In this document: piece after piece, positions 1 to 35,312 of the stretch
Numbering within the stretch: position 1 is the first letter of the stretch
Layout of the letters: each line of letters opens with the position of its first letter
Source: Bacillota bacterium
GTDB lineage: Bacteria; Bacillota_I; Bacilli_A; Acholeplasmatales; Acholeplasmataceae
DNA: 35,312 nucleotides
Direction of reading: 5' to 3'
Assembly: GCA_018817915.1 (NCBI GenBank)
Contig: JAHISX010000052.1
Location: 1 to 35,312, forward strand
Notes under the pieces: model-generated
The model's database searches: none
The model's input: the letters and a program-made list of their open reading frames with translations, nothing else
What the model was told of the DNA's origin: nothing
Program-made: the position numbers and the translations under genes

Positions 1-45
1 ACTTCTCATCATTCCTTTCATATGACAAGAAACACCTTTATTATA

Positions 46-141
46 TTTTAAAAAGGCTAAAAAAATTTAACCCTTCTATAATCTCTTGATATAGTTACTT
101 TCTTAATTCTATTGAAACAAAATTTACTTTGTCAAATTAAG
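46..141 (+). repeat. Left copy of a 96-bp exact inverted repeat
   Basis: These 96 bases are the exact reverse complement of the last 96 bases of the window (35217-35312). At the inner edge identity stops at 141/35217. At the outer edge it runs to the last base of the window, so the true repeat may be longer. No open reading frame or strong hairpin is visible inside. It lies just upstream of the promoter of the first gene. It may be a genuine repeat or an assembly artefact. Confidence 0.9.
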
Positions 142-179
142 CTCCTTTTTTTTATCATATGTCCCACTTTATTAAATTA

Positions 180-188
180 TGCTATAAT
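180..188 (+). promoter_or_regulatory. Extended -10 promoter for the peptidase S51 gene
   Basis: TGCTATAAT is a perfect extended -10 box (TGN plus TATAAT), and no good -35 box is present. It lies about 48 bases before the ATG at 237, which has AGAGGAC at 224-230 as its ribosome binding site. The same TGCTATAAT string precedes the tRNA-Lys gene on the other strand. Confidence 0.6.
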
Positions 189-236
189 CAATGTGTTGAA
201 TTTTGAATAAATTAAAGATGACAAGAGGACGAAACT

Positions 237-920
237 ATGAACAATATCTTATTAAGCCGATCGATACTTGGTGATCCTTCTTCAGTACCCTATTTTAAAT
301 CATATATTCAAGCAAACCATCAAGTTTTGATTGTTGCTTTATCACATTTTTCAAAATATACTCCAGATGAAAATGCTTATAATTCATATTATGAAAAAGG
401 TGGCGAATACTACCAAAAAATGATAGATAGTTTTACACCCTATGGGATTAAAGAATCACAAATAGAGTGGATTCATTATTTTAAAGATAATCAAAAGACA
501 GCGATTGAAAAAATCAAAAAGGCTGATATCATTTATTTTCCTGGTGGATCTCCTGATGAAATGATGTTAAGAATCAAGGCGTTTGGTATAAAAGAGACAT
601 TAGAAGCGCATCAAGGTTTAATGATTGGATCGTCTGCAGGAGCGATGATTCAAATGGCAGAATATCATATATCTCCCGATTTTGATTATCCATCTTTCAG
701 ATATGAAAAAGGGTTAAATATATTAAAGGGATTTTCAGTTGAAGTTCATTACCGGAGAAGAAAAAAACAAAAAGCAGCTTTAAGGAAAGTAAATCGAGCT
801 TTCCATCATGAAATTTATGCAATTCCTGATGATGGAGCAATTATTGTTACGAATCAAGGTGTAAAATGTTTGTTTTCAGCAAGTAAAATTTACAACAAGA
901 AAGGCGTTGTCAAAAACTGA
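237..920 (+). CDS. Peptidase S51 family protein (peptidase E / cyanophycinase-like)
   Basis: The 227-residue protein has the S51 layout. FPGGSPDE is at 101-108, the nucleophile elbow GSSAGA at 131-136 with Ser133 as likely nucleophile, a candidate catalytic His171 in EVHYRRR, and PDDGA at 197-201. The family contains serine hydrolases related to class I glutamine amidotransferases; peptidase E cleaves N-terminal Asp-X dipeptides. The length is normal for peptidase E and there is no signal peptide, so it should act in the cytoplasm. It has its own extended -10 promoter, and its stop codon overlaps the start of the next gene. Its link to the glucan genes downstream is not obvious. Substrate specificity cannot be read from the sequence. 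Confidence 0.85.
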   Translation: MNNILLSRSILGDPSSVPYFKSYIQANHQVLIVALSHFSKYTPDENAYNSYYEKGGEYYQKMIDSFTPYGIKESQIEWIHYFKDNQKTAIEKIKKADIIYFPGGSPDEMMLRIKAFGIKETLEAHQGLMIGSSAGAMIQMAEYHISPDFDYPSFRYEKGLNILKGFSVEVHYRRRKKQKAALRKVNRAFHHEIYAIPDDGAIIVTNQGVKCLFSASKIYNKKGVVKN

Positions 921-1654
921 TGAAAAAATTTATAATCATGTATGCTATATTTAGTTTCATCATGCTCGCTTTTATCTTTTTATTTACTCTAATTCAAGAG
1001 TCAAATGCACGTTCACTAGATTTATTTTATGAACTTTCAGATCAAGCTTTAGAATCCAATGACATGGATCAGTTTGTTAAATATCAATCCATCGCATACC
1101 AAATGATTGATGTGATAGAAACTGATGAGTACACTTTTCATATTTATCAAGTCATTGCAAAAATCAATGATGAGTATGAAAATCAATTTTCTATATTTGT
1201 CATCCCCAAAGTTGAAATTAATCATGCGGATGTTTTAAATGATATCAGCGATCAAACAGGTATATCACTCGTCAATCATGCGACAAGTGAAATTATCTAC
1301 AAAACATCAACCGATGTTGACTATACTGACTATGCAGTAAGTTATGGTGTCAAACGTATTGGATTTTATTACTATGCAGTTGTTCTCGATGAAAGTTATG
1401 CTTTAGATTTAGATCTTATAGATTATGATGGTATCAATATACTTCATGCGAATTTGGATTTCACTTACATTACATACGATGAAAATAATTTGGGAACATT
1501 AAGTTTAGGATTTACAAATTCTGAAATTGAAGCTATGCTCGATCTACCCACATATACACAACCAGCCCTTCTTAGCAATATAGCTTTATTCTTAGTTGTG
1601 GATATTATCGTTGGTGGTATCATCCATTTCATATTAAAAAGAAAAATTATTTAA
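920..1654 (+). CDS. Two-helix membrane protein of unknown function
   Basis: I do not recognise this 244-residue protein. It has an N-terminal hydrophobic helix (about residues 4-26) and a C-terminal one (about 218-237) ending in the basic tail KRKII. Between them is about 190 residues of acidic, Tyr/Asp-rich, probably beta-rich sequence, predicted to lie outside the cell. The ATG overlaps the previous TGA (TGATG), so the two genes are probably translationally coupled. The GH30 gene starts 11 bases after its stop. It could be a sensor or accessory subunit, but nothing shows this. Confidence 0.7.
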   Translation: MKKFIIMYAIFSFIMLAFIFLFTLIQESNARSLDLFYELSDQALESNDMDQFVKYQSIAYQMIDVIETDEYTFHIYQVIAKINDEYENQFSIFVIPKVEINHADVLNDISDQTGISLVNHATSEIIYKTSTDVDYTDYAVSYGVKRIGFYYYAVVLDESYALDLDLIDYDGINILHANLDFTYITYDENNLGTLSLGFTNSEIEAMLDLPTYTQPALLSNIALFLVVDIIVGGIIHFILKRKII

Positions 1655-1665
1655 AGGAAGAAAAA

Positions 1666-2973
1666 ATGAGACATTACAAAACAAAAAAAGATGCAATTCA
1701 ATGGTTAGAAGAAACTGAAATAAAAGTTACAAGTTCAAAATCTTTTGAAACAATAACGATCGATCCACTTGATCTGAAACAAACCATCATTGGTTTTGGT
1801 GGTGCTTTTACTGAAGCATCAGCCTATAATCTTTCAAGAATTGATTCGAGTAAAAGACAAAAAGCAATTGAAGCTTATTTCGATCCAATCAAGGGTTTAG
1901 GATACTCAATTGGCAGAGTTTCTATCCATGGATGCGATTTTTCACTAGGAAGTTATTTATATATCAAGGATTATGATGACTCTTTAGAATCGTTTGATAT
2001 CTCTCGTGATCAACCCATTATAGATTTGATTAAAGATTCTGAAAAAGTAGCTAAACAACCGATTAAGATTCTTGGATCCCCTTGGACACCACCTTTTTGG
2101 ATGAAGGATAATCAATCACCGATTCGTGGTGGGAAGTTACTTCCTAAATATTATCAAACCTGGGCAGACTATTTTGTTAAATTCATCAAAGCATATGAAG
2201 CTAAAGGTATAGATGTTTTTACAGTATCTGTTCAAAATGAACCTGCAGCTGTTCAAAGATGGGATTCTTGTATTTTTACAGCAGAAGATGAATGTGCTTT
2301 TGTTAAAGTGCTTGGTCCAACATTGAAGCAAGCTGGATTAGAAGATAAGCACATACTCATTTGGGATCATAATCGTGATATCATGGTGGAACGGGCACAA
2401 GTTGTATTAAGCGATCCAGAGGCATATCAGTATGTTTGGGGAACAGCATTTCATTGGTATGAAAATGAACAATTTCAAAATGTGAAGAAACTTCATGACC
2501 TTTTTCCTGAAAAACATTTATTGTTTACCGAAGGTTGTCAAGAAGGAGGACCGCATTTTGGTGAATATCAAGTTGGGGAACGTTATGGAAGAAATATGAT
2601 CAATGACTTAAGAAATTATACTGAAGGTTATATTGATTGGAATTTATTTCTTGATGAGACTGGCGGACCAAATCACGTCAATAATTTATGTTCATCACCG
2701 ATGATGATTAAAATATTTCATGAAGAACTCATTTACATGCCATCATATTACTACATTGGTCATTTCTCAAAGTTTATTCAAAAAGGTGCTATACAAATGG
2801 CATCATCTGGAACTGAAGAAGTACTCTTTGTATCATTTGTTAATCCAGATGGAAAACAAGTTGTTGTGATCCAAAATGAGCGTGAAGATGATTATAATAT
2901 AGAAATCAAAGGTTTAAATAAAGAAATTAAATTAACTATAGATGCACATAGTATTTCAACGATTATCATCTAA
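1666..2973 (+). CDS. GH30-family glycosidase, probable intracellular beta-1,6-glucanase
   Basis: The 435-residue protein shows the GH30 (clan A) pattern. GFGGAFTEAS is at 43-52, GSPWTPPFWMK at 137-147, the acid/base motif QNEP at 190-193 (Glu192), and the nucleophile motif FTEG at 287-290 (Glu289). A C-terminal beta-domain follows from about residue 375. The WDSCIFTAEDE stretch after QNEP resembles GH30 beta-1,6-glucanases more than xylanases; this is a family impression, not a search. There is no signal peptide, so it would act on imported oligosaccharides, removing beta-1,6-linked glucose branches typical of laminarin. The ribosome binding site AAAGGAAG precedes the ATG. It is the last gene of the first unit and is followed by a terminator. 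A glucosylceramidase-like or beta-glucosidase role is the alternative. Confidence 0.85.
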   Translation: MRHYKTKKDAIQWLEETEIKVTSSKSFETITIDPLDLKQTIIGFGGAFTEASAYNLSRIDSSKRQKAIEAYFDPIKGLGYSIGRVSIHGCDFSLGSYLYIKDYDDSLESFDISRDQPIIDLIKDSEKVAKQPIKILGSPWTPPFWMKDNQSPIRGGKLLPKYYQTWADYFVKFIKAYEAKGIDVFTVSVQNEPAAVQRWDSCIFTAEDECAFVKVLGPTLKQAGLEDKHILIWDHNRDIMVERAQVVLSDPEAYQYVWGTAFHWYENEQFQNVKKLHDLFPEKHLLFTEGCQEGGPHFGEYQVGERYGRNMINDLRNYTEGYIDWNLFLDETGGPNHVNNLCSSPMMIKIFHEELIYMPSYYYIGHFSKFIQKGAIQMASSGTEEVLFVSFVNPDGKQVVVIQNEREDDYNIEIKGLNKEIKLTIDAHSISTIII

Positions 2974-2989
2974 ATTCAATCAATTAAAA

Positions 2990-3040
2990 GGGGCTAAAGT
3001 TCATCTTTGGTCCATTCTTTTATCTATTTTTATTTTTTTT
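2990..3040 (+). terminator. Probable terminator after the GH30 gene
   Basis: The arms GGGGCTAAAG (2990-2999) and CTTTGGTCC (3005-3013) form a stem with one bulge and wobble pairs around a five-base loop. A very T-rich tract follows to 3040. It separates the first unit from the LacI-controlled promoter of the second. Confidence 0.55.
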
Positions 3041-3050
3041 ATGAAAGCCC

Positions 3051-3079
3051 TTTACTTTTTGTAACTAGGGCTATATAAT
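3051..3079 (+). promoter_or_regulatory. Promoter of the GH94 operon
   Basis: TTTACT (3051-3056), a 17-base spacer and a perfect TATAAT (3074-3079) form a sigma-A type promoter directly upstream of the operator palindrome and the GH94 gene. Confidence 0.7.
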
Positions 3080-3086
3080 AAAAACA

Positions 3087-3100
3087 GGAAACCGATTTCC
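3087..3100 (+). promoter_or_regulatory. LacI-type operator, copy 1
   Basis: GGAAACCGATTTCC is a near-perfect palindrome with one mismatched central pair, starting eight bases after the -10 box, where a bound repressor would block transcription start. It matches the operator at 7827-7840 in 13 of 14 bases. The LacI-family regulator encoded at 6743-7765 is the obvious binder. A global CcpA-type regulator is an alternative. Confidence 0.75.
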
Positions 3101-3112
3101 ACGAGGTATAAA

Positions 3113-5620
3113 ATGATCACAAAGCAAATCATTAAAATTAAAAAAAATGAGGGATATTATTTTCCATTGTTCAATCTCATGGGGATGCGTTCTTCAATTT
3201 CTCCATTTTTAGGTGGAGATTTAAAACTTGATTATCATCATTATGCACTTGAACCTACAACTGAAATAGATATGTATCATAATATCTCATCACGAAACGT
3301 TATATTTGATGTTGATCATAAGCTTTATTTTTTAAATGGACAAACCAATCATCAACAACATGATGAACTCATTTATGAAACGGATTTGCTATATCAAAAA
3401 GTTACAAGATCGAATAAGAGATTTGTTATTGAAACAACTTCTTATGTGCCTTTAGAAGAACAAGTAGAAGTTCATCAAATTACTTTTAAAAATATCAGTC
3501 TGAAAAGTATATCACTACAAGTCACAACTGCAATTCCAATTTATGCAAGAAGCGCAGATAATTTAAGAGACCATCGTCATGTAACATCATTGTTAAATCA
3601 AATCAATGTTGTAGACAAAGGTGTCTTAGTTAAACCTACTTTGTCATTTGATGAAAGAGGACATACAATTAATTCAACCATTTATAGTGTGTTTGCTGAT
3701 TCAAAAGAGACACAGATTGCTGGCTACATTTGTACGCTTGACCACTTGATTGACGGTGGTTCACTCCATTTTCCTAAAGGTCTAAAAAATATTGAAGAAA
3801 TTGGATACTACGCTGAAGGATATGAAGCGATGGGTGGCATTCAGTTTAATCGAATATCCGTTGAACCAAATCAATCCATAACATTTTATGTTTCAATTGG
3901 TATTCATGAAAACAAAGAACAAATCATTCAACAAAGTTTAAAATATTTAAATGAAAAAACATTTAATCAGGGCTTATTAAAATCACATGAATTTTTCAAA
4001 AAGTATGTCAGCGGTTTAGAATTTAACATCTTAGACCAACAGACAAGTCATCAATTATCTTGGGTTGTCTTACAACCCTTGTTGCGCAGATATTTTGGGA
4101 ACTCTTATCTTCCCCACCATGACTATGGTCATGGTGGTAGGGGATGGAGAGATTTATGGCAAGATTTGTTAGCGCTCATCATGATGAATGATTCTAGTGT
4201 CTATGATCTTTTATATAATAACTTCCAAGGTGTCAGAATTGATGGGTCGAATGCAACCATAATTGGTGATCAACCGGGAGAATTTAAAGCCGATAGAAAT
4301 ATGATTACTCGTGTTTGGTCAGATCATGGAGCTTGGCCACTGCTCACAACGAAGATGTATATCGATGAAACAGGTGATTTAGAATTCTTACTTAAGAATC
4401 AATATTATTTTAATGATCAATTTACTCATTATACGAAAAAGACAAAAGATAAACCTTTACAAAATAAGTTACTTAATCAAAACAATGAACTTTATACAGG
4501 TACTATTTTAGAACACTTACTACTTCAAAATCTTGTAGGTCATCATAATATAGGTGAACACGGTTTTGTAAGACTTGAAGATGCTGATTGGAACGATGGT
4601 ATGGATATGGCACACAATCGTGGAGAGACGATTGCTTTTACACATATGTATGCGAACAATTTACGTGAATTAGCAAGTCTCATTAGATTATTACCCACTC
4701 AAAATATCGTTATATTTGAAGAACTATTACTTTTATTGAGTCCTAATGCAGATTTGAAATCATATTTTGAACTAGTTTCAAATTTCAAGGGTAATAAAGT
4801 TTGGATTGATCAGTTCAAGTTAGCCGATCATTTAGACCTTCTAGCCATTGATCGCATCAAGCATTTACAAAAAAATGCATTTATTAACCATCAATTTCAA
4901 AGCTATTTCGATAATAATGGAAACAATCCGGATGCAGCAGGAACATCCTCTCTTACGGGACAAGCAATTGCTTTATTAAGTCAAACGCCTTCTAAAAAAC
5001 AAGCAAAAGAATTATCTAAAATTACAAAACAACAATTGTTCGATAAAGCAATTGGAGGTTATCACTTAAATAGCAACTATCATCAGATCTTAACCAATAT
5101 GGGTAGAGCATATGGGTTTGCTTACGGACAAAAAGAAAATGGTGCTGTGTTCTCACATATGGTGATCATGTATGCATATGGCTTGTATCAATACGACTTG
5201 ATTAATTTAGGACATGAAGCAGCATTTACACTTCTGAAGCAAAGTCAAAATATAAAGAGTCAAGTACTTCTAGGTATTCCTGAATATTTTAATAATGATG
5301 GTATTGGGAAATACCCCTATTTAACAGGTTCTGCGAGTTGGATGCTTAAACTCTTAAGAACTGAAATTTTCGGAATATCCTTATCTTTAGGTAAATTAAC
5401 ACTCAAACCTAAACTAAAGAAGATTGATTTCATTGATGGCAAAGCAAGCATTACAACCTATTTATTTAACCAATTAAGAACGATAACCTATCATAATCAA
5501 AAGCATTTAGATTACGGTAAGTATCAAATATCAAAAATCACGATGAATGATCATGTTGTACAAAACTTATTTAGCGATCTTGATGGAAATTTAGAGGTAT
5601 ATCTTGATGACAAATTATGA
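3113..5620 (+). CDS. GH94-type beta-glucan disaccharide phosphorylase (laminaribiose phosphorylase candidate)
   Basis: The 835-residue protein has the GH94 architecture: an N-terminal beta-sandwich (about residues 1-280), a helical linker and an (alpha/alpha)6 barrel. GGRGWRDLWQDLL marks the barrel start, GDQPGEFKADRN follows, and ADWNDGMDMA carries the general acid Asp495. GH94 enzymes are cytoplasmic inverting phosphorylases that split beta-glucosides with phosphate to alpha-glucose 1-phosphate. No signal peptide is present. A GH94 laminaribiose phosphorylase is known from Acholeplasma laidlawii, and the neighbouring GH16 and GH30 genes favour the same substrate here. Cellobiose or another beta-glucobiose remains possible. 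GAGG at 3103-3106 serves as ribosome binding site. Transcription should be controlled by the operator at 3087-3100, and the stop overlaps the cupin gene. Confidence 0.85.
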   Translation: MITKQIIKIKKNEGYYFPLFNLMGMRSSISPFLGGDLKLDYHHYALEPTTEIDMYHNISSRNVIFDVDHKLYFLNGQTNHQQHDELIYETDLLYQKVTRSNKRFVIETTSYVPLEEQVEVHQITFKNISLKSISLQVTTAIPIYARSADNLRDHRHVTSLLNQINVVDKGVLVKPTLSFDERGHTINSTIYSVFADSKETQIAGYICTLDHLIDGGSLHFPKGLKNIEEIGYYAEGYEAMGGIQFNRISVEPNQSITFYVSIGIHENKEQIIQQSLKYLNEKTFNQGLLKSHEFFKKYVSGLEFNILDQQTSHQLSWVVLQPLLRRYFGNSYLPHHDYGHGGRGWRDLWQDLLALIMMNDSSVYDLLYNNFQGVRIDGSNATIIGDQPGEFKADRNMITRVWSDHGAWPLLTTKMYIDETGDLEFLLKNQYYFNDQFTHYTKKTKDKPLQNKLLNQNNELYTGTILEHLLLQNLVGHHNIGEHGFVRLEDADWNDGMDMAHNRGETIAFTHMYANNLRELASLIRLLPTQNIVIFEELLLLLSPNADLKSYFELVSNFKGNKVWIDQFKLADHLDLLAIDRIKHLQKNAFINHQFQSYFDNNGNNPDAAGTSSLTGQAIALLSQTPSKKQAKELSKITKQQLFDKAIGGYHLNSNYHQILTNMGRAYGFAYGQKENGAVFSHMVIMYAYGLYQYDLINLGHEAAFTLLKQSQNIKSQVLLGIPEYFNNDGIGKYPYLTGSASWMLKLLRTEIFGISLSLGKLTLKPKLKKIDFIDGKASITTYLFNQLRTITYHNQKHLDYGKYQISKITMNDHVVQNLFSDLDGNLEVYLDDKL

Positions 5621-6029
5621 TGTTTTTGAATTTGATGGACAGGGCTATAAAAAACTTTTCAATCATCAAAATTGGCGCGTCTCAATATTAAATTATATTG
5701 AAGAACTAGAATTAGATCAAATTTCATATGTTGAATCTCATCAGTTCACGGATGAAGCATTTGTTCTACTTGAAGGTTCATGTACAATTTTCTTTGCTGA
5801 CACAGATGATATGAAAATAAAATCTATAACTGCTATCAACTTAGAAAAAAATAAAGTTTATAAGATCAATTCTGGTATATTTCATACCCACACATTATCC
5901 AAAGATGCGAAGTTATTAATTATCGAAGAAGATAACACATGTGAAACAAATTCACCAAAAATTTTACTAGATGAAAAAGAACGTTTAATTCTTAACCAAT
6001 TATATATGGAGAAAAAACATGTCATATAG
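5607..6029 (+). CDS. Small cupin-domain protein
   Basis: This is a single-domain beta-barrel protein of about 140 residues. SHQFTDEAFVLLEGSCTIFF resembles cupin motif 1, and NKVYKINSGIFHTHTLSKDA, with metal-ligand-like histidines, resembles motif 2. The function is unknown; similar small cupins occur in sugar loci as sugar-binding or isomerase-like proteins. I place the start at ATG 5607, nine bases after AGAGG (5593-5597); a TTG three bases upstream is equally close. It overlaps the GH94 gene by 14 bases and the GH16 gene by 11, so translation is probably coupled and the product should be needed together with both enzymes. Confidence 0.7.
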   Translation: MTNYDVFEFDGQGYKKLFNHQNWRVSILNYIEELELDQISYVESHQFTDEAFVLLEGSCTIFFADTDDMKIKSITAINLEKNKVYKINSGIFHTHTLSKDAKLLIIEEDNTCETNSPKILLDEKERLILNQLYMEKKHVI

Positions 6030-6750
6030 ACTATTATGGGAAGACCAATTTAATCAAGATGGAGCCCCAAACCCTGAAATATGGACCATAGAAACAGGTG
6101 GACATGGTTTTGGGAATGGAGAACAACAATTTTATACCAATCAAGAAAAGAACCTGTTTATCAAAGATGGCATCTTAAATATAGTTGGACACAAAGAAAA
6201 ATATGAAAATTGTGAGTATACTTCAGCAAAATTAACGACTGAAGGTAAAAAATATATTCAAAATGGAAGAGTAGAAGTTGTAGCTAAAATACCAAGTGGT
6301 GCAGGCACATGGCCAGCAGTTTGGTTTTTAGGCAAACAATTTAGAACGATCAGTTGGCCATCATGCGGTGAAATAGATTTAATGGAACATGTTGGAAACA
6401 ATCCGAATGTTGTCCATTTCTCCCTTCATTCAAAAACAAATTATTTTCATATTAAAAACCAACCAACAAAGGTTGTTAAACAAGAAAATATCGTCAATCA
6501 ATTTCATGAATTTGCGATGGATTGGAATCAAGACCAAATTACATTTTATTTAGATGGAAAAGAAGAAGAAACATTCATTAAACCTACAGATGCTTCAGAA
6601 GAACAATGGCCATTTAATCAAGAATTTTATCTCATCTTAAATTTAGCACTTGGTGGATCATGGGGGGGACCTATTGATGATTCGATGTTTCCAGTGACTT
6701 TTCAAATAAAATCTGTAAAAATATATGAAAGAAGTGATCAAATTGGCTAA
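6019..6750 (+). CDS. Intracellular GH16 endo-beta-1,3-glucanase (laminarinase-like)
   Basis: The 243-residue protein is a bare GH16 catalytic domain. The active-site strand GEIDLMEHVG gives nucleophile Glu118, Asp120 and acid/base Glu123 in the ExDxxE arrangement typical of bacterial laminarinases. Supporting motifs are GTWPAVWFLG (97-106) and a C-terminal LNLALGGSWGG. There is no signal peptide or lipobox, unlike the second GH16 at 26224, so it probably works in the cytoplasm on imported long oligosaccharides. GGAG at 6008-6011 precedes the ATG. It overlaps the cupin gene by 11 bases and the regulator gene by about eight. Other beta-glucans, such as mixed-linkage glucan, cannot be excluded. 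Confidence 0.9.
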   Translation: MSYRLLWEDQFNQDGAPNPEIWTIETGGHGFGNGEQQFYTNQEKNLFIKDGILNIVGHKEKYENCEYTSAKLTTEGKKYIQNGRVEVVAKIPSGAGTWPAVWFLGKQFRTISWPSCGEIDLMEHVGNNPNVVHFSLHSKTNYFHIKNQPTKVVKQENIVNQFHEFAMDWNQDQITFYLDGKEEETFIKPTDASEEQWPFNQEFYLILNLALGGSWGGPIDDSMFPVTFQIKSVKIYERSDQIG

Positions 6751-7765
6751 AAAAAGAACGATCTATGATATCGCTGCTGAGCTAGAGTTAGCACCTGGTA
6801 CAATTTCAAAAGTTTTGAATCACACAGGTAATGTGAGTGATAAGACAAGAGAACGTGTGCTTTCATACATTAAACAAGTCGGCTATGTTCCAACTTCTAG
6901 TGCACGTATGCTTAAATCAAAAAGAACGTATACAATAGGAGTTGTCTTTACTGAAGAATCAGATATCGGTCTTGAACACTCATTTTTCTCCAGTATCTTA
7001 CAAGCATTTAAGACTCATGTCGAAAATGAAGGTTATGAATTATCCTTTATTGTAAGAAAGTTAGGAAAGAATCATTTGACTTACTATGAATGGTGCATGA
7101 ATAAACGTGTTGATGGTGTCTATATCGTTGTTGGCGATTTTAATGACCAAGGATTACATGAAATTCTCGAAAGTGGTATACCTGCTGTATCTACTGATAT
7201 GTTTTTGCCAGGTCTACACACAGTCGTTAGTGATAATGACCAAGGTATGAAAATTAGCATGGAATATATTAAAAATGAACTAAAGAAACAACATGTGGCC
7301 ATGGTTGGCGGACCTGTGACATCTAAAGCGTTTGTTGAAAGACTTATTTCATTTCAAAAGTATGTTAAAGAATATAATTTTGCGACATCAACTAAAGATA
7401 TTGTGTTATCTGAAAGTTTTGGATTTACAGGTGGATTTAATGCAGTTCAACAATTAATGAAACAAGTTACAACAAAACCAGAAGTTATCCTTGCAGCCAG
7501 CGATGATATTGCCTTAGGTGTGATCAAAGGACTCACTAGCATGGGTATAAAAATACCACAAGAGATTCAAGTCATCGGCTTTGATGACATTGCATTTGCT
7601 AGACATTTCACACCATCATTAACTACGATTGCTCAAAATAGAAAACTTTTAGGAGAGACTGCAGCTAAAATGTTAATTCAATTAATTGAGTCTCCTGAAG
7701 AAGAAATCGATGAAATTATTACACTTCCAGTTAGCTTGATTGAAAGAGAATCGACAAAAAAATAA
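6743..7765 (+). CDS. LacI-family transcriptional regulator, probable repressor of the glucan operons
   Basis: This protein of about 340 residues starts with a LacI helix-turn-helix: TIYDIAAELELAPGTISKVL, then VSDKTRERVL and the hinge GYVPTSSARMLKS. A periplasmic-binding-protein-like effector domain follows, with TIGVVF, GFDDIAFAR and TTIAQN. I prefer the TTG start at 6743. It follows AAAGAAGTGATC (6728-6739), which matches the ideal Shine-Dalgarno region in 10 of 12 bases, and it gives the usual MAKKRT N-terminus. An in-frame ATG at 6725 has no such site. The gene lies last in the operon it probably represses, so autoregulation is expected. Candidate operators are at 3087-3100 and 7827-7840. 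The inducer is likely a beta-glucan oligosaccharide or glucose derivative (inference). Confidence 0.9.
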   Translation: MAKKRTIYDIAAELELAPGTISKVLNHTGNVSDKTRERVLSYIKQVGYVPTSSARMLKSKRTYTIGVVFTEESDIGLEHSFFSSILQAFKTHVENEGYELSFIVRKLGKNHLTYYEWCMNKRVDGVYIVVGDFNDQGLHEILESGIPAVSTDMFLPGLHTVVSDNDQGMKISMEYIKNELKKQHVAMVGGPVTSKAFVERLISFQKYVKEYNFATSTKDIVLSESFGFTGGFNAVQQLMKQVTTKPEVILAASDDIALGVIKGLTSMGIKIPQEIQVIGFDDIAFARHFTPSLTTIAQNRKLLGETAAKMLIQLIESPEEEIDEIITLPVSLIERESTKK

Positions 7766-7782
7766 AAAAATATCTAAAACTG

Positions 7783-7811
7783 TTGAAAACGGTATCATAA
7801 TGTGATATTAT
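7783..7811 (+). promoter_or_regulatory. Promoter of the 19.5-kb import operon
   Basis: TTGAAA (7783-7788), a 17-base spacer and TATTAT (7806-7811) form a good sigma-A promoter. An overlapping TATAAT at 7809-7814 would give a 20-base spacer. The operator palindrome starts 16 bases after the -10 box, and GGAGGGA at 7844-7850 serves the ATG at 7853. Confidence 0.7.
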
Positions 7812-7826
7812 AATAATATACCAAAG

Positions 7827-7840
7827 GGAAACCGGTTTCC
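7827..7840 (+). promoter_or_regulatory. LacI-type operator, copy 2
   Basis: GGAAACCGGTTTCC is a perfect 14-base palindrome just downstream of the -10 box and differs from the operator at 3087-3100 by one base. Its position between promoter and ribosome binding site fits repression by the LacI-family protein encoded immediately upstream. Confidence 0.8.
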
Positions 7841-7852
7841 TATGGAGGGAAA

Positions 7853-10800
7853 ATGACACAGAATATGAACATATTGAGTTATACAATTGATGATTTCCAA
7901 AAGCAAAAACCTTTTTCAAGTTTTTTAAGCGGTATTGCTGGAAAGATGGGGATCCCTTTATGGGCTTTTTATGTTAATAGAGGACAACTTATATCATCAT
8001 TTGGAATAAGAGATAAAAACAGCGCAATCATGGAATTTTTTCCAGCAAATAATGCATATCATTATGTATCAAGAATAGGATTTAGAACTTTCATTAAAAA
8101 AGATGGCAAGGTTTATGAATTTTTTAAAGAAAAAAATTTTAATCAAAAATTAAATGTTAGACAAGATCAAGTTTCCATTGAAGAAGATCAAAAAGAACTT
8201 GGTATTAAAGTTAAAGTAACATACTTTACACTCCCAAACGAACCGATTGCAGGGTTGGTTAGAAAAGTTGAAGTTGATAGTTATAAAGAAAAATCAGACA
8301 TAGAAGTTATCGATGGACTCGCTCAAATCATTCCTTCTGGCATTGATTATGGCTCATTAAAATCAGTATCTAACCTGATGCAAAGCTGGATGGCAAATAT
8401 ACATGAAAAAGATTATGTATTTTATAAGCTTCGTGCTTCAACTGATGATGGAGCTGAAGTTAATGAAGTTCATGATGGCAATTTCTACTTAACCAAATCA
8501 ACTGTTGAGCCATTACTTATCAGTGATTATAAATTAATATTTGATGAAGATACTTCATTAGAGACACCATACTTATTTGAACAAAACTCTATCGAACAAC
8601 TTTCAAAAATAAAACAAGTACATGTTAACCAAGTGCCTTGTGCTATGAGTGGATTTTCATTTGAAAATGCCCAAAAAGTTTCTTTTGTTAGTATGATCGG
8701 ATTCGTATCTGATAAGAACGTCTTAGATAAAATGACTCATTTGTTCACTTTAGAATACTTTTCCAATAAAGAAATAGAAAATGAGCAAATTCATAGTGAA
8801 CTCGTCTCGGCAATAGAAACTAAGACGAGTCAACCAGTATTTGATGCATATTTGAAACAATGTTACTTAGACAATGTTTTAAGAGGCGGGCAACCTTTGA
8901 TTTTAAAGACTGCGCATGGTCCTGTCGCTTATCATTTGTATTCTAGAAAGCATGGAGATTTAGAAAGAGATTACAATTTCTTTAGTATTGATCCAGCATT
9001 CTATTCTCAAGGCAACGGCAATTTTAGAGATGTTCTCCAAAACAGAAGAAATGATTTGTTTTTCCAACCTGAAATTGGAGATTTCAATATTTACCAGTTT
9101 AGTTCACTCATTCAAGCAGATGGATATAATCCTCTAAGTATTGGGGGTGTAACATTCAAATATCTCGGAGATATTGACCAAGCACCCGAAATATTAACAG
9201 ATATACTCAAAAATGAATTTACACCAGGTATGGTAGCAACTAAATTATTTCAAAATGAACTTGAGATTGATGATAGTTTAGATGAGATTATTAAACATAG
9301 TGAAGTTGTAGTAAAAGCTGCATTTGGTGAAGGATATTGGGAAGATCATTTTACTTATTTATATGATTTAATTGATTCTTACTTATCAATATATCCTGAC
9401 CAACTAGAAAATTTGATGTTTCAACTAAAGATTCCATTCTTTGAATCACCAGTTTATGTCTTACCTAGAAATGAAAAATATGTCCTTCGCAAAGATGGAC
9501 AAATTAGACAGTACGGAGCAGTAAGACATTTACATGATCAAAAAGATCGATGGCTGACGAATCATGAAGGTCTCATAGAAACCAATCTATTTGGTAAGTT
9601 ATTAACACTTGCACTCAATAAATTCGGTCATTTAGATCCATATGGCATTGGATTATCCTATGAAGGTAACAAGCCAGGATGGAATGATGCTATGAATGGA
9701 GTTCCAGGATTATTCGGTTCTGGTGTATCTGAAACTATTGAATTACAAAAGATAGTGAACTTATTGGCTAAGATTGTTAAAGAACACCCAAGTCAAAAAG
9801 TAATATTGCTCAAATCAACAGAAAAACTAGCTAATGAGCTTAAGCATATTGATTATCAAAATGCTTTTAATTCATGGGATGAACGCATGAATGCTTTAGA
9901 GGCTTATCGAAAATCTTTATTTGATGAACAAACAGTCATAGAGCATCAAACTCATCATTATGATTTAGTTATTGAAATCATGCAAAAGAATTTAACTGAA
10001 GCTTTACAAAAAGCAAAAGCTATTGATTCTATATACCCCACCTATTTAACTTATGAAGTTGAAGACTATGAACAAATTTTGAATAAAAATTCGAAACCAG
10101 TCATTGGTGAATATGGATTACCGGTAGTCAAAGTTAAAAAGTTTACAGTGCATCATCTTCCTAGTTTCTTAGAAGCACCTGCAAGATACTTGAAATCACT
10201 AAGTTCAAAATCAGAAGCAAAAGCCATTTATGATGAAATAAGAAAAACTGAACTCTATGATAAGAAACTTCAGTTTTATCAAACAAGTACATCATTAGAT
10301 GCTTTCAGTAATGAAATTGGAAGAATTCGTGCATTTACACCAGGATGGTTAGAAAGAGAATCAAACTTTCTACACATGACATATAAATATTTATTAGGTA
10401 TGTTAAAATCAGGGCTTTATGAAGAGTTTTATGAAGAAATAAAAACAAATTACACATGTTTTATGGATCCTAAAGTTTACGGAAGATCACCTATTGAAAA
10501 TTCATCATTTCTTGTAACTTCCTCAAATCCAGATGCCAAGAAACATGGTCAAGGTTTTGTATCAAGATTATCAGGGTCAACCGCCGAATTATTATCTATG
10601 TGGCGTTACATGTTCCTAGGAGATCATTTGTTTACATTGGATCAAGGACAACTGGTTTTCGAACTCAGTCCTAAATTATCCAAATCATTCTTTAAGGATC
10701 GCATTGTTGAAGTGAGATTATTCAATCATACAACAATTGTTTATCATTTAGTCGATGACATCGATACATATGATCCAAATGCATATATCGAGAAGATGAC

Positions 10801-10921
10801 ACTTCACAAGATTGATGAAGTATGTGAAGTAGAAGGTAGTAAAGTACAAGGAAAGTGGACAAAAGACATCCGAAACGGTCAAGTCTTTAAAATAAATGTC
10901 TATATAAGAGGAGGAAAATAA
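7853..10921 (+). CDS. Large clan GH-Q glucan phosphorylase (GH149/GH161-like, probable beta-1,3-glucan phosphorylase)
   Basis: The 1022-residue protein is much longer than the GH94 enzyme at 3113 but shares the barrel logic. GNKPGWNDAMNGVPGLFGSG holds a candidate general acid, Asp612, equivalent to the GH94 DWNDGM motif. The N-terminus has GIPLWAFYVNRGQLISSFG and MEFFPANNAYHYVSRIGFRT, and GRSPIENSSFLVTSSNPD lies near the C-terminus. From memory this fits the GH149 or GH161 beta-1,3-glucan phosphorylases, which act on longer chains than laminaribiose; I cannot choose between the families without a search. There is no signal peptide, so it is cytoplasmic and releases glucose 1-phosphate. It is the first gene of the operon under the operator at 7827-7840, and the next gene starts immediately after its stop. 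Confidence 0.8.
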   Translation: MTQNMNILSYTIDDFQKQKPFSSFLSGIAGKMGIPLWAFYVNRGQLISSFGIRDKNSAIMEFFPANNAYHYVSRIGFRTFIKKDGKVYEFFKEKNFNQKLNVRQDQVSIEEDQKELGIKVKVTYFTLPNEPIAGLVRKVEVDSYKEKSDIEVIDGLAQIIPSGIDYGSLKSVSNLMQSWMANIHEKDYVFYKLRASTDDGAEVNEVHDGNFYLTKSTVEPLLISDYKLIFDEDTSLETPYLFEQNSIEQLSKIKQVHVNQVPCAMSGFSFENAQKVSFVSMIGFVSDKNVLDKMTHLFTLEYFSNKEIENEQIHSELVSAIETKTSQPVFDAYLKQCYLDNVLRGGQPLILKTAHGPVAYHLYSRKHGDLERDYNFFSIDPAFYSQGNGNFRDVLQNRRNDLFFQPEIGDFNIYQFSSLIQADGYNPLSIGGVTFKYLGDIDQAPEILTDILKNEFTPGMVATKLFQNELEIDDSLDEIIKHSEVVVKAAFGEGYWEDHFTYLYDLIDSYLSIYPDQLENLMFQLKIPFFESPVYVLPRNEKYVLRKDGQIRQYGAVRHLHDQKDRWLTNHEGLIETNLFGKLLTLALNKFGHLDPYGIGLSYEGNKPGWNDAMNGVPGLFGSGVSETIELQKIVNLLAKIVKEHPSQKVILLKSTEKLANELKHIDYQNAFNSWDERMNALEAYRKSLFDEQTVIEHQTHHYDLVIEIMQKNLTEALQKAKAIDSIYPTYLTYEVEDYEQILNKNSKPVIGEYGLPVVKVKKFTVHHLPSFLEAPARYLKSLSSKSEAKAIYDEIRKTELYDKKLQFYQTSTSLDAFSNEIGRIRAFTPGWLERESNFLHMTYKYLLGMLKSGLYEEFYEEIKTNYTCFMDPKVYGRSPIENSSFLVTSSNPDAKKHGQGFVSRLSGSTAELLSMWRYMFLGDHLFTLDQGQLVFELSPKLSKSFFKDRIVEVRLFNHTTIVYHLVDDIDTYDPNAYIEKMTLHKIDEVCEVEGSKVQGKWTKDIRNGQVFKINVYIRGGK

Positions 10922-13177
10922 ATGAAAAAACGAATTATTGTCTTAGCACTTGTTATGATGTTTGGATTTTTCTTGGTCTCATGTACACCAGATGAAGAAC
11001 CAATAGTCCCAACATTAACAAGTATTGTTATTAGTGGTGCAGATGATGTTACCTTAGCTTTCGAAGCTAATTTTAACATCTTAGATGGCGTTACTGCATT
11101 AGGTAATGACAGTGTAGATTACACTGCAGATATTACTTATGTAACAACATCAGCAGTACTAGATGGGGATGTATTGAATACCAGCGTAACTGGTAATCAT
11201 GCCATCCGTTATGAAGTGAGTGTAGATGGTATTGTTGCTCAACATTGGCGCTATATCACAGTTACACCTCCACAAGCTGTAGAAGGCGAAATGCTTGTGA
11301 ATCCAGACTTTGCAAATGGAACTGCTGGTTGGGATTCATCTGATGTCGTCTACAATGCAGATGGCTCATCAATGACTCTATCTACAGAAGATGGTGCACT
11401 TAAAGCAGAAGTTGTTGCTGGTACAAATGTTTACACGCCTAGATTTGGTCAAATGAATGTACCTTTTGAGCAAGGCAAAGCTTACAAGGTTAGTTTTGAT
11501 GCAAAAGCTAGTGTTGAAAAAATAATTAACCTACAAGTCGGTGAATTATTATCAGGTGCTCCATACTTTACAGATTTCAAACCTGGTCAAACAGAACATC
11601 GTACAATTACAACAGAATGGGCTAATTACGAGTATTCATTCATGATGACTTTAGACAACCCACGTGGTGGCGTCTTATTTGAATTGGGTGCTATTGGTGG
11701 TGTTGCTGTTGATGGTACTTTATGGTTTGACAACATTCTTATTGAAGAAACAACCATTACTGGAGATTCAGTTTTACCAGCTATTTCTGGTGTTAAAGCA
11801 ACTACTAACATCTTAATTGATTCAACATTTGATCCACTTACTGGTGTTACTGCGTCAGATAATATTGATGGTGATATTACTGCTAGCATTGAAGTTGCTA
11901 TTTATTCAGTTGTTGGAGAAGTTGAAACATTAGTTACCACAATTGATACATCAGCTGAAGCAGTCTATCGTATCGTTTATACTGTGTCAGATGCTGCAGG
12001 AAATGAAACTGTTGCTGAAACTGTAGCTACAATTGTTTTACAACTAAATTGGGTTGGTTACGGTATGACAGTTGTTGAATCTGATACAGACGTTACAATT
12101 ACATACACTGCAACACCTGAATCTTGGTGGAATAACAATGCACAACTTGAAGTTTCAGATTTTGATGGAACTAAAGATGCTGTTTTATTCACATTTACAG
12201 GAGTCGCTGATCAAGAATATCTATTTAAAATTGAAGGTGGCGGAGCAGCAAAAGAATTAGCAGTCATTGCTGATGGTACTGAACAAGAATTATTATTAGA
12301 TTTAGCTTCAATGACAGAAGCACAAAGAGATGGATTGAATTTAATCATTGTCTTCGTGAAAACTTTGGATGCTGCTGGTACACTAGTTGTAAATAATTGG
12401 GAATATGGTCCTTCATGGATTGGTTATGGTTTAACAGTGGTTGAAACTGCAACTGATGTTAGCATCACATACACTGCAACACCTGCATCTTGGTGGAATA
12501 ACAATGCACAACTAAAAGTTGTAAACTTTGATGGAACACAAAATCAAGTACAGTTCACATTCACTGGTGTTTTAGGCACAGAATATTTATTTAAAATTGA
12601 AGGTGGCGGACAAGCTGCAGAATTAGGAATGGTTGCTGATGGTACAGAACAAGTATTGCTGTTACCTTTGACGACAATGACAGAAGTACAAAGAAACGGA
12701 TTGAACTTAATCATCGTCTTTGTGAAAACTGAAGGTGCTGCTGGTACAGTTGTTGTAAATGATTGGACATATGGTCCAGTTGTTGAAACAGTTGCTCCAG
12801 TTTGGACTGACTTTGGCATAGCTGTTGTTGAAACTGAAACTGAAGTAACTTTAACTTATACATCAACACCAACAGAATGGTGGAATAACAATGCAAGACT
12901 TGCAGTAGTTGGTTTTGATGGAACAAAGAATCAAGTCGTATTTACATTCACTGGTGTTGCTGGTGAAGAATACGTATTTAAAATTGAAGGTGGCGGACAA
13001 GCTTTAGAATTAACAGTTGCTGCTACTGGAGCATCTCAACAAGCTGTATTAGATTTAAGTGCTATGACTCAAGTACAAAGAGAAGGATTGAATTTACTTG
13101 TTGTCTTTTCAAAAACTATAGGAGCTTCAGGAACATTAGTAATTACTGATGTTGAATATACTGTTGCAACAACATAA
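10922..13177 (+). CDS. Surface glucan-binding lipoprotein with three tandem repeats
   Basis: The 751-residue protein has a lipoprotein signal (LVSC, lipidated Cys21). An Ig-like segment (about 25-115) is followed by a CBM4/9-like module (about 121-277, LVNPDF near the start and WFDNILIEE near the end) and a DUF5011-like Ig domain (about 280-372, SDNIDGDIT and YTVSDAAGN). Three tandem repeats of about 122 residues start at 376, 498 and 627, each with a WWNNNA core, FKIEGGG and a GLNL segment. No catalytic motif is visible, so the protein probably captures polysaccharide at the surface. AGAGGAGG provides a strong ribosome binding site, and an 11-bp hairpin follows the gene. Confidence 0.85.
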   Translation: MKKRIIVLALVMMFGFFLVSCTPDEEPIVPTLTSIVISGADDVTLAFEANFNILDGVTALGNDSVDYTADITYVTTSAVLDGDVLNTSVTGNHAIRYEVSVDGIVAQHWRYITVTPPQAVEGEMLVNPDFANGTAGWDSSDVVYNADGSSMTLSTEDGALKAEVVAGTNVYTPRFGQMNVPFEQGKAYKVSFDAKASVEKIINLQVGELLSGAPYFTDFKPGQTEHRTITTEWANYEYSFMMTLDNPRGGVLFELGAIGGVAVDGTLWFDNILIEETTITGDSVLPAISGVKATTNILIDSTFDPLTGVTASDNIDGDITASIEVAIYSVVGEVETLVTTIDTSAEAVYRIVYTVSDAAGNETVAETVATIVLQLNWVGYGMTVVESDTDVTITYTATPESWWNNNAQLEVSDFDGTKDAVLFTFTGVADQEYLFKIEGGGAAKELAVIADGTEQELLLDLASMTEAQRDGLNLIIVFVKTLDAAGTLVVNNWEYGPSWIGYGLTVVETATDVSITYTATPASWWNNNAQLKVVNFDGTQNQVQFTFTGVLGTEYLFKIEGGGQAAELGMVADGTEQVLLLPLTTMTEVQRNGLNLIIVFVKTEGAAGTVVVNDWTYGPVVETVAPVWTDFGIAVVETETEVTLTYTSTPTEWWNNNARLAVVGFDGTKNQVVFTFTGVAGEEYVFKIEGGGQALELTVAATGASQQAVLDLSAMTQVQREGLNLLVVFSKTIGASGTLVITDVEYTVATT
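12047..13174 (+). repeat. Three in-frame tandem repeats of about 370 bp
   Basis: The units start near 12047, 12413 and 12800 and encode copies of one module with shared blocks ATPxSWWNNNA, FDGT, FTFTGV, FKIEGGG and QRxGLNL. Copies 1 and 2 are closest, also at DNA level (TGGTGGAATAACAATGCA is identical). Copy 3 is more diverged and preceded by a short linker. Confidence 0.9.
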
Positions 13178-13198
13178 AGTTAAAAAGTTTAAATAGTG

Positions 13199-13228
13199 AT
13201 GGTGCATAGACAGCGTTCTATGCACCAT
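13199..13228 (+). promoter_or_regulatory. Strong intergenic hairpin after the repeat lipoprotein gene
   Basis: ATGGTGCATAG (13199-13209) and CTATGCACCAT (13218-13228) form a perfect 11-bp stem with an eight-base loop. No T-run follows, so it is probably not a full terminator. It may protect the 3' end of the upstream message or allow partial read-through, giving more surface protein than permease. Confidence 0.6.
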
Positions 13229-13266
13229 ACTCTAAACATAAAGTATTTAAGAATAGGAGGAAAAAA

Positions 13267-14709
13267 ATGAAGAAATTATTACTTTTATTTGTTGCCTTAT
13301 TCCTAGTGGTTGGTCTTTATGCTTGTGGTGGAGATGAAGTTATTGATCCCATTGTTACACAAAAAATAGAGCTTACATATGCTGATTGGGGCGATCAAGA
13401 TTTAAATCAGAGAATGATTGAAGCCTTTATGGTTGAATATCCTGATATTAGAGTTTCACTACGTACAGATATTAATGGCAGTGGAGCAGAATTTACAGGA
13501 AATCTTGTAACTGCTGCACAAGCTGGAATTTTACCTGATGTATTTGCTACAGATAATGTTCCAACGATTATCAATGCCGATTTGACTTATGATTTAGCAG
13601 AACTATGGGATGCTGATCCAGATACTGATCTCGTTTATGATAATGTTGCACTTACTGGTGTTTATAACGGTCACAGATATGCAGTTCCTTCATTCCAATT
13701 TATTAAAGGCATTATGATCAATTTAGACATCTTTGAAGCTGCAAACTTAGTTACTGTTGAAGGTAAATATAGAATTGATAATGATGGCTATCCTGTTAAG
13801 GACTGGACTCATGCAGAGTTCGTAGAAATTGCTAAAACAATTACAAACTTTGACTTAGACAATCCTGAAAATCTTGTTATCGGTATGGACACTTGGTACG
13901 GAGCACCTGATTTTCAACAAGTTTGGCCAATGATGAATGATGCTGATGTCCAATATGATACATGGGATGGTAGTGCATTCCACTACACATCTGCTGATTG
14001 GATTGCTGCTATGGAAGAAAAAGTAGCTTTACACCAATTAACCAATGGAACTACCACTAGATTTACACCAGAAGACCTTGAATATCAACCTGCATTGGCT
14101 GGATATTTAATTCAAACTGGTTATGCCGCAATGGACATTGAAGGTTCATGGCAATTTGGTGTGATTAATGCTGCTAAAGAAGATAGCAATATCAATTTAG
14201 GTTTCTGGCCATATCCAAGTGGATCTGCTGGTTTATTCCCACCAACAATCCTTGATTATCAAGCAGTCTCATCTCAAACAGCTCATCCTGAAGAAGCATA
14301 TTTACTTGCAAAATGGATGACATTCGGCGAAGATGGATGGAAAACTCGTCTTGATTTGCTAGAAGCTGATCGCGATGAAGCATTAGCCAATGGTGATTTA
14401 CCTATACATTTAGATCGTTTCCCAGTTGCTGATTATCCAGATGTTTGGGATAGAGTTTATGACTTGGTTGACGATATTGAAGGTTTAAATTACACATTAG
14501 AACGTATTGAATATGCAAAACCTGACCTTGATAAATGGTTACCAGGGTACAAAGATTTCTGGGCTTGGGTAAGTGATCCTGAAAACCCATATAATTGGGA
14601 TAGTTTAGTTATTGATGGTCCAACTGCTGTAGCAACATATGCTGTGCAATGGGAAGCAAAAGCAAATGAACTTGTACAAGGACAACTAGATACTTTAGGT
14701 GCTGATTGA
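13267..14709 (+). CDS. ABC sugar importer substrate-binding lipoprotein
   Basis: The 480-residue protein begins with a lipoprotein signal (GLYAC, lipidated Cys20). It has the family 1 extracellular solute-binding fold: ELTYADWGDQDLNQRMIEAF, EYPDIRV, an ILPDVFATDN segment and FWPYPSGSAG in the hinge region. Many exposed Trp and Tyr residues fit oligosaccharide binding. The ribosome binding site AGGAGG stands before the ATG. It is flanked by strong hairpins on both sides, which fits high expression relative to the permeases. Substrate is inferred as beta-1,3-gluco-oligosaccharide from the neighbours only. Confidence 0.9.
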   Translation: MKKLLLLFVALFLVVGLYACGGDEVIDPIVTQKIELTYADWGDQDLNQRMIEAFMVEYPDIRVSLRTDINGSGAEFTGNLVTAAQAGILPDVFATDNVPTIINADLTYDLAELWDADPDTDLVYDNVALTGVYNGHRYAVPSFQFIKGIMINLDIFEAANLVTVEGKYRIDNDGYPVKDWTHAEFVEIAKTITNFDLDNPENLVIGMDTWYGAPDFQQVWPMMNDADVQYDTWDGSAFHYTSADWIAAMEEKVALHQLTNGTTTRFTPEDLEYQPALAGYLIQTGYAAMDIEGSWQFGVINAAKEDSNINLGFWPYPSGSAGLFPPTILDYQAVSSQTAHPEEAYLLAKWMTFGEDGWKTRLDLLEADRDEALANGDLPIHLDRFPVADYPDVWDRVYDLVDDIEGLNYTLERIEYAKPDLDKWLPGYKDFWAWVSDPENPYNWDSLVIDGPTAVATYAVQWEAKANELVQGQLDTLGAD

Positions 14710-14717
14710 TCAAATGA

Positions 14718-14756
14718 AATGGATAAGAGGGGAAATTTTCCCCTCTTAAATCCATT
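14718..14756 (+). promoter_or_regulatory. Strong intergenic hairpin after the binding-protein gene
   Basis: AATGGAT plus AAGAGGGGAAA (14718-14735) pairs with TTTCCCCTCTT plus ATCCATT (14737-14756), with a two-base bulge. No T-run follows, so partial termination or 3'-end protection is more likely than full stop. AGGGAGG for the next gene lies just after it. Confidence 0.65.
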
Positions 14757-14774
14757 ATATATTAGGGAGGAAGC

Positions 14775-17700
14775 ATGAAGAACATCATTATATTATTTAA
14801 AAAAGGATTTAAAAAAATCAAATCTAGCATCAGCGAATTTAGTGCTAAGCGGATTATATCCATAATCTTAGCATTTGTTTTAATTCTCGTTGTCGTGCTA
14901 TCTTTTTTTAAGCAATCCTCAATTGATACTTTTTTTGAAACTTCCTTATTAGCAAATGATTATCAAAATGAAGCTTTGAGTAATGCTTTTAGCACACCTT
15001 TGTATACACAGGTTAAACAAGCTTATATCGAAGCGAATGCTACAGAAACTGATATAGAAAAGACCATACTTACATCGGATATGACATCATTACAACCTAT
15101 TGACATCAATGATGCTGATTATGGTAATATTGTCAGTGATTATGTTGATGCAACAGGTATTTCACAAGATGTTTATTTATTAGATGATTCACATTCAGTA
15201 TCATTTGTTCATACAAACACAGAAGCCGGGCTATACTATATTGCTTTAGACTATTACGAGTTAGAAGAAAGCATTAACAACACTCAAATCAGTATTAAAG
15301 TTAATGGAGAAAGCCCTTTTTATGAAAGTCAAACGATTGTTCTACCTTCTAAATGGGAATTATCTTCTACTGAATTTACACTCGACAGGTATTTAAATGA
15401 AATACAACCTAGTTCTAATAAAATCAAAGATTGGTATCATCATAAGGTTAATGACTATCGTGGCATGCATCCAGGTCTGTTTGCTTTTGAGCTAGAAGAA
15501 AACGATGTTGTTGAAGTCGAGTATGTCAATGGACAACTATTAATCGGACAATTCTATTATGTTTTAGAAGATAACATTCCAACTTATGATGCATATCTAG
15601 CAAGTCATGGAACTTCAGATGTCATTGATGATAATATTACGATTGCTGCACGCGACATGGCATCACGAAATGATGCGTCGATTCGTTTAAGATCTGAATA
15701 TGATCCTTCAAACTTATATTACAATACCCAATTTTTAAGACTTAATGTTATTTTTGGTGAGTCATGGCAAAATAGCGGACAAGCGATTACTTATAATGTG
15801 GAAGTAGAAACATCAGGGTATTATTATTTATCTTTCAAATATCGTCAATATATGATTAAAGACATGCCTGTCTTTAGAAAGATCATGATTGATGGCGATG
15901 TACCATTTGATTTACTAGAAAATTATGCTTTTCCATATACAGTTAATTTTGTTAACCGTACATTAGTTGATGAAAACAATGACAACCTAAAGATATATCT
16001 TGAAGCCGGTTCTCATGAGTTTACGCTAGAAGCAGTTAACTATCCATATCGTCAAACGATTGAAACCATTCAGTATGTCATGAATGAGATTCAAAGCTTG
16101 GCTTTAGATATCAAGAGATATACAAGCGGTGGAACAGACAGATACCGTGACTGGGATATTGAAACTTATTTCCCAACAGCATCCTCTGATATTCTAGATT
16201 GGGCTGATCTAATTAGCCAAACTTATACACAACTCTTGAGTTTAACAAGTGTTGATCAACCTTCTGAAATTGGAAACTTGAAAGTTGCTGCAACACGTTT
16301 AATTAATATTGCAAATGATATCAATAAACTTCCAAGTTTAATGGTTCAATTTTCTGATGGTGACTCATCTGTCAATCAGATGCTAGGTAATTTGATGCAA
16401 AGTCTCATGCGCTCGAATCTTGAATTAGAACGCAGTATCTTTCATGGGGAAGATCCTATTGCTAAGCCATATGCAAACATATTTGTTCGCTTCTGGGAAG
16501 GCACTAAGCGTCTTGTTTTATCGTTTGTCAATAATCCTTATTCAGCATCAACGCGTCAAGATAATGAAATTACTGTTTGGGTAAACCATCCAAGACAGTA
16601 TATAGAAATCATGCAATCAATGATTGATGAGAGATATACAGGCTCAATGAAAATTACTTTATCACAGATGCCTGATCAAAATAAACTCGTATTAGCGAAT
16701 GCCAGTGGTCAATCACCTGATATCGCTTTAGGTGTCAATCACTGGATACCTTATGATTTTGCAGTCAGGGATGCTGCGCTCGATTTACGTCAATTTGATG
16801 GCTATGAAGAACTTGTCACTCATTTTTCTAAAGGGGCAATGATTCCTTATGTCTTTGAACAAGGTGTGTTTGGTATTCCGGAAACTCAAAACTTCTGGGT
16901 AACTTATTATCGCAAAGACATCTTAGACAGCATTGGTATTACTGAAATCCCTCAAACTTGGGATGAAATTATTGAGATTTTACCTTTGTTACAAAGCTAT
17001 GGCATGAACTATTTTGTACCATTAGCTCAATATAGTGGACTCAAACCATTTGTTGCTACATTGCCTTTCATTTACCAATTTGGTGGAGATCTCTATTCAT
17101 CAGATGGTATGCAGACCAATATCAATAGTGAAGAAACACTAGAAGGTATCACGTTAATGTCTGAACTATTTACTTTATACAATGTTCCTAAGTATGTTGG
17201 TTCATTTTATAATCAATTTAGATATGGCTTGCTTCCGATTGGTATTTCTGATTTATCCACTTATATTTTATTAGATACTGCTGCAGTAGAACTAGATGGA
17301 CTGTGGGGCATGGATTTACATCCTGGTGTTCTAGACCCTGATACTGGTGAGATTAACCGTTATAGCTCTGTTGGAGCTCAAGCATCCATGATCATGAGTG
17401 ATACAAAGTATCCTGAACAATCTTGGGATTTCTTGGAATGGTGGATGTCAACAGACGTCCAAAGCGACTTTGCATTTTTACTTCAAAGCACTTATGGTAA
17501 AGCTTATTTTTGGAATACAGCAAATCTTGATGCATTTGAAACACTTTCAATGCCTCAAATTTATAAAGATATCGTTTTAGAACAATGGACATACGGTCTA
17601 GAAGCTTCACGTATTCCCGGTGCATACATGGTTGAACGTGAAATTAGTAATGCATGGACTAAAATTGTTTTTGATGGAACAAATCCAAGACAAGCACTAG

Positions 17701-17846
17701 ATGAAGCCGTTCGTATTTCTAATCGAGAGATTATCTATAAGATGGCAGAATTTGGATACACATACCAAGGAGAAATATTGAAGGAATATATTGTTCCAAG
17801 TATTTACAATATTGACCAGTGGTTAACGGAGGTACATGATGATTAG
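14775..17846 (+). CDS. Membrane-anchored protein with a C-terminal substrate-binding domain
   Basis: The 1023-residue protein has a basic N-terminus and one transmembrane helix (about 26-46) with no lipobox, so it is anchored by the helix. Residues about 130-200 and 335-440 look like two beta-sandwich, galactose-binding-like modules ([32 protein letters not shown]). From about 597 ([20 protein letters not shown]) to the end it reads as a family 1 solute-binding domain, with [17 protein letters not shown] and [20 protein letters not shown]. This is about twice the normal length of a binding protein. Its gene overlaps the first permease gene by 11 bases, so it is probably a fixed part of the importer. 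Similar long binding proteins occur beside DUF5696 and Yip1-like genes in Paenibacillus-type bacteria (recollection, unchecked). Confidence 0.8.
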
Positions 17847-18723
17847 TAAAATGAACCGTCCGGCTTGGTTTATCGTTCCATATTGGACATTATTCTTTTT
17901 CTTTGTTGTTGTACCAGTACTTGCAGCTGTTTTCTTGTCATTCACATATTTTAATGCTATTCAAGCACCAACTTTTGTTGGAATCACAAACTATATTGAA
18001 CTGATCACAATGGATACAGTTTTCATGCAGTATGTTTTGTCAAACACACTGAAGTTCGCTTTAATTGTTGGACCAGTAGGTTATTTATTATCATTTTTGC
18101 TTGCATGGATGCTTGCACAGATACCTTCAAAAGCTAGAACTGTTTTAGCAATCATTTTATATTCCCCATCACTCACAATGGGTGTTGCAATGGCTTCCAT
18201 GTGGAGAATCATATTCTCTGATGATTCACAGGGTTATCTCAACAGTTTACTTCTTAACTGGGGAATTATCTTAGAACCAATTCAATTCTTGCAATCACCT
18301 CAATACCTAATGACCATTATGATTGTTGTCTCTTTATGGAGTAGTATGGGGGTCGGATTTTTAGCGATGCTAGCTGGGGTGCTCAATATTGATCAAACAC
18401 TCTATGAAGCCGCTTATATGGATGGTATTAAAAATAGAGCTCAAGAAATTTTCTATATTACCATTCCTTCAATGAAACCACAAATGCTCTTCGGGGCGGT
18501 TATGGCAGTCGTTACAACCTTTCAAGCAGGTGGTATCGGTGTCGCCTTATCTGGGTCAAACCCGACACCGCAATATGCTGGACAATTAATTGTAAATCAT
18601 ATTGAGGATTTTGGATTCATCAGGTACATGATGGGTTACGCAGCAACAATCAGCGTCATCTTATTATTGATGGTTTACTTCATTTCAAAAGTTACTTGGC
18701 GCATACTAGGGGAAAGGGAGTAA
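17836..18723 (+). CDS. ABC sugar permease, MalF-type, pair 1
   Basis: The 295-residue protein has about six transmembrane helices and the cytoplasmic EAA loop that docks the ATPase ([20 protein letters not shown], near residue 195). It lacks the long periplasmic loop of enterobacterial MalF, as usual in Gram-positives. The ATG lies in the overlap with the preceding gene, after GGAGG at 17828-17832. The partner permease starts four bases after its stop. Confidence 0.92.
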
Positions 18724-18727
18724 TCAT

Positions 18728-19609
18728 ATGGCTAGAAATTCATTTCAAGGCACAAAGATAAATCCTGCTCATTTTGACCGTAGCCAGATTCCATTCTTTG
18801 CATTCCTTATTCCATTTTCAGTATTGATGCTTTTACCTATTATATTTATTGTCAACCATGCATTCAAACCACAAAGTGAGCTTTTTGCTTACCCACCAAA
18901 GTTCTTTGTTAGAAGACCAACATTGGATAATTTTCAAGAATTATCTCGGATTGTATCTGCATCTGGTGTTCCATTCTCAAGATATTTGGTTAACAGTTTG
19001 TTTGTGACAATTATCGGTGTTACACTCGCGATATTCATTACCGCCTTTTCAGCATATGCTTTATCCAAGTTGAAGTTTAAGGGAAAGAAATTCCTATTTG
19101 AACTGAACACATTGGCTTTAATGTTTGTTCCTATCGCAGTTCAAATTCCTAGATACTTAATTATTGCTAAGTCGGGTTTAATTGATACCTATTGGGCTCA
19201 TATTTTACCCGTTATTGTCATGCCAGTTGCGATGTTCTTGATTAAACAATTTATCGATCAAACACCGAACGAATTGATTGAATCAGCCAAAATAGATGGT
19301 GCATCTGAGATGCAGATCTTCTTAAAGATTGTCATGCCAATCATTTCTCCAGCGATTGCAACTGTAGGTATTTTAGCCTTTCAGGCGATTTGGAATGATA
19401 CGACGACTTCGGTCTTGTATATTAATGATGAGAGCAAACGAACGCTTGCTTTCTATATGATGAGCTTAACATCAGCACAAGGAAATACTGTTGCCGGCCA
19501 AGGGATGGCAGCTGCAGCAGGGCTTCTGATGTTTATTCCAAACTTATTGCTATTTATCATCCTTCAAAGTAAGGTTATGAATACGATGGCACATTCGGGT
19601 ATCAAATAA
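18728..19609 (+). CDS. ABC sugar permease, MalG-type, pair 1
   Basis: The 293-residue, six-helix protein has the EAA loop ESAKIDGASEMQIFLKIVMP (near residue 188) typical of the MalG/UgpE branch. Its last base overlaps the ATG of the NHL-TPR-Yip1 gene (ATAATG). It should form a heterodimer with the product of 17836-18723. No ATPase gene lies nearby. Confidence 0.92.
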   Translation: MARNSFQGTKINPAHFDRSQIPFFAFLIPFSVLMLLPIIFIVNHAFKPQSELFAYPPKFFVRRPTLDNFQELSRIVSASGVPFSRYLVNSLFVTIIGVTLAIFITAFSAYALSKLKFKGKKFLFELNTLALMFVPIAVQIPRYLIIAKSGLIDTYWAHILPVIVMPVAMFLIKQFIDQTPNELIESAKIDGASEMQIFLKIVMPIISPAIATVGILAFQAIWNDTTTSVLYINDESKRTLAFYMMSLTSAQGNTVAGQGMAAAAGLLMFIPNLLLFIILQSKVMNTMAHSGIK

Positions 19610-21642
19610 TGAAAAAATATATTATATTAATTATTTTATTGCTAACAATCTTCATTCCATCCCTAGAAGTGAAAGCAAACGGATTACCTTATCAAACCTA
19701 TACCTATTCAAGTGCTACTCATCGTTTTGTCTGGACACAAGATGCATATTTACCATTATCCATTAGCTACGACTTAGGTGGATTAACTTTGGATGCACCT
19801 AGCGATTTAACTGTTGATGACAATGATAATGTCTATATTGCTGATTCTGGAAATTCTAGAGTCATCAAATATAGTTTAAAAGATGATGTTGTCACAATTA
19901 TTGGTGAAGGTTTTCTTAACCAACCAACAGGTGTTCATGTTGGTTTAGATGGTAGCCTATATGTTGCTGACTTTGGTACAAAAGAAGGTTATCAATATTT
20001 ATATGATGAGTTAACAGATACATACACGTTAGGTTCAATCTATTCAAAACCAATCAATACACCGTATTTTACAGAAGCAGATGCATTTGATCCAACCAAA
20101 ATTATTACGGATCGTGGAAATAACGTTTATATTTTGTTGGCAGGTAATATCAACGGATTGGCTGAATTTGAAAACAATGGCAATTTCTTTGGATTCTTTG
20201 GAGGTAATACATTACCAAGTACTTTAGACAATATATTAAAATCAGTTTTATTTGATGAAACACAGCGTAGAGAATGGTTTAAAATGATACCAAAACCTGT
20301 TTATAATATCGCTGTTGATCATGATGGATTGATTTTAACTACAACAAAAGAAGAAAGCGGATACCTCAAACTCAATATCGCAAACTTTGTTTATAACAAA
20401 TCTGTATGGGGATTTGATAATGTAGAAGATTTATTTGTTGGTCCGTATAACACGATCTTTACAATTACATCAGATGGTTATATTACTGAATATGGTCCAG
20501 ATGGTTCAACTCTCTTTGTTTTTAGCGGTCCAGATACATACAATCAAAAAGGTTTGTTTAAATACCCAACAGGTGTTGCGGTAGATTCTAAGAGTAATAT
20601 TTATGTGATCGATCAGGAATCTTCTGCCCTTCAAGTATTTATTCCGACTGAATTCGCAAATTTAGTGCATTATGCAATCGAACTTTATCAAGAAGGAAAA
20701 TATGCTGAATCACTAGAACCATGGCAAGAAGTACTTAGAATGAACAGTTTGTTTGACCTTGCTAACAAAGGAATTGGTAATGCATATTTCGCAGAAGCTG
20801 ATTATGAAAGTGCAATGGAATATTATCTTGTTGCAAGAGATACTGATGGATATTCTAATGCCTTCTGGGAAGTAAGAAACGCCACACTACTTGATAGTGG
20901 ACAATTCATTGTTGGTATCTTCTTAAGCTTAATTCTTTTATATTTTGTAAATCGATTTGTCCATTTTATGGATTATGTCAAGAAACCTTTTAGTAAACTT
21001 AAGGCTTATTTAAATCAATTTAAACTCTATCAAGAACTCGTTTTCCCATTTTATATTATCAGACATCCAGGTGATGGATATTACGGTATAAAACGAGAGC
21101 ATAAGGGGTCCAATCTTTCAGCAACTATTTATTTATTGTTGTTCTTTGCTGCTTATGTTTACTGGATCTTTAAAACAAGTTTCTTATTTAATAACAATAT
21201 TCCATCAGAAATAAACATGTTCCAACAAATGACAACGATCTTCGTTCCATTCTTCTTATGGGTTATTGCTAATTATCTAGTATGTAGTATTCGAGATGGT
21301 GAAGGTAAATTGAGTGATGTTTACCAAGCGACTGCTTATACTCTCTTACCTATGATAATTACATTCCCAATTTTAACTTTCATTTCTAATGGATTAACTT
21401 ATAATGAAACATTTATTTATTCAACATTATTATTTATTGGTATTGCACTCACAATTATTTATATGATTATCATGGTTAAAGAAATTCATTTCTATGACAT
21501 GAAGCCAACCATTTCTAATATTTTAATTTCAATCTTTACAGCAATTATGATCTTGGCTGTGCTTTTCATCATTTATTTATTACTCAATGAAGTCTGGACC
21601 TTATTCTCAGATATTGTAAGGGAGTTGATCAATCGTGGCTAA
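19609..21642 (+). CDS. NHL-repeat / TPR / Yip1-like multi-domain membrane protein
   Basis: The 677-residue protein starts with a signal peptide (1-24, ending VKA). An NHL-type beta-propeller follows (about 50-350; APSDLTVDDNDNVYIADSGN, PTGVHVGLDGSLYVADFG, PTGVAVDSKSNIYVIDQESS). A short TPR segment (about 360-430; ALYQEGKYAESLEPW-like and NAYFAEADYESAMEYY) leads to one helix and then a five- to six-helix Yip1-like domain (about 490-670) with HPGDGYYGIKRE before it. The propeller would face outside. The gene lies between the two permease pairs and overlaps the next gene by eight bases, so it is probably part of, or a partner to, the importer. Its biochemical role is unknown. Confidence 0.8.
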   Translation: MKKYIILIILLLTIFIPSLEVKANGLPYQTYTYSSATHRFVWTQDAYLPLSISYDLGGLTLDAPSDLTVDDNDNVYIADSGNSRVIKYSLKDDVVTIIGEGFLNQPTGVHVGLDGSLYVADFGTKEGYQYLYDELTDTYTLGSIYSKPINTPYFTEADAFDPTKIITDRGNNVYILLAGNINGLAEFENNGNFFGFFGGNTLPSTLDNILKSVLFDETQRREWFKMIPKPVYNIAVDHDGLILTTTKEESGYLKLNIANFVYNKSVWGFDNVEDLFVGPYNTIFTITSDGYITEYGPDGSTLFVFSGPDTYNQKGLFKYPTGVAVDSKSNIYVIDQESSALQVFIPTEFANLVHYAIELYQEGKYAESLEPWQEVLRMNSLFDLANKGIGNAYFAEADYESAMEYYLVARDTDGYSNAFWEVRNATLLDSGQFIVGIFLSLILLYFVNRFVHFMDYVKKPFSKLKAYLNQFKLYQELVFPFYIIRHPGDGYYGIKREHKGSNLSATIYLLLFFAAYVYWIFKTSFLFNNNIPSEINMFQQMTTIFVPFFLWVIANYLVCSIRDGEGKLSDVYQATAYTLLPMIITFPILTFISNGLTYNETFIYSTLLFIGIALTIIYMIIMVKEIHFYDMKPTISNILISIFTAIMILAVLFIIYLLLNEVWTLFSDIVRELINRG

Positions 21643-24025
21643 AGTAACTAAGTATATTATTGTATTTATCTTGTTTACGATGCTAACAGCTGGTATTGTT
21701 TACGCTGCTGATGTTAATATTCCTCTTGCTGATTTCCAAACTGCAGATAACTATCCATACATTAATGAATTATTACTTGAAAGTTCTAGATATACCCAAA
21801 CAGATGATGTTTCTCCTCAAGTTTTAAATGATTATCATACTTTGTATAATTTATCTTATACAGATATCGAATTAGATACTTTAGGCTATGAACTCATGTT
21901 TGATACGAGTGAACTTCAAGTGTATTTTGAAAAAGATTCATTCTCAATCATGATCAAAAACAAAGAAACTGGATATTTTTGGTCCTCAAGACCAGAGTTC
22001 CAAGGTATCTCTGGATCAAGAGAAGATAATACAGCAAATAGAAATCTAATGAATTCTGGGTTGTGGGTTGATTATGTTAGAGCACAAAATATCACAACAT
22101 CGACGTTAACTACAGCATCCTTATATACGCTTGCTGAAGCTAAGTATCAAAATGATGCTTCTATAACTGTAGATAATCCAGATCACTTACGTCCATATCT
22201 ACTTGAAGCTGGCAGTTATTTAACAAGAAAAGTCTCAGTTTCAATTGAAAATCAAACATCAAATTCCTTTTCTGTACATGTTGATATTAAAGAAATTGAT
22301 GTGGCTTTCAATGTTGACATCAGTCTAAATCAAGGATCTCTAGAAGTATATATTCCGACGAACAGTATCGTTGAAGATGGAGATGTTTACCGTTTATTAG
22401 GCATTCAAGTATTTCCTTATTTAGGAGCTACTAGAGAAGCAAATGTACCTGGTTATATCATGATTCCAGATGGTATTGGTGCATTAGTTAGATTGAATCA
22501 ACGCCATAATACGTATTTCCAAGCACAATTTTATGGTGCTGATTTTGGTTATCAGTCTTCTACTTTACCACAATTGTCGATACCAATCTTTGGTATGGTT
22601 CATGAACCAGGAGAAAACGGATATTATGTTAATATCCTAGAAGGTTCTGAAAATGCTACTTTACTTGCTAATTTCTGGGGAGATAATACAAAATACAACA
22701 GAATCTCTTCAAGATTTAATGTGAGACAAATATACAAAAATATTATTAACAAAGCCGGTGATGGTAGTGATACCATATCTGATGAGTTAACAGCTTCAGA
22801 TTATAAGATTGCTTATCATTTCTTAGGTGGAGAAGACGCATCTTATGTTGGTATGGCAAAAGATTATCGCGATTTCTTAATTGATGAAGGTGTTTTAACA
22901 AGCAATGAAAAAGTTGTTGATAACCAAATTCCAATTGAGCTTTCATATATTATGTCTGATCAAGAACCATCATTCATTGGTACTGTAAAAGTGAAAATGA
23001 CAACAATTGATCAGGTGAAGGCAGCATATGATTCATTTAAATCAAATGGTATTGAAAATCAACAAGTGACCTTAATGGGTTGGAGCAAAGATGGATTTGT
23101 TTACCGTGAACCTTATGCAACACGTATTGCTGGAGAAAATGATTATGAAGATCTTGCGCAATATATCACTGAAGATGGTAACACAGTCTATCTAGAAAAT
23201 GATTATGTGTTCTCATCTGAAAATTCATCACGTGTTCTATATAATCGTGATGTTGCTAAAAACTTGTCAAAATTAAAGATGGTTATTAATAGACGCTCAT
23301 TAAATGGACAAGTTTTAGATTTATATTTACTTTATCCAAATCGTAGTTATTCACTTGCAAAAGATGATATTAATTTCTTTGATGATCTTGGTGTTTCTGG
23401 TCTTTCAATGAATTCTATGGGTTCTGTACTCTATAGCTATTATGATGGAGAAAACTACGAAAGAAGCGATAGCATCACTTATTATCAAGCATTAGCTGAT
23501 CTATATGATTCTTTAACACTTTCTAGACCTAATGTTTATTTATACAGTTATATCGATGGCTATATGAATTTACCAATCACAAATAGCCAGTATGATTATT
23601 ATACTGACCTAGTTCCTATAATCCCAATCATTCTTAAAGGTAGTATTTCTTATTACACACCTTATTTGAATTTTAATGCACTTGCAGAAGATCGTTATTT
23701 AACGATGGTAGATTTCGGTGTAAATCCAAGTTATATATTAACTTATCAGCCTACTTACGAGATGCGTTATACTTATGCTAGTGTCTACTATACAACAACA
23801 CTTTCTGATTATGAAGCACAGATTTTAGATACTTATCATTATGTTAATGACGCATTGAAGTATGTCGTCAATGCTTATGTTGTTGATCGAGCGATCATTG
23901 AAACAGGATTAGCGTTAGTTACATATTCTAATGGTGTATCTATCTATATCAACTACAATTATGTAGAGCTCACACACTTAACCAATCAAATTCCAGCCCG
24001 TAGCTATAAGGTGGTGGAATCATGA
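21635..24025 (+). CDS. Exported DUF5696-like protein of the importer locus
   Basis: The 796-residue protein starts at GTG 21635 after AAGGGAG (21617-21623) and has a signal peptide ending near AYA/AD (residue 25). Residues about 85-130 (VYFEKDSFSIMIKNKETGYF, then WSSRP) recall the DUF5696 family of Firmicutes carbohydrate loci; I have not verified this. The middle contains a barrel-like stretch with conserved-looking acidic and Tyr motifs (TLMGWSKDGFVYREP, LSMNSMGSVLYSYYDGENYE) that could be a glycosidase-type (beta/alpha)8 fold, with no recognised catalytic pair. It overlaps its neighbours on both sides by four to eight bases. It is likely an extracellular accessory of the transporter or an unassigned glucan-acting enzyme. 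Confidence 0.65.
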   Translation: MAKVTKYIIVFILFTMLTAGIVYAADVNIPLADFQTADNYPYINELLLESSRYTQTDDVSPQVLNDYHTLYNLSYTDIELDTLGYELMFDTSELQVYFEKDSFSIMIKNKETGYFWSSRPEFQGISGSREDNTANRNLMNSGLWVDYVRAQNITTSTLTTASLYTLAEAKYQNDASITVDNPDHLRPYLLEAGSYLTRKVSVSIENQTSNSFSVHVDIKEIDVAFNVDISLNQGSLEVYIPTNSIVEDGDVYRLLGIQVFPYLGATREANVPGYIMIPDGIGALVRLNQRHNTYFQAQFYGADFGYQSSTLPQLSIPIFGMVHEPGENGYYVNILEGSENATLLANFWGDNTKYNRISSRFNVRQIYKNIINKAGDGSDTISDELTASDYKIAYHFLGGEDASYVGMAKDYRDFLIDEGVLTSNEKVVDNQIPIELSYIMSDQEPSFIGTVKVKMTTIDQVKAAYDSFKSNGIENQQVTLMGWSKDGFVYREPYATRIAGENDYEDLAQYITEDGNTVYLENDYVFSSENSSRVLYNRDVAKNLSKLKMVINRRSLNGQVLDLYLLYPNRSYSLAKDDINFFDDLGVSGLSMNSMGSVLYSYYDGENYERSDSITYYQALADLYDSLTLSRPNVYLYSYIDGYMNLPITNSQYDYYTDLVPIIPIILKGSISYYTPYLNFNALAEDRYLTMVDFGVNPSYILTYQPTYEMRYTYASVYYTTTLSDYEAQILDTYHYVNDALKYVVNAYVVDRAIIETGLALVTYSNGVSIYINYNYVELTHLTNQIPARSYKVVES

Positions 24026-25275
24026 GAAAGATTAAAGGTCAAATCCGTGCAATAGGTAAAAAAATTGCATCGTTTTTTGATAATGCTTATAAAATAATTA
24101 TTAAATTATTTAGAAATAAAGTATTTGTTGTTTTGAGGAAAATAGGGTACGTATGTGTACATAATTTTATCATAAGATCTGTGGATCAATATATCATATT
24201 TTTCAGTTTTATTAAGATCAAAAAATCAGTTTTTCATTACATATTCACCCTTAGCTTTATCGCAAGAAGAGTTGGCGAAAATGTTGTCTTCTTTGGCTTT
24301 ATTAAAGTTAAAAAAACAAAAGTAAAATACATCCTTACTCTAAAATTCATTGCACAACAAGTTGGATTGTATCTCATCATTTTCGGATTTATCAAAATTA
24401 GAATTACACGCAAGAGAAGAGAAGCTTTTATTGGTTACATGTTTATTCTTTTGTGGCTTTTAGGTTATTTGGTCTTCACTTTGTATCCAATGTTTTATTC
24501 CCTATATTTAAGTTTCCATGAAGCTTATTATAGTTTACAAGATGGTGTTGTAACGACTTACTTAGGATTTCAAAACTACTTAAATGTATTTAGAAGTCAA
24601 GTCTTATTACCATTATTTGCATCTTATTTAGGAAAGATGATCATTGCAGTACCACTCGTCGTTGTCTTTTCTATTATGATTGCTGTCCTAATTAATAATC
24701 CAATTAAGCTTAAAGGCTTATGGAGAACCATCTTTTTCTTACCAGTTGTTATTTCAACTGGTCCAGTTATTGCTGAGTTATCCAATCAGGATGCGACATC
24801 TCTTCCTTCGCTTCAAGATAGTTCTGTTTTGCTCTATATTTCAGAAAATCTTGGATCATGGATTGCAAATCCGATTGAAACGCTTTTAACTTCGATGTTA
24901 CTGATCTTATGGTATGCAGGTATTCCTATCTTAATTTTCTTGGCTGGTTTGCAAAAGATTGATAGCTCGATTTATGAGGCTGCTTCAATCGATGGTGCGT
25001 CGCCTTGGGATCGTTTTTGGAAGATTACACTACCATCCATTCAGCCTTTAATCAGTGTTGCGATTATATATATTGTTGTATCTATGTCGCTATTTGTTGA
25101 AGCAGGTGGTATATTAGATATGGCGAAGTCTCATATGCTTGTTGGTGCTCCAGATTCGAATTTCTGGCATGGCTACGGGTATGCTGCAGCTATTGCATGG
25201 GTATATTTCTTCTTGATGGTAATCATCATGGGAATCTTTGTGGGTATAATGTCTATCCGCAGAAAGGAGAAGTAG
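24022..25275 (+). CDS. ABC sugar permease, MalF-type, pair 2, with repeated N-terminal extension
   Basis: The C-terminal part (about 132-417) is a normal six-helix MalF-type permease with the EAA loop EAASIDGASPWDRFWKITLP. The first 131 residues are an addition: basic and hydrophobic, with a 30-residue period. Units begin near residues 54, 84 and 114 and share FFxFIKIKK, YIxTLxFIA and a final VG; a weaker copy precedes them. Usual family length is about 290. The extension could form a cytoplasmic or membrane-surface amphipathic structure. The ATG overlaps the preceding TGA (ATGA). Confidence 0.88.
   Translation: MRKIKGQIRAIGKKIASFFDNAYKIIIKLFRNKVFVVLRKIGYVCVHNFIIRSVDQYIIFFSFIKIKKSVFHYIFTLSFIARRVGENVVFFGFIKVKKTKVKYILTLKFIAQQVGLYLIIFGFIKIRITRKRREAFIGYMFILLWLLGYLVFTLYPMFYSLYLSFHEAYYSLQDGVVTTYLGFQNYLNVFRSQVLLPLFASYLGKMIIAVPLVVVFSIMIAVLINNPIKLKGLWRTIFFLPVVISTGPVIAELSNQDATSLPSLQDSSVLLYISENLGSWIANPIETLLTSMLLILWYAGIPILIFLAGLQKIDSSIYEAASIDGASPWDRFWKITLPSIQPLISVAIIYIVVSMSLFVEAGGILDMAKSHMLVGAPDSNFWHGYGYAAAIAWVYFFLMVIIMGIFVGIMSIRRKEK
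24181..24429 (+). repeat. 90-bp period repeat coding the permease N-terminal extension
   Basis: Two full and one partial 30-codon units are visible at protein level (FFSFIKIKK, FFGFIKVKK, IFGFIKIRI). DNA identity is lower than protein similarity, so the duplication looks old. Confidence 0.7.
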
Positions 25276-25278
25276 CCG

Positions 25279-26211
25279 ATGAAAAAAATAGACTATAAGC
25301 ATTTTAAGACAAAAGCAAAACGCTACTTACTAGGAATGAACTTTGTTGATGGATTCATCTACAAAGTGGTCATTTATACTTTACTGATTAGTTTTAGCTA
25401 TATTTATTTGTATCCTGTGTTATTCATGTTAGTCAATAGCTTCATGAGTGTTGATGACCTCATCAACCCAGGGGTTAAATGGATTCCAAGTGCATTGCAA
25501 TTTGAAAACTATTCAAAAGCTATTCAAGTACTTGAACTCCCTAGAGCAATATTTTCAACAACGAGTTATGTCCTTAAGGTCAGTCTTTCTGTAACAATCT
25601 CATCAGCAATTATAGGATATGGGTTTGCTAAATTTAATTTTCCATTTAAGAAAATCATGTTTGTCCTCATGCTTGCTACATTCATCTTACCTTCGCAGGT
25701 AACGATGGTTGCAAATATGCTGGTTTTTAGAAATCTTGGTCTTATGAGTACACAAAGCTCAATGATTCTACCAGCAATATTTGGTCAAGGCATCAACGCA
25801 GCCATTTACATTTTGATATTTTATCAGTTCTTCAAGACAATTCCAGGTGTTTTAATGGAATCAGCAGAAGTTGATGGCGCATCACAGTTGAAAATATTTT
25901 TAAGAATTGCCATTCCTCTTGCTATCCCATCATTTATTATTGTCTTCCTATTTAGTTTTGTATGGTATTGGAATGAAACGTTTGTTACAGCGCTTTATGT
26001 AGGTGGTCAAGTGACGTTACCACTAAAGCTTCAAGCATTTAGAGCCAGTTACTCAACATTGTTCCCTCCAGGAACTCCTGGTAGTGAATTAAACGAAGCA
26101 ATTATGCTTGCAGGCAACATGCTCACTATTTTACCTTTGCTTGTCTTATATTTTATCGCTCAACGTTATTTCGTTGAAAGTATTGATCGCACCGGTATTA
26201 CAGGTGAATAA
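25279..26211 (+). CDS. ABC sugar permease, MalG-type, pair 2
   Basis: The 310-residue, six-helix protein has the EAA loop ESAEVDGASQLKIFLRIAIP (near residue 195) and a MalG-type C-terminus (QRYFVESIDRTGITGE). It starts three bases after the stop of its partner permease, with AAAGGAG before the ATG. It probably pairs with 24022-25275. Confidence 0.92.
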   Translation: MKKIDYKHFKTKAKRYLLGMNFVDGFIYKVVIYTLLISFSYIYLYPVLFMLVNSFMSVDDLINPGVKWIPSALQFENYSKAIQVLELPRAIFSTTSYVLKVSLSVTISSAIIGYGFAKFNFPFKKIMFVLMLATFILPSQVTMVANMLVFRNLGLMSTQSSMILPAIFGQGINAAIYILIFYQFFKTIPGVLMESAEVDGASQLKIFLRIAIPLAIPSFIIVFLFSFVWYWNETFVTALYVGGQVTLPLKLQAFRASYSTLFPPGTPGSELNEAIMLAGNMLTILPLLVLYFIAQRYFVESIDRTGITGE

Positions 26212-26223
26212 AAAGGAGATTTT

Positions 26224-27366
26224 ATGAAAAGAATAATCATGTTAGCTCTACTGATGTTTATCTTAGTAGGGTGTGAAACCAATCCCCCAGTAGATACAGT
26301 AGTTCCTAATGGACTTCTACCACTCAGTGCTGTTGAGGATTGTGATGTAACTACACTTGATGGCGGTTGGACTTGTATTTGGGCTGATGAGTTTAATGGC
26401 AGTGTAGTTGATGAAACAAAATGGAATTTTGAAGTCAATGGCAGTGGTGGTGGTAATGGTGAACTTCAATATTACACCAGAGAAAACGCCCAAGTTGTCG
26501 ATGGAAAACTTGTCATTACTGCGATTAAAGAAAGCTATTTAGGTATGGATTACACATCATCTAGATTAACTACAAAATACAAAGGAACTTTTAAGTACGT
26601 TAGAATTGTTGTACGTGCTAAAATGGCTACTGGTGTTGGAACATGGCCAGCAATTTGGATGATGCCTTTGATGAACGCCTATGGCGGATGGCCTGATAGT
26701 GGTGAAATCGATATTATGGAATATGTTGGTTATGATGCGAATCGTATTTATTCAACGATACACACGGAAAGATTTAATCATAATTTAGGCACTCAAATTG
26801 GATTTAACCGTTTGGTACCAAATGCAGAAACAGAATTTCATGACTATGAAATGATTTGGTCACCAGGCTATATTAAGACCTTAGTCGATGGTAATACGAT
26901 TGGTGAGTTCAATTACGTACCAGCATTTACATCAGATGTGCCTTATTCAGAAGCATTTCCTTTTGATCAAGAGTTCTTCTTAATTCTAAATTTAGCTGTT
27001 GGTGGTAGTTGGGGTGGTAGTCAAGGTGTTGATGTCAACGCTTTTCCGACAACATTCGAAATAGATTATGCACGCGTCTATAAGCAAGATTATGCAACTT
27101 TAGATGAAGAAGTACCTTCTGATCCAACTGGTATTTCATTGGCACAACTTAAAAATACTCTTTATTGGCAAAAGACAGCAGATGACTATGGTGTTGAACA
27201 ATATGCAGTTTATATTGATGGCGATTTTAGTCGTTATGCTAGTTTAAATCAGATCACATTGACGGGTTTAAACGTTGGACAAACATATCAAATACAAATT
27301 CAAGCCATTGATTTTGTAGGTAGAGTTTCAGGATTAAGTGATTCATTTTCATTAACGTATACTTAA
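26224..27366 (+). CDS. Secreted GH16 endo-beta-1,3-glucanase lipoprotein with C-terminal FnIII domain
   Basis: The 380-residue protein has a lipobox (LVGC, Cys17) and a GH16 domain (about 50-285). The active-site strand SGEIDIMEYVG gives nucleophile Glu161, Asp163 and acid/base Glu166; GTWPAIWMMP and LNLAVGGSWGG support the laminarinase type. Residues about 295-380 look like a fibronectin type III domain (YWQKTADDYGVEQYAVYIDG, GLNVGQTYQIQIQAIDFVGR). It should sit on the outer face of the membrane and cut polymer into importable pieces, while the GH16 at 6019 works inside. AAAAGGAGA precedes the ATG. It ends the import operon, followed by a clear terminator. Confidence 0.92.
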   Translation: MKRIIMLALLMFILVGCETNPPVDTVVPNGLLPLSAVEDCDVTTLDGGWTCIWADEFNGSVVDETKWNFEVNGSGGGNGELQYYTRENAQVVDGKLVITAIKESYLGMDYTSSRLTTKYKGTFKYVRIVVRAKMATGVGTWPAIWMMPLMNAYGGWPDSGEIDIMEYVGYDANRIYSTIHTERFNHNLGTQIGFNRLVPNAETEFHDYEMIWSPGYIKTLVDGNTIGEFNYVPAFTSDVPYSEAFPFDQEFFLILNLAVGGSWGGSQGVDVNAFPTTFEIDYARVYKQDYATLDEEVPSDPTGISLAQLKNTLYWQKTADDYGVEQYAVYIDGDFSRYASLNQITLTGLNVGQTYQIQIQAIDFVGRVSGLSDSFSLTYT

Positions 27367-27370
27367 TACT

Positions 27371-27405
27371 AAAAGGGGCATGTGCTTGCACAGCCCTTTT
27401 TCTTT
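27371..27405 (+). terminator. Terminator of the import operon
   Basis: AAAAGGG pairs with CCCTTTTT and GTGC with GCAC inside it, followed by a T-rich tail. It closes the unit that starts at 7783. Confidence 0.8.
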
Positions 27406-27602
27406 AATAAACCATCAACTTAAGAAATAAGTAAGCAAATAAAAAGAATTTCTTTAGCACATATAAAGTATAATGTAATAATTGAGAAGGTATCGTACCC
27501 AATTTGATTTTCCCTTTATCTTGATTATCTCTTTATTTACGATACTTTTCAATGAAATCCAAGGGGCATGATTTTTTTCATGCCCTAAGGGATTAAAATG
27601 AC
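27406..27602. other. Non-coding stretch between the glucan operon and the response regulator
   Basis: No gene is visible here; the whole gene-free gap runs from 27367 to 27708. It holds a hairpin without T-run (GGGCATGA 27564-27571 with TCATGCCC 27578-27585). A wider inverted pair TATCGTA / TACGATA lies around 27490 and 27540. The hairpin shares the string GGGGCATG with the upstream terminator. These may be structured leader or regulatory elements; no riboswitch class was recognised. Confidence 0.5.
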
Positions 27603-27632
27603 TTAAGACATTTATAAATATCGTGGTATACT
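27603..27632 (+). promoter_or_regulatory. Promoter of the response regulator gene
   Basis: TTAAGA (27603-27608), an 18-base spacer and TATACT (27627-27632) with TGG directly before it form an extended -10 promoter about 75 bases upstream of the gene. Confidence 0.5.
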
Positions 27633-27708
27633 TTAAGTGTAATTAAGAAATAAAATCTCAAAAGAAAGGCAATTCAAAAATCATTGATGATTTGATTAGG
27701 TGCATATT

Positions 27709-28404
27709 ATGGGACAAAAAGTATTGCTTGTTGAAGATAATGTCATCATCAGTAGAAGCTTGGAAACAAAACTTAAGGAAGAAATGTTTGAAGTTAAACC
27801 GATATTTAATGGCGAAGATGCAATTAAACAGTTTGACTTGATTCCTTATGACGTTGTTTTGCTTGATTTGATGTTGCCAATTAAAAATGGAGATGAAGTA
27901 TTAAGACATATTCGCTCCAAAGGTGATGTGCCTGTCATCATTATTTCAACAAAGGATTCTGATGTTGAAAAAGCCATTAATCTTGGGCTTGGAGCAGATG
28001 ATTACTTATCCAAACCTTTTTCTATGTTAGAACTTGTTGCACGTGTTAAAGCAGTTCTTAGAAGATCACAAAAAAATACTGAAATGGTTCTTAAACAAAA
28101 TTTCAAAATTTTTAATGTTGAAATTAATTTAAACAATTATGTTGTTACTAAAAATGACCAAGTTGTAGATTTAACATTGAAAGAGTTTGAAATCTTAAAA
28201 TTGTTACTCACACATCCTGATCAAACGTTCTCAAAACAATTGATGTATCGCACCATTTGGGGCGAAGAATATTATTTCAATGATAATGTAATCAATGTCC
28301 ATATCAGACGATTAAGAGAAAAGATAGAAGATAATCCTTCAGATCCAAAGATTGTTGTTACAATGTGGGGATTTGGATATAAACTGGGATTAGAAAAATC
28401 ATAA
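27709..28404 (+). CDS. OmpR/PhoB-type response regulator, orphan
   Basis: The 231-residue protein has a receiver domain (about 1-120; VLLVEDN, phospho-acceptor Asp53 in VVLLDLMLP, ISTKDS and the KPF lysine). A winged-helix DNA-binding domain follows (about 130-230; DLTLKEFEILKLLL, NVINVHIRRLREKIE, GFGYKL). I chose ATG 27709, six bases after AGGTG, rather than the GTG at 27700. No histidine kinase gene is adjacent. A terminator follows directly. Its target genes are unknown. Confidence 0.93.
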   Translation: MGQKVLLVEDNVIISRSLETKLKEEMFEVKPIFNGEDAIKQFDLIPYDVVLLDLMLPIKNGDEVLRHIRSKGDVPVIIISTKDSDVEKAINLGLGADDYLSKPFSMLELVARVKAVLRRSQKNTEMVLKQNFKIFNVEINLNNYVVTKNDQVVDLTLKEFEILKLLLTHPDQTFSKQLMYRTIWGEEYYFNDNVINVHIRRLREKIEDNPSDPKIVVTMWGFGYKLGLEKS

Positions 28405-28409
28405 GATTG

Positions 28410-28437
28410 AATACACCTAACTGGGTGTATTTTTTTT
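28410..28437 (+). terminator. Terminator after the response regulator gene
   Basis: AATACACC (28410-28417) pairs with GGTGTATT (28424-28431) around a short loop and runs into T7. Confidence 0.9.
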
Positions 28438-28520
28438 AACTTAATAGATACTTAATGTTCGAGTAAGATTAAAGAAATGAAGAAAATATAAAATAATTGT
28501 ATCTATTAAGGAGGCTACCA

Positions 28521-29009
28521 ATGCAATCATATCTTGTTAATTGGGCTTTTCTTCTCGACTATGACAAGGACAGCAGAAATTTAAATATAAAATTCGCAAA
28601 ACAATTTATTGATGATAACCATCTAGAATATCAAGAACTTTCACTTCTTGATTATGAGGTTGGTAATTTTTTGCATCGATATGACTATAGAAAATTAGAT
28701 TATTTTTGCCAAGTCGGAATTTCAAACGTATTTGATACTTTAATGAGATTTACACTTAAAAAAAGCAAATATCCTTTACGAACAATTGCTATATGCCACT
28801 TGAATGATCATGGAATGTCTTGTATCAATTTCGAAGAGTCGAAATTAATGGGATTTAGAAAACTTAAAAGGATGAATCAAACAAAGAAAGCAGCTAAGCT
28901 CATTAATGTGTCTAATGCATATGATTTATCTGGTGATGAGCAAACAATCATACCTTCGATAGAAGACCAGCTTTCAAAAATTATGGAAAGAAAAGTCGAA
29001 AGAGTATAA
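28521..29009 (+). CDS. Protein of unknown function, 162 residues
   Basis: I recognise no family. The start is ATG 28521, four bases after AAGGAGG (28509-28515); the longer frame from TTG 28497 would place this site inside the gene. The protein is soluble, Leu/Tyr/Asp-rich at the N-terminus (NWAFLLDYDKDSRN) and basic toward the C-terminus (FRKLKRMNQTKKAAKL). It has no signal peptide, no membrane segment and an isolated setting between two terminator-bounded genes. Confidence 0.7.
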   Translation: MQSYLVNWAFLLDYDKDSRNLNIKFAKQFIDDNHLEYQELSLLDYEVGNFLHRYDYRKLDYFCQVGISNVFDTLMRFTLKKSKYPLRTIAICHLNDHGMSCINFEESKLMGFRKLKRMNQTKKAAKLINVSNAYDLSGDEQTIIPSIEDQLSKIMERKVERV

Positions 29010-29109
29010 ATTAATAAAAAAGTAATAAATTCAAAATAATCCCGTAATATTTTATGCGTATACTTAAGGATGTAAAAGGGAAAAACTCGTTAAGAAGGGA
29101 AGAATCTAT

Positions 29110-29427
29110 ATGAAATCTATCATTATGACATTAACAATATTATTAATAGCTGTGGTATATATTGTGCAGATTTCACCATCTCAAGCTACAAACTTACAAG
29201 TTCATGAATTATCCTTTGCTGATTCAAGTGGAGCAATTATTCATTCTGAAGTTTTTGTTGAAGGTACAGATCTTTCCACTTATGAATTACCTGAAGCTCC
29301 AGTAAAAGATGGTTTTGTCTTTGTAGGATGGAGTTATGACTTTTCACAAGGTATGCCTGATGCTAATGTAATTATTTATCCTCAATATATGCATTCTGTT
29401 TATACCATCACGACAACAATTAAATAA
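29110..29427 (+). CDS. Small secreted protein with InlB B-repeat-like domain
   Basis: The 105-residue protein has an N-terminal hydrophobic signal or anchor (about 4-19) followed by one domain. The motif DGFVFVGWSYDFSQGMPDAN and then IIYPQY matches the Listeria-Bacteroides (InlB B-type) repeat pattern, which is a beta-grasp surface module usually present in many copies. Here only one copy exists, and there is no cell-wall anchor. AGAAGGGAAG precedes the ATG. A terminator follows. It may be a surface-exposed adhesive or structural protein. Confidence 0.7.
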   Translation: MKSIIMTLTILLIAVVYIVQISPSQATNLQVHELSFADSSGAIIHSEVFVEGTDLSTYELPEAPVKDGFVFVGWSYDFSQGMPDANVIIYPQYMHSVYTITTTIK

Positions 29428-29457
29428 TTGTAAATTTAAGATTATAATATTTTAAAA

Positions 29458-29497
29458 GGTGTAGCATCCCCCCCTTAATTTTGCTACATCTTTTTTT
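29458..29497 (+). terminator. Terminator after the small secreted protein
   Basis: GGTGTAGCA (29458-29466) pairs with TGCTACATC (29482-29490) around a loop with a run of seven C, then T7. Confidence 0.8.
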
Positions 29498-29548
29498 GTA
29501 TAGATTAGTTTTATGAATTCCTTTATAATAGACATAGAAGGTGAAATA

Positions 29549-30307
29549 ATGCAAAAATATAGAATACTAAGTTTCAATTTAAGAGTCAATGTTGCTAGTG
29601 ATGGAAAGCATGCTTGGGGCTTTAGAAAAGAACAAGCGATAAATTTTATCAAGCAAGGCAAGTTTGATATCATTGGATTCCAAGAAGTTACGCCTGATAT
29701 GTACCAAGAGCTTAGAGAAGCACTTCATGGTTATGATCATTTTGGTATAGGCAGAGATATCAACCAAGAAGCAATCCCTATCTTTTTTAAGAAAGATAAG
29801 TATCGTGTTATAGAAAAGAAGACGATGTGGTTATCCGATACACCAACTGTTGAATCTAAAATAGAAGGCAGCTTTTTTCCTAGAATTGTGACTTATGTTG
29901 TGCTTGAAGATGAAAAAAATCAAAGAATTTCATATTTTAATACACATCTTGACTATGCTTCAGATGAAGTTTGTAAAAAGCAATCGATCATTTTATCGCA
30001 AATTATTGACAAAATTACCGATTTGTATCAAGCAGAATTTATATTATCTGGTGACTTCAATGTTTATCCTGATACTGAAACAATTAAGTTTTTAGCAAAT
30101 AAATATCAAAATATATATAAACAAGTAGATAGAATCGGTTTAACTTTTCATAACTTCAGTCTTGATACTTTGGGATTACCAATCGATTATTTCTTTTTCT
30201 CGAAAAAACTCAAAGATGAGTCTTTTCAAATTGTTCATCATGAGGAAAATGATTTCTTTTTATCAGATCATTATCCTTTGATTGCTGAGTTTTCAATTAA
30301 GAAATAA
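29549..30307 (+). CDS. Endonuclease/exonuclease/phosphatase (EEP) family protein
   Basis: From ATG 29549 the protein has 252 residues and the full EEP motif set: SFNLR (8-12), catalytic Glu46 in GFQEV, NTHLDYAS (131-138), SGDFNVYP (167-174) and SDHYP (239-243) with the final His. Such enzymes cut phosphodiester or phosphomonoester bonds in DNA, RNA, lipids or inositol phosphates in a metal-dependent way. No signal peptide is present. AGAAGGTGA just before 29549 fixes this start; an in-frame ATG at 29513 lacks such a site. The substrate cannot be told from sequence, although bacterial members near sugar loci are often general phosphatases. Confidence 0.88.
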   Translation: MQKYRILSFNLRVNVASDGKHAWGFRKEQAINFIKQGKFDIIGFQEVTPDMYQELREALHGYDHFGIGRDINQEAIPIFFKKDKYRVIEKKTMWLSDTPTVESKIEGSFFPRIVTYVVLEDEKNQRISYFNTHLDYASDEVCKKQSIILSQIIDKITDLYQAEFILSGDFNVYPDTETIKFLANKYQNIYKQVDRIGLTFHNFSLDTLGLPIDYFFFSKKLKDESFQIVHHEENDFFLSDHYPLIAEFSIKK

Positions 30308-30330
30308 AAAAACACAAGCGGACTTGTGTT
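30304..30330 (-). terminator. Terminator left from the original tRNA-Lys transcript (also ends the EEP gene)
   Basis: AACACAAG (30311-30318) and CTTGTGTT (30323-30330) form an 8-bp stem. The A-run at 30305-30312 becomes a T-run on the minus strand, which is the direction of the tRNA whose 3'-half copy starts ten bases away. The T-run is poor on the plus strand. This fits the terminator of the tRNA before the island came in. Confidence 0.7.
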
Positions 30331-30339
30331 GATATTTAG

Positions 30340-30384
30340 TGGTACCCCCTAACGGATTCGAACCGTTGACCCAATGATTAAGAG
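30340..30384 (-). repeat. Left attachment site: displaced 3' half of tRNA-Lys
   Basis: This 45-bp segment is identical to 35073-35117. After 30384 the sequence leaves the tRNA exactly at the 5' edge of the anticodon loop, so no D-arm or 5' acceptor strand is present and no functional tRNA can form. Confidence 0.9.
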
Positions 30385-31075
30385 ACAGCTAAAAAAACAT
30401 AGAAAATGAAAATTTATATGCTTTGAGTTAGGATTTCAATTAAATTACTATAATAGTAACAAGATTATATCTATCACAAACAGCGAGTAAGATTGTAGAA
30501 GACCCTCCAGAAATAGTTCAACTTTTAATTGAGTTTAATGATAAAATTAAACAAATGAGGAAGTAGATTCAAATGAAGGGAACCAGATATGTGACATAAT
30601 AGATCGTCATGAAGTTGAGAGAAGTTGAAATCCACATCTCTCAAGGGAAGACAGTGATGGAAGCTGCCGAAGAAAAACTTGATACATTCATCCAAACGTA
30701 GAATAAGAAATATCCTAAAGTGACTGAAAAGTTGAAGAATTGCCCTTCATTATTGACTTTTTGCCTTTCTCAAAACCGATTGGATCTATACGACCTATCT
30801 GATCGAGGGTTTTAATAAGTATTTGAAATGTTATACGGACCATAAGAAACAATTTCGCAATGAAGATTCACTCATCAGATTCATTGGCACCTATGCAGGA
30901 GATTATAACCGAAAATTCCAGATGAGAATCCATAAAAGCTTTAAACTTGTTACTGTAGAGTTGAATGAAATGTTCTATTAATCGTCGCTCTCAAAAATCT
31001 AAAAGTACTAAAGAGAGTTCATAATACTTCAATTCATATACACAAATTTCTTGACACTACCATTATCAGCAAAAA
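30385..31075. other. Decayed left arm of the island
   Basis: Apart from the transposase remnant at 30657-30981, no intact gene is present. Around 30490-30567 a short frame ends in IVQLLIEFNDKIKQMRK and then a stop, probably the tail of a lost gene of unknown kind. The rest is interrupted in all frames. Confidence 0.55.
30657..30981 (+). pseudogene. Remnant of an IS256/Mutator-family transposase
   Basis: Only the C-terminal third is recognisable and it is broken by at least one in-frame stop and a frameshift. The pieces read EAAEEKLDTFIQT, stop, NKKYPKVTEKLKN, then in a second frame PFIIDFLPFSK, then back to a frame reading TTYLIEGFNKYLK and NEDSLIRFIGTYAGDYNRKF to a stop at 30981. The KYPKV, (Y)TTxxIEgfNk and FxNEDSL blocks are typical of IS256 transposases. 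Terminal inverted repeats were not found. Confidence 0.75.
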
Positions 31076-31104
31076 TTGACAATATTAAATATCAATGGTA
31101 TAAT
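31076..31104 (+). promoter_or_regulatory. Consensus-perfect promoter inside the island
   Basis: TTGACA (31076-31081), a 17-base spacer and TATAAT (31099-31104), with TGG as extended -10, match the sigma-A consensus exactly. It lies 161 bases before the GLUG gene, leaving a long leader that contains GGGGGATTAATATAAAAAAA, a near copy of the start region at 32525. Confidence 0.85.
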
Positions 31105-31265
31105 GACCAAAAACTAATAGGGGGATTAATATAAAAAAATTGATTATGCATATTAGTTTTATATTGCATTTTTTGTATTAATTATGATGAAGTAATTAAA
31201 CTATTTTTGGTATCGTCTAGATTTTTTGTATTCATTAATATTTCAAAACAAAGGAGAATACTAGA

Positions 31266-32492
31266 ATGAAGATTTATGAAGAACTTACAAACAACAAGCT
31301 AATAAAATGGGGTGTTTCATTATATATATTGCAAATTATGTTCAGTTCTATTCTTATAATTATATTTGGACTACCATTATTTAATGTTTTTTTTGTTGCT
31401 ACTCAATCAGCATTATTAGCCATTTTTGTATATTTTCTTTTGACCAAAAGATTTGTTATTCTATATAGATATTCATTATTAATCAGTCTGTTTTCACTGC
31501 TCATCATTTCATCAATCTTTTCTTTAGTTTCCTTATCCTATATAGAGTATGGAACTATTATGATTAATAAAATTGAGGATCTAAATAGAATTAACTGGAA
31601 TCCTTCTGGTAATTTCAAACTAAATAATGACATATTTTATGACAGTTCAATAACAAATGAAGAACCTTGTATAATAAAAGAATTTAATGGAATATTTGAT
31701 GGTAATGGATATACAATTTATGACTTAAATAAACCGCTCTTTTGTACCATTTTAGACGCTGATATAAAAAACATTTATTTGAGAAATGTGAATATAAATG
31801 TTGATGAGTATTCGGTGCCTAGATTTGGAACTATAGCACTGATTAATAGGGGAATAATTGAGAACGTTCATGTTTTTGGCAATATCTCAGGAAGCACTTC
31901 GACAGGGGGATTGATCGGTTACAATCAAGGTACAATAAATAATTCATCATTTAGTGGAATAATTGATTCACCATTATCTAGTCAAAATGGAGGAATCACA
32001 TCGCTAAACGAAGGTATTATTAGTGCTTCTTACAGTAAGGGTAGTATTAACGGAAACGTAGGGGTAGGTGGGATAAGTGGAGTTTCTAGTGGTGGATCAA
32101 TAGTCAATTGTTACACTAAAATGAATATTAATGGAAATATTCATGTCAGCGGTATAGTAGGTTATCTTTTAAAGAATGTCAATCTCGATGGATTGATAGT
32201 ATATGGCAACATTACAGCTAACGAATATATTGGAGTTGTTACAAGTAGTGATCATTTGTATGCATTTAATGTTCTGTTTACAGGACAAATATATTCTTCA
32301 GATTATAGTTATGAAGAAAGTGTTTTTTACAGTGCAGATCAGGCTTTTTATGTACCATCAGAAAACTATGTTGATATTATTTTACTTGATGATTCATTTT
32401 ATTTAAATCTATTAGGATTAAATCAAAATATTTGGGCATATAATTATGAAAATAACATTGTTTTACCGTACTTGAGTAACAATATTGAGTAA
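31266..32492 (+). CDS. Membrane-anchored GLUG-repeat protein
   Basis: The 408-residue protein has three to four N-terminal hydrophobic helices (about 13-95), followed by a repeat region (about 105-340) with GLUG-like units: GGLIGYNQG, GGITSLNEG, GGISGVSSGG, SGIVGYLLKN. These predict a beta-helix outside the cell. GLUG motifs occur in surface adhesins and IgA-protease-like proteins; no catalytic residues are seen here. AAAGGAG at 31250-31256 precedes the ATG. The gene and the next one are probably co-transcribed from the strong promoter at 31076. It is island cargo, perhaps a host- or surface-interaction protein. Confidence 0.75.
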   Translation: MKIYEELTNNKLIKWGVSLYILQIMFSSILIIIFGLPLFNVFFVATQSALLAIFVYFLLTKRFVILYRYSLLISLFSLLIISSIFSLVSLSYIEYGTIMINKIEDLNRINWNPSGNFKLNNDIFYDSSITNEEPCIIKEFNGIFDGNGYTIYDLNKPLFCTILDADIKNIYLRNVNINVDEYSVPRFGTIALINRGIIENVHVFGNISGSTSTGGLIGYNQGTINNSSFSGIIDSPLSSQNGGITSLNEGIISASYSKGSINGNVGVGGISGVSSGGSIVNCYTKMNINGNIHVSGIVGYLLKNVNLDGLIVYGNITANEYIGVVTSSDHLYAFNVLFTGQIYSSDYSYEESVFYSADQAFYVPSENYVDIILLDDSFYLNLLGLNQNIWAYNYENNIVLPYLSNNIE

Positions 32493-32538
32493 TAAAATGT
32501 AGAGAATAAAAATTGCAAAAAAAATGGGGGATTAATAA

Positions 32539-34344
32539 ATGAAAAAAATATTAACTTTTTTAGCTTTACTAAACTTTGTTTTTTTGGTGTCAAATAAAAT
32601 TGAAATATATGCTGAAACGATTTCTAAGATTGCCACACCAATTGTAGAATTAGATAAAAAAATTACTATTCCACTTGAACCTACAGATCCGATTTTCACA
32701 CCTTTAGCAGTACCATCATGTGTTATAAGTCCAATATTTTGTATCGTTGATGATGGTGATGGTAGTAGTCCAACTGTTGAATCAATGACTATCAATGTCG
32801 ATAATTATGGAGCAAATTTCACCAACATTCAAATGCAACCTGAAGATACATGGAAATTTAATTTTGTCGCAGAGAAAACCGAATATTATAAATTCGCGTT
32901 TTATAGTTATCCTAATACATTATCAGTAAACGTCAAACACGATTCTTTAATTGTTGCATCTGGAATGACAAATGACTCATATATTGAAGATTCTTCCGGA
33001 AATGATGAATATCTTTTAACGCAAGGATTATTATACACAATTACTGTTGTAAATGATAACAATTTAACAGAATTCTCTGTTTCGGTTAAAAGAGATGATA
33101 TATCTACTCTGAAACACCCTTTATTAATTTCTTCAAATTCTGATCAGCTTTTCTCAGTAGAATATATTGGAGATATTGACTATTATAAAGTGTATAACAC
33201 TGAAAAATACTTAATGCTTTTCTCTGAGTCTATAACCGGAGCCAATTTAGATTTAGAGTCATCATTGTACCTATGTTATACTAGCACATGTTTGAGCAAA
33301 GGTTTATTTGCTGAAAGCGATAACAACATAACTGAAACTAATACATTACTTGGTAATATGTCCGTATTGGATTTTGGATATGACTTAGACTTAACATATT
33401 ATCAAAATAGATATTTTTTATTGGTTTTATCAGATGTTGATAGCATCTCATCAGGAAGTTATAATTTGATCTCTGATGCATATTCTTCAAGAAATATCAT
33501 AATTGATCCATCTAATTGGGTGAGTGAAGAAATGTACCCAGATGAGAGTCTTTTTCAACTTTTTACAGTTACTGGTAATGCTTCCGGATTTGATAATTTT
33601 AGCAAAATTGGATATTACAAATATTCCTATTATGCGATAGGTGACAATGTAAATATTTATACTTTATATGTTGATTGGCAAATGTTTGTTGAATGGATTG
33701 ATGTAAACACAATGGTTTTTGGAGTTGAATATCTCCATTCTGATATTTATAAATACAGTCCAACTACACAAACAATTATTTGGCATGGGGCTTTACAACC
33801 TACATCTGGTGACATGAAAGATGTACGATTGTTTTATGCAAGTGATTATTTAGTGTCCTCATTAGGTGTCTATGATAATGCATCTTACACAGTGAATAGT
33901 TATGAAGATGCAATTGTTGCATTTACATACAACTTCACAAAATCATTAATTCCATCTTCTGTGTATATTGATGCAGCTATAGCTGCAATAGAGTCTTTTT
34001 TTAGCATATATGAGACTTACACATATCAAAATATGGTGTTTGAATATGATGGGAATTTTGTGGAAAACAATGATATAACAATATTTCAAAATAGTTCCGT
34101 CTATAGTTTCAACCTATTTTATGAGGATTATTATTATTTGAGATTAGGTACATCATATTCATTACCTGGAGAAATATACGATTTAAGAACAGTTCACTCG
34201 AAATTACAAGTAACTTCATTTGGTGAATCGAATCCATTCTATCAAATTAATTTTAAAATTGACTTATCAAATAGTAATGCTCCATATGATTATCTCACCA
34301 TAACATATTCAAATGATGGGACATACGAAATGATTCCTAGTTAA
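32539..34344 (+). CDS. Large secreted protein of unknown function
   Basis: The 601-residue protein has a signal peptide (cleavage near YAE, residue 25) and no membrane helix or lipobox afterwards. The body is rich in Tyr, Ser, Asp and beta-branched residues, as in extracellular beta proteins. Residues about 80-185 (FNFVAEKTEYYKFAFYSYPN) look like a pre-peptidase C-terminal-type beta-sandwich, and a second similar stretch occurs near 205-310 (FSVEYIGDIDYYKVY). I recognise no catalytic domain. It starts 46 bases after the GLUG gene, with GGGGGA before the ATG. Confidence 0.7.
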   Translation: MKKILTFLALLNFVFLVSNKIEIYAETISKIATPIVELDKKITIPLEPTDPIFTPLAVPSCVISPIFCIVDDGDGSSPTVESMTINVDNYGANFTNIQMQPEDTWKFNFVAEKTEYYKFAFYSYPNTLSVNVKHDSLIVASGMTNDSYIEDSSGNDEYLLTQGLLYTITVVNDNNLTEFSVSVKRDDISTLKHPLLISSNSDQLFSVEYIGDIDYYKVYNTEKYLMLFSESITGANLDLESSLYLCYTSTCLSKGLFAESDNNITETNTLLGNMSVLDFGYDLDLTYYQNRYFLLVLSDVDSISSGSYNLISDAYSSRNIIIDPSNWVSEEMYPDESLFQLFTVTGNASGFDNFSKIGYYKYSYYAIGDNVNIYTLYVDWQMFVEWIDVNTMVFGVEYLHSDIYKYSPTTQTIIWHGALQPTSGDMKDVRLFYASDYLVSSLGVYDNASYTVNSYEDAIVAFTYNFTKSLIPSSVYIDAAIAAIESFFSIYETYTYQNMVFEYDGNFVENNDITIFQNSSVYSFNLFYEDYYYLRLGTSYSLPGEIYDLRTVHSKLQVTSFGESNPFYQINFKIDLSNSNAPYDYLTITYSNDGTYEMIPS

Positions 34345-34574
34345 ATTAGTTATCGCACATTTGTATATTTCGTTGTATAAATGAAGAATCAATCATTATT
34401 TAAAACAGTAGAAAATCACGAACAATGATTGCTCAAATATTATATGAAAGTTAAGGCAGTCATTTTTGTAACAAAATATTTGAACAAAGCTGAACAATTA
34501 AATTGAATATACACTCTCAAACTTGATATATGCTGTTTCAATCTGTAGCGATCAATACGATAATATAAGGAGGA
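34345..34574. other. Gene-free stretch in the right arm of the island
   Basis: Between the secreted protein and the regulator no convincing gene is visible. CAATCATT (34390-34397) and AATGATTG (34424-34431) form a weak inverted repeat. No terminator with a T-run follows the secreted-protein gene directly. Confidence 0.5.
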
Positions 34575-34721
34575 ATGTTTATTCTTTATGTCACTGGTGT
34601 ATACCATCCAACACTTATGAAAATTGTCATCATGTTTGCATCTGGTATTACATTTGACAGTCTACTTACTTATTGTATGTTTGTATGGATGTTAAAGAGA
34701 AGAAATATTAAGTTAGTATAG
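34575..34721 (+). CDS. Possible 48-residue membrane peptide or gene fragment
   Basis: A short frame starts at ATG 34575 directly after AAGGAGG (spacing only about two bases, which is poor) and ends at TAG 34721. The product has one hydrophobic stretch and the basic end KRRNIKLV. It may be the tail of a decayed membrane protein. The following hairpin at 34736 would terminate it. Low confidence. Confidence 0.3.
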   Translation: MFILYVTGVYHPTLMKIVIMFASGITFDSLLTYCMFVWMLKRRNIKLV

Positions 34722-34950
34722 AACCAAAACAAAAAAGGCAAATCAAAATATTTGCCTCTTTTTTTGACAAACCTAAGAAATAATCTGCAGTAGTATCTAG
34801 TGCTTTGACAAAATCTACAATCTGTTGTTGATTTAACATCCGTGTACCAGATTCGTACTTTGAGACTTGGCTACGGGTAACATTGATGAATTTTCCGACC
34901 TGTTCTTGAGTTAAACCTCTATTTATTCGGATTTCTTTGAGTTTTAACAT
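34708..34950 (-). CDS. Cro/CI (XRE)-type helix-turn-helix regulator
   Basis: The 80-residue protein has an almost complete HTH_3 domain (residues 3-60): IRINRGLTQEQVGKFINVTR, QVSKYESGTRM and TADYFLGLS. AAAGGAGC precedes its ATG at 34950. Such regulators typically control lysogeny or partner genes of mobile elements. After residue 61 the reading frame runs through a hairpin terminator (34736-34765), and the tail KEANILICLFCF looks unlike a protein domain, so the original C-terminus may have been lost. It stands near the tRNA end of the island, transcribed leftward. Confidence 0.88.
   Translation of the reverse strand: MLKLKEIRINRGLTQEQVGKFINVTRSQVSKYESGTRMLNQQQIVDFVKALDTTADYFLGLSKKEANILICLFCFGSILT
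34736..34765. terminator. Bidirectional hairpin terminator
   Basis: AGGCAAAT (34736-34743) and ATTTGCCT (34750-34757) form an 8-bp stem with a T7 run on the plus side and an A6 run on the other, so it can work both ways. It lies inside the 3' end of the regulator frame. Confidence 0.75.
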
Positions 34951-35072
34951 AGAAACGCTCCTTTCTTGTTGACTTTATGACTACTTTCATTTATTGTGGA
35001 AGTATGCCAATATGGCAACTAAGCGTTCGCTTGCCTGCGATGCTAAAAAACTAAGATCCTATTAATTATAAA

Positions 35073-35117
35073 TGGTACCCCCTAACGGATTCGAACCGTT
35101 GACCCAATGATTAAGAG
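35073..35117 (-). repeat. Right attachment site inside the intact tRNA-Lys
   Basis: This is the second copy of the 45-bp direct repeat at 30340-30384. It covers CCA, the acceptor 3' strand, T-arm, variable loop and anticodon arm up to base 32 of the tRNA. Confidence 0.9.
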
Positions 35118-35148
35118 TCATTTGCTCTACCAGCTGAGCTAAGGAGGC
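35073..35148 (-). tRNA. tRNA-Lys (anticodon CUU)
   Basis: The minus-strand sequence folds as a full 76-base cloverleaf with encoded CCA. The acceptor GCCTCCT pairs with AGGGGGT (two G-U pairs, including 1-72). The D stem is GCTC/GAGC and the anticodon stem AATGA/TCATT with loop CTCTTAA (anticodon CTT). The T stem AACGG/CCGTT carries the loop TTCGAAT. It reads AAG lysine codons. Its 3' half is duplicated at the far end of the island, so its present 3' half probably came in with the element. Confidence 0.97.
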
Positions 35149-35169
35149 ATGTTTCTTCGTGCATTTTTT

Positions 35170-35197
35170 ATTATAGCATAGGTTTGTTCAAAAACAA
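35170..35197 (-). promoter_or_regulatory. Promoter of tRNA-Lys
   Basis: On the minus strand TTGTTT, a 16-base spacer and TATAAT with TGC directly before it form an extended -10 promoter about 22 bases upstream of the tRNA 5' end. Confidence 0.6.
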
Positions 35198-35216
35198 ACA
35201 TTAATTGCTAAAAAAA

Positions 35217-35312
35217 CTTAATTTGACAAAGTAAATTTTGTTTCAATAGAATTAAGAAAGTAACTATATCAAGAGATTATAGAAGGGTTAAATTTTTTTA
35301 GCCTTTTTAAAA
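35217..35312 (-). repeat. Right copy of the 96-bp exact inverted repeat
   Basis: Reverse complement of 46-141 with no mismatch. It runs to the last base of the window, so its outer boundary is not seen. It lies upstream of the tRNA-Lys promoter, as the left copy lies upstream of the first gene's promoter. Confidence 0.9.

Follow-up and report, generated by a model that had tools for sequence, protein, structure and literature searches.

The question raised by this locus is how a short stretch of DNA with no integrase gene came to lie between a tRNA-Lys(CUU) gene and an exact copy of its 3' half, and what kind of element it represents.

Boundaries of the island

The window (the whole stretch of DNA analysed, 35,312 nt, which is also the entire contig) contains a single tRNA gene, an intact tRNA-Lys(CTT) found by ARAGORN on the minus strand at positions 35073-35148. 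Nucleotides 30340-30384 (minus strand) are identical to 35073-35117 in 45 of 45 positions. The repeat corresponds to tRNA positions 32-76, from the base that opens the 7-nt anticodon loop (CTCTTAA) to the CCA end, as the first-pass annotation had stated in placing the start of the duplication exactly at the anticodon loop. An exact match of this length in 35 kb is far beyond chance. The two tRNA halves enclose 4,688 bp, in which three genes are intact and a transposase survives as a relic. The copy at 30340-30384 marks the original half of the host, displaced to the far end of the insert, and the bases 35073-35117 of the present gene would have been contributed by the element.

The contig ends 164 bp upstream of the tRNA-Lys gene, within a repeat, so the far side of the tRNA lies outside the view. 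The same sequence is found, inverted, at both contig ends (46-157 and 35216-35312), as well as at the ends of several other contigs, and looks like a repeated promoter region (possibly of an rRNA operon) that interrupted the assembly; on contig C75, a tRNA-Trp gene has its upstream region in common with tRNA-Lys. Most of the remaining window (1666-27366) resembles, judging from the translations, a glucan utilisation locus with glycoside-hydrolase-like proteins, a LacI-type regulator, and several sugar ABC transporter genes.

Empty sites in congeners

On the left, the island is bordered by a chromosomal gene of the exonuclease/endonuclease/phosphatase family (29513-30307, plus strand; PF03372, E 2e-14), which is conserved across the genus; named relatives assign this genus to the Acholeplasmataceae. 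The first-pass annotation had proposed a comparison with relatives in which the tRNA-Lys site is empty, and nine such congeners were found (L035, L036, L037, L038, L040, L041, L043, L044, and L045). In each of them the exonuclease-family gene is followed by a short spacer (about 350 bases in L043, tens of bases in the others) and a single intact tRNA-Lys(CUU) gene in the same orientation, and none of the nine has a second tRNA-Lys half at the site. Two further congeners (G007 and G008) have gained a few genes between the exonuclease-family gene and tRNA-Lys and yet have a single tRNA half, so gene gain at this place does not by itself produce one. The gap in these genomes (L033 3170-4974 and L034 4940-6736) holds three genes, one of them resembling endonuclease I. 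Given the empty sites of the congeners and the genes gained in G007 and G008 without a half, the second half seen in the window is the mark of an insertion rather than of an old duplication.

Genes of the island

The first feature inside the displaced half is the broken C-terminal end of an IS256/Mutator-family transposase (about 30609-30981, plus strand), recognised in two pieces lying in different frames (PF00872, E 0.0017 and 0.018, both below the curated cut-off). Copies in two congeners, G019 (in a 410-aa frame) and G011, match it with 83% identity over 63-64 aa. The next gene (31266-32492, plus strand) encodes a protein of 408 aa whose N-terminus looks membrane-like and which contains repeats of the M26_N/GLUG type (PF05342, E 1.4e-13). 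Its full-length homologues (42-43% identity) are ordinary chromosomal genes in genomes of another family, and the protein is thus probably cargo and not a virion component. It is followed by an open frame for a 601-aa protein (32539-34344, plus strand) with an apparent signal sequence, an orphan passenger gene for which Pfam and PHROG searches gave no match and a search of 160 genomes gave one weak partial match; the single-sequence fold prediction was uninformative (pLDDT 30). The gene nearest to the tRNA, and therefore the first of the insert, lies 122 bp from the tRNA 3' end on the minus strand (34708-34950) and encodes an 80-aa XRE/HTH_3 regulator (PF01381, E 1.2e-14), whose function is probably that of a lysogeny-type repressor.

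A search for the phage-integrase family (PF00589) returned seven matches in the genome, none of the seven on the window contig. These results bear out the first-pass annotation, which had described an island with one regulator, two surface-type genes and no integrase; its statement that nothing else is present has to be dropped, as the transposase relic had been overlooked. That the 601- and 408-aa proteins might come from a virion was also considered and abandoned. BLASTP of the island proteins with plasmavirus envelope proteins (ORF13, ORF1-type) and ATPase gave no match, and in profile comparisons the 601- and 408-aa proteins reached probabilities below 3%.

The same tRNA-Lys site in other genomes

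A pattern search for the tRNA-Lys(CUU) 3' half in 160 genomes of the order, in which matches were read together with the local sequence, located displaced halves in the genome of the window (G000) and in G005, G042, G049, and G022. CTCTTAATC is present in all five, and their match to the tRNA breaks off 0 to 3 bases ahead of the anticodon loop (exactly at the loop in the window and G005). In family f3, the double matches that were opened (G151, G152, and G119) turned out to be complete tRNA copies. Integration at the anticodon loop, as proposed by the first-pass annotation, is supported by the nine empty sites and by the displaced halves of four further genomes, whose cut lies at practically the same base.

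In two genomes of other genera the elements are complete, measuring 16.4 kb in G042 (L158) and 9.8 kb in G049 (L159), and both have a tyrosine integrase; the first-pass annotation had suggested looking in other genomes for the same att with an integrase. In G042 the order is tRNA-Lys, XRE, a 460-aa gene, a DNA cytosine methylase, the tyrosine integrase, a small membrane protein, envelope-type genes, a Rep_trans replication gene, an ATPase, small genes, and the displaced half; the element of G049 is a shorter version with the same gene order. The integrases and the 541-691-aa proteins of both elements match ORF5 and ORF13 of L2, respectively. The integrases are 30% (G042, E 3e-34) and 33% (G049, E 1e-45) identical to ORF5, and the ORF13-like proteins are both 31% identical to ORF13 (E 7e-63 for the 691-aa protein of G042 and E 6e-26 for that of G049). 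The ATPase of G049 matches L2 ORF3 (28%, E 2e-23).

In G005 the two ends of the element are on different contigs, and the element has no assigned integrase. Behind its displaced half are genes for a 183-aa protein, a 444-aa ATPase, and a rolling-circle Rep, homologous to those of G042 and in the same order. The first guess, a conjugative element, was given up, since the ATPase and Rep match proviruses whose envelope-type proteins and integrase are also shared by L2. With the G005 ATPase as query, no relative was found in the viral-contig scan or in the phage collection.

The slot between XRE and the integrase (or the place where the integrase is expected) holds genes that differ between genomes: a methylase in G042, a GmrSD-family nuclease in G005, an RCC1/InlB-repeat surface protein in G062, and in the window the 601- and 408-aa proteins.

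The XRE regulator

The closest relatives of the window XRE are also found beside tRNA-Lys genes. The identity is 76-78% (78% over 65 aa) to the XRE of G005 and 68-75% to that of G062, a member of a different genus; no other match at E<=1e-16 was present in the 160 genomes. Between the window and G005, dN is 0.12 and dS about 2 (saturated), so the XRE is conserved as a protein. The identity to the XREs of the two complete tRNA-Lys proviruses (G042 and G049) is 30-37%. In 50,697 phage records, 138 of which match at E<=1e-3, the top match is an unannotated ORF of Plasmavirus L2 (44%).

The position of the gene is conserved as well. An XRE gene stands beside the tRNA in G005, G062, G042, G049, and an Acholeplasmataceae contig (L103), where tRNA-Val, XRE, and an integrase 50% identical to that of L2 follow one another. 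In L2 it stands beside a tRNA half: the XRE ORF, on the strand opposite to the annotated genes, is preceded by a tRNA-Val(GAC)-type 3' half beginning at the anticodon loop. In the reverse complement of NC_001447.1 (L126), this 45-nt half occupies 6535-6579 and the XRE ORF 6703-6951 (about 5387-5431 and 5015-5263, respectively, in the coordinates of the record). The annotated 'putative attP' of L2 falls inside the XRE ORF, and the true attP is therefore probably the tRNA half.

Palindromes resembling operators were seen by eye between att and XRE. They exceed shuffled sequences in only two of eight elements (5/300 and 7/300), and the window is not one of the two, so operators are not claimed.

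Other integrases in the genome

Contig C68 (L093) of the same genome carries a 6.2-kb element at a tRNA-Val gene, with a displaced half of its own and the only plasmavirus-type integrase found in the genome. Its tRNA-Val(GAC) gene lies at 66-140 and the displaced half at about 6280-6324; the genes comprise an L2-like integrase (45%), an XRE, a weakly NERD-like protein, and others, with no recognised virion gene. The specificity of this integrase would be expected to differ from tRNA-Lys. The assembly is 95% complete, and it is thus possible that a helper integrase was missed. Four similar modules on contigs C66, C25, C57, and C31 (L089, L090, L091, and L092) contain a tyrosine recombinase of about 310 aa and small helix-turn-helix genes and, close by, one or two large serine recombinases of the resolvase type; they show no sign of connection to the tRNA-Lys island.

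Origin of the island

We consider the island quite likely to be the relic of a plasmavirus-related provirus, in which the att cores, the XRE gene, and passenger genes were kept. This reading starts from the site, the junctions, the empty sites, and the homologous complete elements at the same tRNA, and from an island in which integrase and virion genes are absent. A circular element, with an attP in which the tRNA-Lys 3' half, beginning at the anticodon loop, lay beside an XRE gene, would have been recombined with the chromosomal tRNA-Lys(CUU) by its own tyrosine integrase; integration at the anticodon loop by such an enzyme is implied by the junctions and the complete relatives. The tRNA would have been restored by the half of the element, and the original half displaced by 4.7 kb, to its place beside the exonuclease-family gene. 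The integrase, virion, and replication genes, which the element presumably once carried here, would have been lost later; an IS256-family insertion may, at a guess, have aided the deletion and left its broken end behind. Both att cores would remain, together with the XRE gene next to att and, in the slot beside it, the two passenger genes for surface-type proteins. Against this, with no virion, replication, or integrase gene left, the kinship rests on the att site, the layout, and one regulator of 80 aa. XRE proteins are common, that of the window is only 30-37% identical to those of the two complete proviruses, and the G005 element is split between contigs and has no assigned integrase. The open passenger frames and the identical att cores also do not look like the result of long decay.

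The first-pass annotation had offered two options, a degraded element or a satellite moved by the integrase of another element. The former fits best, because relatives at the same tRNA in other genera bear integrase and virion genes, and the island lacks them and contains a transposase relic. We regard the latter as unlikely. Such a functional satellite would consist of att, XRE, and cargo and be moved in trans by a plasmavirus integrase specific for tRNA-Lys. Both 45-bp att cores are indeed intact and identical, the XRE and passenger frames are open, and virion-less relatives exist, for example the tRNA-Val island of the same genome with its integrase and XRE; yet the same unit was not found in any other genome searched, the plasmavirus-type integrase of this genome belongs to the element at tRNA-Val, and the island contains a broken transposase. 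Its more specific form, in which att, XRE, and surface genes make up a working satellite that borrows the tRNA-Lys-specific integrase of an enveloped, budding plasmavirus, appears very doubtful.

The complete elements at tRNA-Lys are both plasmavirus-related, and the closest XRE, that of G005, stands beside a tRNA-Lys whose displaced half precedes provirus-type genes. Both observations make it improbable that the island derives from some other integrative element (e.g. a mobilizable one) without kinship to plasmaviruses that inserts at this tRNA and has an XRE of similar type, even though the island has no virus gene at all, XRE regulators occur in many elements (as in the 138 phage records), and many types of island typically carry cargo like the GmrSD and DNA methylase found at this site elsewhere. 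The alternative that the repeat is an old tRNA pseudogene with no relation to the enclosed genes, which the first-pass annotation had named as the counter-evidence to look for in related genomes, is for practical purposes excluded by the nine empty sites, the identity of the two halves, and the displaced halves with nearly the same cut that flank elements elsewhere, the absence of an integrase being the one point found in its favour.

Comparison with known systems

Taken alone, the island is an ordinary tRNA-island relic. As in the tRNA genomic islands of Islander (PMC4383910), its ends are marked by a regenerated tRNA gene and a displaced fragment, but it has no integrase gene inside. It also resembles a cis-mobilizable element (CIME), defined by the loss of integration and transfer genes with attL and attR kept (PMC5704250), in that both att cores are preserved and no integrase or transfer gene is present. 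However, CIMEs are described as decayed ICEs or IMEs, whereas the likely parent of the island is a provirus, and no tandem partner element was seen on the window contig.

The Plasmaviridae comprise one classified species. L2-related prophages are known to occupy tRNA genes of Acholeplasma, and the integrase is regarded as the sole gene that plasmaviruses share with other viruses (ICTV profile, PMC12662186). As a side observation, the ATPase of the G049 provirus (L159 8198-9121), a homologue of L2 ORF3 (L126 8750-9688), scores above the Pfam cut-off for Zot (21.6 vs 20.3 bits), which hints that plasmaviruses and inoviruses may be linked. The class of provirus is thus already known, and what is added here is the tRNA-Lys(CUU) site, occupied by plasmavirus-related proviruses in several genera, and its layout. 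The XRE-next-to-att arrangement is common to these elements and missing from the annotation of the L2 record, and the slot beside XRE takes varying passengers (methylase, GmrSD-type nuclease, surface proteins). The island is an example of how such a provirus may leave a regulator and surface genes in its host.

Compared with L2 (NC_001447.1), the island lacks the integrase, envelope, ATPase, and replication genes, including the ORF5-type integrase and the envelope and ATPase genes expected of a functional Plasmaviridae provirus. Its half is of tRNA-Lys and not of the tRNA-Val type, and its passenger genes have no counterpart in L2. Both, on the other hand, are integrated in tRNA genes of Acholeplasmataceae hosts and have a tRNA 3' half from the anticodon loop adjoined by an XRE of the same family, and the island retains the features expected of a plasmavirus relic, namely an att at the anticodon loop as in the complete members and XRE as the first gene beside the tRNA.
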